DNA of 53,169 nt, taken from positions 1-53,169 of IMG/VR virus record IMGVR_UViG_3300032323_000656; one strand, written 5' to 3'. The stretch is from a virus. The first letter of the stretch is position 1, and the number at the start of each line of letters is the position of its first letter. A model generated the notes under the pieces. The model had not been told where the DNA came from, made no database searches, and saw only the letters and a program-made list of their open reading frames with translations. Position numbers and translations under genes: made by a program. Positions 1-53,169 of this stretch are shown one piece after another.

Positions 1-89
1 AAGTTATTAACGTACACAGACGACTGAATCACTTCGGTAATTTCTGCACCGGCTGTGTTAGTATCAAATTGTCTGTGTACTTGTGGCAT
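1..89 (-). CDS. PAAR-like protein, N-terminal fragment cut by window edge
   Basis: An open frame starts with ATG at 89 and runs off the left edge, so only about 29 residues are visible. They begin MPQVHRQFDTNTAG and end SSVYVNN. This resembles the start of PAAR-repeat spike-tip proteins (T4 gp5.4 type), which open with MPxVxRxGD and continue with a VxVNG repeat. In the family the protein caps the central spike of the contractile tail. The call rests on a short segment, and a different small phage protein is possible. It lies downstream of the Sm-like gene on the same strand. Confidence 0.45.
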   Translation of the reverse strand, partial: MPQVHRQFDTNTAGAEITEVIQSSVYVNN

Positions 90-90
90 A

Positions 91-399
91 TTATACTATG
101 ATACTACTAGAGTTTCTAACTGGCTTAATGCCAGTTGTGCTTTCACAGTATGCATCGCTAACTTGGTCATTCGTATCTGCAACACACATGATAGTATGTG
201 CTTTGAATACAAAGTCACTGTTAGGTTCAGCAGTCATCATGAAAGGAATCATTTGAAGGCCTTCTCTGCTGGCCGCTAGAATAACAGGCTTACTGATAGT
301 AAGTCCTTCTGCTGTTTGTCCTGTAACTTTACCAACGACTTCATCGCCGTTGGCTAATTTCATACTGACAGTGTGTCCGATTTTGTTTTCTTTTAACAT
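91..399 (-). CDS. Small conserved protein with possible Sm-like (LSm) fold
   Basis: 102 residues. The N-terminal 40 residues (KIGHTVSMKLANGDEVVGKV, then a short strand ending ISKPVIL) have the rhythm of an Sm/Hfq-like beta-barrel: strand, ANGDEVVGKV turn, strand. No catalytic motif is visible. It is last but one in the leftward redox/RNR block. There is no Shine-Dalgarno sequence. Instead AATAAATA lies at 405-412, five bases before the ATG, so a very short or absent mRNA leader is likely. RNA binding would be an inference from fold resemblance only. Confidence 0.6.
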   Translation of the reverse strand: MLKENKIGHTVSMKLANGDEVVGKVTGQTAEGLTISKPVILAASREGLQMIPFMMTAEPNSDFVFKAHTIMCVADTNDQVSDAYCESTTGIKPVRNSSSIIV

Positions 400-404
400 A
401 TATG

Positions 405-412
405 TATTTATT
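405..412 (-). promoter_or_regulatory. Late-type promoter abutting the Sm-like gene
   Basis: AATAAATA then C on the minus strand, five bases before the ATG at 399. It overlaps the stop of the glutaredoxin gene, and no Shine-Dalgarno sequence is present. Confidence 0.45.
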
Positions 413-647
413 GATTTTTAAACCACGCGACTAGATCAGTATAACCTCCAATGGCCTGATCATCGATAAAGATTTGAGGCACTGTGCGTGGTGCTGCCCC
501 TAATCTTGTTGTTAGATTTTCTAACAATGTTTCTCTTGTTTCTGCTGTGATATAGTGTTCGGTGAACTCTATACCTTTGCTTTTAAACAAGTTCTTTGCT
601 TGTACGCAATATGGACATGCGTCCTTAGTATAAATTTCTACTTTCAT
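408..647 (-). CDS. Glutaredoxin (CPYC active site)
   Basis: 79 residues, the normal length for a phage glutaredoxin. The redox motif CPYC is near residues 11-14 (KDACPYCVQAKNLF), followed by the TVPQIFIDD cis-proline strand and the GGYTDL glutathione-binding loop. The likely role is reducing the ribonucleotide reductase encoded just upstream on the same strand. A second glutaredoxin gene ends one base away. T4 has a comparable protein (NrdC). Confidence 0.93.
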   Translation of the reverse strand: MKVEIYTKDACPYCVQAKNLFKSKGIEFTEHYITAETRETLLENLTTRLGAAPRTVPQIFIDDQAIGGYTDLVAWFKNQ

Positions 648-648
648 C

Positions 649-903
649 TTAACTTCCTTGATTTATCTTTTTCTTTGCCATAAAATCCACTAATCCAAAA
701 TAGCCGACTATAGAAACACCTTCTATGAAAATAACTGGTACAATAATTTGTTCTGTTTTTAATCGTTCTTGTAATGTGCTTATTGTATTTGTAGATTCCT
801 CGGTAATGATATGTTCTGTATAATTATAATTATTTTCTTCTAATAATTTTTTAGATTCTTGACAATACCCACAATTTTCCATTGTATAAATTTCTGCGAT
901 CAT
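649..903 (-). CDS. Second glutaredoxin (CGYC active site)
   Basis: 84 residues with a CGYC motif near residues 11-14 (MENCGYCQESKKLL), an IVPVIFIEG cis-proline segment and a GYFGL loop. The variant active site differs from the CPYC of its neighbour, and the gene is markedly more AT-rich, so the pair look like diverged paralogues or independent acquisitions rather than a fresh duplication. Its start overlaps the end of the CDGSH-like gene by 4 bases (ATGA type). Electron donation to NrdAB is inferred from context. Confidence 0.9.
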   Translation of the reverse strand: MIAEIYTMENCGYCQESKKLLEENNYNYTEHIITEESTNTISTLQERLKTEQIIVPVIFIEGVSIVGYFGLVDFMAKKKINQGS

Positions 904-1058
904 TCTTTGTCCTCAAATAAGTTCGCTTCGTATTCTTCTAATGCTGTTTGATATTGTTCTTCAGTTAATCCGTGCCAGCCATTACAGTAGCCAGTTGGAC
1001 TTCTGCCACAACCACAGGCACCAAATTCTTCGGGATTTTCTTTTACTCTAACTTGCAT
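900..1058 (-). CDS. Small CDGSH-like iron-sulfur protein
   Basis: About 52 residues when started at the ATG at 1058, chosen because AGGAG lies 8 bases upstream and the preceding gene ends at 1060. The centre reads CGCGRSPTGYCNGWHGL. This matches the CxCx2S...C-x-G-x-H pattern of CDGSH [2Fe-2S] domains (3 Cys, 1 His), with Asn in place of Asp and one residue fewer between Ser and the third Cys. A redox role beside two glutaredoxins and NrdAB is inferred. A longer frame to 1091 is open but lacks a ribosome-binding site. Confidence 0.7.
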   Translation of the reverse strand: MQVRVKENPEEFGACGCGRSPTGYCNGWHGLTEEQYQTALEEYEANLFEDKE

Positions 1059-1059
1059 A

Positions 1060-1491
1060 TTATGCTCCTGCTGTATCGTATGTTTGGGCAAAGATATCTT
1101 TCTTTACTACACCATAGTCGTTAGCACCATGCTTAACGATATAATCATTGCCTGCTGTATAATGTAGTGTTTCGCCCCAGGAAGTAGGAACGCTACCATC
1201 ATGATCGGCAAGTTTGGCCAGTTTAATAATCTTCTTAGGACTGGCAATACCATTACCCAAGTCGTCTTTTAGTTCTGCAAAATTTTCAGGAGAGATAGGA
1301 TACTGTTCGCCTTTTGGTCCAGTCATTATATAATAACCTGCAGGATACTTAACAGGTCCTTCTAGTGTTTGGACAGTACCTGGCTCTTGTGAAATTTCGT
1401 AGCGTTCTTTTGCGGGCTTTTTAAAAGTTTTAAAACTACCTTGCTCAAACCATTTGTCATTAATCTGTGCTACTACTTCATTAATTTTCAT
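1060..1491 (-). CDS. Conserved phage protein of unknown function
   Basis: 143 residues, not recognised. It starts MKINEVVAQI, an opening shared in style with other small proteins in this window. The middle contains a compact PAGYYIMTGPKGEQYPISPE segment; such segments recur in phage proteins of unknown role. It lies directly between nrdB and the Fe-S/glutaredoxin genes with a 9-base gap after nrdB, so it is co-transcribed with them. No signal peptide or membrane segment is seen. Confidence 0.75.
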   Translation of the reverse strand: MKINEVVAQINDKWFEQGSFKTFKKPAKERYEISQEPGTVQTLEGPVKYPAGYYIMTGPKGEQYPISPENFAELKDDLGNGIASPKKIIKLAKLADHDGSVPTSWGETLHYTAGNDYIVKHGANDYGVVKKDIFAQTYDTAGA

Positions 1492-1500
1492 CGACGTTCC

Positions 1501-2601
1501 TTATAGTACAGGCAATGCATCATAATCGATACTGTCACTCATTACTCCAATAACGTAATTAGTGCTTTCGCTTTCTTGCAATGCTGTTTGTTTTTTACTT
1601 GTGTCGCTGTGCTTGTTAAACCAAGGAATAGGAGTACTCTTTGGAGCAGGACTTTGATATTTAATACCTATCTCCTTTAAAGCATTCACTGCTGTGTAGT
1701 CAACAAACTCTTTTAAGATGTTTGCATTAAGACCAATAACTGGACCCATCTTAAACAAATAATCTGCCCATGCTTTTTCTTCGCGGATAACATCCATATA
1801 CAATGCGTATACTTCTGCTTCGCATTCTTGTTTGGCTATGGCAAAGCGAGGATCTTCTTTAACTACTTGGTTGATTAAGAAAGCGGTCCAACCTTTGTGC
1901 AGTAATTCATCTTGTAGAATCAAACTGATGATGTTGCCATTGCCAATAAAGATTTTGTTTTCGACCATTGCTAAACTTGTAGCAAATGATACCATAAAGC
2001 GGAATGCTTCTAGTGCATAGCTTGCGTGTAGTGCCATATAAATTGATTTGATGTGTTCTTTTTCATCTACATCTTCGCCCATTTCTTTACGGCAATTAAC
2101 TTTGTGTAACTCATCGTAGTAACGGCCCACACTACTTGCCATATCTACGATCTCTTTTGTATCGTGTATAGTATTGAATACATCTTTAGGCACATTATAA
2201 ATGTTACGAATGATATGGCTATAACTACGACTATGGATATTTGTTTCAAAGAATGTCCAATTATAAACAAGTGCTTCTAGTTCAGGTAAACTAATAACTG
2301 GAGCAAATACTTGGCTAGGTCCGCGGCCTTGCAAACTGTCTAAGGCAGTCTGACGAAGTAAGTTACTTGTAAAGATATGTTTAACTGCATCGCTGGCATC
2401 TTTAAAATCGTTAGCATCTTTAGTAAGACTAATTTCTTCTGGAACCCAAAAGAAACCACGTGCTGTTGTTTCAAAATCTGCAATCTTTTTATATTTTACT
2501 TCTTCAAATCTTTGAATAGTTACAGGACCTTCCGGGTCCAAAAACATTTTTCTATTCAAATAGTCTGTCTTTGTGTTTAAGTTATATTGTTGTTTACTCA
2601 T
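1501..2601 (-). CDS. nrdB: Ribonucleoside-diphosphate reductase class Ia, beta subunit
   Basis: 366 residues. It houses the diiron-tyrosyl radical used by NrdA to make dNDPs. Visible ligands and landmarks are Asp88 (LDSLQGR), Glu119, His123 and radical Tyr127 in FFETNIHSRSY, Glu in ALEAFRF, and Glu/His in the DELLH segment. The C-terminal tail ends DSIDYDALPVL and would dock to NrdA. Oddly, Glu119 to His123 is four residues apart, whereas E. coli and T4 NrdB have three (ETIH). A single Asn appears inserted beside the iron ligands. The gene order nrdA, aldolase, cupin, nrdB is unusual. Confidence 0.97.
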   Translation of the reverse strand: MSKQQYNLNTKTDYLNRKMFLDPEGPVTIQRFEEVKYKKIADFETTARGFFWVPEEISLTKDANDFKDASDAVKHIFTSNLLRQTALDSLQGRGPSQVFAPVISLPELEALVYNWTFFETNIHSRSYSHIIRNIYNVPKDVFNTIHDTKEIVDMASSVGRYYDELHKVNCRKEMGEDVDEKEHIKSIYMALHASYALEAFRFMVSFATSLAMVENKIFIGNGNIISLILQDELLHKGWTAFLINQVVKEDPRFAIAKQECEAEVYALYMDVIREEKAWADYLFKMGPVIGLNANILKEFVDYTAVNALKEIGIKYQSPAPKSTPIPWFNKHSDTSKKQTALQESESTNYVIGVMSDSIDYDALPVL

Positions 2602-3056
2602 TTTTTATATTTTTCCAAAAGTTTATCGTGAATGGGTCCCATAGAAGGACCTGTATATTCTAAGGTTGCACTATTGCACTGATCTATATTATCCCATTTA
2701 CTGATTACTAGTAATGCGGCACCATCTGCACCAACAGTAAATCCATGATCGACTCCAACCGGAAGTATATTACCTATATTTCCTATGTCTTTTTCGTTAT
2801 ACAGTCTTTTGTTTTCTAAAGTTCTGTACCCGATAAAACTTCCGCCTAAAAATATACTTACAGTTTCAAACGGATGATTGTGCAACGGCACCACAGTATT
2901 AGGAAATAAATGATATTCTTCTACTAAAAAATTATCCTGTACAAATATGATTGTACTAGAACTACAATCTGTATGATAAATTTTTCCCGACCATGGGTTT
3001 ACATTTTTAGGAAAATTTAATGATTTATACCAAGAACAGAATTCTATTAATTTCAT
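2598..3056 (-). CDS. Single-domain cupin protein
   Basis: 152 residues. Cupin motif 1 is visible as LHNHPFETVSIFLGG (HxH, then Glu, then Gly six residues on), and motif 2 as LPVGVDHGF (PxGxxH). These give the usual metal ligands His, His, Glu, His. The substrate is unknown: isomerase, dioxygenase and sensor functions all occur in this fold. It overlaps nrdB by 4 bases and follows the aldolase, so all three belong to one transcript. The pairing with a class II aldolase suggests small-molecule metabolism rather than a structural role. Confidence 0.85.
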   Translation of the reverse strand: MKLIEFCSWYKSLNFPKNVNPWSGKIYHTDCSSSTIIFVQDNFLVEEYHLFPNTVVPLHNHPFETVSIFLGGSFIGYRTLENKRLYNEKDIGNIGNILPVGVDHGFTVGADGAALLVISKWDNIDQCNSATLEYTGPSMGPIHDKLLEKYKK

Positions 3057-3086
3057 AAGTTGTATAAGAATTTAATTTATATTGCT

Positions 3087-3746
3087 TTATTTGTAATTTC
3101 CTGATGCTAATACAATTTTGCAAATATGTTCTAATCTTTCTATATGCTCGTAGGCACGCCACGGACTAGTATCAACAGCGACTACACCATGTCCTTTAAT
3201 GCCCACAATATCATAGGCAATATTACCATCATTGTCTAATTGTAACATCTTATGACACTGGTCTGCAAGCTCTTGGCTAATCGGCGCCACATCGCCTACA
3301 TTAGGCGCTACTCGTGTATAACGATTTAGTTCCGGGAACGCTGAACTAATTGTACTCAAATCAATACCGGCATGCATAGCCGCAATACAATATGTAGGAT
3401 GTACGTGAACAACAACTCGAACATCATTTTTGTGCTGACCCATTTCTTTCTGTAGACCAAAATGTAATGGAAGTTCGCCGCTGGGTTTTAAATTGGCACT
3501 AATGTCACTGTAAGGAAGTTCGCGCCAATTATAGTTAAATGTTGCGGTACCATACCCGCTGTGTATTGTTTTATCAATACTAATTTTTTTAAATTGATCC
3601 GGCTGCATTGTCTGCTTCCGTACACCGCTAGGTGTGATATAAAAGTGATCGCGGTCGTGATGACGAATGCTTACATTACCATCACGACTAGTAATCCAGT
3701 TACGCTTATAAGCGTCTACCATAATATCGCAAATTGTTTCTAACAT
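3087..3746 (-). CDS. Class II aldolase/adducin family protein
   Basis: 219 residues, full length for the FucA/AraD/MtnB family of zinc-dependent aldolases, epimerases and dehydratases. Key residues are Glu91 in PSGELPLH, His114 and His116 in VVHVHPTY, and His186 in IKGHGVVA; these correspond to the catalytic Glu and three zinc-binding histidines of FucA. The substrate cannot be read from sequence. Fuculose-1-phosphate, ribulose-5-phosphate and methylthioribulose-1-phosphate are all possible. Its ATG overlaps the nrdA stop (TAATG). It is an auxiliary metabolic gene not normally found in T4 relatives at this site. Confidence 0.9.
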   Translation of the reverse strand: MLETICDIMVDAYKRNWITSRDGNVSIRHHDRDHFYITPSGVRKQTMQPDQFKKISIDKTIHSGYGTATFNYNWRELPYSDISANLKPSGELPLHFGLQKEMGQHKNDVRVVVHVHPTYCIAAMHAGIDLSTISSAFPELNRYTRVAPNVGDVAPISQELADQCHKMLQLDNDGNIAYDIVGIKGHGVVAVDTSPWRAYEHIERLEHICKIVLASGNYK

Positions 3747-6091
3747 TATAACTTACAAGCCTCGCAGTCGTCATCAAGTTCGTCTTGTTGATTAAAATTT
3801 AAACTGATAACATTATCAGGTTGTTGTTCTTCTACAGCCCTACTACCTGCTTTATTAATCAAACTATAGTAGAAAGTTTTCAAACCCCAGTAATGACTTT
3901 GCATCAAGTTCTTAGCAATCAATGTTGTTGGAACTTTTCTATCAGCAAAGTAAGCAGGATTATAGAATGTATTAGTGCTGATACTTTGATCAACATAGGC
4001 AGCAATAACGGCTGCTGTTTTTAGATAACCATCGCAGTCTTTCTGTTCCCACATTAGCTGATACTTATTTTTCAACTTGTGATATTCAGGCACAACTTGT
4101 GTAAATGATCCCGCTTTACTTTCTTTAGTACTAATCAAGCTCATTGGCATTTCAATACCATTAGTACTATTGATAACAACACTACTACTTTCAACGGGTG
4201 CAACTGCCATTTGTGTAGCATTACGAACACCATGTTCTTTCATTTGAACACGTAGAGTTTCCCAATCTAATTCAGGAGTAAAGTCTGCAAGTTCATTAAC
4301 GCCCTTGGCACGTAGTTCCCAAGGGAAAGTGCCTTTACCATAACGTGTATGATCACTGCCTTCACAACGGCCACGTTCTTTAGCAAGTTCGACACTGGCT
4401 TCTGTTAGGTAAAATGCTTGATGTTCCATCCAAGATTTAACTTCAGCCAATGCATCTTTTTCGCCGTACCTCAAGCTACGCTTGGCATGCCAATATGCCA
4501 AGTTAGTAATACCGATTCCTAGAGGACGAATCTCGTCATTGCTTAACTTAGACTGGATGGAAAGAAAGTCTTGATAGTCAAGAATATTATTAAGACTACG
4601 GTGCAAAATGCGACAAGCACGGCGCATATCTTCAGGATTACGGAACGCACCCCAGTTAATTGAACCGAGCGTACATAGCGCAATACGCCCGGCATCGTCA
4701 TCAAGACGCTTAAAAGACTTAGTAGGAAGAAGAATTTCACAGCAAAGGTTACTCTGATAAATTGTATGATACTCGGGATCAAACGGGCCTTGGTTCATGA
4801 CATTGTCTACAAACACAAGATAGATACGACCTGTATCAGTGCGTTCTTTTAAGATACCACTCTTGAATACTTCCTCTGCACTCATTGTTTTCTTACGAAG
4901 TCCTGCTGTATTTTCATACTTTACATAAAGCTCTTCGAACTTTTCGGTATTACTGTAAAATGCTTCGTATAAGTCAGGTACTTCGTTGGGATCAAAGAAT
5001 GTTATCGCTTCTTTGTTTTTAAACCTGCGCCAGAAGAACGCGGAGAGAACAACTCCGTAGTCCATGAAACGGACGCGGGTTTCATCTGTTCCTTGGTTGT
5101 TTTTAAGTACAATAAGGTCGTCAAACTGGTGATGCCAGATTGGATAAAAGACAGTAGCACTTGCATTGCGAATTCCTCCTTGTGAACATGAACGTAGGTC
5201 ACCGAACCATTTCTTTAAAAATGGAATCATACCTGTGTGCATGATTTCGCCGCCCCTAATGGGACTTCCTAAAGGACGTAGTCGCCCAATTTCTAAACCG
5301 ATGCCAGCACGTTTGCTGGCATACTTGGCCATCATTTCGCCACTAGCAAATATAGAATCGAGATCGTCATCACTACGGATAAGAACGCAACTGCTAAACT
5401 GTTTAGTTGGAGTACCAAGCCCAGCAAGCACAGGAGTAGCGAGAGTGAAAAGACCATCACTGGCAGCATTGTAATATTCCTTTATATAGCGCAAACGAGC
5501 ACTGTTAGGCTCTTCTTTATGAAACACTGTTGCAGCCGCAACCATGTATCTAATCTGTGGAGTTTCATAAGTTTCTTTTGTACTACGATTCTTGACCAGA
5601 TACTTTTCGATAAGTTGTTCAATAGCAGAATAACTGTATTCTTCGTCCTTTTCATGATCCAACATGTCATTCATACGATTCCAGTCTTCTTGTGTGTACC
5701 AGTCAAGAAGTTCGCTAGTGTATAGACCTGTTGCTACATTCTTTTTAACGATGTCATAAAGGTGTGGTACTTCGTAACTACCATAGACATCTTTCCGTAG
5801 CATACTCAGACGTTGCTTGCCTGCTACGAATTGATAATTGGTGTGTCCGATATCTGGATTGGCTTCTACGTCGATAAGGTTAACAATAGCTCTAAGTGTA
5901 ATCTCGTCAATTTCTTGTGTAGTAATACCATCATAAAAATGAGGTTGTGCTTTGATCTCTACCATGCTCTGACTCACGTCTGCTATACCTGCACATATCT
6001 TAGTAATTTGAGCTTGCCATTTCTCGATCATTAATTGCTCTTTTTGCCCATTGCGTTTAATAACAGTGATGGCTTTGGCTGATGTTGTCAT
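3746..6091 (-). CDS. nrdA: Ribonucleoside-diphosphate reductase class Ia, alpha subunit
   Basis: 781 residues. It reduces ribonucleoside diphosphates using the radical from NrdB. An N-terminal ATP-cone (ITVIKRNGQKE onward, about residues 8-100) is present for allosteric control. Active-site landmarks are Cys in FSSCVLI, the NLCCEILLPT loop (Asn, Cys, Glu), Cys in ALCTLGS, the paired tyrosines in TFYYSL, and the C-terminal CEACKL cysteine pair that is re-reduced by glutaredoxin. All catalytic elements look intact. The upstream gap holds a weak AAGGA ribosome site but no convincing sigma70 promoter. Confidence 0.98.
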   Translation of the reverse strand: MTTSAKAITVIKRNGQKEQLMIEKWQAQITKICAGIADVSQSMVEIKAQPHFYDGITTQEIDEITLRAIVNLIDVEANPDIGHTNYQFVAGKQRLSMLRKDVYGSYEVPHLYDIVKKNVATGLYTSELLDWYTQEDWNRMNDMLDHEKDEEYSYSAIEQLIEKYLVKNRSTKETYETPQIRYMVAAATVFHKEEPNSARLRYIKEYYNAASDGLFTLATPVLAGLGTPTKQFSSCVLIRSDDDLDSIFASGEMMAKYASKRAGIGLEIGRLRPLGSPIRGGEIMHTGMIPFLKKWFGDLRSCSQGGIRNASATVFYPIWHHQFDDLIVLKNNQGTDETRVRFMDYGVVLSAFFWRRFKNKEAITFFDPNEVPDLYEAFYSNTEKFEELYVKYENTAGLRKKTMSAEEVFKSGILKERTDTGRIYLVFVDNVMNQGPFDPEYHTIYQSNLCCEILLPTKSFKRLDDDAGRIALCTLGSINWGAFRNPEDMRRACRILHRSLNNILDYQDFLSIQSKLSNDEIRPLGIGITNLAYWHAKRSLRYGEKDALAEVKSWMEHQAFYLTEASVELAKERGRCEGSDHTRYGKGTFPWELRAKGVNELADFTPELDWETLRVQMKEHGVRNATQMAVAPVESSSVVINSTNGIEMPMSLISTKESKAGSFTQVVPEYHKLKNKYQLMWEQKDCDGYLKTAAVIAAYVDQSISTNTFYNPAYFADRKVPTTLIAKNLMQSHYWGLKTFYYSLINKAGSRAVEEQQPDNVISLNFNQQDELDDDCEACKL

Positions 6092-6159
6092 TTGTACTTG
6101 TTTCCTTGATTGTTCGTTTGTTTTAGTATTCTATTTAACTCAACAATGTAATAATTCTG

Positions 6160-6678
6160 TTATATTTTAATGTGAGTTAAATCATCTTTAGTGATCTTAT
6201 TTAGAAGCTCAAAGTCGCATTCTTCAATGCTCATTACTTGTCCTAGGGTATAATTTAGCACAGTTTTCTTATCAATAACTACTACTAAATGTATATCTTT
6301 TTCACTAAAATTATTCACTAACCATAGTTCTACATTTGTATTAGGCGCTGTCATCCAAAGGGTATATGCTTGTCCTAGGGCAATGGCGCTACGACAAAAC
6401 TCGCCGCGACTAATCATATCCCACGGAGTAGGCCATGTTTCGGGTTTGTAAGGATCTATAGTTTTACGGACCCATGGTGAGAATGTCCACCATGTATTAA
6501 CAGCGTTAACTATACTGTCTACTGACATATCTACAGCATTTTGTCTCAACTCTCTCCAAGCTAAGATTTTTTCCGTAGTAGTCTTATACCAAATACTTAA
6601 ATTATTTTCCACTAGATGCTTATTTATAATATTGATCAACTCGTCGAGACCACAAATCACTGTAATGATCAAACTCAT
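6160..6678 (-). CDS. Conserved hypothetical protein, start uncertain
   Basis: About 172 residues from the ATG at 6678, not recognised. The central part is tryptophan-rich (WWTFSPW, then ETWPTPWDMI) followed by a hydrophobic strand-like region (LWLVNNF, IHLVVVIDKK). The frame is open to 6720 and overlaps the nuclease gene, which ends at 6620. A GTG at 6612 just after that stop is an alternative start giving about 150 residues. No Shine-Dalgarno sequence clearly decides. It probably shares the nuclease promoter. Confidence 0.6.
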   Translation of the reverse strand: MSLIITVICGLDELINIINKHLVENNLSIWYKTTTEKILAWRELRQNAVDMSVDSIVNAVNTWWTFSPWVRKTIDPYKPETWPTPWDMISRGEFCRSAIALGQAYTLWMTAPNTNVELWLVNNFSEKDIHLVVVIDKKTVLNYTLGQVMSIEECDFELLNKITKDDLTHIKI

Positions 6679-7285
6679 TTCCTTCGATGACAAAACTTTG
6701 TAATTTTGCATCTCGGTCAATAATGTTGATTACTGCTTTTTTAATGTCAGTGCCATGAACTTCATTGTGTGCTAATGCATAGGCACAACATTGCAGAAAG
6801 TAATCTTCAATCCATTCTTTCTTCTTTGTTTTTTTAGTAGTCTTATGGTCAATAATTGCAGGCGTGCCTTTGTGAACACCAATCATGTCACTGGTACCTG
6901 CATATAGTCCAGGATAATATAAAGATGCTTCAATGCCCCATACTTCGTCGATTTCACAGAACGCTTCGTTAATCATAGTATCAGCCATAGCACGAGCCAT
7001 AATTTGAACTTGATTATTTCCTTGCGGACGTTCTTTGCCTAGTACATGATATTCTAAATGCGTATGCATTAGTGTACCGAGTCCTGCCGACTCTGTGCTA
7101 ATGCGAGTTGCTTCGGCATCACCTACACGTTTACGCCATTCAATTAAGAATGTTTTATCTTTAGTCGAATCAAGAATTGTTGTGACGCTAGGAACTTTGA
7201 TGCCATCTGGGCAAGCATAAAGTCGCTTGCCAGTAGATTCGTCACGTTTGAGTTTTTTGTATTCATAAATTGGATTTAGTAACAT
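6620..7285 (-). CDS. PD-(D/E)XK exonuclease, RecB/Cas4-like
   Basis: 221 residues. Visible motifs in order are GLGTLMHTHLEYH (the RecB-family His-containing helix), YAGTSDMIGV (motif II Asp), AIIDHKTTKKTKK (motif III, Asp-x-Lys) and FLQCCAYALAHNE (the Gln/Tyr helix). This is the Cas4/AddB-like nuclease arrangement. A role in DNA end processing or host DNA breakdown is inferred. It has its own promoter at 7293-7321. The ATG is 7 bases after the -10 box, so the mRNA should be leaderless or nearly so. Confidence 0.85.
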   Translation of the reverse strand: MLLNPIYEYKKLKRDESTGKRLYACPDGIKVPSVTTILDSTKDKTFLIEWRKRVGDAEATRISTESAGLGTLMHTHLEYHVLGKERPQGNNQVQIMARAMADTMINEAFCEIDEVWGIEASLYYPGLYAGTSDMIGVHKGTPAIIDHKTTKKTKKKEWIEDYFLQCCAYALAHNEVHGTDIKKAVINIIDRDAKLQSFVIEGNEFDHYSDLWSRRVDQYYK

Positions 7286-7292
7286 ATAAACT

Positions 7293-7321
7293 ATTATACA
7301 CTATTTCTAGTGCATAGTCTA
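7293..7321 (-). promoter_or_regulatory. Sigma70-type early promoter for RecB-like nuclease
   Basis: On the minus strand TAGACT (7321-7316), a 17-base spacer and TATAAT (7298-7293). The ATG at 7285 lies 7 bases downstream of the -10 box, leaving no room for a ribosome-binding site. Confidence 0.8.
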
Positions 7322-7329
7322 TCTATTAA

Positions 7330-7650
7330 TTACCAATAAACTGTCCAATTAAATGTATTACCAGTGGAAGAATTTGTTTTACGTTCTATAGTATAACCAA
7401 GGTCTGTAAAATATTGAATTATAGTTGCCATTTGTTTTTCTTTGGCTCGGTCGTTGGTATTACCTCTCCAAACATTAAAGTAAGCAGGAGTAGTAGACAT
7501 AGTAGTATTGTTTAATATTACTTCATATGCACCATTTGCACTAGCTGTCAAAATACCCAGTTCAATGGATCTAACTTCGTTAAAAATAATTAAGTCATTT
7601 TGAGCTTTGCTTCTAGCTTGGTTAGCGGTTAACATAATCGATGTTATCAT
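7330..7650 (-). CDS. Conserved small protein, probably virion-associated
   Basis: 106 residues. The pattern (IIFNEVRSIELGIL, then TASANGAYEV, DRAKEKQMATII, YFTDLGYTIER and GNTFNWTVYW) is one that recurs, to my recollection, in structural or appendage proteins of aquatic T4-like phages. No enzyme motif is visible. It overlaps the upstream gene by 4 bases and is last in a leftward run of small genes, consistent with late expression. The structural role is inferred and not proven here. Confidence 0.7.
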   Translation of the reverse strand: MITSIMLTANQARSKAQNDLIIFNEVRSIELGILTASANGAYEVILNNTTMSTTPAYFNVWRGNTNDRAKEKQMATIIQYFTDLGYTIERKTNSSTGNTFNWTVYW

Positions 7651-7973
7651 TTTAATTTATCCATTGCTTGTTGTAATGCTGTACTTTTCATTTTAGCAAC
7701 ATTTTGATCAAACTTGCTAGTCACAGATTTAATTTCGTTATTGTTCAATACTATTTCATCGTAGGTTGCTGTTGTAATGATATCTTTTAGACTCTTTCTG
7801 TGTTTATTAATAATATTAACTAATAATTCCGGAGTAATACTAGAATCTTGGATATCGTTAGTTAGCTGACTTAACGGAACAGATTTAGCACCTTCAGCCT
7901 TTGCTCTTAAAAGCAAAGGCTTGATGATTGACAAAACTTGATCGTCACTGTCGACAAATTCGTATAAACGCAT
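7647..7973 (-). CDS. Conserved small protein, unknown function
   Basis: 108 residues, mainly helical and charged. It begins MRLYEFVDSDDQ, resembling the start of T4 internal head proteins (MKTYQEFIAE). The rest holds SVPLSQLTNDIQ and a lysine-rich C-terminus (KMKSTALQQAMDKLK). It overlaps its neighbours by 1 and 4 bases, so it is translationally coupled. Packaging into the head is a possibility raised by the N-terminus only. Confidence 0.7.
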   Translation of the reverse strand: MRLYEFVDSDDQVLSIIKPLLLRAKAEGAKSVPLSQLTNDIQDSSITPELLVNIINKHRKSLKDIITTATYDEIVLNNNEIKSVTSKFDQNVAKMKSTALQQAMDKLK

Positions 7974-8647
7974 TACTTCAACTCACGGCCTGTTGGCAAT
8001 TCTTCTTCGCCACCGGCAGCGTTAGATAAAGCAAATTCATCACCTGCTGGCTCTAATTCTGGACTTGGAACTCCGGTACCACTTAGATCGTTGCCCATAG
8101 GAGCTTCGCCTTTTAGTACAGCAACCGCATTACTCAATGCATCTTTTGCTGCCTTAACTGCATCTAACAATGTACTAAATGTTTCGTCAGCACTTTGTCC
8201 AAATGTTTGTCCTTGCTCTTGTCCAAACGTTGTCTTCATTTTTTCTTCTAAAGGCATTAGTTCGTCAGTTTGCATTTGTGCTACATCTTCAGCCATCTTT
8301 TGCAAGTCGTCGACCATGTTTTGAGCAACAAGGATAAGTTCGGCTTGTGCTAAATCTTCGCCGCTTTGTTCGTTCATTTTGCGAGTTGTTCTCATTGGAC
8401 CAATCTCTTTAAGAATATGACGAAGAGCTTCGATAATCATTGTATTCTTTACGTAAGTAGCGTCATTTTGAAAGCCAACTTGTGTACTGGCCATTTGATG
8501 GTTTTCCATAACTAGTTTACTGATCAAAGATTGTACTTTGACTGCATCTCCGTGTGCAGCTAATTTTAAGCCGTAGTGGCTGTTTAAAAAGTTTTCTACT
8601 ACACGTTGTTTACGTTGTGCAGGGTTAAAAATTTCAGAGGTATTCAT
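7973..8647 (-). CDS. Conserved protein of unknown function, late gene
   Basis: 224 residues. The N-terminal half is helical (NPAQRKQRVVENFLNSHYG, EALRHILKEIGP). The middle is Gln/Met/Glu-rich and coiled-coil-like, and the C-terminal 60 residues are Gly/Pro/Glu-rich and probably disordered. No catalytic motif is seen. It is preceded by a GATAAATA late promoter (8666-8673) and an AAAGGA ribosome site. A head or scaffold-related role would fit the composition but is inference. Confidence 0.75.
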   Translation of the reverse strand: MNTSEIFNPAQRKQRVVENFLNSHYGLKLAAHGDAVKVQSLISKLVMENHQMASTQVGFQNDATYVKNTMIIEALRHILKEIGPMRTTRKMNEQSGEDLAQAELILVAQNMVDDLQKMAEDVAQMQTDELMPLEEKMKTTFGQEQGQTFGQSADETFSTLLDAVKAAKDALSNAVAVLKGEAPMGNDLSGTGVPSPELEPAGDEFALSNAAGGEEELPTGRELK

Positions 8648-8665
8648 AATAGGTATCCTTTAGAT

Positions 8666-8673
8666 TATTTATC
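8666..8673 (-). promoter_or_regulatory. T4-type late promoter
   Basis: GATAAATA on the minus strand, 18 bases before the ATG at 8647, with AAAGGA between. It overlaps the last codons of the upstream gene. Confidence 0.65.
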
Positions 8674-9163
8674 AATATGTTTTAGATAATTTGGTTTTTG
8701 TTTCTTCTAATCTTAATTTAGCATCAGACAATCTATCTGCAAATAAAGAAATCAGTTCTTGATTTACCGAATTCATCTTCTGTCTATAGAATTTAATGTT
8801 TTCTAAACATCGAAAGTATTCTTGATCTAGTTCATATATTATATTTTCTTTAGGCGCAGTTTTATGAGCTCCTTTATTTAAAGCAAATATTATATGTAAC
8901 GCACTAGAAAATAATGCAATATTATCAAACACTGTATCTTTAGTATATAAGTCTATGATAGAATAGTTGTTTTTAGTTCGAACATTTAAACTATATCTAT
9001 CATAGAACACTAGACATCGTTCTTGTTCTTTCATCGTAACCAGCATACCTAATATATTAGTAGGTATTGCGTCATCTAGCATTGCAGCCACTTTTGACGA
9101 CAATCTAGTTGCTCCTTTTTTATCTACTGAATAATCTGTAGATAATGGTTTCTGTTTTTTCAT
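8672..9163 (-). CDS. Conserved hypothetical protein
   Basis: 163 residues, AT-rich, basic at both ends, with hydrophobic strands in the middle (PTNILGMLVTM, NIALFSSALHIIFAL) and helical heptads at the C-terminus (SDAKLRLEETKTKL). It is not recognised. Its N-terminal 44 bases overlap the gene upstream (9120-9335), so either the true start is slightly internal or the two are tightly coupled. Confidence 0.7.
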   Translation of the reverse strand: MKKQKPLSTDYSVDKKGATRLSSKVAAMLDDAIPTNILGMLVTMKEQERCLVFYDRYSLNVRTKNNYSIIDLYTKDTVFDNIALFSSALHIIFALNKGAHKTAPKENIIYELDQEYFRCLENIKFYRQKMNSVNQELISLFADRLSDAKLRLEETKTKLSKTY

Positions 9164-9335
9164 CGTATATTCTATCTAATAATCCTAGCCCTGTCATTTG
9201 TTCGGCTATTTTTTGTTTACGCTCATCTAAATCTATTCTGGCAATTTGACTATGTTCTTTTACTAACTTAACGAGTTCTTGTTGCTCGTTGGTTATCATT
9301 GTTTTAATACCCGATGCTAACTCAACTATTTTCAT
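9120..9335 (-). CDS. Small conserved protein, unknown function
   Basis: 71 residues, helical, charged. It opens MKIVELASGIKTMITNEQQE and ends with an IYRLFSR strand. The opening resembles those of other small genes in this cluster. It overlaps the upstream gene by 4 bases (ATGA). No motif gives a function. Confidence 0.65.
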   Translation of the reverse strand: MKIVELASGIKTMITNEQQELVKLVKEHSQIARIDLDERKQKIAEQMTGLGLLDRIYDEKTETIIYRLFSR

Positions 9336-9727
9336 TTTGAAAAATTCTTCCAGCCGCTGGCTACTGCACTCTTAGTACCAGTATCAGGTCGTTCTTGACT
9401 GCCTTTGCTACTAATATTAATGCTTTTAACACCCATCAATTTATCAGCTAATTTGATCTGTGCAACTTCGGCATCAGTGTAGCCAACTAATCCGATATTT
9501 TCTGCCCAAACACTTTCTTGTTCAAATTCTTCGCCTTGCCGGGCTGCTGCCGCTGCTAATGCTAATCCGTAACGCATTTGCATATAAGTGTCGGTATTTC
9601 TAAGTTCTGGTTCTATCATAGCATTTGGTAATGATTCGTCTACTGTGCTGTGCTTAACAACACCATAGTTTTTATGTTTTCCGTGGAAACCTTTATATGT
9701 TTCTGTAACTATGTCGCGTATTTTCAT
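9332..9727 (-). CDS. Small conserved protein with possible head-targeting N-terminus
   Basis: 131 residues. The N-terminus MKIRDIVTETYKGF resembles T4 capsid-targeting sequences, which are removed after a hydrophobic-x-Glu site. It continues with HKNYGVVK, a pair also seen as NDYGVVKK in the 1060-1491 protein. The middle is Ala/Glu-rich (MRYGLALAAAAARQGEEFEQ). The C-terminus is Ser/Gly/Lys-rich. Function is unknown. Confidence 0.65.
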   Translation of the reverse strand: MKIRDIVTETYKGFHGKHKNYGVVKHSTVDESLPNAMIEPELRNTDTYMQMRYGLALAAAAARQGEEFEQESVWAENIGLVGYTDAEVAQIKLADKLMGVKSINISSKGSQERPDTGTKSAVASGWKNFSK

Positions 9728-10149
9728 CTGTTTTGCAACCTTTGTAGCAAACTTTGAATTTGTTTAACTTCCGGTTTGTTTTTATTCATCGGATCACTAA
9801 CCATTGCTTCTAAATCGTTTTGTTCATTGCCCTGCGGGCCATTTGGATTAGTTGGTTTGTTAGCTGTACTAGGCAAACTGCCTACAGTACCTTGTGGTTT
9901 AATTGTTTTAAATCCACTAGATCGCGCTCCGGTTGCTCCTACATATTCTTTAGCTACATTGAATCGAGGATCATGTTTACTTAAAATATTTCTAGCAGAA
10001 TCCATATCGTCTTTACTTACGTATGAAATTAAATCTAGTACTTCTGAAAATTTAAGTGAATTAGAAATACTAGCTATTTCAGAATCGCTGATTTCTCCGC
10101 TAGGGTCTGCGAATCTAATAATATCTGTTAAACTACGATCATCTGCCAT
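9724..10149 (-). CDS. Conserved hypothetical protein
   Basis: 141 residues. The N-terminal 70 residues are helical and acidic, a Gly/Pro/Asn-rich linker occupies about residues 80-110, and a short helix ends the protein (KQIQSLLQRLQNR). It is not recognised. It lies between the basic internal-protein candidate and the MKIRDIV protein in the late small-gene cluster. Confidence 0.65.
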   Translation of the reverse strand: MADDRSLTDIIRFADPSGEISDSEIASISNSLKFSEVLDLISYVSKDDMDSARNILSKHDPRFNVAKEYVGATGARSSGFKTIKPQGTVGSLPSTANKPTNPNGPQGNEQNDLEAMVSDPMNKNKPEVKQIQSLLQRLQNR

Positions 10150-10157
10150 ATGTGTTC

Positions 10158-10448
10158 CTATTTGTTTAGCATTTTTAATCGTTTACTCACCGGATTAAAT
10201 GCTTTTGTTCTCTTTGATTTTCTAACGATTCTAGCATTAAAGCGTTTTCTAATTCGCTTCATCTGAAATCTCTTCTTCATATTTATCGCTTTGGAACACG
10301 CACCAACGTTAGCAACTGTTCTGCCTTTTTTCTTGCCGCTGGTACAACGAATCATACGCTTTAATTTCTTGCCGCGTTTTGCCCATACTCTCTTAGCCTC
10401 TGTTAAAGGTTCTTCTGTGTCTTCAACGATGACTTCAAATTCGTTCAT
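10158..10448 (-). CDS. Very basic protein, candidate internal head protein with cleavable leader
   Basis: 96 residues. The first 17 are acidic (MNEFEVIVEDTEEPLTEA). The rest is extremely rich in Lys and Arg (KRGKKLKRMIR, KKRFQMKRIRKRF, VRKSKRTKAF). T4 internal proteins carry a short acidic leader cut after Leu/Ile-x-Glu by the gp21 prohead protease, and LTE-A at residues 15-18 fits that rule. The inference is a histone-like protein packed with DNA in the head. It lies in the late region and overlaps the holin-like gene by 4 bases. Confidence 0.75.
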   Translation of the reverse strand: MNEFEVIVEDTEEPLTEAKRVWAKRGKKLKRMIRCTSGKKKGRTVANVGACSKAINMKKRFQMKRIRKRFNARIVRKSKRTKAFNPVSKRLKMLNK

Positions 10449-10762
10449 TTTAATACTGCCAAAATTTTAATTAAATCCGTGCCGTGAGCACTTATCCAAC
10501 CAACTGCAACTAAAACACCTGCAACTGTAAATGTCCAACGATCTTTTAATTTTTCCATGGCTGCAATTTTTTTAGACATCTCACCATGTTGAGCATTGCT
10601 GGCTAAGAGCATTTCATCTAATTTTAGCTTAAGATCATCCCTAGTTTTATCAAGACAATCATGCATATCTTTAACATCGATTTTTAAATCGTCTAATTTA
10701 CTGTCAAGATTTTCTACTTTAGTCTCGACTATTCCTAGCCGTTCTGCTACCGCCTTCACCAT
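10445..10762 (-). CDS. Coiled-coil protein with C-terminal membrane segment, holin-associated (XhlA-like) candidate
   Basis: 105 residues from the ATG at 10762, chosen because AAAGGAG sits 9-10 bases upstream. Residues 1-75 form heptad repeats (VETKVENLDSKLDDLKIDV). A single membrane helix follows (WTFTVAGVLVAVGWI), then a short tail. This layout matches XhlA-type holin accessory proteins. The frame is open to an ATG at 10849, which would add 29 mostly hydrophobic residues and has its own AAAGG, so two products are possible. An exact T4 late promoter lies at 10887-10895. Confidence 0.72.
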   Translation of the reverse strand: MVKAVAERLGIVETKVENLDSKLDDLKIDVKDMHDCLDKTRDDLKLKLDEMLLASNAQHGEMSKKIAAMEKLKDRWTFTVAGVLVAVGWISAHGTDLIKILAVLK

Positions 10763-10839
10763 TAACACTATCTCCTTTATTTGTAATGTTGTTTTTTTTG
10801 TTAGATAAAATAAATGCCAAAGGATGTGCCAAACTTGTT

Positions 10840-10861
10840 GGTAATACATTTCTGTATTACC
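10840..10861 (-). promoter_or_regulatory. Hairpin around the alternative upstream start codon
   Basis: A perfect 9-bp stem (10840-10848 with 10853-10861) closed on the transcript by a GAAA tetraloop. The upstream ATG at 10849-10847 lies at the loop edge, so folding would hide the long-form start and favour the internal start at 10762. Confidence 0.55.
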
Positions 10862-10886
10862 TTTAGATGCCTAAATTTTTATATTT

Positions 10887-10895
10887 GTATTTATA
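10887..10895 (-). promoter_or_regulatory. T4-type late promoter, exact consensus TATAAATAC
   Basis: TATAAATAC on the minus strand, identical to the T4 late -10 consensus. It drives the holin-like and basic-protein genes with a leader of roughly 120 bases containing the hairpin at 10840-10861. Confidence 0.8.
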
Positions 10896-10899
10896 CAAA

Positions 10900-11346
10900 T
10901 CACAAACTATCGTTGCGATAAAAATAGATATTTTTTTGACCTGCGTCGTTAGTTTCAAATACATTTGCGTCAAAAACTGCTGTTTCGTCAAGGTCGTCAT
11001 AGATCGGTAAACCGTCTGCGTCTCTAACTAAAGATGCAACGGTGATACTGCCGACTCTTTCACTGGCGAATCGCAACAACCATATATTATGATTGCCTGA
11101 AAAATCTGCGCCAAATTCATAATCTTCTAAATCGGCAGCAACTAATTTTTCTACACTAGATAATATTGGCTGACTGCCTAAACTAATGGCCTGTAATAGC
11201 ACATTTAAATTTTGTGCTTGTTCGTAGACTTTCCCGGCTGTTGGATCATATATACCTGAATCTGTAATATCCACTAATGTATAGCAAGTAAAGTACTCTA
11301 TATTGCCGCCGATTACTTCGCCGGTTCTTCCTGTTGAATTTCCCAT
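10900..11346 (-). CDS. Conserved protein, probably virion-associated
   Basis: 148 residues, Gly/Asp-rich and predicted mostly beta. It opens MGNSTGRTGEVIGGNIEYFT and ends NIYFYRNDSL. No catalytic motif or signal is visible. It has a strong AGGAG ribosome site and a late promoter variant (GTTAAATA, 11365-11372), as expected for a structural gene. The precise role is unknown. Confidence 0.7.
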   Translation of the reverse strand: MGNSTGRTGEVIGGNIEYFTCYTLVDITDSGIYDPTAGKVYEQAQNLNVLLQAISLGSQPILSSVEKLVAADLEDYEFGADFSGNHNIWLLRFASERVGSITVASLVRDADGLPIYDDLDETAVFDANVFETNDAGQKNIYFYRNDSL

Positions 11347-11364
11347 ATTAATTCTCCTATGCTG

Positions 11365-11372
11365 TATTTAAC
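11365..11372 (-). promoter_or_regulatory. Late promoter variant
   Basis: GTTAAATA followed by C on the minus strand, 18 bases before the ATG at 11346, with TAGGAG in between. It departs from TATAAATA in the first two bases. Confidence 0.5.
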
Positions 11373-11399
11373 CATCTAATACAAAAGTTTTAGTCAAAA

Positions 11400-11428
11400 G
11401 AAAAGCCGCAGTCTGACTGCGGCTTTTC
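11400..11428 (-). terminator. Intrinsic terminator (bidirectional form)
   Basis: A perfect 13-bp stem with a CTG loop: GAAAAGCCGCAGT (11400-11412) and its complement (11416-11428). It lies 27 bases after the stop of the 11455-11694 gene. A/T runs within the stem give a U-rich 3' side in both directions. Confidence 0.9.
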
Positions 11429-11454
11429 ACCTTGAACTAATTACATTCTAAAAA

Positions 11455-11694
11455 TTAGAATGCTACGTTACCTACTGTGAAACCATCAACATCAGTTACG
11501 TCTGCACCTTCGATGATCATGTTAACAACATCGCTAGTACCGGCTGTGAAAGCACCGATAGCTGTGATTGTGCTTGTTAACTGAACTGTCTTAACTAAAT
11601 CATTCAACTCTGCCTGAGTGATGTTTGTCTTAGCAAAAGACTTGATGAATACGGTACGACCGATTGCTGAAAATGGGGCTGCATTTTGTGCCAT
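11455..11694 (-). CDS. Small late protein, unknown function
   Basis: 79 residues (MAQNAAPFSAIGRTVFI onward), Thr/Ala/Val-rich, neutral, no Cys. It stands alone as a unit: a GATAAATA late promoter at 11744-11751, a TAGGAG site, and a strong terminator at 11400-11428. Such monocistronic late units usually make abundant virion components, for example a decoration protein. That role is inferred from layout only. Confidence 0.72.
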   Translation of the reverse strand: MAQNAAPFSAIGRTVFIKSFAKTNITQAELNDLVKTVQLTSTITAIGAFTAGTSDVVNMIIEGADVTDVDGFTVGNVAF

Positions 11695-11743
11695 AATAAA
11701 ATTCTCCTAATTTGTTTTTTCGAAAGTTAATCTTTCTTAAGTT

Positions 11744-11751
11744 TATTTATC
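11744..11751 (-). promoter_or_regulatory. T4-type late promoter
   Basis: GATAAATA on the minus strand, about 50 bases before the ATG at 11694. The leader includes a small GAAAG...CTTTC hairpin and an AGGAG ribosome site. Confidence 0.65.
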
Positions 11752-11774
11752 TTCGCTATACATTAATACACTAT

Positions 11775-12545
11775 TTAATGCTTGTTTTTTGGACCGGTTA
11801 ATGCATAACCTAACTTATATCCTGCTACTAATGCTGCCGCAGGAGCTAATGTTGATAGCCAGCCCTGTTTTCCTGCTTGGGGCTTTTCGCCATAACCCAG
11901 ATTAGCAAGTTCTGCATCAATAGGTGCATTTAGTTTGTACCCTTTAGTTTTTCCTAGATCCTCTAAAAACACTGCCATTTCGCTACGTTTAGCAAATTTA
12001 TGATAGTATTGTAGCATACGAGCAATTACTAATTCTCGCTGCATGTCGTTGATAGCTGGCCAATCCTGTGCTAGTCTGCGAATACTTTTTAGTTTACTAT
12101 CTGTAATGTTTAGCTGTTTTTCCAGGCGTAATAGCAATACACTAGCATCTTCTTTTCTTAGACTTCCGTCTGCTAACAAGTCCAAATAACGTTTTACTGT
12201 AGGTGTATGTATTGTTAATTTTTTTCTAAGTAATTCATCTGCTTCAGGATTTTGATGTATTTTTTTACTAAAAATACTGTCTGGATTAGCTAGTATATTT
12301 AGGCTAGTATATAAGTCTGTACCAGCTAATCTTGGGCGCACAAAGTTTCTATAGCCTATAGTTTTATCTGCATAATTTTTTGATACTGCCGCAGTTTCAT
12401 ATTCGTTTTGTAATATAAACAACGAAATTAAATCCAAAAAAGCAAAATCACTGACATTTCTTAGATTGAGATTGGCAGTGTTTGCTCTGTATTGTCTACT
12501 TTCTACAAGCAAGTCCCAACCTGATAAATGTTCAAAGTCTTCCAT
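11775..12545 (-). CDS. Conserved hypothetical protein with C-terminal membrane-like segment
   Basis: 256 residues. It is largely helical (LRKEDASVLLLRLEKQL, IRRLAQDWPAINDMQRELV). The C-terminal 30 residues contain a weakly hydrophobic Ala/Gly stretch (LSTLAPAAALVAGYKLGYAL) that could be a membrane helix, followed by a basic tail. No enzyme motif is visible. It overlaps the upstream 86-residue gene by 14 bases. Confidence 0.7.
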   Translation of the reverse strand: MEDFEHLSGWDLLVESRQYRANTANLNLRNVSDFAFLDLISLFILQNEYETAAVSKNYADKTIGYRNFVRPRLAGTDLYTSLNILANPDSIFSKKIHQNPEADELLRKKLTIHTPTVKRYLDLLADGSLRKEDASVLLLRLEKQLNITDSKLKSIRRLAQDWPAINDMQRELVIARMLQYYHKFAKRSEMAVFLEDLGKTKGYKLNAPIDAELANLGYGEKPQAGKQGWLSTLAPAAALVAGYKLGYALTGPKNKH

Positions 12546-12792
12546 TATTTGCTTCTTTAATTTGTTTAATTCCTCTTCGGAATTTCATTTCATCGCCAGT
12601 TTTTAAACTGTTGAATAAACGCTTTAATAAATCTTCACTTTGCTCTTGGTTAAAATTCTCTTGTATATACTCAACAAGATACCGTGTACTCGCAATGACA
12701 TTTACGGCTTTGTTTTCTACAAAACTTTCTCTGTCTCTTTGCGGTACAATATTTGTAATTTCTTCAAGTAAAGAACGTGTTTGTTTACGCAC
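12532..12792 (-). CDS. Small conserved phage protein, GTG start
   Basis: 86 residues starting with GTG at 12792. Helical, with the recognisable run LLEEITNIVPQRDRESFVEN and a C-terminal FRRGIKQIKE. I recall similar short proteins from aquatic T4-like phages, with no assigned role. Transcription is likely from the minus-strand half of the palindromic late promoter at 12815-12832. Confidence 0.7.
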   Translation of the reverse strand: MRKQTRSLLEEITNIVPQRDRESFVENKAVNVIASTRYLVEYIQENFNQEQSEDLLKRLFNSLKTGDEMKFRRGIKQIKEANNGRL

Positions 12793-12814
12793 TATTATAG
12801 TCCATCCTTATAAT

Positions 12815-12822
12815 TATTTATC
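12815..12822 (-). promoter_or_regulatory. Leftward half of a back-to-back late promoter
   Basis: GATAAATA on the minus strand. It forms an 18-bp near-palindrome with the rightward copy at 12825-12832, separated by two bases. Confidence 0.65.
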
Positions 12823-12824
12823 CA

Positions 12825-12832
12825 GATAAATA
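12825..12832 (+). promoter_or_regulatory. Rightward half of a back-to-back late promoter
   Basis: GATAAATA on the plus strand, 23 bases before the ATG at 12856, with a GTGGAG ribosome site in between. Confidence 0.65.
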
Positions 12833-12855
12833 AAGTTAACAGTGGAGAAATCAAC

Positions 12856-13311
12856 ATGATAATGTCAAGTACAAATTTTAATATGGGCACAGTTTTAAAC
12901 AAACTAAGAGCCATCGAAGAAGCAGGCACAGCAGCCAATCACGATCCTGAAATGACCGGAGCAGGTAAGGAAATTGATAATGGTAGCTTTACACGAACAA
13001 TGAGTCGTTTGGCTGCTATTAAAGATGCAGTAGGAGAAGACCATTACAATGATTTAAAAGCAGGTGTACGTGCCATGTATATGAATCGTAGACCAAACTT
13101 AAATCAAATGACTGCATTAATGGATTTGCTAGAAACTGTATTAGCATACGTTGCAGAAGACAATGCTTTATTCCAAAGACTTAAATCCGATTTAAATCAA
13201 GGTGCTAAGGATGCTGCAACTGCAACAACTAATGAGCCTGCTCCAGAAATAGGCGCTCCGGCCACTGCCGAACCTGTTCAACAGCAACCTGAGATGCGCG
13301 GCTTAAAATAA
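12856..13311 (+). CDS. Conserved hypothetical protein, rightward single gene
   Basis: 151 residues. It is helical over residues 1-115 (TMSRLAAIKDAVGEDHYND, MTALMDLLETVLAYVAED) with an Ala/Pro/Glu-rich disordered tail ending MRGLK. No enzyme motif is seen. It is an isolated plus-strand gene that converges on gp41 and ends one base before it, with no room for a terminator. The C-terminal tail resembles scaffold-like proteins, but that is weak evidence. Confidence 0.75.
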   Translation: MIMSSTNFNMGTVLNKLRAIEEAGTAANHDPEMTGAGKEIDNGSFTRTMSRLAAIKDAVGEDHYNDLKAGVRAMYMNRRPNLNQMTALMDLLETVLAYVAEDNALFQRLKSDLNQGAKDAATATTNEPAPEIGAPATAEPVQQQPEMRGLK

Positions 13312-14775
13312 TTAACTCTTTTTAAGAATATTTGCTAGCTTATTACTACTGTCCATTGTTCTAATCGAAATGGACGGTTCTGCTTTAGGCTTAGCTGATA
13401 TATCAAATCCATCCTTGGGCTTGGCTTTAGCCCATGGAGCAGTAGTTACATCCAATGGCCCACTAGTAGACTCTGTTTGTGCTTGACGACGAAGTCTATC
13501 ATGTAATACATCTGCTGTAGTAGGTGCTTCTGGACTATCTTCATCCAAATCTGTAATACGCAAACTGGTTGTATTAAACTCTAGTTCAATCTTTGTACCT
13601 ACAGCACTACTCGAACGTGTCTTCATAAACTGCAATTGAACTCTGCCACGCTCACGCATTGTCATACTGTTAAAGATACCAATAACGTTGTCAGCAGTTT
13701 GAATCTTACTCAAACCACCACTAATATGGCTGTGGTCAAACTCGACACTTTCAACTGCACCTCTATTCAACTGACTTGCTGTACAGAATAAGAATCCGCC
13801 TTGCACAGCCATTGCTCTAAGTTCTTCCGATACATACTTGTCTTTAATAAAAGTATTTTCTGCCGAGATCTTAACAGACACTGGCGTCATCAAATCGAGG
13901 TAGTCAACTACAATAAAGTCAATTTTATTATTATGTTGTATTTGGAATTCTTTAATCCAAGACTTTAAATCATTAACAGTAATGCCTGCGGTAAGTTGTA
14001 CAATTTGTAACTTACCTGCTTTCTTGCCTTTCATCTTAATGTTAAGGTCGACTTCGTCAATGTTCTTGTAAATATCTTTAGTTGCAATGCCCATAAGCAT
14101 AGCATCCATACGCATACTACACAAGCCTTCACTAAGTTCAAGACTAAAGTAAACGCCATTAAGTCCTTGTAAACTCCAATTCAATGCCAAGTTCTGTAAA
14201 AACAAACTTTTACCTGCACCTGAGCCACCTGCAAAAATATTGAGTTCGCCTCTGTTAAATCCGCCGTACAACTTTTCGTCAATGGTCTTCCAACCTGTGC
14301 TAGTACCGCCATTTTGATTCTTAAGTAACATTAGTCGACCCATAGGATCTGCGTAATAGTCTGTACCAAAGCTCTTTGGTAAGCCAATGTTACTAGCATC
14401 CTTAATTAACTTCTCGACTTCACCATAACGCTGTTTATCTAGCAAGTCGGCACTGGCAAGAATAGCTTTCTCCAGTGCTTTGTGTCTAGCAAACTGTTCA
14501 AACTCTGTTAAGAACCATTCCTTATGACCAGCGGCTTCTCCGGGAATAACTCTTAGCTCTGTGTCTGTTACGGCTTTAATCTGCTCAATCGTAGGACAGT
14601 CGCTATACTTACTAGCATACTCTTTAATAAACTCTGCTGTTGATTGCAGACTTCTGCTAAAGTAGCTGCCTTCCAACACGTTTTGACAACGACTCAACAG
14701 TTCTTTATCACTAACAAGAAATTCTAAAAACAACTTTTGTAAATCTACACTGTACTCTTTTACTTCATTACTCAT
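13312..14775 (-). CDS. 41: Replicative DNA helicase, DnaB-type (T4 gp41)
   Basis: 487 residues from the ATG at 14775, preferred over a TTG two codons upstream because it forms a 4-base ATGA overlap with the primase stop. Walker A is GGSGAGKS near residue 183. Walker B is IDFIVVDYLDLM near residue 285. A helical N-terminal domain and a Pro/Lys-rich C-terminal tail complete it. It unwinds the fork 5' to 3' as a hexamer and partners the primase encoded immediately upstream. Confidence 0.95.
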   Translation of the reverse strand: MSNEVKEYSVDLQKLFLEFLVSDKELLSRCQNVLEGSYFSRSLQSTAEFIKEYASKYSDCPTIEQIKAVTDTELRVIPGEAAGHKEWFLTEFEQFARHKALEKAILASADLLDKQRYGEVEKLIKDASNIGLPKSFGTDYYADPMGRLMLLKNQNGGTSTGWKTIDEKLYGGFNRGELNIFAGGSGAGKSLFLQNLALNWSLQGLNGVYFSLELSEGLCSMRMDAMLMGIATKDIYKNIDEVDLNIKMKGKKAGKLQIVQLTAGITVNDLKSWIKEFQIQHNNKIDFIVVDYLDLMTPVSVKISAENTFIKDKYVSEELRAMAVQGGFLFCTASQLNRGAVESVEFDHSHISGGLSKIQTADNVIGIFNSMTMRERGRVQLQFMKTRSSSAVGTKIELEFNTTSLRITDLDEDSPEAPTTADVLHDRLRRQAQTESTSGPLDVTTAPWAKAKPKDGFDISAKPKAEPSISIRTMDSSNKLANILKKS

Positions 14776-15746
14776 TGACAATATCTCTTTCCCATTAATC
14801 TTATTTTTGTTGGACTATGCTCTGCGGCCTGTAGTATGCTGTGAATAGCAAACAAACGTCCATATTTCATTACTGCATCACTGACGTCTTTGCAGTTTTC
14901 CCACTCAGGGAAACTAACACTCCAGCCATAATCTGCGGCACGTTCTACTAAATCTCTACCAGCTTTATCTGCATCTGGAATCACGATAGGTTCTATATTT
15001 AAGTCTTCTATCAGTTGTGCTTGATGATCACTTAAATTATTACTACCAATGCTTAATCCACTGGTCAGTAGTGCATCCATTTCACCCTCTGTAACTATAA
15101 CAAACTGTCTATTATCTCTTTGATTGTCTAAACCAAATATATAGTCTGCCGGTGCTTTCTTATAATACTTAGAAAACTTAGCAGGCAATTCCCCTACAAT
15201 ATGTCTACTTTGAAAGCCCACTAATCTGTTTTCATATGTTAAAGGTAGTATTGCTCTATTGTTTAAACCTGCATATGTTGTATCTGTTTCAAGCCATACT
15301 GCAAGATCGTAAACTTGTCTGTGTTTTAAGTATTCTATTTTACTAGGATCTTCGATAGGTCGTACATCAAATCCTAGCTCATAGTTGGGCCAATCAGGAG
15401 TCCAAGTTGGTTCTGGTTCTCTGCTTACTAATGTTTCTACATCTGCTTGACTTAGTAGTTCTAAGTTTAGACGTTGTACTTCTGCTTCATCAAAACCCAA
15501 TTGACGCATAAGTTTACGCATCTTAAAGCTAAGAGTTCTTCCTGGTGTCCAGCTTGTTTTGAAGTTGCAGTTAAAGCAATGATAACTGACTGCTCCATCT
15601 GGATTAAACATCGTACCGCCGCGACGTTTGGTATCGGGGCGAGCTTGCCCGTTAACCACGCACATTGGACAGTTGAAACTGATCCAACCCTTGGGGCTAG
15701 GTCTTCCATTTATGCGTGATTGTAATAATGTTTGTAAGGCCGACAT
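14772..15746 (-). CDS. 61: DNA primase (T4 gp61)
   Basis: 324 residues. A zinc-binding domain lies at the N-terminus (CPMC about residues 25-28, then HCFNC about 56-60). A TOPRIM core follows with VIVTEGEMDALL (catalytic Glu) and IVIPDADKAGRD (Asp pair). It synthesises RNA primers for lagging-strand replication. An AAGGTC site lies just before the ATG. It is joined to gp41 by a 4-base overlap. Confidence 0.93.
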   Translation of the reverse strand: MSALQTLLQSRINGRPSPKGWISFNCPMCVVNGQARPDTKRRGGTMFNPDGAVSYHCFNCNFKTSWTPGRTLSFKMRKLMRQLGFDEAEVQRLNLELLSQADVETLVSREPEPTWTPDWPNYELGFDVRPIEDPSKIEYLKHRQVYDLAVWLETDTTYAGLNNRAILPLTYENRLVGFQSRHIVGELPAKFSKYYKKAPADYIFGLDNQRDNRQFVIVTEGEMDALLTSGLSIGSNNLSDHQAQLIEDLNIEPIVIPDADKAGRDLVERAADYGWSVSFPEWENCKDVSDAVMKYGRLFAIHSILQAAEHSPTKIRLMGKRYCQ

Positions 15747-15758
15747 GACCTTACTATT

Positions 15759-16580
15759 TTAACTTCTATAGATAACTCTGTCAACTGTTCCGGTGTTATC
15801 GCTATCTGGAGTATACATTATTTTTACCCAACGAGCATTGGATATAAAATTCCAACCTTCTATCGTTCCGTCTGGCCAACGATCATTTGGTCTTATGGAA
15901 TAACCATATGGTGGTAAGAAAATAATATCAGTAGCATCGTTAATAAACCTAACTGGGAAATAATTTCCGCCACTATCATAATCCAAACTTACCAATGCAG
16001 AAACTTTGCCTTTGAAGTTAGTAACTTTGATTTGTATAGTATGCAACAAGCTAGTATCGTTCTTTTGCAAGTTACCCGGAAGTGCTTGACTCACCCAACT
16101 ATTACCAAGTTGACTAAATGTTAAATCAACGCTAGGAATATACTTTGGATATGCACCATCGCATAATTCTAATTCTAATGTAACTCTTCGGTTATTATCG
16201 GTGTATAAACTTTTAGCTTGGCCACTTTCGTCGTATACCACTGCACTAAGTTGATAAATTCCTGGATCCATGTCAATTAAATCACTGCTGAACACAGTAA
16301 ACTCGCAAAATCCATTTTCAGCATTTACAATAGTTGCTCTGCGCTGAACTATTAATTCGCCATTGCGAACTTGCATTATATTAACCATAACTGTTTTACC
16401 CAATAAGCTAACTGGCTTGCGATCCTGGTTTTTAATGTCAAATCCCAGCGTATTGTCTACGCCTTTATAAATTGTTTTTCTAGTCGTATTAAATGGCATG
16501 TTTTGTGTCCTGCTGTATCCTTCTGCATATATTAAAGTTGTGCGTTGCGGATAGCTTAGTAATGTAAATGTATCGCTCAT
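15759..16580 (-). CDS. Tail/baseplate appendage protein with BppU-like N-terminal domain
   Basis: 273 residues, all-beta in appearance. Residues about 35-140 (TLGFDIKNQDRKPVSLLGK, then MDPGIYQLSAVVYDE) match the pattern of BppU N-terminal domains, which mount receptor-binding proteins on baseplates. The rest is a second beta domain with SWVSQALPGNL. A host-recognition structural role is inferred. AATAAATA lies five bases before the ATG with no ribosome-binding site, so the mRNA is probably leaderless. Confidence 0.75.
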   Translation of the reverse strand: MSDTFTLLSYPQRTTLIYAEGYSRTQNMPFNTTRKTIYKGVDNTLGFDIKNQDRKPVSLLGKTVMVNIMQVRNGELIVQRRATIVNAENGFCEFTVFSSDLIDMDPGIYQLSAVVYDESGQAKSLYTDNNRRVTLELELCDGAYPKYIPSVDLTFSQLGNSWVSQALPGNLQKNDTSLLHTIQIKVTNFKGKVSALVSLDYDSGGNYFPVRFINDATDIIFLPPYGYSIRPNDRWPDGTIEGWNFISNARWVKIMYTPDSDNTGTVDRVIYRS

Positions 16581-16585
16581 AGTTA

Positions 16586-16593
16586 TATTTATT
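16586..16593 (-). promoter_or_regulatory. Late promoter directly abutting a start codon
   Basis: AATAAATA on the minus strand, five bases before the ATG at 16580. There is no Shine-Dalgarno sequence. Confidence 0.5.
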
Positions 16594-16617
16594 TAATTTT
16601 ATCGAATTGAATCTTTG

Positions 16618-16625
16618 GCTAAATA
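16618..16625 (+). promoter_or_regulatory. Late promoter variant directly abutting a start codon
   Basis: GCTAAATA on the plus strand, six bases before the ATG at 16632. It is divergent from the leftward promoter at 16586-16593. Confidence 0.45.
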
Positions 16626-16631
16626 TTACCG

Positions 16632-17000
16632 ATGGCAAACCATAATGAAATATTAGAAAAATTTCCCTTTTTATGTCTATGTAGGGCAGGAGAAGAAGAA
16701 ATTGTAGGTATAATACAAAATTACACCGCGACTCTGGCCAGCATATACGTCTTAAACGTACTAAATTGCACAGAAGATAAAGCAGAATTTTTAGAATGCG
16801 GAGAAGAATGGTGGTGGGGTAGTAATAGACAGCTACCAATAAACTTAGTAATAGGACCAAAGTTTAAGAAATTTAGTTACTGCCTTAGAACTTACAACGT
16901 CAAAGATTTCGAAATAATGCACGGCGAAGCAGTTAGCTTGCAAAATATTATCACTAAACGAATCAAACGCAGACAAATTCAATTAGTCCAAAAACTGTAA
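16632..17000 (+). CDS. Conserved hypothetical protein
   Basis: 122 residues with a notable EEWWWGSNRQLPINL segment, several cysteines and a basic C-terminus (IKRRQIQLVQKL). It reads as a small mixed alpha/beta domain. I recall similar proteins in uncultured marine T4-like phages, with no known role. It is first of a two-gene rightward unit with the fatty-acid desaturase 18 bases downstream. Confidence 0.7.
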   Translation: MANHNEILEKFPFLCLCRAGEEEIVGIIQNYTATLASIYVLNVLNCTEDKAEFLECGEEWWWGSNRQLPINLVIGPKFKKFSYCLRTYNVKDFEIMHGEAVSLQNIITKRIKRRQIQLVQKL

Positions 17001-17018
17001 TTTTTCGATAAGTATATT

Positions 17019-17729
17019 ATGCTAGAAATAATATACCTCCTCATCGTAACACATATCACCATCGTTGCTGTTACTTGCTTTTTACATAGAAGCCAAGCAC
17101 ATAAATCAGTAACATTTCATCCCATAATTAATCACTTCTTTAGACTATGGCTATGGTTAACTACCGGCATGATTACTAAACAATGGGTCGCTATACATCG
17201 TAAACATCATAGCACGACTGATAAAGAAGGTGATCCGCATAGCCCGCATGTACATGGAATATGGAACATTGTACTACGTGGAGTTTACTATTATTATATT
17301 GCCGGGAGAAATAGTAAAATGATTGTGAACTTTGGTAGAGGAACTCCTGACGATTGGATAGAACGTAAAATATACACTCCATACAATTATGCAGGAGTTA
17401 CTATAATGTTGCTGATAAATTTATTTGTATTTGGCTGGCTTGGTTTTGTTATATGGGGTATCCAAATGATTTGGATACCATTTTGGGCTGCTGGTATTAT
17501 AAACGGTCTTGGGCACTGGTCAGGATATCGTAATGGTGAGACTAAAGATCGAAGTACGAACTTACTTCCATTAGGCATATGGATCGGCGGAGAAGAACTA
17601 CACAATAACCATCACTTGAGTCCTGCTAGTGCAAAATTAAGCAAGAAATGGTTTGAATTTGATATAGGCTGGTTTTATATTAAAACACTTAGCTTGTTAG
17701 GACTGGCCACTGTTAACACTGTACACTAA
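17019..17729 (+). CDS. Fatty-acid (acyl-CoA/acyl-lipid) desaturase
   Basis: 236 residues, short for the family but with all three histidine boxes: HRSQAH (about 23-28), HRKHH (about 60-64) and HNNHH (about 197-201). Hydrophobic segments place it in the membrane, as for delta-9 type desaturases. It would introduce a double bond into host fatty acids and change membrane fluidity during infection. No Shine-Dalgarno is seen; a GATAAGTA box ends four bases before the ATG. Its 3' end overlaps the convergent mini-DnaE gene by 33 bases. Confidence 0.92.
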   Translation: MLEIIYLLIVTHITIVAVTCFLHRSQAHKSVTFHPIINHFFRLWLWLTTGMITKQWVAIHRKHHSTTDKEGDPHSPHVHGIWNIVLRGVYYYYIAGRNSKMIVNFGRGTPDDWIERKIYTPYNYAGVTIMLLINLFVFGWLGFVIWGIQMIWIPFWAAGIINGLGHWSGYRNGETKDRSTNLLPLGIWIGGEELHNNHHLSPASAKLSKKWFEFDIGWFYIKTLSLLGLATVNTVH

Positions 17730-18275
17730 TTGATTGAGCTGTAGCACAATCGCAGCCGCATATCCTATAGCATGTGACTTCTTAAAACTGTAAACATCTT
17801 CAGTTTTAGTCCACACTTCACTTTCGATGTCAGTCCAGCTACGCCCAATTAAATGCTTTTTGCCTGGACGAATGACTGCCAATACCATAGCAAGTTGTTC
17901 AATGCTACGTGGCTTCATTCTAATAACTGTATCGCTGTGATTATGAATATGGAATAGTTGTTGTATAACTTCTTTATGCTCGAGCAATTCCCATATAGGT
18001 TCTTTGTTTAATAAATCATCGATTTGTTCATTGCTTTTAAAGTTTCCATATATACCTACGTTTAATAAGTCTATTTTAAACCAGCCGGCACTGTCTGCCT
18101 GTTTATAGTCTAATGTACACAACCCGGTAAAAGGATTTGTAGGTACGCGATGAAAATACACTCCAGTATTATGCTTACGTTCTTTGTTACCGTCTTTTTG
18201 CATAGCGGCGGTATGCTCAATCATACTTAAGATTTGCTCTCTATTAGCAAAGTCAATATCAACATCAAAGCTCAA
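17697..18275 (-). CDS. Miniature DnaE-like protein (C-family polymerase palm motifs)
   Basis: 192 residues. Blocks align in order with bacterial DNA polymerase III alpha: FDVDIDFANREQIL (DnaE PDFDVDF..R.Q), KHNTGVYFHRVP (KHAGGVVIAP), GWFKIDLLNVG (GLVKFDFLGL), LAMVLAVIRPGK (IALVALFRPGP) and FKKSHAIGYA (FNKSHSAAYA). Asp6, Asp8 and Asp69 match the three catalytic aspartates. DnaE is normally about 1000 residues or more; most of the fingers, thumb and PHP regions are absent. It starts with TTG, supported by GAGGGTG seven bases upstream and a TTGA overlap with the upstream gene. Whether it polymerises is unknown. Confidence 0.7.
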   Translation of the reverse strand: MSFDVDIDFANREQILSMIEHTAAMQKDGNKERKHNTGVYFHRVPTNPFTGLCTLDYKQADSAGWFKIDLLNVGIYGNFKSNEQIDDLLNKEPIWELLEHKEVIQQLFHIHNHSDTVIRMKPRSIEQLAMVLAVIRPGKKHLIGRSWTDIESEVWTKTEDVYSFKKSHAIGYAAAIVLQLNQLVYSVNSGQS

Positions 18276-18502
18276 TGTAACACCCTCAATTCGTATGGCT
18301 CAATAATATTTTTCTTATTTAAAATTCTTTCAACCAATTGATCATATTCACTGTCACTTAACACAGACTTGTACAGTCCTAATGATTGATTCAACATTAC
18401 ACCTGCAACCGTCAAAGGATCATAATTATCCTTTAGTAATTTTTCAATTACAATCATAACTTCGTGATAAGCATTTTCTATATTTGTATTCTGTTTACTC
18501 AT
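18272..18502 (-). CDS. Small conserved protein in replication operon
   Basis: 76 residues, helical and acidic (HEVMIVIEKLLKDNYDPLTV, then LGLYKSVLSDSEYDQLVE). It is not recognised. It sits between two other small genes, overlapping each by 4-8 bases, directly before the mini-DnaE gene. Tight coupling suggests it acts with its neighbours, perhaps as a replication or transcription accessory factor, but no motif shows this. Confidence 0.65.
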   Translation of the reverse strand: MSKQNTNIENAYHEVMIVIEKLLKDNYDPLTVAGVMLNQSLGLYKSVLSDSEYDQLVERILNKKNIIEPYELRVLH

Positions 18503-18728
18503 TGTTCATCCTGGCGGCTCTATTAGCTTTGTTGTCAGTAACATACAGTTTTTGCTCCAATACTGCAACTTTTTTCAGCAACCGTTGATAGGATTCGGCA
18601 GTTGGTACAACTACTCGGTCTCCGTTCATTTCTATCTCAACCATGTCGTTGATTAGTCTAACTCTGGCTTCTTGTACTTGTCGGCTTTTTAGCAATACAG
18701 GAACTGTTCGTTGTTTATACTGATTCAT
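18495..18728 (-). CDS. Small conserved protein in replication operon
   Basis: 77 residues. A short beta-like core (ARVRLINDMVEIEMNGDRVV) is followed by a coiled-coil helix (YQRLLKKVAVLEQKLYVTDN) and a basic tail. It is not recognised. It overlaps the zinc-finger gene by 4 bases. A small adaptor role is conceivable; nothing in the sequence fixes it. Confidence 0.6.
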   Translation of the reverse strand: MNQYKQRTVPVLLKSRQVQEARVRLINDMVEIEMNGDRVVVPTAESYQRLLKKVAVLEQKLYVTDNKANRAARMNNE

Positions 18729-19405
18729 TTAATTTCCGCCTTATTAAAAACTTCTTGCACCCAATCAGCATCACTTTGCTGACGTTTTACTTTGGCCTTC
18801 CATGATAAAGGTTCAATGTAATCTATCAATGCTTGAACCTGTCCGGGTTCAAACCTATCAATTAATCTGCTACCTTGATCTGTAGCAAAGGTACACCACG
18901 GACTGATACGACCCATTCTGATATCTTGTACTGCATCTACTGTGCTAACTCTAACAAAGTATTCACACCAACTATTACCAGTCTTTTCTGCCCAGGCTTT
19001 CATATTTAACAAACTTCGCTCAATTGCTCGTTCTACAGTTTCTTTTTTAGTTCTATCTTTAACATATGTTTCATAGACAACTGCTTTACACCAGTCATCT
19101 ATTTTGACAGCATTTTTTAATACAAATCTAACAAACTCTTCAGGCTTGTCTAAGTTCAAATCAATAATATGCTTGGCAACTTTCATGAAGTCTAGATAGT
19201 ATCTGTCATTAATAAAGTCCTCGTATGGCTTGTCATGCTTAACATTGGCAATAATCATTTTACGATATATCAGCCAACTTTGATAAGCAATACGATTCTG
19301 TTTAGAATCTTTATCCATCATTCTACGCTTTTTCTCACATAAGTGAGACATAAGTGTAGTTTCTCTAACGAAGTCTTTATTACAATATCTGCATTTATAA
19401 GTCAT
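18725..19405 (-). CDS. Zinc-finger protein of the T4-like replication region
   Basis: 226 residues from the ATG at 19405. The N-terminus is a zinc finger YKCRYCNKDFVRETTLMSHLC (C-x2-C ... H-x-C). The remainder is helical with a conserved-looking MGRISPWCTFATDQGSRLID stretch. I recall this architecture from many aquatic T4-like phages in this position, with no published role known to me. It overlaps the probable gp62 gene by 11 bases, so nucleic-acid binding in replication or transcription is inferred. A longer frame to 19438 is open. Confidence 0.75.
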   Translation of the reverse strand: MTYKCRYCNKDFVRETTLMSHLCEKKRRMMDKDSKQNRIAYQSWLIYRKMIIANVKHDKPYEDFINDRYYLDFMKVAKHIIDLNLDKPEEFVRFVLKNAVKIDDWCKAVVYETYVKDRTKKETVERAIERSLLNMKAWAEKTGNSWCEYFVRVSTVDAVQDIRMGRISPWCTFATDQGSRLIDRFEPGQVQALIDYIEPLSWKAKVKRQQSDADWVQEVFNKAEIK

Positions 19406-19880
19406 TGGCACTAGCGATAACGTCTTTGTCTTTAACATGGTATTGTTCTAACATATCCTTTGCGGATTTCTTATCTAAATTGCTAATCCAAATATCTAAC
19501 TCTTGATCATCTAAATGAGGATATTGCTCACTTAGCCATGCTCTAAAAGCATTTTTCTTTTTTCTCTTACCGCCGCCCGGAGCAATGTATGGGTGCTTGA
19601 GACTTTTACCAATACCAACCATGCTCATTAACTTCCATGTCATCTCAGGATCTTTTACTTCACTAAAGTTAACATTAACAATGTCATTAGTCATAATAAG
19701 ATAATGTTCAATGATAGCGTTGTTAGCACTTTCTGCACTGCTCAAATATCTTTGTACAAGCCACGGACTAAATCCTTTCATTTCTTCTTCAGAAAGGTTC
19801 TCGTATAGTTTCTTATTACGAGTGTCCAAGGCTGGAAGTACTCGCTTAAACATATCTAACATTGGTACTTTTGTTGCCAT
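19395..19880 (-). CDS. 62: Probable clamp-loader small subunit (T4 gp62-like)
   Basis: 161 residues. The pattern FSPWLVQRYLSSAESANNAI, then an Asn-rich helix, then WKLMSMVGIGK...GGGKRKKK resembles gp62 of cyanophage and other T4-like phages (FSPYMVNRFLS ... KRxRxxKW). In that family gp62 works with gp44 to load the gp45 clamp. No gp44 is in the window, so the call is moderate. The ATG is 5 bases after a TATAAT box with no ribosome-binding site, hence a leaderless mRNA. Confidence 0.6.
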   Translation of the reverse strand: MATKVPMLDMFKRVLPALDTRNKKLYENLSEEEMKGFSPWLVQRYLSSAESANNAIIEHYLIMTNDIVNVNFSEVKDPEMTWKLMSMVGIGKSLKHPYIAPGGGKRKKKNAFRAWLSEQYPHLDDQELDIWISNLDKKSAKDMLEQYHVKDKDVIASANDL

Positions 19881-19885
19881 ACTGT

Positions 19886-19914
19886 ATTATACACTAGTTA
19901 AAACATCTTGTCTA
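19886..19914 (-). promoter_or_regulatory. Sigma70-type early promoter for gp62-like operon
   Basis: TAGACA (19914-19909), a 17-base spacer and TATAAT (19891-19886) on the minus strand. The start codon is 5 bases downstream of the -10 box. Confidence 0.82.
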
Positions 19915-20398
19915 TGGACAACACTTCCGGTAGCTTAGTAGTCTCTTTGACAAAGTATGCACATAAGGGCTTATCTCCACCTTCCAATGGTACAGCTAAA
20001 ATGTGTCCATGTTTTAGTTTTGGAGTATACCAACGAATATCTTGAAACACGTTGATAATCTCTAGTGGCTGAAAGTCTAATCTAAAACTGCTAATAGGAT
20101 TAAATGTAAACGCACTAAATCCCCGATCATTGATATTCATAATAGGAACAATCTCTGGATCGCCGTGATCTTTTTCGCCTATGACAATATACCAATCAAG
20201 AGGAACTTGTATAATATGATCGCCTATCTTTAGCACTGCGGCAGGTGCGTGAAAAGTTTCCATAAAGATCAATGGAACGAAATGATAGTCAACGTTCTTA
20301 GGATCGTTCCAATCGAGAACGCCATAACGCAGATCTTCTACTTCCTCTGGTAAAGAATTTAACTCAAAGGCTTCATTATTAGAAGTTAATATGTTCAT
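19898..20398 (-). CDS. Conserved protein downstream of uvsW, unknown function
   Basis: 166 residues, beta-rich. Landmarks are FHAPAAVLKIGDHIIQVPLDW, VIGEKDHGDPEI, NDRGFSAFTFNP and HGHILAVPLEGG. I recall close relatives in this exact neighbourhood in aquatic T4-like phages, but none with a known role. It overlaps the uvsW stop by 4 bases, so the two are co-expressed from the leaderless uvsW promoter. Confidence 0.75.
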   Translation of the reverse strand: MNILTSNNEAFELNSLPEEVEDLRYGVLDWNDPKNVDYHFVPLIFMETFHAPAAVLKIGDHIIQVPLDWYIVIGEKDHGDPEIVPIMNINDRGFSAFTFNPISSFRLDFQPLEIINVFQDIRWYTPKLKHGHILAVPLEGGDKPLCAYFVKETTKLPEVLSIDKMF

Positions 20399-21849
20399 AG
20401 GTATTTCACTTTCTCGATTTTATACGGATAACCGGCTTCATCGTAGTATTTTTTTCTAGTAGTAAGATGCTTCTTACTAAATTTTGCACTGGACGTTACA
20501 TCCCAAATCTCTACATGGTCTTTATCTTGAGCTTTTCTAATACCTCGTCCAATGCTTTGGATAACGCGAACAAAGCTCTTTCCGGGCTCCAAAAGAACCA
20601 GATTAAAAATACGAGGAATATTAATACCCACAGCGGCCACACCATAAGTCGCCACAATAACCTTGCCATCGCTATCTTTAATTTCATCATAGTGTTCTTT
20701 CCTATCGCCTGTTTTCATTGCACCGCTGACGAATACACTATCTGTAATTCTATCACAGAGCAATTCACCTGCTTTAATTCTATCTACTAATACTAATGTG
20801 TTTCCAGACAAGGCAAGCCCCTTAACAAACTCAGCAATGAAATCAATGCGACGAGTATTTGTTGTTAAGAATGTTAGTTCTTCTTGATATGTGGAATACT
20901 GAGCTGTTTCTTGTAACTGGATGACGTTAACTGTGCAGTTAGCCAACACACCCTGATCCTGCAGATCCTTGGCAGCAATCTTATTTACCACAGGACCCAA
21001 TGTTGCAATTAGACCAACTCGCTCAAAGTCTTCTTTAGGAATGGTTCCTGTTAATCCCCAACGAATAGGTATATTGGCAAATGGTCCGCTTAACAATGCT
21101 TTAAGTACATCAGCTTTAGCTTGGTGTACTTCGTCGACAATAATTGCTACCAAGTCTTCGCCGAACTCTGCTAGACTTAAAGGACTTTCCCCGTCCTTAA
21201 AACGTTTCTCTAATACGTTGAGACTTTGCCAAGTGCAGATGGTATGTGTTTTACCTAGTTCTTTTTTGTCGCCAAAGTAAACACCGACATCAAGTCCCAG
21301 CAGTTCGTAGTCTTCTAATGTTTGTTTAACTAGATCTTTGTTAGGTACAATAACTAAACTTCTACCATAGTCTTGCACACTTTTAGATAATGTTGCAGTT
21401 GTAATTGTTTTACCAGCGCCGGTGCTTATTTCCTGCACACATTGTAAGTTGTTTAGAAACTTATTAATAGCATCAACTTGATAGTCGCGCAACAATACTG
21501 GATTACCTTGGTTCACGTGGCCTTTGGGCCAAATAGTCTGTTCGTGTGTTGTTTCTGTTACTTCTGTAAATTGAAAGTTGTGATTAGTTCTTTGGTCATC
21601 AATTTCAATGTTATAACCTTCGTCAACTAGGATAGGTAAGATTCTATCTAATAGGTTAAAATAGGTATTGCCGCCCAGACTAAAATAGCTAACACAACCA
21701 TCCCAACGTCCCAGCTTGTATGCAGGACTATGATAAGCCCACGGCTGGAAGTACTTGAATTCTTTTTCTAATTTACGTCTAGTTGCAGTTGCCAACTCAG
21801 ATATCTTAATGTTAACTTCGTCTTTTATATGTATTGTACAAGATGTCAT
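20395..21849 (-). CDS. uvsW: Recombination DNA-RNA helicase UvsW
   Basis: About 484 residues from the ATG at 21849. SF2 motifs in order: STGAGKTITTA (Walker A), IIVDEVHQAK (DEVH box), WGLTGTIPK (motif III), LVLVDRIKAGE (motif IV), VIVATYGVAAVGIN (motif V) and QSIGRGIRKAQ (motif VI). UvsW remodels R-loops and branched DNA and controls origin use in T4. The start is chosen because TATACT ends 6 bases before it, predicting a leaderless mRNA; the upstream-extended frame would begin inside the promoter and terminator. Confidence 0.93.
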   Translation of the reverse strand: MTSCTIHIKDEVNIKISELATATRRKLEKEFKYFQPWAYHSPAYKLGRWDGCVSYFSLGGNTYFNLLDRILPILVDEGYNIEIDDQRTNHNFQFTEVTETTHEQTIWPKGHVNQGNPVLLRDYQVDAINKFLNNLQCVQEISTGAGKTITTATLSKSVQDYGRSLVIVPNKDLVKQTLEDYELLGLDVGVYFGDKKELGKTHTICTWQSLNVLEKRFKDGESPLSLAEFGEDLVAIIVDEVHQAKADVLKALLSGPFANIPIRWGLTGTIPKEDFERVGLIATLGPVVNKIAAKDLQDQGVLANCTVNVIQLQETAQYSTYQEELTFLTTNTRRIDFIAEFVKGLALSGNTLVLVDRIKAGELLCDRITDSVFVSGAMKTGDRKEHYDEIKDSDGKVIVATYGVAAVGINIPRIFNLVLLEPGKSFVRVIQSIGRGIRKAQDKDHVEIWDVTSSAKFSKKHLTTRKKYYDEAGYPYKIEKVKYL

Positions 21850-21855
21850 AGATGT

Positions 21856-21885
21856 AGTATAACATATTAAGTCACAAAAAAGCAA
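21856..21885 (-). promoter_or_regulatory. Early promoter for uvsW, overlapping a terminator
   Basis: TTGCTT (21885-21880), an 18-base spacer and TATACT (21861-21856) with an extended -10 TG. The -35 lies in the 3' arm and U-run of the upstream terminator. The ATG is 6 bases from the -10. Confidence 0.6.
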
Positions 21886-21899
21886 CCTTCTAGGTTGCT
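21875..21899 (-). terminator. Intrinsic terminator
   Basis: Stem AGCAACCT/AGGTTGCT (21881-21888 with 21892-21899), loop of 3 bases, followed on the minus strand by six U residues. It lies 22 bases after the stop of the PD-(D/E)XK gene. Confidence 0.9.
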
Positions 21900-21920
21900 A
21901 ATTTGCTCATTTATTTTAAA

Positions 21921-22502
21921 CTATTCGAATAAAGAATTAAAAGTGCTAGTTGCCATATGCTCATATTTTTTCATTGCCGAGTTGGACAATCTAAAAGCAT
22001 AACTATTGCTTTCTTTCTTTTCCCAATAAAAATCAGTGTCTTCCCCTCTAACATAATTAGGATATCCGTTATTATCTTTTTGAAGTTTTGCAAAAATTGC
22101 ACGACCGGATTCGTATCCTTTTTCGATCAGTTGCTGAATATATGGGTCCGAAAAATCATACATTTTAGCACTAAGCACTTCTCTGAATGTGTCGCTATGA
22201 GTTACCCTAAATTGTTGCTGAAACTTTTCTTTTATAGGACTGTTTTTATATTCGGTACCGATAATATCTTGTATAGTCATCGACCCTATCGCATGGGCAG
22301 AAGTTGCTTCTGCTGTTCGGGACTTTATTTCGATATTTAATTTAGGAATATCCACAGTCGAATGTTTATCAACCGGGTATCCTGCATCATACATGACATC
22401 TTCTACTATATGTCCAATGTTCCCATTCTTCTGTTCAGGAACTCTCATTCCTACTAATGCTGTAGTAGCTTTCTTTAAAGCGGTTACTTTAATTTTTTTC
22501 AT
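21921..22502 (-). CDS. Putative PD-(D/E)XK restriction-like endonuclease
   Basis: 193 residues from the ATG at 22502, fixed by a GGAGG site. The segment GHIVEDVMYD, then VDIPKLNIEIKSR, fits the E...D-x7-E-x-K core of restriction-type nucleases. MTIQDIIGTEY, GYPNYVRGEDTDF and YAFRLSNSAMKKYE follow. The target is unknown. It is monocistronic, with its own promoter (22530-22557) and terminator (21875-21899), next to an HNH nuclease and a DGQHR protein. Host DNA breakdown or competitor exclusion is inferred. Confidence 0.65.
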   Translation of the reverse strand: MKKIKVTALKKATTALVGMRVPEQKNGNIGHIVEDVMYDAGYPVDKHSTVDIPKLNIEIKSRTAEATSAHAIGSMTIQDIIGTEYKNSPIKEKFQQQFRVTHSDTFREVLSAKMYDFSDPYIQQLIEKGYESGRAIFAKLQKDNNGYPNYVRGEDTDFYWEKKESNSYAFRLSNSAMKKYEHMATSTFNSLFE

Positions 22503-22529
22503 GTTTGCCTCCATTGCAATAAAAAATAC

Positions 22530-22557
22530 ATTATACATTCTGATTATAAAAAAGCAA
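22530..22557 (-). promoter_or_regulatory. Early promoter for PD-(D/E)XK nuclease gene
   Basis: TATAAT (22535-22530) with a 16-base spacer to TTGCTT (22557-22552). The -35 lies inside the terminator of the HNH gene, repeating the terminator-promoter fusion seen before uvsW. Confidence 0.6.
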
Positions 22558-22578
22558 CATCCAGGATGTTGCTTTTTT
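22548..22578 (-). terminator. Intrinsic terminator after the HNH gene
   Basis: A long stem AAAAAAGCAACATCC and its complement (22548-22562 with 22564-22578) with a very small loop and U-run on the minus strand. It begins 3 bases after the HNH stop codon. Confidence 0.92.
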
Positions 22579-22580
22579 GT

Positions 22581-23033
22581 TTATTGATTACCTTTTAAAT
22601 AATCTTTTTCTTTGTACGTTTTAATCATATGACATCTGCAACATAGTGTTTGGATGTTTTTTGCAATATCTGCTCCACCGTCACTCTTGCGTTCCAAATG
22701 ATCACCGTGCATAACTCCACGCATACATCTTAGTTTATGAAATGGATCTTCGATGTCGTCAAACTGAGGATCAACACGAGGGTCATATCCACACTTCACG
22801 CAAACCCAACCACGGTAAAATGTATGCGGACGATCTGCTTTACCCATTCCACCTTCATAATCTGTCAGTTGGAGTTGATGTTCACGGCAATAACCATCGC
22901 TGCCTGGACCATCGAAGATTGTAAGATCATTGTCACAATCTTCTAATTTACATTTACATTGTAATCGATATTGTTCCTTAAGGATACTTTGGCTTTTGAG
23001 TTTGTCTTTATTAGGGTCTCTAAACTTTGACAT
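22581..23033 (-). CDS. HNH endonuclease with extra cysteine pairs
   Basis: 150 residues from the ATG at 23033, which follows the upstream stop by one base and has AAGGA upstream. The HNH core is MHGDHLERKSDGGAD, then NIQTLCCRCHMIKTY (His, Asn, His). Structural cysteine pairs CVKC and CCRC would bind zinc. A further N-terminal block (CKCKLEDCDNDL, YCREH) may bind a second metal. It is co-transcribed with the DGQHR gene. It could be a homing-type nuclease or a dedicated partner of its neighbour. Confidence 0.85.
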   Translation of the reverse strand: MSKFRDPNKDKLKSQSILKEQYRLQCKCKLEDCDNDLTIFDGPGSDGYCREHQLQLTDYEGGMGKADRPHTFYRGWVCVKCGYDPRVDPQFDDIEDPFHKLRCMRGVMHGDHLERKSDGGADIAKNIQTLCCRCHMIKTYKEKDYLKGNQ

Positions 23034-23034
23034 A

Positions 23035-24174
23035 TTACCACAAATCCTTTTTGTTAACAGTAAAGCCGTTATTTGGAATGTAAGTAGGTGTTTTAAGTTT
23101 GGTACTCTTTTGAAGTTGTGCAATCAAAAACGGAATACCTGTACGCATTTCTGAAGAAAAACCTTTCAGTCCATATTCTGCATAAGATTCTGGGTTAGCT
23201 TTCTTGTACCAACTTTCGTAGGACAGTTTAACTTTATCCCAGAATGGTCCTTCGGCATCAAAGTCTGCGCCAAAATAGTTTTTGGTAAAGTTAACAAACT
23301 CCAGCAAATATTTTTCATCTACTGTAATATCCTGCTCGTGGCACAGATTAAAATACTCATAAAGCTGACGAGCTTCCTTAGCATCAACTGGACGTTCTTG
23401 ATTCAAGTAACTCCAATATTGTGCAAACATACGAGTAACATCAACTGGCTTACGATTCTTAAGTGTCTTACTCATCAACGTATCTGCCAACAAAGTAAAT
23501 GCACCTGGCTGGTCATCATCACCGAACTTGGAATGAGTAGCAAACAACCCTGCATTAGCAAAGTAGTCGTTTTTACGAGCAGTATCTACCCACTCGGAAT
23601 CTGTAGCGCCATCGGTTTTTACACCAAAAACTTGTTGTTTGTATTTGTCAATGAAGTCGAGTTCTTCTTTTGCTTCTCCGTTTAGCAAAATAAAGTTGCG
23701 ACGAATTTCTAGTTTTTGCGTGACATTATACACAACTACTGGAATGAGTGCTTCGGCAGTTCGTTCTCCAAACACTTTTGTAAGGATAATGTACAAAGAA
23801 ATAGCAGTGTGCTGACCATCCCATGCAATATAATAACCCGGCTTACTGGGATCTCGATATACTTGAATGGCCATTGCCATTGTAGTTTTAAAGTACTGGA
23901 GAATCTTCAGTACATGGCGAAGGTTAAGGCTTCGTTGCAATGTTGTATCAATGAGAATTTTATCCATTGGAACTTGGATAGCTTCGCAAAGCTGTAAGTC
24001 TACAAAACGTTTCCATGCTGTGTTGCGGCGCTTAAATTCGTCAACCATTGCAGTTAACTGTCCAATAAAAACAGGCGATGTTGCAAGAGCTTCTTTAAGA
24101 CGCTCTTGTAGAGTAACATAGTGACTCTGAGATTTGAGATATTGATCGTTGACGATCTGTGAGTGCGATTTCAT
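23035..24174 (-). CDS. ParB/DGQHR-domain protein
   Basis: 379 residues. The N-terminal third holds IDTTLQRSLNLRHVLKILQY followed by YYIAWDGQHTAISLYIIL. This is the ParB-like/DGQHR-type signature (compare DndB and ParB-Srx domains), in which the DGQH element is the conserved core. The C-terminal two thirds are helical without a known motif. A nuclease, NTPase or DNA-modification regulator role is possible from the family. It has a consensus promoter and an unusually structured leader of about 85 bases (24174-24260). Confidence 0.75.
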   Translation of the reverse strand: MKSHSQIVNDQYLKSQSHYVTLQERLKEALATSPVFIGQLTAMVDEFKRRNTAWKRFVDLQLCEAIQVPMDKILIDTTLQRSLNLRHVLKILQYFKTTMAMAIQVYRDPSKPGYYIAWDGQHTAISLYIILTKVFGERTAEALIPVVVYNVTQKLEIRRNFILLNGEAKEELDFIDKYKQQVFGVKTDGATDSEWVDTARKNDYFANAGLFATHSKFGDDDQPGAFTLLADTLMSKTLKNRKPVDVTRMFAQYWSYLNQERPVDAKEARQLYEYFNLCHEQDITVDEKYLLEFVNFTKNYFGADFDAEGPFWDKVKLSYESWYKKANPESYAEYGLKGFSSEMRTGIPFLIAQLQKSTKLKTPTYIPNNGFTVNKKDLW

Positions 24175-24190
24175 AATTTTTCCTTTAAAC

Positions 24191-24259
24191 GGGCTTACTT
24201 GCCCTGGGTTGCGGTCATACTCGACCTATAAAACATAACGTAGACTGCCTACGTTATGT
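24191..24259 (-). promoter_or_regulatory. Structured 5' leader with three tandem hairpins
   Basis: In transcript order: an 11-bp perfect hairpin (24249-24259 with 24233-24243, 5-base loop), then GGTC-GAGTAT-GACC (24226-24213), then GGGC-AAGTAA-GCCC (24204-24191), followed by the AAAGGA ribosome site and the ATG at 24174. The last two share four-base stems and six-base loops of the form RAGTAW, suggesting repeated binding sites for a protein or ligand. No known riboswitch class was recognised. Confidence 0.55.
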
Positions 24260-24263
24260 AATA

Positions 24264-24292
24264 ATTATAACATCAAAACTAATTTCAGTCAA
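24264..24292 (-). promoter_or_regulatory. Sigma70 promoter for DGQHR operon
   Basis: TTGACT (24292-24287), a 17-base spacer and TATAAT (24269-24264) with an extended -10 TGT. The -35 abuts the stop of the upstream protease gene. Confidence 0.88.
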
Positions 24293-26377
24293 TTAGAAAG
24301 ACTTAACTGCCATAACACCAACCGAGTTCATATTGTTGCCAGATACTCCGCCAACATTGAACTGGCGTGCCACGCTTACGTTAACTCGATCATATCCCTT
24401 ACCAATTACAGTATAACCCAGGACCAAGTCCATTGGTTTAACTTGTTGACGAAGACTAATTGATTCTGTGCTAACAAGTGCCTTTGCATCTGCGCCATCA
24501 CCATTGTCAGTAAACTCATAACCAGTTACACCAGTAATAGTTGCCGAACCTTTTCGCACAGTTACAGGACTAACCAATGTCAAACTCACAGCGTCTTTAT
24601 TTCGGAACACATTGTTCTTAGCCACTGCCAACCGCCAAGTATCACTGCTAATACGATTACCAAGTTGAATCATCGAATCTGCCACACTTCCTGCGCGAGT
24701 GACACCAAAGCCATATGCACCAGACACTGCAACATCACCGAACTTACGTTCAGTTCCAAGTTGGAAATAGTTAGTAGAACTGTTGCCAAATGCCATTGCA
24801 CCTGAACCAATGTTACCAAGGAAGCCTGACTTTTCTGTCATCGAGCCAATCTGCACACTATAGCTGACGCCTTGTTCAGTATAGGAAACTTCAGTAGCTG
24901 TGCCTGCTTGGCTTTGCATCATTTTAACGCTGTAATTTTCATTTACAGGTGTAGCAATTTCATTATAGCCTGCGGGGCTCATTGCCAAGTAAGAACTAGA
25001 CGCACGATAAGTCATTACAGGATTAGCCGCTACTGCTCGAGTCATATCCAAAGTATAGTTGCGATTGTAGCTGTCCAGGCCTTGAACGTTTTGAAGCACA
25101 CTACTAGTCTTAAGGCTAGCACTACCGCTAGACGCAACACCTGAAGCTGTCAACGGAATAGCTTTATTGTATCCAGTAAAGCTGGCAATATTAATCAGTC
25201 CTTGCGGCTGTGTGGCTTTATCAAAATTAACCATACCCCAACCATAAACTTCGTCTACACCTTTGGCGCCCATATCAGTTGCAGTGGTCTTAACCAAATG
25301 AACCAACTGAGCAGAACTAAGTTGTGGCCATGCTTGTTTGAGCAGTGCAATACCACCACTGACTACTGCGGCCGCAGGGCTAGTGCCTGTCACTGCACCA
25401 ATGCCGTTAGTGCCGCCTGCTTTAATACCTGCGGCAGTTCTAGCCGCATCAGGAACTGCACCGGACATACCAGTGCCGTGTGCTACGACATAAAAATCTT
25501 TAACATAGTATTTGTCATTACAGACATTGCCGGTAAAACTATTGCACAAAGTGCCTGCTTGGTTACTACTGTTATTCATAGTCCAACCACCTTTACCATC
25601 AGCAACCACATTGCCTACAATCAGCACACGACCACCCATGAGCAAATTGCCATTGGCATCTGTCTGAGTTGCAAATGCCGCTGGCATCTGTGCATACTTT
25701 GTACCTGCATTACCTGATGATACAACAATAACGGACTTGGATGTTGCATTAGCAAATGCGGCAACATCTTTCATCGAATTGCCGTAAAGAAAACTTTTGC
25801 CTCCTGTTGCTGTACTGTTATAATTACTAGGAGCACGGAAAATGCCAGGACTAACTTCTACTGTGGTTCTTTGAAAAGTAGGATCAAAGTTTGACCCCAA
25901 GCTAAGATTGATAACGCTAGCGCCTGCTTGCTCTGCCAACGTCATACCTCTGTGAACTGCACTCATATTAATACCAGTGCCAGTCAATCCATTGATCGAG
26001 CTAATCGAACTATTTGCTTGGAACAACACTAGTTGAGCATCAGGAGCCACACCAACTGTACCCCACCCGTCTAGCTTGCCAGCGGCAATACTGGCCATTT
26101 GAGTACCATGCACACCTACCGCCGAAGCCGTCGAACCTACATTAGTTAGGCTAATTACTTTGCCTTTGATATCGCTATGATTGATATCAAAGCCGCTATC
26201 TACAACACCAATAATAACACCTTTGCCTGTGATACCACGTGCCCATGCCTGCGGAGCACCGACTGCTGTTAAAAATTTAGTTTGAGTTTCTGCTTCTCGA
26301 TTGGCAAAAACTTGAGCTTGCACACTTACTGCCAAAGTGGAAACTGCCAATGCGATAACGGTGGGTTTAAGTTTCAT
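24293..26377 (-). CDS. Exported subtilisin-like (S8) protease with autotransporter-like C-terminus
   Basis: 694 residues. An N-terminal signal peptide (basic start, hydrophobic core, cleavage near VQA-Q at 20-22) leads into an S8 domain. The catalytic triad is Asp60 (VVDSG), His90 (GVHGTQ) and Ser333 (GTSPAAA), with Asn223 in the oxyanion hole. Residues about 440-694 are beta-rich with repeated amphipathic strands and end MAVKSF, a terminal aromatic typical of outer-membrane barrels. Autotransporter proteases of Gram-negative bacteria share this plan, though the barrel region is not a confident match. The gene has its own consensus promoter. A host-surface role is inferred. Confidence 0.88.
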   Translation of the reverse strand: MKLKPTVIALAVSTLAVSVQAQVFANREAETQTKFLTAVGAPQAWARGITGKGVIIGVVDSGFDINHSDIKGKVISLTNVGSTASAVGVHGTQMASIAAGKLDGWGTVGVAPDAQLVLFQANSSISSINGLTGTGINMSAVHRGMTLAEQAGASVINLSLGSNFDPTFQRTTVEVSPGIFRAPSNYNSTATGGKSFLYGNSMKDVAAFANATSKSVIVVSSGNAGTKYAQMPAAFATQTDANGNLLMGGRVLIVGNVVADGKGGWTMNNSSNQAGTLCNSFTGNVCNDKYYVKDFYVVAHGTGMSGAVPDAARTAAGIKAGGTNGIGAVTGTSPAAAVVSGGIALLKQAWPQLSSAQLVHLVKTTATDMGAKGVDEVYGWGMVNFDKATQPQGLINIASFTGYNKAIPLTASGVASSGSASLKTSSVLQNVQGLDSYNRNYTLDMTRAVAANPVMTYRASSSYLAMSPAGYNEIATPVNENYSVKMMQSQAGTATEVSYTEQGVSYSVQIGSMTEKSGFLGNIGSGAMAFGNSSTNYFQLGTERKFGDVAVSGAYGFGVTRAGSVADSMIQLGNRISSDTWRLAVAKNNVFRNKDAVSLTLVSPVTVRKGSATITGVTGYEFTDNGDGADAKALVSTESISLRQQVKPMDLVLGYTVIGKGYDRVNVSVARQFNVGGVSGNNMNSVGVMAVKSF

Positions 26378-26404
26378 AGGAACTCCTTACTGTTTTAAGT
26401 AGTT

Positions 26405-26433
26405 ATTATAACATAAAGCCCAATTAACGTCAA
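26405..26433 (-). promoter_or_regulatory. Sigma70 promoter for protease gene
   Basis: TTGACG (26433-26428), a 17-base spacer and TATAAT (26410-26405) with an extended -10 TGT. The six -35 bases are exactly the loop of the terminator hairpin 26415-26446. An AAGGAG site follows before the ATG at 26377. Confidence 0.88.
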
Positions 26434-26446
26434 TTAATTGGGCTTT
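26415..26446 (-). terminator. Terminator hairpin after AAA ATPase gene, loop equals next -35 box
   Basis: A 13-bp stem (26415-26427 with 26434-26446) and a 6-base loop, starting 5 bases after the ATPase stop. The stem is A/T at the base with GGGC in the middle; the U-tract is short (UUUAUGUU). Confidence 0.75.
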
Positions 26447-26451
26447 GATAA

Positions 26452-27525
26452 TTAAGCTTCTGCTCGTTTAAGAATAGTAGTTTCTGCAAGACGCTTCCAG
26501 TTATGTGCTGACATCTTACGCAGGTCTGCAATCTTGAGCACTGTACGAAGGCTCAGTTCACGCAGACGTGCACGTTCTGTCCACATAAAATCTACGATTT
26601 CTTGAGAGGCACCATCTTCAAAGTCGTAGCTGTCAAGCATACCATCACGCACAATCTGCTTAATACGCAAAAACTTATCACGCTGGGTATCCATTGTCAA
26701 GTCCAAATAGTGGCAACGGCTTTCCAATGCGTCCAAATGGTCTTTCAACTTTTTGCTACGAACGTGCTCAAACTTGATGTTGGTGATAAAAATCACACTA
26801 CCTTTAAAGTCAAAACGATCTGGAATGCCTTCGTTGCTCAACATACGGCTATCAGTATTCCAAGAGATTGTACGCTTCTTAGAACTGTCCAAAGCGGCCT
26901 TCAAAATGTTCAAGCTCAAGTCGTCTAGCAAAATGCTGTCGCAGTCGTCGAACACTAGCACATTATTAGCGTCACTGTATTTGTAAAGTTTGGCATACAA
27001 GCCCAGTGCACTCATAGCACCTTTAACAACTTCAAAGCGGCTTCTACGATTAGCCATCTTGTCAAACAATGCGGCTTCTTCCAATTTCTTCTCAACACCA
27101 AAGCTCTTGCCCACGCCTGGAGGGCCGCTAACAATCATAGCACGAACTGCACCAGTAGTAGTACCTTCTGTCATTTCTTCCAAAATGTCAAAACGTTCAC
27201 GGATACGCTCAATAGCCTGCTCGTCTGTTTCTGTGTAGACTTCTGGTTCTTTTGTAGTAACCAAAGAAAACACTTTGTCGTCTTTATTTGCTTGACGACG
27301 TTGGCTATCTGACATATCTGCTACTGTTTGTCCACTCACTGTAATATCCTCCATGCTTTTAATTTTAACACGAACACTCTTGCCTTCAAAGCCCAAAGTG
27401 CCGTTATCTTGAACTGTTACATACATGCCTTTGGCGCCAGTCTTGACATCTGATACCAAACGGAATGTTTCATTGCGAACTTTAGTACCGCGGTACTCGC
27501 CAGCAAAAATAGTTACATTAGCCAT
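26452..27525 (-). CDS. AAA-family ATPase
   Basis: 357 residues. An N-terminal beta domain (about 1-85) precedes the AAA core: Walker A GPPGVGKSF (about 135-143), Walker B NVLVFDDCDS, sensor-1 VIFITNIKF and an arginine in LDALESRCHYLDL as a possible finger. The C-terminal helical part is basic. It is unlike gp44 or RuvB in length and N-terminus; its partner is unknown. It is monocistronic, between a consensus promoter and a hairpin terminator. A remodelling role in replication or morphogenesis is possible. Confidence 0.85.
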   Translation of the reverse strand: MANVTIFAGEYRGTKVRNETFRLVSDVKTGAKGMYVTVQDNGTLGFEGKSVRVKIKSMEDITVSGQTVADMSDSQRRQANKDDKVFSLVTTKEPEVYTETDEQAIERIRERFDILEEMTEGTTTGAVRAMIVSGPPGVGKSFGVEKKLEEAALFDKMANRRSRFEVVKGAMSALGLYAKLYKYSDANNVLVFDDCDSILLDDLSLNILKAALDSSKKRTISWNTDSRMLSNEGIPDRFDFKGSVIFITNIKFEHVRSKKLKDHLDALESRCHYLDLTMDTQRDKFLRIKQIVRDGMLDSYDFEDGASQEIVDFMWTERARLRELSLRTVLKIADLRKMSAHNWKRLAETTILKRAEA

Positions 27526-27557
27526 TTACAAACTCCTGTTTTGTTAACTAAAAATGT

Positions 27558-27586
27558 ATTATAGCACAGATGCCAAATTGTGTCAA
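27558..27586 (-). promoter_or_regulatory. Perfect-consensus sigma70 promoter for AAA ATPase
   Basis: TTGACA (27586-27581), a 17-base spacer and TATAAT (27563-27558), with an extended -10 TG. The leader ends in AAAACAGGAGT. Confidence 0.92.
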
Positions 27587-27808
27587 TTAAATGACAGCAA
27601 CCTTGAACATTTTTAAGCTAGAATTATCAGCGCAAATTGTAGTATGAGTATCAAATTTTGCACCATTTTGTGCTGGTACAAAAAGTGTTACAAAAGTATT
27701 AAGAAATCCTGGCTTTGCTGTAGGGCTAATTTTGATAGCAACTATTTCTGCATTACGGGTACCTGCGGCACTAGTATAAACAATTTTTGTTCCTACTGCT
27801 AGTTCCAT
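27587..27808 (-). CDS. Small hypothetical protein with its own promoter
   Basis: 73 residues, predicted as a small beta-barrel (ELAVGTKIVYTSAAGTRNAE, then VTLFVPAQNG and a C-terminal FKVAVI strand). The fold reading is tentative. No function is recognised. Its promoter and leader are close in sequence to those of the AAA ATPase gene immediately downstream, including the TTGACACAAATTGG region and the AAAACAGGAGT ribosome site, so the two are probably co-regulated. Confidence 0.75.
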   Translation of the reverse strand: MELAVGTKIVYTSAAGTRNAEIVAIKISPTAKPGFLNTFVTLFVPAQNGAKFDTHTTICADNSSLKMFKVAVI

Positions 27809-27841
27809 TTTTGGACTCCTGTTTTGTTACGCTATGTATGT

Positions 27842-27870
27842 ATTATAGCGCCAGGACCAATTTGTGTCAA
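27842..27870 (-). promoter_or_regulatory. Perfect-consensus sigma70 promoter for the 73-residue protein
   Basis: TTGACA (27870-27865), a 17-base spacer and TATAAT (27847-27842) on the minus strand. It abuts the stop codon of the uvsY-like gene. Confidence 0.92.
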
Positions 27871-28332
27871 TTAACCCAAAGTAGTGTCATCCATGCCTGC
27901 TACACGTAGTTTGACAATGTTAGTGATTTGCCATTGTTTAACGTCAATGGCTTTCATTATACCAAGGTACTTATTACGAATCATAGCAAACTCGTTTACA
28001 AGAACTTGCCATTCGACTACTTCGTCGTCACCGTCAACATACTTGTCTGCACTTCTATCACTGAGTGCTCTGTTATAACTTTCGGTATACTTCCTAAACA
28101 TCTCACTTCGTTTTTTTCTTAGTTGGATGTTTAGGAATTCAAGTATAGCCTCGACTTCTTGTAATTGGTTAAATCGGTGTTCTACTATTCCTGGCATAAG
28201 CCTAGAATTTGTTTCTAAGTTACCTTTAATACTAGTTTCAATCCTAGCATCTTGTAACTCAGTTTCAAAGTAGGCTATCGCACCTGGCAACTCGCCTAAG
28301 TTGCCAGTAACACGTCTGTACCAATCGCTCAT
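27871..28332 (-). CDS. uvsY: Probable recombination mediator UvsY
   Basis: 153 residues, helical. The central YTESYNRALSDRSADKYVDG, then EWQVLVNEFAMIRNKYLGIM and WQITNIVKLRVAG, follows the pattern of T4-like UvsY proteins (KxxLSxRxADKYxxG ... WxIxNIxKLR). UvsY loads UvsX onto gp32-coated ssDNA. It is last of the uvsX cluster and overlaps the acidic gene by 4 bases, which supports the assignment. It is somewhat longer than T4 UvsY (137). Confidence 0.7.
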   Translation of the reverse strand: MSDWYRRVTGNLGELPGAIAYFETELQDARIETSIKGNLETNSRLMPGIVEHRFNQLQEVEAILEFLNIQLRKKRSEMFRKYTESYNRALSDRSADKYVDGDDEVVEWQVLVNEFAMIRNKYLGIMKAIDVKQWQITNIVKLRVAGMDDTTLG

Positions 28333-28598
28333 TCGTCGTCGTAGTCACTGTCGTAATTGTCTTCTTCGTAATCGTCGTCGTCATCTACAATGTCGTCGGC
28401 GGTATACAAATCTTTAATTACAGTATCTAATGTAGCATCATTGCCAAGAAGTTCTTCTGCAACACTATCCATTTCATAGTGATTTTCCAAACTACGCAAC
28501 AATGCACAAGCGGCATCATAGCGTTCTTTCTTGTCAATATAAGTTTTAACAGTAGACCACACGTCCACAATTAAATTAACTTCTTCATCATGCAGCAT
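28329..28598 (-). CDS. Small acidic protein between uvsX and uvsY
   Basis: 89 residues from the ATG at 28598, fixed by a GAGGAG site. The body is helical (KERYDAACALLRSLENHYEM). The last 23 residues are almost all Asp and Glu with Tyr. Such acidic tails often mimic DNA or dock to ssDNA-binding and recombination proteins. A role with UvsX, UvsY or gp32 is inferred from position. Not otherwise recognised. Confidence 0.75.
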   Translation of the reverse strand: MLHDEEVNLIVDVWSTVKTYIDKKERYDAACALLRSLENHYEMDSVAEELLGNDATLDTVIKDLYTADDIVDDDDDYEEDNYDSDYDDE

Positions 28599-29661
28599 CT
28601 TCAATCTCCTCGCTAGTTGGTTCTGCTGTATTTACATCTGCTGTCAAATCTCTCAGCATAATGTCTGCCATAACTTTGTCCAATAGTTCATTTGTCCAGC
28701 CTTTACGCATGGCCTTAAAGATTTCACCATCTTTAGTTGTATAAAGATAACTATTACCTTCACGCTTGAGGCTACCTTTTTCTTCCAACATATCAAACAA
28801 ACCACTGTAAGGGCTCATGCCTGTTGCATATGGGATCTTGACTTGGACGCTTTCAAAAGGCTTGGCATATCGAGTCTTCATAACTTTACAACTTGCACGG
28901 ATACCCATTACCTGGCTACCTGTCTTGTTACCATCTTCATCTTCTTTGAGCTTGAGCTTACGCATAGCGACTACAATACTGCTGGCATAGATAAAGCCCT
29001 GGCCGCCACTAATCTTGTCATCTGGATCAAACATATCCTGACTAGCGTATGTGTGGTTAGTACACACCATACCAATGTTTAGGTTACCAAACATGTTTAC
29101 ACAGTTACGAACCAATGCTGTCAGCGCCTTAGGCTTACGACCCATGTCACCTTTAAGGTCACCTGCTTCAAACTGGTTAACGTCTGTAGGTGTCAGCAAC
29201 ATACCCAAGCTGTCCACAACGAACAACACTTTAGGACGAGCATCTTCTGGCAAGGCTTTATAGTCTGCAACAAACTTTGTAATTGTTTTTGCCACATCAT
29301 CAATCATGGCCATGTTAAGTTTTAACAATTTACTTTCGTCAGTGTCGACTCCAAGTGCATGAAGCCATGCTTCGTCTAGAGCGTTTTCACTGTCGATAAG
29401 CACTACATAAATGCCCTGCTCTTGTGCGTGACGAATTAGGTTACCTGAACAGATATAACTTTTACCGGCACCAGATTCTCCGGCAAACACAGTAACCTTA
29501 CCCATGGGCACACCTTTGAAAAAGTCGCCACTGATCAAATAGTTCAGTGTATAGTTACCTGTGCTGATCCAATCTGTGGGATCGTTGAAACCGATGCTAA
29601 GGCCTTCGATGCTCTTAGTGATTTCTTTTCTAAATTTACTTACGTCAAATGGTTTTGTCAT
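28588..29661 (-). CDS. uvsX: RecA-like recombinase UvsX
   Basis: 357 residues. Walker A GESGAGKS (about 57-64), Walker B VLFVVDSLGML (about 145-155), and the RecA-type DNA-binding loop region around KISGGQGFIYASS. It forms presynaptic filaments on ssDNA and drives recombination-dependent replication. A good AAGGAAGAG site precedes the ATG. Genes run gp32, BPSL0761-like, uvsX, acidic protein, uvsY in transcript order. Confidence 0.95.
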   Translation of the reverse strand: MTKPFDVSKFRKEITKSIEGLSIGFNDPTDWISTGNYTLNYLISGDFFKGVPMGKVTVFAGESGAGKSYICSGNLIRHAQEQGIYVVLIDSENALDEAWLHALGVDTDESKLLKLNMAMIDDVAKTITKFVADYKALPEDARPKVLFVVDSLGMLLTPTDVNQFEAGDLKGDMGRKPKALTALVRNCVNMFGNLNIGMVCTNHTYASQDMFDPDDKISGGQGFIYASSIVVAMRKLKLKEDEDGNKTGSQVMGIRASCKVMKTRYAKPFESVQVKIPYATGMSPYSGLFDMLEEKGSLKREGNSYLYTTKDGEIFKAMRKGWTNELLDKVMADIMLRDLTADVNTAEPTSEEIEDAA

Positions 29662-29917
29662 TTTGCTCTTCCTTTTGTTCTATTTTATATACTTCCAGCA
29701 TCCTTGTCAAGGGTTCCATTTGTTCTTGAAAGACTTCAGGGCTAGCATCTGCCGCACGTTTCATATCCCAACTATTGGGAAAGTGTCTAGCGATAGAATA
29801 AGCTTCACGTCTAACTTCTTTGGAAATCCTAGGATACTTTTTAGTATTGTGGGCAAGTTCTTGTAAGAACCTTTCTGCCCACAGTACAGCACGATATCTT
29901 TCGTCTGGTAATGTCAT
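29645..29917 (-). CDS. BPSL0761-like small protein
   Basis: 90 residues from the ATG at 29917, where the family's characteristic start MTLPDERYRAVLWAERFLQEL begins and GAGAAG precedes. It continues YPRISKEVRREAYSIARHFP and NSWDMKRAAD, matching the short BPSL0761-type proteins of proteobacteria and their phages by eye. No molecular function is known. It sits between gp32 and uvsX and overlaps the uvsX start by 17 bases. The family's presence in Burkholderiales weakly favours a betaproteobacterial host. Confidence 0.6.
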   Translation of the reverse strand: MTLPDERYRAVLWAERFLQELAHNTKKYPRISKEVRREAYSIARHFPNSWDMKRAADASPEVFQEQMEPLTRMLEVYKIEQKEEQNDKTI

Positions 29918-29966
29918 TTTATCTTCTCTACTAAATGATAGTAAGTATTTCTTCTGCATAGAAGAA

Positions 29967-30016
29967 CCCGGGCGATACAATAACCATTTACCGGTTAGTT
30001 ATCGCAGAGGCCCGGG
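29967..30016 (-). terminator. Large compound hairpin after gp32 (terminator or mRNA-stabilising structure)
   Basis: Nested pairings CCCGG/CCGGG (29967-29971 with 30012-30016), GCGATA/TATCGC (29972-29977 with 30000-30005) and TAACC/GGTTA (29981-29985 with 29993-29997). It lies 8 bases past the gp32 stop. The 3' flank (UUCUUCU) is only weakly U-rich, so it may attenuate or protect rather than fully terminate. Confidence 0.6.
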
Positions 30017-30024
30017 CCATTACA

Positions 30025-31038
30025 TTACTTTTGTTGACGATTACGGATCATCGCAAGAATATCGTTGACATTCTTTTTACCTTCTGGTGCAGGAGCGTTA
30101 TCTGCTTCAAAAGGTGCGTCATCTTCATCGTCTACAACCGCTGGCTTTGCGGCTGCTACTGGAGTAGGACGAGCTGCTGGTGCTGGTGCTTTGAAACTTG
30201 CTTCTGCGGCATCAACATCTGATGCTACACCCAAGTTACCAAGATTTACACCTGCTGGCTTGAAGTACTGACCCCAACGCTTAGGATCATACAACTCGCC
30301 GTCGACGCTGGCTTTGAACATGTCATAAATGACTTCAACTTCTTCTTTAGTTGGCTTCTTAGGCATAAAGTCATTTAGATTGTAAAGACCATACTTGGCA
30401 ATTGCTTCAAGTTCTGTCTCATTAAGGCCACGCTCTTTACGAGCAAAACTACTTGTACTGTAGTCTGCGTATTGACCTTTTGTTGTTTTTGTTAGACGGA
30501 AGTCTGTACCGTTTTCATAATCTGTGAACAGATTATCCATTTCTGGATCCATCAATGCACCTTTAACAATGTTAAAGATACTTGGGTTGATAATCAATCT
30601 ACGGATCGGATTCTCTGGCTGAGCATCTTCTTGTAGTTTTGTATCTACAACAAAGCCTTGGAATACATAGGACTTCTTCTTCCAGTATTTACGACCCAAG
30701 TCTTCCAAAGAACTATCCTTAAACCAAGGACGAATCTCTGCGTGGATAGGGCAAGTCTCTTTCCACATTTCCATACATGGAACTGTTACAGTTACACGTT
30801 TACTTTCGTCGCCGCCTAGAACACCTGCGAACTCTAGTCGGATCATTTGACGCTCACGCCATGGGAAAGTATTAGTGTCGTCGCCATCTGGGAGAAAGCG
30901 TAGTACTGTTGTTGAGTTTTCGGGGATATTCCAGAACGGAAAGATTCCGTTGTCTCCGCCACCTTGTTGTTTGTTACCGCTTTGACGGTTTTCTTGCTCT
31001 AATAGACGAGCACGGATTTCTGCTAATGATGTTGCCAT
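30025..31038 (-). CDS. 32: Single-stranded DNA-binding protein (T4 gp32)
   Basis: 337 residues. The N-terminal LAST-like region (ARLLEQENRQSG) and core (FPFWNIPENSTTVLRFLPDGD) match gp32. The zinc site appears degenerate: Cys in VPCMEMW, Cys-Pro-x-His in TCPIHAEI. The C-terminal 70 residues are Ala/Pro/Asp-rich and acidic, the usual protein-interaction tail, ending in a basic helix. It coats ssDNA and organises UvsX, UvsY, gp41 and gp43. It has a near-consensus promoter and a structured leader that may allow autogenous control as in T4. Confidence 0.94.
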   Translation of the reverse strand: MATSLAEIRARLLEQENRQSGNKQQGGGDNGIFPFWNIPENSTTVLRFLPDGDDTNTFPWRERQMIRLEFAGVLGGDESKRVTVTVPCMEMWKETCPIHAEIRPWFKDSSLEDLGRKYWKKKSYVFQGFVVDTKLQEDAQPENPIRRLIINPSIFNIVKGALMDPEMDNLFTDYENGTDFRLTKTTKGQYADYSTSSFARKERGLNETELEAIAKYGLYNLNDFMPKKPTKEEVEVIYDMFKASVDGELYDPKRWGQYFKPAGVNLGNLGVASDVDAAEASFKAPAPAARPTPVAAAKPAVVDDEDDAPFEADNAPAPEGKKNVNDILAMIRNRQQK

Positions 31039-31060
31039 AATGTTTTTCCTTTATAAAATG

Positions 31061-31112
31061 CCAGGGTTTAAAAAAGTTTGTTGCCTGGAACACAAGATAC
31101 TCTCATCTTGTG
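31061..31112 (-). promoter_or_regulatory. gp32 mRNA leader structures (possible translational operator)
   Basis: Just after the predicted transcription start: CACAAGAT hairpin (31105-31112 with 31091-31098, 6-base loop), then CCAGG/CCTGG pairing (31084-31088 with 31061-31065) enclosing an A/U-rich loop with a run of U. The AAAGGA site and ATG follow. T4 gp32 represses its own mRNA by binding such a leader; here that is inference. Confidence 0.5.
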
Positions 31113-31117
31113 AACGT

Positions 31118-31147
31118 AGTATAGCAAACTATTGCTTGCTATGTCAA
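31118..31147 (-). promoter_or_regulatory. 32: Sigma70 promoter for gp32
   Basis: TTGACA (31147-31142), an 18-base spacer and TATACT (31123-31118) with an extended -10 TGC, on the minus strand. The -35 overlaps the hairpin 31145-31180. Confidence 0.88.
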
Positions 31148-31180
31148 CAGCAATTTAACCTTTTGGATGAATTGCTGTTG
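31145..31180 (-). terminator. Hairpin between gene 31195-32463 and gp32 promoter
   Basis: A perfect 11-bp stem CAACAGCAATT/AATTGCTGTTG (31145-31155 with 31170-31180), 14-base loop, 14 bases after the upstream stop. There is no U-run after it, so termination strength is doubtful; it contains the first bases of the gp32 -35 box. Confidence 0.5.
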
Positions 31181-31194
31181 AATTTATTTAGTCT

Positions 31195-32463
31195 TTATTT
31201 CAATATTTCTTTTAAGTCGAAACGAGCCATAACGGATTCAAATACTTGATCCACTGTGTTTAATTGATGTACCAATTTGTATTCGGATTCTTTAACAGAA
31301 CTCTTGCTAATAATGCTACGAGTTAAGTTTTCAACGTCCATAGCATCCAATTTACCTTCTTGTACATAACCAGCTACACGAGTTAAACCTACTCGAACTT
31401 GTTCATCTTCTAATACTGGTAGAACCAAATTAATTAGTTGTGTTGTGTTAACTGTTGGGCTTTCGTAGACCATCATACTCATCATATCTAAATCTGGAAG
31501 AGCACTAACTTGGATTGATGTTGATTCTTCTACTTGTTGTTTTAATGTGTCAAATTCTTGTTTAGCTTCCATTTGTTGTTGATATTGTTTTACGTAGCCA
31601 TTTAATTTTGGTAATAGTGCGCCAATGCTTTCGTCAAATACGTTTTTAGTTAGTTTTTCTTGTAGTGCTTCCAGATTTGTTTCGTCGGCTTCTGCTCGAT
31701 CTTCCATGAACTTAGCAGGGTTGTATCTACCTAACAAGCCTTTAATTTCGCTTAGACGTTGAGTAACTGCAAACTGTACATCGCCGGCTTGTTCTTGTAA
31801 ACCTTGACTTTTAATGTACTTGGATACTTGCGAAAGTTGATTGCGTTCTTCGCTCAATCCAATAATCTTTTGACCAACTTCATCATAGGGTGTGCCGCCT
31901 TCAGCCACATGCTGAGTCATAATACGAGCACCTGTCAAGTGATTGTGTGGGTACTTGAATCGCTCACCTTGGGCATTTTCAATAAACAATGCACTGATAT
32001 TGCGACTGCGACTGCCACGAACTTCTTCGTTAACAGCGGTATTATGTCTGATGATTAGTTTAGCACCTTCTGTTTGTTGGTAACTAGTTTTAGTTGAACC
32101 CATTGTTGGGCTTAAACTCTCTTGGACTTTTGCCATATTCTCTACATCCTTTAATTCTATTTCTTTACCTGTGTAAGGTATAAGGTCTACATTTATAATA
32201 AATTTCTTAGCGATACCATTACGAACTGTTTGTTCTAATCGTTTTAATTTTTGTCGATCTGTAGTTTCGCCATATTTAATTTGAATGATGTTATTCTTTT
32301 CGTCTAATATTATTGTAAACTTTTGATCTTTACTATAAAAACTTCGTCCTTTGTTGCCATTGGCAGTTTGACGACCATCTTTATCGAATACAATAATGTC
32401 GTGCCCGAACCCTTTGAGTTGGTCAAATATTCTATCAGCAACTGTGTTATAATCTATAGCCAT
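31195..32463 (-). CDS. Conserved protein of aquatic T4-like phages, possibly virion-associated
   Basis: 422 residues. Regions: an N-terminal alpha/beta part (ADRIFDQLKGFGHDIIVFDK), a central strongly conserved-looking GSTKTSYQQTEGAKLIIRH, then RSRNISALFIENAQGERFKY followed by HNHLTGARIMTQHV, and long C-terminal helices. I recall this pattern next to terminase in uncultured marine phages; its function is not known to me. GGTAAATA ends five bases before the ATG, with no ribosome site, so a late leaderless mRNA is likely. Confidence 0.75.
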   Translation of the reverse strand: MAIDYNTVADRIFDQLKGFGHDIIVFDKDGRQTANGNKGRSFYSKDQKFTIILDEKNNIIQIKYGETTDRQKLKRLEQTVRNGIAKKFIINVDLIPYTGKEIELKDVENMAKVQESLSPTMGSTKTSYQQTEGAKLIIRHNTAVNEEVRGSRSRNISALFIENAQGERFKYPHNHLTGARIMTQHVAEGGTPYDEVGQKIIGLSEERNQLSQVSKYIKSQGLQEQAGDVQFAVTQRLSEIKGLLGRYNPAKFMEDRAEADETNLEALQEKLTKNVFDESIGALLPKLNGYVKQYQQQMEAKQEFDTLKQQVEESTSIQVSALPDLDMMSMMVYESPTVNTTQLINLVLPVLEDEQVRVGLTRVAGYVQEGKLDAMDVENLTRSIISKSSVKESEYKLVHQLNTVDQVFESVMARFDLKEILK

Positions 32464-32468
32464 ACATT

Positions 32469-32476
32469 TATTTACC
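32469..32476 (-). promoter_or_regulatory. Late promoter variant abutting a start codon
   Basis: GGTAAATA on the minus strand, five bases before the ATG at 32463, downstream of the terminase stop at 32485. Confidence 0.45.
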
Positions 32477-32484
32477 TATTTTAA

Positions 32485-34020
32485 TTAAATTATTCCAATT
32501 GGCATTGGCTGTAAATAATCATTGCTATTTCGCTCAACGAGAGTATTATATGTAGTTTCATCGTACTTCATAACATATTCGATGAGTCTAACTGCTAGAA
32601 TAGTGCCCATAACTAAGTCATCTGTTTCGCCTTCTTTGGCAGCAAAACTAGCGCCGTGAGCAACAAAAGTTTTTAGTTCTTGAACCAAACTCTTGCTCTT
32701 TGGGTGCATCTTATTGCTTTCGATATAGTACTTTAATTTAGTACATGCGGCTAACTTACTTTTATTTGTTGTGTTAAAGCCTCGACGTTTACCGCCGGCT
32801 TCGCTGATAAAATGCCCTGCTATGCGTTCTTCGCCATATTCTTGAATAGCAACTAAGGCAGCTTCTCCTAGAGTGTTATTTTCCACACTCCAATATATAT
32901 TATCATTACTTACGCCCTTTTCACGTAACCAATCAAGTATGGATACAAAATTTCTAAGTTGTCCTCGAATATCTGTTTTGTTATGTTGCCACTCTGCTAC
33001 TTGCACTAAATCTGGCAAGCTAAAAATCTCAATAGCGGCTGCATCTCCACCTGTACCTAGACTAGGATCCCATGCCGCTACATATATCTTATCTTTGTCT
33101 ATGGGAGTATAAACTCGTAACTGCCCTATGCGTTCATATGGATCTTCGCCTTGTAAGTTAGTTAAAACTAAACTGCTGATCAGTGTTTCGTCTGCTGTAA
33201 TGAACAAGCATTCGTGTTCACGCATAAAACGTTCTGTACCAATCTTACTACGTTCATGATCTGCCCATGCTTCATCTCTGTCAGGATGGTCGCTCCAAAT
33301 GTACTTGATGCTCTTGAAACCATTCTTACCAACTTCTTTTGTATTTCCATACTCGTCAAAGTTTTTAATAGCATCGTTCCAAATCTGTGCGAACTGGTCG
33401 TTGTCTTGGTTAGGTGTACTTGTAATAATACACTTACCACCTGTTGATAGTGTAGGGCTCAGTGCTGTCCAGAATTCTTTTGCGATACGTGGCGGAACGA
33501 ATGCAAACTCATCCAAGTATACTAATGTAATACTCATACCACGACCAGTGTTTTCTGTTGTTGTAGCACTGACAATACGACTGCCGTTGTCAAAGTCAAT
33601 ACTACCTTTATTATAACTTACTGCACCTGCTTTAATCCATTCAGGTAAACTTTCATACATGAAACGCACACGTTGCATAATTTCCTGTGAGCCTGTGTAT
33701 TTGTGTGCAGCAATAAGGATTGTACTGTCTGGGACAAACATTGCAAACCATAATAAGTAGCCTGCGGCACAAGTACTCTTACCCATCTGTCTACCAAGCA
33801 TATTGATACTATACTTGTGATTTTGGTAAGCGTTGATTAAGTCTATTTGATAATCGTAGAGTTCAAACTTAACACGACCCTTTGTAGGGTGTTGAATCCA
33901 CATATACTCGCTGATAAAGTATATAGGATCAGTAGCGGATTTTACAATTTCCGCTATCTGATTCTCTGTATAACTTTCTTTTTTGTACGGTTGTTTAATT
34001 AAAACCGGAGTGCCGCTCAT
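32485..34020 (-). CDS. 17: Terminase large subunit (T4 gp17)
   Basis: 511 residues. ATPase domain: Walker A region LGRQMGKSTCAAG, Walker B SITLVYLDEFAF, coupling motif SATTENTGRG. Nuclease domain: VAAWDPSLGTGGD (first catalytic Asp), then VENNTLGEAA and a C-terminal DDLVMGTILAV Asp pair. It packages DNA into the prohead and cuts the concatemer. It is slightly shorter than T4 gp17 (610). It overlaps the upstream acidic gene by 4 bases. Confidence 0.96.
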   Translation of the reverse strand: MSGTPVLIKQPYKKESYTENQIAEIVKSATDPIYFISEYMWIQHPTKGRVKFELYDYQIDLINAYQNHKYSINMLGRQMGKSTCAAGYLLWFAMFVPDSTILIAAHKYTGSQEIMQRVRFMYESLPEWIKAGAVSYNKGSIDFDNGSRIVSATTTENTGRGMSITLVYLDEFAFVPPRIAKEFWTALSPTLSTGGKCIITSTPNQDNDQFAQIWNDAIKNFDEYGNTKEVGKNGFKSIKYIWSDHPDRDEAWADHERSKIGTERFMREHECLFITADETLISSLVLTNLQGEDPYERIGQLRVYTPIDKDKIYVAAWDPSLGTGGDAAAIEIFSLPDLVQVAEWQHNKTDIRGQLRNFVSILDWLREKGVSNDNIYWSVENNTLGEAALVAIQEYGEERIAGHFISEAGGKRRGFNTTNKSKLAACTKLKYYIESNKMHPKSKSLVQELKTFVAHGASFAAKEGETDDLVMGTILAVRLIEYVMKYDETTYNTLVERNSNDYLQPMPIGII

Positions 34021-35003
34021 TTGCCTGCTTTAAAGTTTTTGTAGTCCTCGAACATGCGTTGTTCGTTCATCGGATTATCGGCACTGGCTCGTGTACCTGG
34101 ATAGTTTGGCTTACCTGCTCCTGTGCCTTTTTGTCCCCAATCACGGATATCGCCGAACGCTTGCGGGTCACGAGCTTTAGTATTGTCCGGGGTATTTTCA
34201 TAACCAGACTCTTCTACTTCTTGTGGTACTTCTTTTTTACTTACGTCGGCACCTTTGTTAACACCGGCCAACTTCATGATGTGAATAATTTCATCAGGCA
34301 TGTCAGTTGTCATTTGTAAATTATTTTCACCATTTTGAATACTTAATGTGTAAGTAGCTTTTGGTTCTTCTGCTGCCGTAGGCATTTCAGGTTGAGCCAT
34401 TTCTGGTTCGGCTTCTGGATTACCCGTAACTTGAATTGGACTTGCCATATTGCTAACTGCTGACATTGGACTCATTTCTGCGCCCATTGGCATATCACAT
34501 TCATTTACTTTATATTTTTTACCACCGACTTCGAATTCTTCTTCACCTGCATCTTTGGCTGCTTTTAATGCGCCACTGAATTCATTGCCTTCTTCGACTT
34601 CATCTTCTTCAATCTTCGCTTCTTGAATACCTGCATATCTGCGTAACAAATCTAATGCACTTTCTTTTACTTCTTCTTCACTGGGCTTCTTACCTGTTTG
34701 TGGTACGCCAGCTTTCTTTTGCATGTCTTTGATTAGGTCTTCGTCGTCGCCGTGACCTAATGTATCTAGAGCTTTTTTACCAAATGCTTTTAACTTGTCC
34801 ATTGCGCCTTCATCGACTTCTTCTTTATCGTCTTTTTTGTCAGCCCAATCTGGAATACCATCTTTGTCAGCATCTGGCTTTTTACTTTCTTCTACTGCAC
34901 AGTCACCTTCGTGAACTTTGTCGCAGTCAGAGCATTTTTCTTCTGCTTCGGTAACTTGACCAATGTTGCTTAGTCTTTTGATTAAATCTTGTAAACTGTT
35001 CAT
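34017..35003 (-). CDS. Acidic low-complexity protein next to terminase
   Basis: 328 residues, very rich in Glu, Asp, Lys and Pro, with little predicted fold. Visible elements: an N-terminal helix (LQDLIKRLSNIGQVTE), a CSDCDKVHEGDC cysteine cluster that might bind metal, a PDADKDGIPDWADKKDD segment like type-3 thrombospondin calcium repeats, a LDLLRRYAGIQEAK helix, and a C-terminal NEQRMFEDYKNFKAGK. A scaffold, core or regulatory role in head assembly is possible but unproven. The paired short helices with x-E-A ends resemble prohead-protease sites. Confidence 0.7.
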   Translation of the reverse strand: MNSLQDLIKRLSNIGQVTEAEEKCSDCDKVHEGDCAVEESKKPDADKDGIPDWADKKDDKEEVDEGAMDKLKAFGKKALDTLGHGDDEDLIKDMQKKAGVPQTGKKPSEEEVKESALDLLRRYAGIQEAKIEEDEVEEGNEFSGALKAAKDAGEEEFEVGGKKYKVNECDMPMGAEMSPMSAVSNMASPIQVTGNPEAEPEMAQPEMPTAAEEPKATYTLSIQNGENNLQMTTDMPDEIIHIMKLAGVNKGADVSKKEVPQEVEESGYENTPDNTKARDPQAFGDIRDWGQKGTGAGKPNYPGTRASADNPMNEQRMFEDYKNFKAGK

Positions 35004-35014
35004 AATATTTTTCC

Positions 35015-35644
35015 TTATTTCTTAGCAATCACTGGACCGCGATTAGCCACTGGACTTTTTTTATTAGTTGTTGCGCTGTCACCAATCTCTGGTGTGCTTG
35101 CAGGAACGTCTGGATCTTTTGCGACTTTAGGAGTTTTAATTTCCTTCTTTTTGCTATCGCTGATCTTTTTAAGTTCTTTTAGTAAACTGTTGTTAAATTT
35201 GTCTCCAAATACTTCAGTGGCTTTAACATCGCTGCCTTCACTTTTATCGTAGTCGGCGCCTAATTTTACTTTATATTCTTCTTTTTTATTTTGAAATTTT
35301 TCTTCTTCTTGTTCTATTTCTCTATCTTCATTAGCACCGCGAACTACTACTAGTCCTTCGCTAACGTTTAACAATCTTGCTAGTTCTTGTTTAAGCATTT
35401 CATTGCTTACTGGTAAGTTACAAGTAAAGTCGATAATGTAAATCTCACCCATATCCAAGTTAGGAAAGTCTAATGGACGGGCTTGTAAAATTGTTTTGCT
35501 TGGACTAGAGATTTTTTCAGCATCATACTTTTGCAAGTGACGTTCAATCTTATCCATCATTTCGTCTGTGACTTCGCAGGCGAATTTAACACGCACTTCG
35601 TGCTTTTCTTTTAGTTGTTCAATATATTCAAATAGAGTAGGCAT
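35015..35644 (-). CDS. Conserved structural-region protein, unknown function
   Basis: 209 residues. The N-terminal 110 residues form a plausible alpha/beta domain (VRVKFACEVTDEMMDKIERH, IYIIDFTCNLPVSNEMLKQE). The rest is a highly charged coiled region and a Lys/Pro/Thr tail. It is not recognised beyond a sense that relatives occur at this locus in uncultured T4-like phages. It has a GATAAATA late promoter (35663-35670) and a CGGAG site. Confidence 0.7.
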   Translation of the reverse strand: MPTLFEYIEQLKEKHEVRVKFACEVTDEMMDKIERHLQKYDAEKISSPSKTILQARPLDFPNLDMGEIYIIDFTCNLPVSNEMLKQELARLLNVSEGLVVVRGANEDREIEQEEEKFQNKKEEYKVKLGADYDKSEGSDVKATEVFGDKFNNSLLKELKKISDSKKKEIKTPKVAKDPDVPASTPEIGDSATTNKKSPVANRGPVIAKK

Positions 35645-35661
35645 TTGGTTTCTCCGATACT

Positions 35662-36156
35662 TTATTTATCTTTGTTTTTAAGGTTCTGGCTAATTAGGTT
35701 AAGGATAGCATTGCGATCCGTAGTTAAATCACCTAAACCTTGTGGACCGTTGGGTTCGTCGGGCTTGGCTGTTTGAGCTAGTTTAGCTGCCTTTAACTGT
35801 AGATCAATCATCTTTAACTTCTTATCTAATTTAGCTGTTTTAGCAGTAATGGCATTATTCATCATAGTACTGGCTACTTCAAATACTTTGCCAGCATTTC
35901 TGTCGTCCATATTGTAACCAAGATCCATTAAGCGTTCAAAACTCTCCATAGCACGATCAGCATATTCATCCAAATCTCTATCTTCTACATCCAACCCTCT
36001 GACTGTGGGCAGTGCTTGATCGATTCTATCTGCTATAGTTAATTGTTCATGTACTAACGCTATAGTAGTTTCTATTGGTTGTGTAGGTTCCGGCGTCAAA
36101 GGCAGTTGATCTTCTGTGCTGTCTACATTAAAAAAGTCTTCAAGTTTTTTAGTCAT
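35662..36156 (-). CDS. 16: Terminase small subunit (T4 gp16)
   Basis: 164 residues. The helical core LDEYADRAMESFERLMDLGY, then GKVFEVASTMMNNAITAKTAK and KLKMIDLQLKAAKLA, matches the gp16 pattern of paired long helices (RxxxEVxxxLMxxMxxxNxxLLxLxKxMK). It regulates gp17 and recognises phage DNA. Position between gp4 and the terminase cluster supports it. It overlaps gp4 by 4 bases. Confidence 0.8.
   Translation of the reverse strand: MTKKLEDFFNVDSTEDQLPLTPEPTQPIETTIALVHEQLTIADRIDQALPTVRGLDVEDRDLDEYADRAMESFERLMDLGYNMDDRNAGKVFEVASTMMNNAITAKTAKLDKKLKMIDLQLKAAKLAQTAKPDEPNGPQGLGDLTTDRNAILNLISQNLKNKDK
35663..35670 (-). promoter_or_regulatory. T4-type late promoter
   Basis: GATAAATA on the minus strand, 18 bases before the ATG at 35644, with a CGGAG site between. 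It overlaps the gp16 stop codon. Confidence 0.65.
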
Positions 36157-36617
36157 CTTTTTTTCGTTCTTTTGGCAGTTGTTCGCGGTTGCCAGTTATT
36201 GTATATATCTTCTTCGGTAAGTATTCTAAACTTCATGCCGTGTTTTTGACACCATGCTCTGCAGGCTTCCCATTTGGCCATATTTAACACCACTGCGGCT
36301 TTTTCTTGCTGGGTATTTGCTTCTTCTAATCTAGCTTGTTTACGTGGCTTAACTTCGATGATCTCGCTGATCTTATTACCTGCTTTGTCTTGGTAAGTGA
36401 TCAAGAAGTCTGGATAATATGTCGTATCTTTGCCTGTAAACGGGTTACGATAAGGTATACGTAAACTTTCACTAGCCCAGCCGATAACTGCCGGATGGTT
36501 ATCGCAGAACCTCATTACTGTTAATTCCCAACTGCTACGATACTTTGGGCTATTACTACCAATATATTTGCTTGGGTTGGTAGGAGTAAAGAATCCTTGA
36601 GTAAAGTTATAAGCCAT
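36153..36617 (-). CDS. 4: Head-completion protein, putative nuclease (T4 gp4)
   Basis: 154 residues, full length for gp4 (150). It opens FTQGFFTPTNPSKYIGSNSP and continues YRSSWELTVMRFCDNHP, YPDFLITYQDK and EIIEVKPRKQARLEE. The Asp in YYPDF and E-V-K form a PD-(D/E)XK-like site (TnsA/VSR-type fold). In T4, gp4 is needed to finish the DNA-filled head. No ribosome site is obvious. Confidence 0.92.
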   Translation of the reverse strand: MAYNFTQGFFTPTNPSKYIGSNSPKYRSSWELTVMRFCDNHPAVIGWASESLRIPYRNPFTGKDTTYYPDFLITYQDKAGNKISEIIEVKPRKQARLEEANTQQEKAAVVLNMAKWEACRAWCQKHGMKFRILTEEDIYNNWQPRTTAKRTKKR

Positions 36618-36622
36618 TTTTA

Positions 36623-37207
36623 TTATATACCGTCGCCACCACCAAAGCCGCTGCCGTCGCCGCCTCCATCACCGCCTCCATCACCGCCGCCGAAACCACT
36701 GCCATCACCACCTGCTCCTGCATCAGAACCTGCGTCTGTTGGGCTACTATCGCTTGGTGCAGCCGTTGTAGTTGTTGTAGTTGTGGTCGTGGGTGCTTCA
36801 GTTGTAGTAGTTGTTGTAGTTGTAGTCGGTGCGGCCGTTGTAGTTGTTGTAGTTGTAGGTGCAGCCGTTGTAGTTGTTGTAGTTGTAGTCGTAGTCGGTG
36901 CCGGAGTTGTAGTTGGGTAAATATTATAACTTGGTAATTGCTGAGATATAGATGATGGAATATTATCTTGATCCAAAAAACCCAATTGACTACTATTTGT
37001 TCTTCTATTATTTAATTGCTTATAAACATCGTTTTCAAATCGTAATCCATCAGCAGTAACATATTTTAGAAGCTCACTAATACTGATATCTAAATCTTTC
37101 GAGAGCTGATACAATGTTTTGGCCAGTTCCTTGGCATGTTCAGTCGTAAAATTTAAAAATAATAATTTCCCGTAAATTACGTCATATTGTGAAGATTCCA
37201 AAGCCAT
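36623..37207 (-). CDS. Structural-region protein with Thr/Pro-rich and Gly/Asp-rich low-complexity tail
   Basis: 194 residues. Residues 1-80 form a helical domain (YGKLLFLNFTTEHAKELAKT). Residues about 100-155 are four Thr tracts separated by APT or EAPT units, mucin-like. Residues about 165-194 are Gly-Asp-rich (GGGDGGGDGGGDGSGFGG). The DNA is a near-tandem repeat, so length variation by slippage is likely. It lies between gp4 and a tail-tube paralogue, which suggests a virion protein whose N-terminus attaches and whose tail extends. Function unknown. Confidence 0.75.
   Translation of the reverse strand: MALESSQYDVIYGKLLFLNFTTEHAKELAKTLYQLSKDLDISISELLKYVTADGLRFENDVYKQLNNRRTNSSQLGFLDQDNIPSSISQQLPSYNIYPTTTPAPTTTTTTTTTTAAPTTTTTTTAAPTTTTTTTTTEAPTTTTTTTTTAAPSDSSPTDAGSDAGAGGDGSGFGGGDGGGDGGGDGSGFGGGDGI
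36640..36915 (-). repeat. Low-complexity coding repeats (Thr-rich and Gly/Asp-rich)
   Basis: Plus-strand runs of GTTGTAGTTGTAGT (36765-36915) and of CACCGCC/CATCACC units (36640-36720), which encode the Thr tracts and Gly-Asp tail of the gene. The units are imperfect because of synonymous differences. Confidence 0.9.
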
Positions 37208-37210
37208 ATA

Positions 37211-37891
37211 TTATCCGTTAAAGTCGCCCAGATCTCTGCTTGCTTGAATTTCTGCCGCAGTTCTTAATTCTGGTTTTGTTTTCGGTCCAGGATTTTCTTC
37301 TTTTTGATTTTCGTATGTTACACTTTCATATCTAAAAGATACTTGCCAAGTAATTGCTTCACTAGAGCCGTAATCTAATGTATCATGCTGAACATCAACT
37401 ATCTTTGGTCTCCATAACGTAACTTCGCTTTTGTTATTTAAATTTTCTCTAGCGGCATCAGCACCGTAAAATCTAGTGATAACAATTTTATCTATCGGAC
37501 AGTCTGCATTAGATGCCAAAGATTTTATACCAAAATTATCAAATCCTTTACGCAAACTTTTTTCAGATTTTTGAAAATTGCCGCTGATAATATTCATATA
37601 TTCTGTTATAAATTTTTGAAATCTATTATCAATAGTATCGGTAAATGTCATGCTTACCGGTTCAAAATTTATTCTAGTAGGAATAGATTGTCTAACGTTC
37701 CACGCATTAACAACTTCTGTTTCGATGCTAAATTTAGGAAGTTCGACTGTTCGTACAGTATCAAATATTACTCTAGTTGGAAGACTAGAATACTTACTGC
37801 TATAAAATTCAACTTTAAAAAGGTATTTTAGGCGAGCTGCTTTAAGCCCGCCTAAACTATACCATTTCATAGCGTCAGTTAATGCCGCCAT
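37211..37891 (-). CDS. Second tail-tube-like protein (gp19 paralogue or tube initiator)
   Basis: 226 residues. The shared tube-protein features are YLFKVEFYSSKY, then VRTVELPKFSIETEVVNAW, RINFEPVSMTFTDTID and a C-terminal ITWQVSFRYESVTYEN strand pair. It has the same order of strands as the gp19 gene next to it but diverges strongly. It may be a gp54-like tube initiator or a second tube protein. A good AAGGAT site precedes the ATG. It follows gp19 by 8 bases in the same transcript. Confidence 0.8.
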   Translation of the reverse strand: MAALTDAMKWYSLGGLKAARLKYLFKVEFYSSKYSSLPTRVIFDTVRTVELPKFSIETEVVNAWNVRQSIPTRINFEPVSMTFTDTIDNRFQKFITEYMNIISGNFQKSEKSLRKGFDNFGIKSLASNADCPIDKIVITRFYGADAARENLNNKSEVTLWRPKIVDVQHDTLDYGSSEAITWQVSFRYESVTYENQKEENPGPKTKPELRTAAEIQASRDLGDFNG

Positions 37892-37899
37892 GTTAATCC

Positions 37900-38520
37900 T
37901 TAAGTAGCTTGGTTACCAGCGCCAATTTCCATTACGCCTGTTGTCAATGCACCACGTGAAGTTGCATCAAAAACGTCGACTCCGTGAATATCAGCTGCAT
38001 CAAATCTGATTTGTAATGAAATTTGCATTACATCACTAGTTGCATAGTTATTCTCACCGTAGTTAGCGTTTTGAATAAAACAACCATTCATACTCCATGT
38101 CTCTAAAACGTTTGGACCAGTTGTGCCATTGCCGCCATCAAGTTGTTCAATAACCATACCAAACTTATAATCACGTCCTGCTACTGGAGCACTTTGTAAA
38201 CCTTGGTTTAGTTGTTTTTGTAACTGTTGAGCAATCTGTTTAGTAACAGTATTGTTGATATCATCACGTACTGTTAATGTAACCGGATCCCATGTGTGCT
38301 TACCAGCAAGGTAAACCTTGCTGTTGTAAGAATCTAATGTAACTTCATCATGTGTTAGACTAGGTCTAGTTACACTAATTACGTTTTGTGTTAATTCTAG
38401 CGTAGAGCCGTTGCCCAAGCCAAAATTGTATAGTTGTACTCTGAATCGATATTGAAGTTTTGGCATTACCATTGAATTGCCGCCTGCTGTAGGAACTCCA
38501 AATTGTGTTAAATCTGCCAT
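37900..38520 (-). CDS. 19: Tail tube protein (T4 gp19)
   Basis: 206 residues. Typical landmarks are YRFRVQLYNFGLG, ISVTRPSLTHDEVTLDSYNS, KHTWDPVTLTVRDDIN and MQISLQIRFDAADI. It polymerises as hexamer rings to make the inner tail tube. It is preceded by GATAAATA (38543-38550) and an AAGGAG site, as expected for an abundant late product, and follows the sheath gene as in T4. Confidence 0.94.
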   Translation of the reverse strand: MADLTQFGVPTAGGNSMVMPKLQYRFRVQLYNFGLGNGSTLELTQNVISVTRPSLTHDEVTLDSYNSKVYLAGKHTWDPVTLTVRDDINNTVTKQIAQQLQKQLNQGLQSAPVAGRDYKFGMVIEQLDGGNGTTGPNVLETWSMNGCFIQNANYGENNYATSDVMQISLQIRFDAADIHGVDVFDATSRGALTTGVMEIGAGNQAT

Positions 38521-38542
38521 GTGTATTCTCCTTGGGCTATTT

Positions 38543-38550
38543 TATTTATC
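38543..38550 (-). promoter_or_regulatory. 19: T4-type late promoter for gp19
   Basis: GATAAATA on the minus strand, 22 bases before the ATG at 38520, with AAGGAG in between. Confidence 0.65.
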
Positions 38551-38551
38551 A

Positions 38552-40942
38552 TTATGATAACTCGCCTGTGTTGACTACACGGATTGGAATGTAAATGAAT
38601 TCAGCAGCCTTGACTGGCTCAATTGCAACGTCAATCCAAAGTTCGTTTCTGTCAATTTTAGCAGGTGTGTTATTTGTTTCATCACAAACAACAATAAAGT
38701 CATAGATAGCACGTTTGGCCAATAAATCGCCTAAGAAGCCATCAAAAACTTGTTTAACATTTGATCGTGTTACTTTATCGTTTGGTTCAAAGATAAACGG
38801 ACGAGCTAATGGATCAAAACGCTCACGCAAGTAAGCAAGTAAACGACTTACGTTTACACGATCCAATGCGCTAGCAAAGCTCTGTAGTGTACGTTGACCG
38901 AACACATACAAACCTTGTCCTGGGAAACGTGCAATTGGGTTAATACCAACTCTGCTACCGTCACCGTACAATGTATCACGTTGACCATTTGTCAGTGATA
39001 CTGCAACAAATTCACCTTCTGCATTGATGTAACCTACGTTACTTGCATTAGTTACAACACCGCGTGTTAAACCAGCAGGAGCAAACCAAGGATAAGAAAT
39101 TTGGTCGTTGTATGCCATTGTACGCAATACAATATGACTTGCAGGAACAACAACATCATTACCATTTAGATCTGTAGCAAGGCCACTTGGGTAATATGCT
39201 GCTGCTGAACTAGAAGATGTTGTTAAACCATCTTCACCGTTTGTTAATGCGTTTTTACCGCTCATCCAGTCGATCAATGTTTGACCTTGAGGTGCTAAAC
39301 GGAATGGAGTATCAACAACGATAAATGCAGTTTCTTTACGATCTGTATTTAATGCGATCATTTCATCTAACAATTCTGGATATCCTGGAGTTGCAATTAA
39401 AGTAAAGTATGTCATTTCTTCACGCAATGCCTCACTGCCGTTAACGGCTGCTTGCATAGCACGTACAACTGATTGACGTTGAGCTTTACGCAACATAAAC
39501 GGACTGCCGTCTTGCTTGTTGCCACTAAATGTGTTCCATACACCTGTTGTAGAATTATATTGCTTTACATTACCTGTAGATACGATAGAGTTCCAGCACA
39601 TCATACCATCTGGATATAATAATGGATCAGGAGCTTGATTATCAACTAGTGTTGCTCCACCGTTATTACTTGAGTCATTGGCTGTTGTTGTTAAATCAGC
39701 AAATATAATACCATCCGGAGTTGTTTGGTCAGTACGATCTCTAGAAGACCAAGTAGATCCGTCGAACACATAAATTGATGGATAGTTTTCTAAGTCGCCA
39801 CTGTCAATCCATACGTCATTTGCGTTTGGACTAGCCGGAGCAGTTGAATCGATAGTTACGTTGCCGCTTATTGGCTCCCAAACACCATTGGATTTGATAT
39901 ACAAATCTGCTTGCAAGTTTGTGTTGTACCATAAAGTACCATTAGTAGGAGCTCCGGCTGGTGCTGTTTCACTTGCTACTTCATCTAATGATCCCCATGT
40001 GCCATTGAATAATTTTAATTCTATATTAGCACTACCGGTTGTTGTTTTTGCATACACTTTGCCGTTTGTTAATGAACTACCGAAACCTGCTGAAGCAGCG
40101 GCATCACTTGCATATACTGGTACGCTAATAGTTGTCCATGGGCTAGAGCTAGGCATTAATGCAGAGTTATATCTCTTAACTACTAGCTTCAATCCACTGT
40201 TTGGATTAGTTGTCTTTAACCAGATATCACCGATTGCACTAGCAGATGGAATATTAAAGTGTTCTGCTACATAAACTGTTCCGATAACGGAATTAGAAGT
40301 TGTACATATTTCCCAGTTTCCAGCAACCTTCTTATATACTTGATGACTAGATACTGCTGTTGTTGAAACCACTGCATAGTTTCCGTTAGCCCCAAAAGCA
40401 GAAGCTGGTACTACACCTGCGCCGTTAGCAGTGTCTGCAAGATCTGTAATAATCAAAGGAGTCTTTGAAACCCAGTTTGTTGATCCTGTTCCAGTTGCTT
40501 CGAAAATACCCCAACTTGTATTGTCTAAGTCTAACCAATATGTACCGTTCGCTGGAGCACCAGTAGGTTCTTCGATACTTGGTTCTAGTTGTGCTACGTC
40601 GATGTCTGCTCGCAGAACATACGCACGGTTAGCAAGACCTAAGAAACTATACGCAGCCATTAAGCCATATTCGTTAGTTTCATCTCCGTGTACAGGAGTA
40701 CCGTCAATGACTTTAAATTGCGGTTGACCGAATAATTCAACTAGCTCTCGTTGGCTAGTTAATAAGTAAGGCTTGGCTGCATTTGTAGGTTGTGTACCTA
40801 AAGCATAGCCTGTGCCGCTTACGTTTGATTTGTTTGATTCTGTTGCTAAAATAATTAGTGGCACTGTGCCTTGACCGGCTGAACCGTATTGACTTTCGTC
40901 TGTGACACTAACTGCAACGCCTGGGGATACTAATGTAGCCAT
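38552..40942 (-). CDS. 18: Tail sheath protein with inserted repeat modules (T4 gp18)
   Basis: 796 residues against 659 in T4. The N-terminus (LVSPGVAVSVTDESQYG) and C-terminal half (NVSRLLAYLRERFDPLARPFIFEPND, then DFIVVCDETNNTPAKIDRNE) are classic contractile sheath. Between about residues 115 and 480 are several short modules of the form P-x-x-G-x-x-W-x-D ... LYV-x-x-G-x-W (for example GAPTNGTLWYNT, NANDVWIDSGD). These probably form surface domains on the tail. It has an exact TATAAATA promoter and AAGGAG site. Confidence 0.95.
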   Translation of the reverse strand: MATLVSPGVAVSVTDESQYGSAGQGTVPLIILATESNKSNVSGTGYALGTQPTNAAKPYLLTSQRELVELFGQPQFKVIDGTPVHGDETNEYGLMAAYSFLGLANRAYVLRADIDVAQLEPSIEEPTGAPANGTYWLDLDNTSWGIFEATGTGSTNWVSKTPLIITDLADTANGAGVVPASAFGANGNYAVVSTTAVSSHQVYKKVAGNWEICTTSNSVIGTVYVAEHFNIPSASAIGDIWLKTTNPNSGLKLVVKRYNSALMPSSSPWTTISVPVYASDAAASAGFGSSLTNGKVYAKTTTGSANIELKLFNGTWGSLDEVASETAPAGAPTNGTLWYNTNLQADLYIKSNGVWEPISGNVTIDSTAPASPNANDVWIDSGDLENYPSIYVFDGSTWSSRDRTDQTTPDGIIFADLTTTANDSSNNGGATLVDNQAPDPLLYPDGMMCWNSIVSTGNVKQYNSTTGVWNTFSGNKQDGSPFMLRKAQRQSVVRAMQAAVNGSEALREEMTYFTLIATPGYPELLDEMIALNTDRKETAFIVVDTPFRLAPQGQTLIDWMSGKNALTNGEDGLTTSSSSAAAYYPSGLATDLNGNDVVVPASHIVLRTMAYNDQISYPWFAPAGLTRGVVTNASNVGYINAEGEFVAVSLTNGQRDTLYGDGSRVGINPIARFPGQGLYVFGQRTLQSFASALDRVNVSRLLAYLRERFDPLARPFIFEPNDKVTRSNVKQVFDGFLGDLLAKRAIYDFIVVCDETNNTPAKIDRNELWIDVAIEPVKAAEFIYIPIRVVNTGELS

Positions 40943-40967
40943 TGTTGTTCTCCTTATGAGTTATACT

Positions 40968-40975
40968 TATTTATA
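40968..40975 (-). promoter_or_regulatory. 18: T4-type late promoter (TATAAATA) for sheath
   Basis: TATAAATA on the minus strand, 25 bases before the ATG at 40942. A short GTTATA/TATAAC inverted repeat overlaps it but does not cover the AAGGAG site. Confidence 0.75.
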
Positions 40976-41008
40976 ACTTTTCGGAGAAACCAGGCTATTT
41001 AGCGGAAT

Positions 41009-41641
41009 TTACATTTTTACAGATTCTGGTTGCACCACTTTTTCTACTTGATTAAACAAAGAATCTAATGTAGAGTTGTTATCTAGCACATAGTCAAAGT
41101 TAGTTCCAACCCATGCTGTTTCACTGGCATGAACACCTAATGCTTTGAGCTTTTCGGCAGCAAATAAATCTCCATCATTTGCCTTGGCGGCCATAATATG
41201 CCAACTAGGCAATTCGCCTCTGTTAACACATATAATACTGCCGCCTGCTTGTTTAATACTAGCAATTTCGTTAGGGAAACGACAATCGCTGATAACAATA
41301 TTATCTTTACTTCTACGTAATTTGTTTTCTACACTAGCGATCCAAATGTCATCGTGAAAGCCTTTTCTGCATACCTCTGTGCCCCAATACTGTAATACCC
41401 AACGTGGAGTAAGGTTAGGTATATCCAAACGTTTTGCCCACCATGGATCAACTTGTTCACGCCACTCACGTGCTTCTTTAGTGCGACCTTCAAGTAAAAC
41501 TCTGTCCCAACCAAATACTGCGGCTACAGCATCTTTTAATGTATTAGCAAAACTCTCACGACGAAAACCGTGTACGTTTACTAGATAATCTGCAATAGTA
41601 TCTTTACCACTGCCAATAAAACCACATACGCCAATAATCAT
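41009..41641 (-). CDS. 1: Deoxynucleoside monophosphate kinase (T4 gp1-like)
   Basis: 210 residues from the ATG at 41641, fixed by GGAGG 11 bases upstream. P-loop GVCGFIGSGKDT is at the N-terminus. Then WREQVDPWWAKRL, ITPRWVLQYWGTE-like substrate region (LTPRWVLQYWGTE), and IVISDCRFPNEI (Walker B-like). It phosphorylates dNMPs recovered from host DNA. It overlaps the 5'-nucleotidase gene by 4 bases, and both use the consensus promoter at 42130-42158. Confidence 0.9.
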   Translation of the reverse strand: MIIGVCGFIGSGKDTIADYLVNVHGFRRESFANTLKDAVAAVFGWDRVLLEGRTKEAREWREQVDPWWAKRLDIPNLTPRWVLQYWGTEVCRKGFHDDIWIASVENKLRRSKDNIVISDCRFPNEIASIKQAGGSIICVNRGELPSWHIMAAKANDGDLFAAEKLKALGVHASETAWVGTNFDYVLDNNSTLDSLFNQVEKVVQPESVKM

Positions 41642-42123
41642 TTTAATGTTTCCTCCAACCATAGTTTACATTCGGGCCACTGTTTATAGATATGCGATAG
41701 CCCGCCGGCATTACGCCATTCTTCGCAGTTACTTGTTCTGTCATCGATTAAGATATCGCCTTCACGACAATGACGCCACTTATCGCCACTGAATGGCCCA
41801 AAGAATACTGGGATATCTGGATAGTGTTCATGTGCCCACCATACTTTGTCGCTGGCAGCATAAGGCATTGTGTAATCATGAGGCAGTGCTGTTAGGAAGA
41901 ACAAACCACAGCCCGTTTTTTCTTTGTAATTTCTACACCATTGTACTAGTTCATCGGCTCCGACTTTTTTAGGCAGATTTCGATAAAAGCGAGGATCTCT
42001 TTGTAGTTTTTTCCAGTCAGCATCTGGAATACGTTCTCCATATTCCCAACTACGTTGAACTATTTTTCTAGCAGTTGCCATCCAATCTGCAACTACGTCA
42101 TCCATGTCTAAATATATATTCAT
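41638..42123 (-). CDS. 5'(3')-deoxyribonucleotidase-like HAD phosphatase
   Basis: 161 residues. HAD motifs: YLDMDDVVADW (Asp nucleophile and acid at residues 6 and 8), FFLTALP (motif II Thr), and DILIDDRTSN (motif IV Asp pair). The length and the WxxHEHYPDIPVFF middle suit NT5C-type nucleotidases. It sits with dNMP kinase, suggesting adjustment of the dNTP pool. The ATG is 6 bases after a perfect TATAAT with no ribosome site, so its mRNA should be leaderless. Confidence 0.88.
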   Translation of the reverse strand: MNIYLDMDDVVADWMATARKIVQRSWEYGERIPDADWKKLQRDPRFYRNLPKKVGADELVQWCRNYKEKTGCGLFFLTALPHDYTMPYAASDKVWWAHEHYPDIPVFFGPFSGDKWRHCREGDILIDDRTSNCEEWRNAGGLSHIYKQWPECKLWLEETLK

Positions 42124-42129
42124 CTTACT

Positions 42130-42158
42130 ATTATATAGTAGACAAATCTATTTGTCAA
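42130..42158 (-). promoter_or_regulatory. Perfect-consensus sigma70 promoter giving a leaderless mRNA
   Basis: TTGACA (42158-42153), a 17-base spacer and TATAAT (42135-42130), then 6 bases to the ATG at 42123. Confidence 0.92.
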
Positions 42159-42166
42159 TGACTATT

Positions 42167-42358
42167 TTACTTTTTAGGAGTGGGATTTTCGCCAGTTAAA
42201 GTTGGTCTAGAAAACCATAACTTAAACCATTCATCTGTACCCGGCTTGATATTATGCTTACGCATATATTCTGCTTTGTTAGTGCCAATCTCGCCAGTAA
42301 TAGGACTAGGTGCTTCTTTGTCAATGCCAGCAAGTTTTCTAAGTGTATCTTTATCCAA
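42167..42358 (-). CDS. Small conserved protein after gp13, TTG start
   Basis: 63 residues. It begins with TTG at 42358, overlapping the gp13 stop by 8 bases, with GGGG upstream as a possible weak ribosome site. LRKLAGIDK at the N-terminus and HNIKPGTDEWFKLWFSRPTL are the only landmarks. A basic disordered tail ends the protein. Relatives in T4-like phages seem familiar, but no role is known. The start is less sure than the gene. Confidence 0.6.
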   Translation of the reverse strand: MDKDTLRKLAGIDKEAPSPITGEIGTNKAEYMRKHNIKPGTDEWFKLWFSRPTLTGENPTPKK

Positions 42359-43097
42359 TTATAAACCCCATCGGATCACTGCCGTCAATATACAAGTCTA
42401 AGTCTCGTTCTAATTTTTCAAGTTCTGCCTGAGCTTCACTTTTTAAGTTATCACCATTCAAACTTGTACCGCCTTGTGGGCCTGCTATAGTGCTGAACTT
42501 ACTACGTGCTTCGCCTAGGATAAACTTGGCCTGTGCCATGGCATAGTCTCTGATCCAAGGACTACCATATGTATCATTTAGTAACTCGTCATCGGCTTTT
42601 TGAACAAATGCCCATAGATATACTTCGTCATCGGCTTTAAACTTACGATGAATGAATAATGTTCGGTCGCCAGGATTAAATGTAAAAGTGCAGTATGCTC
42701 CGAACATACGTGCTAAAAGTTCCCTACGATCTGCATATAGTTCGTAGTTTAGTAAACCTGAGAAGTTTGTGTTACTTTGCAATAACATATTACTCAAGTA
42801 CATTGTGTTAAATGGTTCAAAATCAACACCAGTACTGCTAATACCTAATGCACCAGTATGACGTAGAAATACATCACGAATGTTAACTACTTCTAAAGGC
42901 AGTTGATATGTTTGTACTTCTTGTTGGATGTTTAATTTTAGAAACTTTTCGGAAACTGCTCTGCTACTACGTTGACGAAACTTTCGAAGCGCCTTTGCAA
43001 TAGCCAAATCGTAGTGTGCAGAATCTAATTCTACATCTACCATTCCGCCGCCTAGGCGTAATTCTATTTCTTTAATTAACTCATCTTTTACCGTCAT
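42351..43097 (-). CDS. 13: Neck protein (T4 gp13)
   Basis: 248 residues. Pattern: VKDELIKEIELRLGGGMVDVE, then YDLAIAKALRKFRQRSS, YQLPLEVVNIRDVFL, CTFTFNPGDRTLFIHRKF and WIRDYAMAQAKFILGEAR. This is the gp13 neck fold of T4-like phages (head-to-tail connector). Its ribosome site (GGGAGA) is buried in a hairpin with a late promoter in the loop (43099-43134). The other neck gene, gp14, lies 3.4 kb away on the opposite strand. Confidence 0.88.
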   Translation of the reverse strand: MTVKDELIKEIELRLGGGMVDVELDSAHYDLAIAKALRKFRQRSSRAVSEKFLKLNIQQEVQTYQLPLEVVNIRDVFLRHTGALGISSTGVDFEPFNTMYLSNMLLQSNTNFSGLLNYELYADRRELLARMFGAYCTFTFNPGDRTLFIHRKFKADDEVYLWAFVQKADDELLNDTYGSPWIRDYAMAQAKFILGEARSKFSTIAGPQGGTSLNGDNLKSEAQAELEKLERDLDLYIDGSDPMGFIIG

Positions 43098-43098
43098 A

Positions 43099-43134
43099 AA
43101 AATCTCCCGTTATGTATATTTAGCGGGAGATTTT
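43099..43134 (-). promoter_or_regulatory. 13: Hairpin sequestering the gp13 ribosome-binding site
   Basis: A perfect 11-bp stem (43099-43109 with 43124-43134), 14-base loop, directly before the ATG at 43097. The downstream arm on the transcript contains GGGAGA. The late promoter element lies at 43117-43124, so a late transcript lacks the other arm and exposes the site. The U-run may also slow read-through. Confidence 0.75.
43117..43124 (-). promoter_or_regulatory. 13: Late promoter variant inside the gp13 hairpin
   Basis: GCTAAATA on the minus strand, located mainly in the hairpin loop. The predicted start is near 43110. Confidence 0.5.
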
Positions 43135-43153
43135 AATTTGGTGAATTTAAATT

Positions 43154-44005
43154 TTAGTCCACAGCCGGAGTAAAAGCCATTACCTGTTGCTTATTTTTCT
43201 CAATTTTGACTTCATCAAAATAAACAACTTGTGTGGGCATAGGCACACCATTTCTACTAACCAAAGTATTGTATATACCATACTTGGCGAAAAAGTTTCT
43301 TGCAGGATAGTTCACCAAAGGCCTATTAATAGAACCCTTTAATTGTTGATTTACATATACGTGAAGAAAACCCGAAGTTTGAGAAGTAGAAAAGTGCAGT
43401 GCTACATCGGTCCATTTGCCTTTCATTTCGTCAATCTTAGCCATTTTGATATCAGTGCACATTGTGGCTGCTGTGGCAGGATTGATCAGCTCTTGCCAGC
43501 ATAAATTGTATTCATTACCCAATGCATAAATTTGAAATAACGAAGGCAGCGATGCAAATCCTGCGTATTCTCCCGAAGGTCCGCCGCGAGGCTTAACTTG
43601 TCCAATTGTACTTTTTACAGTATTCGACGTTTCAAAATCGCTTGGCAAGAAAAGTGAGAAAGAAAACCAGTACTCTTCGCCGGTTGTCATATTTTGTTCT
43701 ACGAGCACTTCGGTTCTTGACCTATCTGTAGTGCAGTCGCTCCACGAAGCGTCAAAATGACAATCACCTGGTCGCAATTCAAATCGCTGTGCAAAATTAC
43801 CAGCTCTAGTAGGCTCCGGACTTTGCACTACTTGATACCCGTGGGCGGTATTGCTTAAAGATCTTGTGACTGTGATTTTTGTATATTTTTCAGGCGCTGT
43901 TTCGACATTTATATTTGTGGCGTTTGTGCTGCCACCGCCACATGCCGTTAGCGAACACCCGGTTAATAGCGATACAAGAACTGTAGCAATCAATTGTTTT
44001 TTCAT
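43154..44005 (-). CDS. Secreted lipoprotein with polysaccharide-lyase (heparinase/alginate-lyase-like) domain
   Basis: 283 residues. A lipoprotein signal is clear: basic MKKQ, hydrophobic core, lipobox LTGC (Cys17) with a second candidate LTAC (Cys22), then a Gly/Ser linker. The remainder is a beta jelly-roll with DRSRTEVLVEQN (lyase-type R-x-E pattern), YWFSFSLFLPSDF, WTDVALHFSTS and FFAKYGIYNT. These resemble PL7/PL13/PL20-type lyases. A host-envelope location and glycan cleavage are inferred. AAAGG precedes the ATG; it is coupled by a 4-base overlap to the upstream gene. Confidence 0.78.
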   Translation of the reverse strand: MKKQLIATVLVSLLTGCSLTACGGGSTNATNINVETAPEKYTKITVTRSLSNTAHGYQVVQSPEPTRAGNFAQRFELRPGDCHFDASWSDCTTDRSRTEVLVEQNMTTGEEYWFSFSLFLPSDFETSNTVKSTIGQVKPRGGPSGEYAGFASLPSLFQIYALGNEYNLCWQELINPATAATMCTDIKMAKIDEMKGKWTDVALHFSTSQTSGFLHVYVNQQLKGSINRPLVNYPARNFFAKYGIYNTLVSRNGVPMPTQVVYFDEVKIEKNKQQVMAFTPAVD

Positions 44006-45198
44006 TTGTATACCTTTAACAAAATTACATCTGTACCGATACGACCATTGAGTTTAATCTCAGTGCTCTTGATTCCTTTAAACCATTTTTTAGCGGCAGG
44101 CTTGCCGTTGGCACTAAACTCTTTAAGTTGATCTTTTGGCTTACGCAATGTCTTTTGCACACTTGTATTGGCATCGAAACCTACAATAGTACTATTCTTA
44201 ACTGTCAATGCACCTGCATACTGATCTGCAATGTAGATACCCAGCTTACGTGTCTTTGTATTGTAGACCCAAAGTTCTTGCGCTGTAAGAATCGTAGTCG
44301 GGTCCGCACTTTTGAGATTAAGCTCTTTAAACTCTTTTGCGTATTTCAACTTAGCCACAACTTTTTCGGGCGTAACTGCTTTCTTTTTACGTGGAGCCTT
44401 GCTGGCTTTTTTAACTACGTTGTAGCTGTTAGCATCTGCCAAAGCCTGTGTCCACCATTTGATAATGGCATTGACTTGCCGCTTGCCCAGATGCTTATAT
44501 GCTTCCAATATTTGCGGATCTTTGCTAGAGTTAACTTCTTCAAACTCTGCAATCTTTTTGTTAATGAACTCCTGTACTGTTTTAACTTGCACAGCCGGCA
44601 CGTTCATTGTGGTCATCAGTTCGACTAGCTTAGGATCGCCTTTGAACTCTGCCATAAAGTCATCAAAACGACCTTCAAGTTCGCCCAAAAACTCTGCTGT
44701 CTTTTCTGCCATACGTTCTTGGATATTGAACTTTGGCTTGTCGTCTACAACAACTTCGGCGACTTGGTTACTAGTATCGATGCCGACGTCTGCTTGTTTA
44801 AGCTGTCGAACAAGAGTACGAAGTGTACCAAATCGCAATGCAAGTCCAACTCGGCCTGCTCTCAGCGCAAAGCCAACTGTAGGGCCAGGCCAAATGTCGC
44901 CTCGCTTGACTGCTTCTGCTAATTTTTGACGGCGTGGATTTCGGCTAAGGAATTGAACCAGCCATTCTGCACTTTTCTTTTTATCTTGTGTATGTGCATA
45001 CCAATTCAGTGAACGCATTACTTGTGTTTTGTACTCACTGGCGGTCCATGCTTGTTGTTCTTCTACACTAGGGTAAGTGGGTTCTTCGCCAACATACTTA
45101 GAATCTACTTCTCGATAGACGACTGTCTTAGCCGGGGGCTCGAATCTCCAAGCCAATTTGTCCGTACTTACTTGTTTAAGTGATTTTCTTGTAGCCAT
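44002..45198 (-). CDS. Conserved hypothetical protein, lysine-rich
   Basis: 398 residues, basic. The N-terminal half has WTASEYKTQVMRSLNWYAHT and RNPRRQKLAEAVKRGDIWPG. A long acidic helical middle follows. A Lys-rich linker (KKASKAPRKKKAVTPEKVV) leads to a C-terminal domain with ELWVYNTKTRKLGIYIADQY and SVQKTLRKPKDQL. No enzyme motif is recognised. Similar C-terminal domains occur, in my memory, in aquatic phages. A perfect sigma70 promoter drives it, so it is early rather than structural. It may act on nucleic acid. Confidence 0.75.
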   Translation of the reverse strand: MATRKSLKQVSTDKLAWRFEPPAKTVVYREVDSKYVGEEPTYPSVEEQQAWTASEYKTQVMRSLNWYAHTQDKKKSAEWLVQFLSRNPRRQKLAEAVKRGDIWPGPTVGFALRAGRVGLALRFGTLRTLVRQLKQADVGIDTSNQVAEVVVDDKPKFNIQERMAEKTAEFLGELEGRFDDFMAEFKGDPKLVELMTTMNVPAVQVKTVQEFINKKIAEFEEVNSSKDPQILEAYKHLGKRQVNAIIKWWTQALADANSYNVVKKASKAPRKKKAVTPEKVVAKLKYAKEFKELNLKSADPTTILTAQELWVYNTKTRKLGIYIADQYAGALTVKNSTIVGFDANTSVQKTLRKPKDQLKEFSANGKPAAKKWFKGIKSTEIKLNGRIGTDVILLKVYK

Positions 45199-45221
45199 GT
45201 TTACTCCTAGGTAAAAATGTA

Positions 45222-45250
45222 ATTATATACTAACTTCTATTTTGTGTCAA
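45222..45250 (-). promoter_or_regulatory. Perfect-consensus sigma70 promoter
   Basis: TTGACA (45250-45245), a 17-base spacer and TATAAT (45227-45222). The -35 lies inside the 3' end of the metalloprotease gene. The leader has a TAGGAG site before the ATG at 45198. Confidence 0.92.
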
Positions 45251-45674
45251 TTTCGATTGCACGGCGTAAAAGCAACTCTTGTTTGGAGAAGGCATCAATC
45301 TCCCAAGGCATATCCAAATACTTTGTTTTTTTGGAATAGCGTTTACCTTTCCAAATTTTTGCATCACCTGGTAGGAATTTCATTTGGCCTTTGGCTATCT
45401 GTTTAACATGCACCATTTCATGTGCTAACGTAGTAGCCATTTCCATCAATGACACGGGTGTTAGACGTTTAGGTGCTTTGATCAGTACCAACATACAGTC
45501 TGCTACATCGATGTTCATAGTAGAACCTTGGAAATCATCTTCCAAGTCTTTGGTAACTTTTACTAAGACAGCTCGTTTGCTGTTAGTAAGTCCCAACTGT
45601 TTAATATATGAAGGCATCAAACTATTCAAAAACTTTTTAACTTTTGAATTGTCTGCGTTTACATCATACTCCAT
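45237..45674 (-). CDS. SprT-like zinc metalloprotease
   Basis: 145 residues from the ATG at 45674, fixed by TTGGAGCG upstream. The zinc motif HEMVHVKQIAKGQ (HExxH) is near residue 85. A downstream Glu in MPWEIDAF is the likely third ligand (Glu in an extended loop). It resembles minimal SprT/WLM-type proteases. Substrate unknown. It is monocistronic from a perfect promoter. In hosts, SprT-like proteases act on DNA-protein crosslinks; a similar role here would be speculation. Confidence 0.82.
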   Translation of the reverse strand: MEYDVNADNSKVKKFLNSLMPSYIKQLGLTNSKRAVLVKVTKDLEDDFQGSTMNIDVADCMLVLIKAPKRLTPVSLMEMATTLAHEMVHVKQIAKGQMKFLPGDAKIWKGKRYSKKTKYLDMPWEIDAFSKQELLLRRAIEIDTK

Positions 45675-45704
45675 TATAACCGCTCCAATTTGTATGTATA
45701 GTGT

Positions 45705-45733
45705 ATTATAATGCAAGGATCAATTTATGTCAA
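45705..45733 (-). promoter_or_regulatory. Perfect-consensus sigma70 promoter for metalloprotease
   Basis: TTGACA (45733-45728), a 17-base spacer and TATAAT (45710-45705), placed immediately after the U-run of the terminator 45735-45757. Confidence 0.92.
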
Positions 45734-45734
45734 T

Positions 45735-45757
45735 AAAAAACCCGCCGGAGCGGGTTT
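45735..45757 (-). terminator. Intrinsic terminator
   Basis: Stem AAACCCGC/GCGGGTTT (45738-45745 with 45750-45757), 4-base loop, six U on the minus strand. It lies about 18 bases after the stop of the 45776-46423 gene. Confidence 0.93.
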
Positions 45758-45775
45758 GTAATACTTTTGTTTTTA

Positions 45776-46423
45776 TTAGTCGTTCCAGACTAGATTGCCA
45801 CCTACAATGCTGGCATTGTAAACTTGAACATTACTTAGTCCCCAAGAGTTAATGTTGACTTGTAAATTGTTACCATTCCAATCCTGTCCTGCGGCAACTT
45901 GCACTCTGGTGAACCCGCCTACTGTAGTATTGTCAGGATATGAATTATCATCTGTCCATACACCGCCGTTTACGATTGATACTGCTGTGGCAACACCCGA
46001 GTTAGACGCTGTAACGCGAACTCTTAATGGTGTAGCAAAGGAAGCATGACGGAATTCAAATTCGTCGCCTACGTCATTAGCAGTTCCGCCAGAGCGTACA
46101 GAGATACTTGTTACTGTTTCGTCACTGATAAATTCAGCGATATCATCACCCAAACTAGGAATAGTGCCAGATATTGAACCAGCAACTGCGCCCGGGATAG
46201 TTGATACTCTAGCGGCAAATGTAAAGATGTTACCATCTGGTACGCCTACCATATATAAGTCTGTTTTTAGCTGTAGTGCTCTGACTGCTTTAGAATATAA
46301 ACTATCACTTGCTGTATAGTTTGTTTCAATGTCTGTGCCTATATCAACTACGAAATAAGCCAATTCTGGAGTTCCCATTGTGTTCGCAGGGAAAACTTTT
46401 ACCCAATTATCTGTAATAGCCAT
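45776..46423 (-). CDS. Probable virion structural protein
   Basis: 215 residues from the ATG at 46423, fixed by AAAGGA and the upstream TATAAATA. Beta-rich and Asn/Gly/Thr/Val-rich, with SISVRSGGTANDVGDEFEF, VRVTASNSGVATAVSIVNGG and a repeated VQVYNASIVGG end. The composition is typical of tail or fibre domains. It is monocistronic, with a late promoter and strong terminator, divergent from gp14. No specific family is recognised. The frame extends to 46468 but through the promoter. Confidence 0.75.
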   Translation of the reverse strand: MAITDNWVKVFPANTMGTPELAYFVVDIGTDIETNYTASDSLYSKAVRALQLKTDLYMVGVPDGNIFTFAARVSTIPGAVAGSISGTIPSLGDDIAEFISDETVTSISVRSGGTANDVGDEFEFRHASFATPLRVRVTASNSGVATAVSIVNGGVWTDDNSYPDNTTVGGFTRVQVAAGQDWNGNNLQVNINSWGLSNVQVYNASIVGGNLVWND

Positions 46424-46452
46424 AATAAAATCCTTTAAAAATGTATTGTAAC

Positions 46453-46460
46453 TATTTATA
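46453..46460 (-). promoter_or_regulatory. T4-type late promoter (TATAAATA)
   Basis: TATAAATA on the minus strand, 29 bases before the ATG at 46423, with AAAGGA in between. Confidence 0.75.
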
Positions 46461-46501
46461 CAAAACATAGTAATTTAAAAGATAGACAAAGAAAAACTTT
46501 A

Positions 46502-46509
46502 GGTAAATA
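46502..46509 (+). promoter_or_regulatory. 14: Late promoter variant for gp14
   Basis: GGTAAATA then C on the plus strand, 8 bases before the ATG at 46518; no Shine-Dalgarno sequence lies between. Confidence 0.5.
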
Positions 46510-46517
46510 CTTATACT

Positions 46518-47564
46518 ATGCCAAGACTAAGCCTATGGAAACCCGAGAAAACTAATGACTACCATTTTATGGACAGGCTCATCCGTGAGCAGTTTATGGT
46601 AGGCGGAACCGGTGTGTTAATCCACAAATACTTACAACCAGCAGATCAGGGTGCCAGTACTGATCCGACCAAGCCTAACTATAGAGCAGATGATGTATTA
46701 AACGAAACTAAGATACAGGACTTGTTGTTCTTAGAAAATCGTGACAGAATTTATGATCCTGATATCTACGAACTTCGCGGAGTTTACAACGTAGGTGATC
46801 AAGACTTTGACCTAACTCAGTTCGGTTTGTTCTTAAGTGCCGATACTATCTACATTACATTCCATACCAATGATATGGTTGATCGTATGGGTCGTAAACT
46901 TATGGCCGGAGATGTTATTGAACTACCGCATATACGTGACGACTTATTATTAGATGAATCTAAGCCGGCTATCAATAAATTTTATGTTATTCAAGATGCT
47001 AGTCGTGCCGCAGAAGGTTTTAGTCAAACTTGGTATCCGCACATTTGGCGTATCAAAGCTAGCCCAATGACAGATGCACAAGAATATCGCGACATACTAT
47101 CACAAACTGCCGATAACGGTGTTGACACATTAAAAGATGCTCTAAGCACTTATCAACGAGAACTAGAAATTTCCAAAGCTATTATTGCTCGGGGCGAACA
47201 ACTTGCTCCTACTATATTAGATGATCAAAATAATTTGTTACAAGATAATACTAAAACATATCAAGAAAATGCTGATCCAACTTACGAGCACGGTGAACCA
47301 TTAAATTCTGGTTTAAGTTTTCCTTTAAATCCGCATCAAGGTGATTTCTTTTTACGCACAGATTATCAACCTGCGGCATTATTTGCTTATCGAGGAACAC
47401 GTTGGCAACGCATCACAACTCCAAATGGACCAGTTGATCTAAGAGATAGCGTATTGAATGCTTCTAATTTTATTAATAATACTTCTACAACTGTAGTAGG
47501 TAATGAAGAAATACCAGAACGTCAAGCACTAAGTCAGATAGTTAAACCTAAGACAGATTTCTAA
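46518..47564 (+). CDS. 14: Neck protein (T4 gp14)
   Basis: 348 residues. Core landmarks: NDYHFMDRLIREQFMVGGTG, NETKIQDLLFLENRDRIYDP, TFHTNDMVDRMGRKLMAGDV, ELPHIRDDLLL and WYPHIWRIKASPM. This matches gp14 neck proteins of T4-like phages (the GD-I-E-LPH motif is the usual signature). The C-terminal 110 residues include FPLNPHQGDFFLRTDYQP and ALFAYRGTRWQRIT, a Trp module also seen in the sheath. It starts the rightward neck and tail-completion block. Confidence 0.85.
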   Translation: MPRLSLWKPEKTNDYHFMDRLIREQFMVGGTGVLIHKYLQPADQGASTDPTKPNYRADDVLNETKIQDLLFLENRDRIYDPDIYELRGVYNVGDQDFDLTQFGLFLSADTIYITFHTNDMVDRMGRKLMAGDVIELPHIRDDLLLDESKPAINKFYVIQDASRAAEGFSQTWYPHIWRIKASPMTDAQEYRDILSQTADNGVDTLKDALSTYQRELEISKAIIARGEQLAPTILDDQNNLLQDNTKTYQENADPTYEHGEPLNSGLSFPLNPHQGDFFLRTDYQPAALFAYRGTRWQRITTPNGPVDLRDSVLNASNFINNTSTTVVGNEEIPERQALSQIVKPKTDF

Positions 47565-47566
47565 TT

Positions 47567-48919
47567 ATGCAATATTTTTATGACGAACAAATAAGAAAAT
47601 ACCTAACGCAGTTTATGCGTATTCTTGGCGGCTTTAGTGTAAAGACTGGCAAAGATCGTAATGGCGCCGAATCTTATATTCAAGTACCTGTACGCTACGG
47701 TGACATTAATCGTATGGCTGCTCATATACTAAAAAATCAAAGTGAGAACATGATCAATACTGTTCCATTTATCAGTTGCTATGTTACTGATATGACTATT
47801 AGTGCTGAACGCAGAATGAATCCTACTCACGTAGATAAAGTCAAGGTATATGAAAAGAAATTTGATCCAGTTGCCGGAGAATATATAGACGGTGAAGTAG
47901 GTAATACTTATACCATCGAACGCTACATGCCTGTGCCCTACGATTTAACAGTACAAGTAGATATTTGGACCAGCAACACTGATCAAAAACTTCAATTAAT
48001 GGAACAGTTGTTAGTATTGTTTAATCCTAGTATTAATTTGAAAGTCAACGATAATCCGTTTGATTGGAGTAATCTAACTTATACAGAATTAGTAAACGTA
48101 GTTTGGAGTGTGCGACAAGTACCGCAGGGTACTGATGATATCATCGATGTCGCTGCCATGAACTTTACTATACCTATATTAATTAACCCTCCTGCAAAGT
48201 TAAAGCGTCAGACATTAATTCACACTATATTAACAGAAATACGCAGAAACAAAGAAGGTGAACAATTAGATTGGGTTCCTAGTGATCCTATCCCTAACAA
48301 AGAATGGCTTGTTATAACTTTTGAAAATTTAAAATTACAAGTTCAAATTCAAGGTGATCAAGCTATACTATTAAATAGTGCAGGCGGAGTTACAAATCAA
48401 AATGGTGATCCTTTGAGCTGGGTAGAAACACTAAAGCCATACGGCGAACTAAGACTAGGAATTAGTAATTTAAGATTACGTAGAGGCAGCGATCCTAGTG
48501 ATCCTAGTCAAGATATAGTTGCTATTATTAATGACATAGATTTATCGCAACCTAATATTGCAAATATAACTGTAGATTCTACTACATTACCTAATGTAAC
48601 TACTCCTGCTGTTGATGCTATTATTAATCCTACTAAGAGTGCTCCTGGTAAAAATTTACCTACAGCTACTACAGGACAACGCTATCTTGTATTAGAAGAT
48701 GTTCCTAATACCAGCGCATGGGGAATAACTAATGCACAAGCTAATGATATTATACAATACAACGGAAGTAGTTGGATTATCAGTTTCAGTAGTATAAGTA
48801 ATGTTAATGCTGTTGTATTGAATGCAACAACAGGGTTGTACTACGAGTGGCGCGAAGGTCAATGGATCAGTGCTGTAGAAGGTACTTATCAAAACGGATG
48901 GTGGAGATTATATCTTTGA
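47567..48919 (+). CDS. 15: Tail terminator / sheath stabiliser (T4 gp15)
   Basis: 450 residues, against 272 in T4. The N-terminal 230 residues are gp15: YFYDEQIRKYLTQFMRILGG, VPVRYGDINRMAAHILKNQS, YMPVPYDLTVQVDIWTSNTD and VAAMNFTIPILINPPAKLKR. The additional C-terminal part ends in a module with NDIIQYNGSSWIISF and YEWREGQWISA, related to the Trp-rich modules in gp18. It caps the tail tube and joins it to the head. It begins 2 bases after gp14. Confidence 0.85.
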   Translation: MQYFYDEQIRKYLTQFMRILGGFSVKTGKDRNGAESYIQVPVRYGDINRMAAHILKNQSENMINTVPFISCYVTDMTISAERRMNPTHVDKVKVYEKKFDPVAGEYIDGEVGNTYTIERYMPVPYDLTVQVDIWTSNTDQKLQLMEQLLVLFNPSINLKVNDNPFDWSNLTYTELVNVVWSVRQVPQGTDDIIDVAAMNFTIPILINPPAKLKRQTLIHTILTEIRRNKEGEQLDWVPSDPIPNKEWLVITFENLKLQVQIQGDQAILLNSAGGVTNQNGDPLSWVETLKPYGELRLGISNLRLRRGSDPSDPSQDIVAIINDIDLSQPNIANITVDSTTLPNVTTPAVDAIINPTKSAPGKNLPTATTGQRYLVLEDVPNTSAWGITNAQANDIIQYNGSSWIISFSSISNVNAVVLNATTGLYYEWREGQWISAVEGTYQNGWWRLYL

Positions 48920-49389
48920 AACAATTTAAAGGCGTCGGGGCGATTATAGTCAGTGAACAAACTGGCAAGGTTATGACTGTACTTCGTAGTCCTGAAGAAA
49001 GTTATCCTAATACTTGGACATTTGCTGGCGGCAAAGTCGAAGAAAATGAAAGCCCGAACAACGCATTAATTAGAGAACTCGACGAAGAATTACAATTAAC
49101 TAAGATCAAAAAAATAATTCCCTTACATAGATATCAAAGTAGAAGTAACGACTTTGTCTACGACACTTTTGTTGTTTTAGTTTCTAAGGAATTTGTTCCT
49201 GAATTAAACTGGGAAAACGCAGGATATGCGTGGACTAGCATAGATTCGTTGCCAAGTCCTTTACATCCAAAAGCAAGACAAATGATCAGTTCATCAAGAC
49301 TAATTAAGAAATTTAAGAATTTTTATAATTGGGTAGATAAAAAGAATGGCAGAGATAATACAGTTTCCAAGAAAAACCCAACCAATTAA
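48916..49389 (+). CDS. Nudix hydrolase, TTG start
   Basis: 157 residues. The Nudix box is complete: G-x5-E-x7-RE-L-x-EE-L in GGKVEENESPNNALIRELDEELQ. It hydrolyses nucleoside-diphosphate derivatives, perhaps oxidised nucleotides or NAD-type compounds. The start at TTG 48916 is supported by GGTGGAG 9 bases upstream and a TTGA overlap with the gp15 stop. An ATG at 48898 inside gp15 is an alternative. It is in the same transcript as gp14 and gp15. Confidence 0.88.
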   Translation: MKQFKGVGAIIVSEQTGKVMTVLRSPEESYPNTWTFAGGKVEENESPNNALIRELDEELQLTKIKKIIPLHRYQSRSNDFVYDTFVVLVSKEFVPELNWENAGYAWTSIDSLPSPLHPKARQMISSSRLIKKFKNFYNWVDKKNGRDNTVSKKNPTN

Positions 49390-49732
49390 AGTTGTTAAAT
49401 CAGTTGATTTATATCATTGTTGGGATTACCGACTTAATAACCCGTTATTGAATAGTATGTTTAAGCCTGAAGTATCTTATGTAGAACGCTGGTTTTTACA
49501 GACTAAACATTTATTAAATAACGAGGAACTAAATCATCCTCTTATAAAATTATTGTTTAGCTTAGAAGATAACACTCTCAATCTATTAATAGAGTGCACC
49601 GAAAAAGACTTGGCTATTCAAAGAGAATTTGCAGATGAGTGGTATAAAGATTCTACCGATGTTAACATCGGTAAACTAAATCGTTGGTTAGTTAAGTGGC
49701 AAGGTTTACAACAATATCGTCTGCGTTCTTAA
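49346..49732 (+). CDS. Conserved hypothetical protein
   Basis: 128 residues beginning MAEIIQFPRKTQPIKVV, a style of opening common in small phage proteins. The body has LLIECTEKDLAIQREF and WYKDSTDVNIGKLNRW, helical. It overlaps the Nudix gene by 44 bases and the convergent glycosyltransferase gene by 41, so it is squeezed between two transcription units. Function unknown. Confidence 0.65.
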   Translation: MAEIIQFPRKTQPIKVVKSVDLYHCWDYRLNNPLLNSMFKPEVSYVERWFLQTKHLLNNEELNHPLIKLLFSLEDNTLNLLIECTEKDLAIQREFADEWYKDSTDVNIGKLNRWLVKWQGLQQYRLRS

Positions 49733-50321
49733 ATTCTTTAAGTCCGAGATGTCCTATTTCAAAACTAACTTTAACATCTAACCATACCGGTATATTATTG
49801 TTTTTGCAGTTTCTAAAAAACTCAATATCTTCTCCAGTATATTGACCATTATTAAAACCTAAAATAAACCAAGGCAACTCTAGTTTATTAAACACATCGA
49901 TTTGTATTAAACAAAATCCCAGTGCCATTGCTTCTACTAGTATATGACTATCTGTTTGTTCTTTTAATCTAACATATGTATTCCAGTTATCTATACTATG
50001 CCATGCTGTAGGAATAACTGGTTCGATACGTTTACTATAGGCTGCTCCTACTACTGGTTCATTAAAGTTTAATAACTCTATTACATGATTTGGTTTGAAT
50101 ATAATGTCACTGTCAATAAACATAACATGTGTAGCACCCCATTCTCGGGCAGCTTTAACCAATTCATGTCTCTGATTAGCAATTAGTGTTCCTGGACTTA
50201 AGAATAGACTATGATCTATACCAACATTTGATAATACCTTGCCTAAATTGTATAAACTAAATGCACACCTGCTATGCATTTGTTCCCTAGTGGGCATACA
50301 TATTGCTATTTTATGTTTCAT
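49692..50321 (-). CDS. GT-A type glycosyltransferase
   Basis: 209 residues. The nucleotide-sugar region is THVMFIDSDIIFKPNHV with a DSD metal-binding motif near residue 72. Acceptor-side elements include MALGFCLIQIDVF and YTGEDIEFFRNCKNNN (acidic ED typical of GT2-like enzymes). It opens KIAICMPTREQMHSRCA as these phage enzymes often do. It could modify virion proteins, DNA or host glycans. It follows a late gene with one base overlap, so probably late. Confidence 0.88.
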   Translation of the reverse strand: MKHKIAICMPTREQMHSRCAFSLYNLGKVLSNVGIDHSLFLSPGTLIANQRHELVKAAREWGATHVMFIDSDIIFKPNHVIELLNFNEPVVGAAYSKRIEPVIPTAWHSIDNWNTYVRLKEQTDSHILVEAMALGFCLIQIDVFNKLELPWFILGFNNGQYTGEDIEFFRNCKNNNIPVWLDVKVSFEIGHLGLKEFKNADDIVVNLAT

Positions 50322-50890
50322 TACTTAATTTTTTTTAGTGTTAGAGTAGTAGGAACGGAGTTAGCAGAATCTTCAGGAAGTCCAGAATTTGCATACGCTT
50401 CTTCTTGTCCTTGATTAATACCGATTTCTTCTTCAGCTTTTAATGTTGCTTCTTTTATAGTGTTTGCTAATTTTACACAAATCTGTGTTGCTCTTATATA
50501 TAACTCTTCTGGCAACTTTGCCATTTTTGTCATTGTATCTACACTTAGTTTTCCGTATGTGAGCAATTCGATTGCAGCTATTTTTCCTAGATGCTCTGTC
50601 CAATATTCTCTTTCCAGCATTTCCCAGTTAGCTACTTTAGATTCCAATTCAGCTAAATCTTGTGCAAGTAAAATTTCTTCCAAAGTTCGTTTTTCTTCTT
50701 CAAGACAGATAGTCTCGTATTGTCTAGTTTCGTTAAGAAGATCACTGTTGATTTTTCTAATTCTATTTACTAGTTCAATAACGTATCTTGCATTTGAAAA
50801 TCCTGATTGGGGATGAAAGTTTTCCCTCTCAAATGAACTTTGCACATTATAAGGACACAGTTCAAAAAGTTTTGTTAGTTTGTAAGTCAT
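50321..50890 (-). CDS. Conserved hypothetical protein with gated ribosome site
   Basis: 189 residues, helical and acidic (NETRQYETICLEEEKRTLEE, LEREYWTEHLGKIAAIELL), with an opening KLTKLFELCPYNVQSSFERE. The C-terminus is low-complexity. It is not recognised. A hairpin in the leader hides its GAGG ribosome site and overlaps an exact TATAAATAC late promoter, so strict late expression is predicted. It is co-transcribed with the glycosyltransferase. Confidence 0.7.
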   Translation of the reverse strand: MTYKLTKLFELCPYNVQSSFERENFHPQSGFSNARYVIELVNRIRKINSDLLNETRQYETICLEEEKRTLEEILLAQDLAELESKVANWEMLEREYWTEHLGKIAAIELLTYGKLSVDTMTKMAKLPEELYIRATQICVKLANTIKEATLKAEEEIGINQGQEEAYANSGLPEDSANSVPTTLTLKKIK

Positions 50891-50892
50891 AA

Positions 50893-50924
50893 AAATACCT
50901 CAATATGTTAGTACTGAGGTATTT
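50893..50924 (-). promoter_or_regulatory. Hairpin sequestering a late-gene ribosome-binding site
   Basis: A perfect 10-bp stem (50893-50902 with 50915-50924), 12-base loop, directly before the ATG at 50890. The arm nearest the start contains TGAGG. The late promoter 50919-50927 overlaps the distal arm, so late transcripts begin inside the structure and cannot form it. Confidence 0.75.
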
Positions 50925-50927
50925 ATA
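50919..50927 (-). promoter_or_regulatory. T4-type late promoter, exact consensus TATAAATAC
   Basis: TATAAATAC on the minus strand, overlapping the distal arm of the leader hairpin. The predicted start is near 50913. Confidence 0.8.
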
Positions 50928-50942
50928 AGTGTAATTCTTATA

Positions 50943-51143
50943 TTAATGATTGAATGGTGTAGTGCGTCCACCGAATCTAGAACTTAAACTAATTTGAGTT
51001 CCTGCCGATTGTCCGACCAATGTACCTAACACACCACTTAATGTAATATTAGTGCCGGCTGCTGGTGGATAAGGTTGGTTTCCGTATGCCCTACGCACAC
51101 GACCCATTGCAATTTCAGAACCTGTTGCTGGTAATAAAGCCAT
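50943..51143 (-). CDS. Short tail-fibre-type protein
   Basis: 66 residues opening MALLPATGSEIAMGRVRRAYG with an SSRFGGRT end. Small proteins that start MALPxxGxIxMxxI and carry Ser/Gly-rich repeats are common among phage tail fibre genes, and this one lies next to the S74 fibre gene. It is Gly/Ala/Thr-rich. A fibre-tip or fibre-associated role is inferred. It has a GATAAATA promoter (51163-51170) and an AGGAG site. Confidence 0.65.
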   Translation of the reverse strand: MALLPATGSEIAMGRVRRAYGNQPYPPAAGTNITLSGVLGTLVGQSAGTQISLSSRFGGRTTPFNH

Positions 51144-51162
51144 TTATGATCTCCTGTTGAAT

Positions 51163-51170
51163 TATTTATC
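51163..51170 (-). promoter_or_regulatory. T4-type late promoter
   Basis: GATAAATA on the minus strand, 19 bases before the ATG at 51143, within a TTATTTA-TCG-TAAATAA inverted repeat. CAGGAG follows. Confidence 0.65.
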
Positions 51171-51192
51171 GTAAATAATGTCTTTGACTTAC

Positions 51193-51216
51193 AAGAAGGG
51201 AGTTTCCTCCCTTCTT
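51193..51216 (-). terminator. Hairpin terminator after the tail-fibre gene
   Basis: A perfect 10-bp stem AAGAAGGGAG/CTCCCTTCTT (51193-51202 with 51207-51216), TTTC loop on the plus strand. It lies 8 bases after the fibre stop codon. On the minus strand the tail is UUCUUGU, weaker than on the plus strand. Confidence 0.75.
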
Positions 51217-51224
51217 TTTACATA

Positions 51225-53169
51225 TTATTGTAAAGTCTTTTTAACATCCTTACGAAGTTCTTCAATCATAGCTTGTTGCTCTTTAATAGCTTCAACTAGC
51301 ACGGATACAACTTTGTCATAACGGATGGTTTTGTAACCTTCCAATGCTGACTGAGTAACCAATTCTGGCATAACTGCTTCAACTTCTTGAGCTAATAAAC
51401 CAATTTGGTTATCATAACGTGAAACGCCTAATTCGTGAGCTAAGTCGTTGGCCTTGTATGTGTAACCACCAATTGCCATAACTTTATCTAACGCACCTTG
51501 AATTGGAGCAATATCTTGCTTCAAACGTTCGTCGGAGAAGTAAGCTGTAATTTCACCAGTTGCTGTAATGCTACCAGATACTGTTAAAGCGCCTGTGCTC
51601 ATTGCACGACTTGTAGTGGCGCCACGAGCAACAACTGCATCCAATGTACTTGTTTCTGAGTAACCAGTAATGAAACCGGCACCGTTAGTCAATTGGTTAG
51701 TGTTAGTAGGAATTGTAATTACACCAGTAGAACTGTTGTAAGCACCGCTACCTGCTGTGAAGCTAACTGCTGCGCGAGCACGAGCGTCTGTGTAGTACAA
51801 GTTTGTACCTTCACTGATACCACTAGTGCTTGGAGTTGTATAGCTGAATACACCAGTTGAACTGTTGTAAGATAAGCTACCACTTGCACTTACCGCACTA
51901 CGAGCGCGAGCATTTGTGAAGTACAAGTTTGTGCTACCTTCAGTGATCTCGTCTGTGTTGTCTTTACCTTGTACTGCACTATCAACATAACTTGTTGTTG
52001 CAAAGTTTGCACCGTTAGTCAATTGGTTAGTGTTTGTAGGAATAGTGATTACACCAGTTGAGCTGTTATATGCACCAGAACCTGCTGCAAAGCTAACTGC
52101 TCCACGTGCCAATGTATTGCTGAAATACTTATTGCTTGAGCCTTCACTAATTGCATCAGTATCTAATGTACGTGTGCCGCCTAGTGCAACGCTTGTACCG
52201 TTGATTGTAATGCTGTTGTTAGCCAATGAATTATTAGGAATAGAACCCAAGTTAAATACACCAGTTGAGCTGTTATAACTAATACCTGTATTACTTGTAA
52301 CACTCAATGCACTACGAGCGCGAGCTGCTGTGTGATATAAGTTTGTTGAACCTTCAGCTAAGTCATCTGTACCAGTTGCCATTGGGTAGTAAACAGCGCC
52401 GTTGTTAGTAAATGTCCACTTTGTAGAACCTTCGTTCCAACGTAATTGTACATTTGCTTCGTCACCGCGTTCAACTTCGATACCAGCATTTTGTGTTGGT
52501 GTGCCTGTAGTATCGCTGTTCAATGTTAAGATGTTGTCTGCAACTGAAACTGTATTAGAGTTAACTGTTGTTGTTGTACCACTAACTGTAAAGTTACCAG
52601 CAACTACAACACCTGTCGAATCGACTGTTAGAGCTGTATTACCGTCAACTGTAACTGTAACTGTACCAGTGCCGCTGTCGACTACTGCAACGCTTGAGTT
52701 ACCTTGTGTAATAGAACTTGTGCTGATGTTACCGATAGCTGTATCAACATAAGTCTTTGTGGCCGCATCGCTGCCAGAACTCGGAGCACCTAGACCGATA
52801 ACTTTGTTACCGTTCATTTCGATGTTATCACCAAAGTTAACTTTGATACCTGAACTGTCAGTAATGTTCTTACCACTAGTAATTTGTAGAGTACTATCTA
52901 CTTGTAATGTTGTTGTGCTCGTACCTAACTGTAAAATACCGTTACCAAGTGTCTTGATACGGATATTTTGATCTTCGTCAGCACTAAATGTAATTGTACC
53001 TGTATCGTCTTGTAGAACTTTTTGTCCGTTAACATACAAAGAACCCGGACCAACGTAGATATCTTTCCACTGTCTTGTTGGGCTACCTAGGTCATAAGTA
53101 ATGTCTGCGCTAGGAATGATGTCACCAGCAATACTGCTAATACCACCTGTTAATGTTAAACCTCCAAAA
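51225..53169 (-). CDS. Tail fibre with C-terminal S74 (ICA) chaperone domain, 5' end outside window
   Basis: At least 648 residues; the frame stays open to the right edge, so the N-terminus is missing (an in-frame TTG at 53039 is not the real start). Upstream residues include DITYDLGSPTRQWKDIYVG, a common fibre repeat. The shaft has repeats of the types EGSTNLYFTNARARSAVS and YNSSTGVITIPTNTNQLTNG. The C-terminus is an S74 intramolecular chaperone: YFSDERLKQDI (cleavage Ser, Lys dyad), then IGLLAQEVEAVMPELV and IRYDKVVSVLVEAIKEQ. It autocleaves after trimerisation. Confidence 0.93.
   Translation of the reverse strand, partial: FGGLTLTGGISSIAGDIIPSADITYDLGSPTRQWKDIYVGPGSLYVNGQKVLQDDTGTITFSADEDQNIRIKTLGNGILQLGTSTTTLQVDSTLQITSGKNITDSSGIKVNFGDNIEMNGNKVIGLGAPSSGSDAATKTYVDTAIGNISTSSITQGNSSVAVVDSGTGTVTVTVDGNTALTVDSTGVVVAGNFTVSGTTTTVNSNTVSVADNILTLNSDTTGTPTQNAGIEVERGDEANVQLRWNEGSTKWTFTNNGAVYYPMATGTDDLAEGSTNLYHTAARARSALSVTSNTGISYNSSTGVFNLGSIPNNSLANNSITINGTSVALGGTRTLDTDAISEGSSNKYFSNTLARGAVSFAAGSGAYNSSTGVITIPTNTNQLTNGANFATTSYVDSAVQGKDNTDEITEGSTNLYFTNARARSAVSASGSLSYNSSTGVFSYTTPSTSGISEGTNLYYTDARARAAVSFTAGSGAYNSSTGVITIPTNTNQLTNGAGFITGYSETSTLDAVVARGATTSRAMSTGALTVSGSITATGEITAYFSDERLKQDIAPIQGALDKVMAIGGYTYKANDLAHELGVSRYDNQIGLLAQEVEAVMPELVTQSALEGYKTIRYDKVVSVLVEAIKEQQAMIEELRKDVKKTLQ
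51681..51780 (-). repeat. Tail-fibre repeat, copy A
   Basis: A roughly 100-base unit encoding an AGSGAYNSSTGVITIPTN-type shaft segment. A second copy lies at about 52011-52110, 330 bases apart, with mostly synonymous differences. Confidence 0.8.
52011..52110 (-). repeat. Tail-fibre repeat, copy B
   Basis: Second copy of the unit at 51681-51780. The first 20 bases are identical in the two copies. Such repeats allow fibre length change by recombination. Confidence 0.8.

Follow-up and report, generated by a model that had tools for sequence, protein, structure and literature searches.

A phage lineage encodes a predicted exported S8 peptidase with an outer-membrane-type barrel at its C-terminus

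Most known phage enzymes that act on the bacterial surface belong to the virion, e.g., tail depolymerases, and most known exclusion proteins that phages place in the envelope are small blockers. T5 Llp and similar phage proteins block receptors after export to the infected cell's outer membrane (PMC9586334). In bacteria, the subtilase autotransporters of type Va, i.e., Ssp of Serratia, NalP and SphB1, combine a Sec signal, an N-terminal S8 passenger and a C-terminal barrel ending in Phe, and the passenger of Ssp is available as structure 8e7f (PMC9977779). The amyloid transporter FapF is a 12-stranded autotransporter-like barrel (PMC5557850). The literature covered by a search for a phage-encoded surface subtilase contained no paper on one. 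Here, we describe such a candidate gene in a window of 53,169 nucleotides (positions 1 to 53,169 of IMG/VR virus record IMGVR_UViG_3300032323_000656), which was the whole stretch of DNA analysed; its features are collected in Table 1.

Table 1. Location of the protease gene, its domains and promoter, and of the other genes compared with it, in window coordinates
Feature	Position	Strand	Basis
Gene for S8 peptidase with C-terminal outer-membrane-type barrel	24293..26377	-	ORF, 694 aa
Predicted Sec signal peptide, residues 1-22, VQA/QV	26312..26377	-	sequence heuristic; kept in homologues
Peptidase_S8 domain, residues 51-381, D60/H90/N223/S333, Cys278/Cys286	25235..26227	-	Pfam and alignments
Linker/plug-like region, residues 393-480, conserved LDxYNRNYTxD motif	24938..25201	-	alignment and model
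C-terminal beta-barrel, residues 481-694, 12 long strands, terminal Phe	24296..24937	-	AlphaFold2 model, PDB matches
Sigma70-type promoter TTGACG-17-TATAAT, TG before -10 (extended -10)	26405..26433	-	consensus match 11/12
12-bp palindrome whose 6-nt loop is the -35 box of the protease gene	26416..26445	-	covariation and folding
Gene for an AAA+ ATPase (phrog_1250), a conserved neighbour upstream of the protease	26452..27525	-	PHROG match and synteny
Tail sheath gene with T4-type late promoter TATAAATA near 40975	38552..40942	-	promoter-class contrast
Lipoprotein-type leader and Polysacc_lyase domain (PF14099, 1.2e-23)	43154..44005	-	Pfam and leader heuristic

The protease ORF is complete, with an ATG start and the Shine-Dalgarno sequence AAGGAG immediately 5' of it. 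A Sec signal had been claimed by an earlier sequence-only reading of this DNA, and the N-terminus, MKLKPTVIALAVSTLAVSVQA followed by Q, is indeed compatible with a Sec/SPase I signal as judged by a heuristic and is kept in homologues. The 22-residue leader (motif VQA/Q) contains no lipobox, in which it differs from NalP and SphB1, both lipidated (PMC9977779). Residues 51-381 match Pfam Peptidase_S8 (PF00082) at 1.8e-29, with 103.4 bits against a gathering cut-off of 21.8, and the Asp, His and Ser of the catalytic triad and the oxyanion Asn occur in the order of the S8 family. The triad, which the same reading had described as intact, is invariant together with N223 in an alignment of 14 phage homologues, and across 26 phage and bacterial homologues the sole exceptions are two bacterial ORFs truncated at D60. 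By sequence, the protein is an S8 peptidase, and proteolysis is predicted. There is nearly no space for an N-terminal propeptide before the S8 domain. Its only two cysteines are both invariant, which is consistent with an oxidising compartment, and the best match of the domain to a solved structure by sequence is the Ssp passenger 8e7f (6e-22).

AlphaFold2 was applied to the full-length protein, for which an alignment of 14 close phage relatives gave a pLDDT of 33, too low to use, and to residues 394-694, for which 26 phage and 14 bacterial sequences were aligned and the pLDDT was 84.2 and the pTM 0.78. This second model has 12 long strands at residues 482-691, preceded by a compact linker with no single pore-crossing helix. 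Foldseek searches of the PDB returned outer-membrane or organellar barrels as nearly all top matches (best E 1.3e-3, TM 0.3-0.4), with FapF giving the highest TMq (0.42) among the PDB matches listed, and such consistent matches at modest scores make the barrel class clear, and not the exact barrel type. The only member found in BFVD, A0A6J5TBB6, is an independently predicted viral homologue and fits the barrel with a TMq of 0.92 at 40% identity. The model points to an outer-membrane-type barrel fold, with strand number and closure as predicted, and every complete phage homologue ends in Phe except that of contig L172. The beta-rich C-terminus ending in Phe that had been noted earlier therefore stands, and modelling gave a barrel-like structure where a soluble domain would have spoken against the idea. 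The extent given for it, residues 440-694, does not hold, as the barrel covers about 482-694 and residues 393-480 form a conserved linker or plug.

Sequence searches with the barrel in Pfam, NCBIfam, PHROGs and the PDB found no family that covers the domain. Some members match outer-membrane models in Pfam weakly (OmpA_membrane, 7e-6), and two have weak NCBIfam matches to FapF. Membership in the classical autotransporter family was considered and rejected, since none of 40 members matched PF03797 at E<=1 and a profile comparison (hhalign) against 14 subtilase-autotransporter barrels gave a probability of 1.1%. The term autotransporter-like, used in the sequence-only reading, is thus apt for the architecture, i.e., an N-terminal passenger, a C-terminal 12-strand barrel (closure predicted) and a terminal aromatic residue as in type Va, and inapt for the family. 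As this barrel shows no profile kinship with those of classical autotransporters, the S8 domain need not be translocated and may face the periplasm. We also observed that the model of another BFVD entry, A0A6J5L9S5 (831 aa, uncultured phage, annotated with a repeat domain), matches the barrel with an E of 9e-8; in phages, the barrel may bear passengers other than S8.

Bacterial homologues were missed in the genome search by a profile built from phage sequences only and were found by a mixed phage and bacterial barrel profile. This mixed profile detected them in 9 of 300 Burkholderiales genomes, in 60 of 289 sampled genomes (~20%) of the Alphaproteobacteria, the class to which Maricaulis belongs, and, at the level of the phylum (Pseudomonadota), in 30 of 398. 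Among the 55 bacterial barrel loci examined, S8 lies in the same ORF in 51, so the pairing of barrel and peptidase is the rule and no phage accident, and F, Y or W is the last residue in 52. Phe, Tyr and Trp are the usual last residues of BAM substrates. The A2 barrel profile matches bacterial S8 proteins at 6e-14, phage and bacterial proteins align colinearly, and the phage protein, with a barrel-profile match and an S8 passenger in one ORF, belongs to this uncatalogued S8-linked barrel family. Such proteobacterial surface proteases are also encoded in L023 and L029, labelled as Klebsiella pneumoniae and Lactobacillaceae MAGs, for which mis-binning or mislabelling is likely.

The window comes from a virus contig with T4-type terminase, UvsX, UvsY, SSB, primase, DnaB-like helicase, sheath and tube genes, i.e., the gene complement of a T4-like myovirus, and its terminase is closest to large phages of the PA5oct/Atu_ph07 type (50-53%). 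Searching for the gene in other phages, a check proposed with the original claim, located relatives of the protease on ~30 IMG/VR contigs from many samples, the largest of 233 kb. At AAA+ (phrog_1250) loci with room for it, the protease lies directly downstream in 28 of 35 and elsewhere on the contig in one; the remaining six, which are fragments, lack it in the stretch covered, so the gene is not universal in the lineage. Sequenced, annotated phages, in a set of 50,697 records, gave only two matches, both partial and at ~30% identity. Phage and bacterial proteins separate in the S8 tree as well as in the barrel tree, with the phage ones in a single clade, and the gene was most likely acquired once by the phage lineage. 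Every domain is under purifying selection, with dN far below dS (0.04/0.50 for S8, 0.016/0.41 for the barrel). The local G+C of the gene (0.45, against 0.36-0.41 in its surroundings) raised the question of host DNA misassembled onto a phage contig; the synteny in many independent phage contigs and the single phage clade exclude this and uphold the view that the protease is phage-encoded.

Within the phage clade the two halves of the protein have different histories. The proteins of the window and of contig L016 share 18-60% over residues 41-360 and 72-90% after residue 361. In AU tests, with groups that were named after the trees were seen, holding the barrel clade together on S8 data was rejected (p 6e-6), and the barrel data in turn rejected the S8 groupings with p values from 1e-46 down to 1e-50. 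From these alignments and trees we conclude that catalytic S8 passengers have been swapped between phage lineages on a conserved barrel, as is expected if the substrate differs among hosts.

The near-consensus sigma70 promoter reported before the gene proved sound, its -35 and -10 boxes being kept in 15 homologues. Sites of this quality (11/12) number 11 in the window, compared with 1.8 +/- 1.4 in shuffles, and sigma70-type sites precede the primase, UvsX, SSB, AAA+ protein and other genes. T4-type late promoters of the form TATAAATA were observed on the minus strand at 40975, 46460 and 50927, before the sheath gene and two others. Since the protease promoter is of the sigma70 type and not T4-late, its sequence suggests expression early or in the middle of infection. 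The palindrome that has the -35 box in its loop carries five compensatory pairs, with a covariation score reached by 0 of 500 shuffles, and folds at -17.3 kcal/mol (z -4.8). It probably terminates the AAA+ gene and may also act as an operator, and regulation through it could shift the timing of the protease.

Other exported enzymes are encoded by the same phages. In the close relatives L188, L190 and L194, the lipoprotein-type leader of the window's polysaccharide lyase reappears nearly identical, as MK(K/T)QLIATVLISLLTGCSLTACGG, on an unrelated alginate-lyase-like body. Such an alginate-lyase-like protein occurs in 7 of 15 related contigs, with an export signal in all whose N-termini were read, and in L006 its gene lies directly behind the protease. 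In L089 this place is taken, from position 8079, by an exported protein with a signal sequence that resembles an alpha/beta-hydrolase, a fold recognised by eye only. The window also encodes, on the opposite strand, a fatty acid desaturase (PF00487, 9.7e-16; 17019-17729, +), for which a change of membrane lipids during infection is possible, and a NUDIX hydrolase (PF00293, 3.7e-16; 48847-49389, +).

We propose that the infected Gram-negative cell would make the protease before the late phase from its sigma70-type promoter, export it via Sec and insert it into the outer membrane via BAM with its own C-terminal 12-strand barrel. Export and anchoring in the outer membrane are very likely on this evidence, and display of the S8 domain, which would be carried to the cell surface and held there as in subtilase autotransporters, is probable. 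Together with the exported polysaccharide lyases, the protease would then cut surface proteins and the surrounding polysaccharide and so remodel the envelope. The substrate and the benefit are hypothetical, as are the roles offered in the sequence-only reading (receptor shaving, capsule opening or feeding of the host); the benefit would most likely be that further phages are unable to adsorb (superinfection exclusion) and that progeny do not stick to debris after release. Exclusion and protection of progeny best explain why a lytic phage keeps the gene, why the promoter is not a late one and why the passenger varies. Taken whole, a surface-displayed subtilase that remodels the envelope with the lyases, most likely for superinfection exclusion, is our best explanation, held with a little less than even confidence, and exclusion as the main role is put forward tentatively. 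It is also conceivable, at a more speculative level, that these genes make up a programme that remodels the envelope from inside, in which a barrel-displayed subtilase with swapped passengers and lyases with differing catalytic bodies behind one conserved lipoprotein leader strip surface protein and polysaccharide, amounting to enzymatic superinfection exclusion.

An outer-membrane protease could instead serve lysis and release, loosening the outer membrane and matrix at the end of infection in place of spanins or beside them. The co-encoded lyases would suit egress through a matrix, and an enzyme that lasts could act late even when made early, but the sigma70-type promoter contrasts with the T4-type late promoter of the sheath gene, and the protease gene sits among replication and recombination genes and not beside an identified lysis cassette; we consider this role unlikely. 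A similarly low probability attaches to a barrel that merely anchors an S8 domain facing the periplasm, where it would cut host envelope proteins such as stress sensors, defence effectors or receptor precursors. Although the linker or plug is not modelled as a helix crossing the pore and the barrel lacks profile kinship with PF03797 translocators, the best sequence match of the S8 domain is an autotransporter passenger and an N-terminal passenger on a C-terminal barrel is the layout used for display.

Feeding of the host, with the surface protease supplying peptides during a long infection, would fit the frequency of homologues in environmental Alphaproteobacteria, which could be scavenging enzymes, and the lyases could serve the same end. 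Yet the fixed place of the gene in most members of the lineage and the exchange of passengers look more like a changing target than general nutrition, which makes this quite improbable. Least credible by far is that the gene is misassembled host DNA or encodes a protease of the virion whose N-terminus resembles a signal by chance, since the raised G+C is countered by the recurrent synteny and separate clades described above, by the phage-type promoter in front and by the conservation of signal and barrel.

The subtilase, the outer-membrane barrel and the autotransporter-like layout are all of known kinds; the novelty lies in their setting in a phage lineage, in an uncatalogued family of barrels, in the exchange of passengers and in the exported lyases that accompany them. 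If envelope remodelling by the displayed protease and lyases is correct, infected cells would be enzymatically re-surfaced during infection, which bears on co-infection, host range in mixtures and the breakdown of matrix. The finding also points to a widespread barrel family of Pseudomonadota that is missing from family libraries.

Among known proteins, A0A6J5TBB6 (Peptidase S8/S53 domain protein, uncultured Caudovirales phage, 689 aa) belongs to this phage family and is already in a database, annotated for the peptidase domain alone. The bacterial proteins with S8 and the uncatalogued barrel, e.g., L174 of Burkholderiales and L021 and L025 of Maricaulis, are like the phage protein in domain order, barrel family and terminal aromatic residue, and several share a related LD-x-x-(N/G)R motif; they differ in having 14-22% identity to it over the barrel and in being mostly longer, and the phage copies form their own clade. 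Ssp, NalP and SphB1 have the same layout of signal, passenger and Phe-ending barrel, but their barrel is PF03797 whereas that of the phage-encoded protein is not recognised as such. FapF, in contrast, lacks a protease domain and forms a trimeric channel for other proteins. T5 Llp, a small lipoprotein, acts by binding FhuA, whereas the phage subtilase would cut a receptor, and the analogy between them is one of role only.
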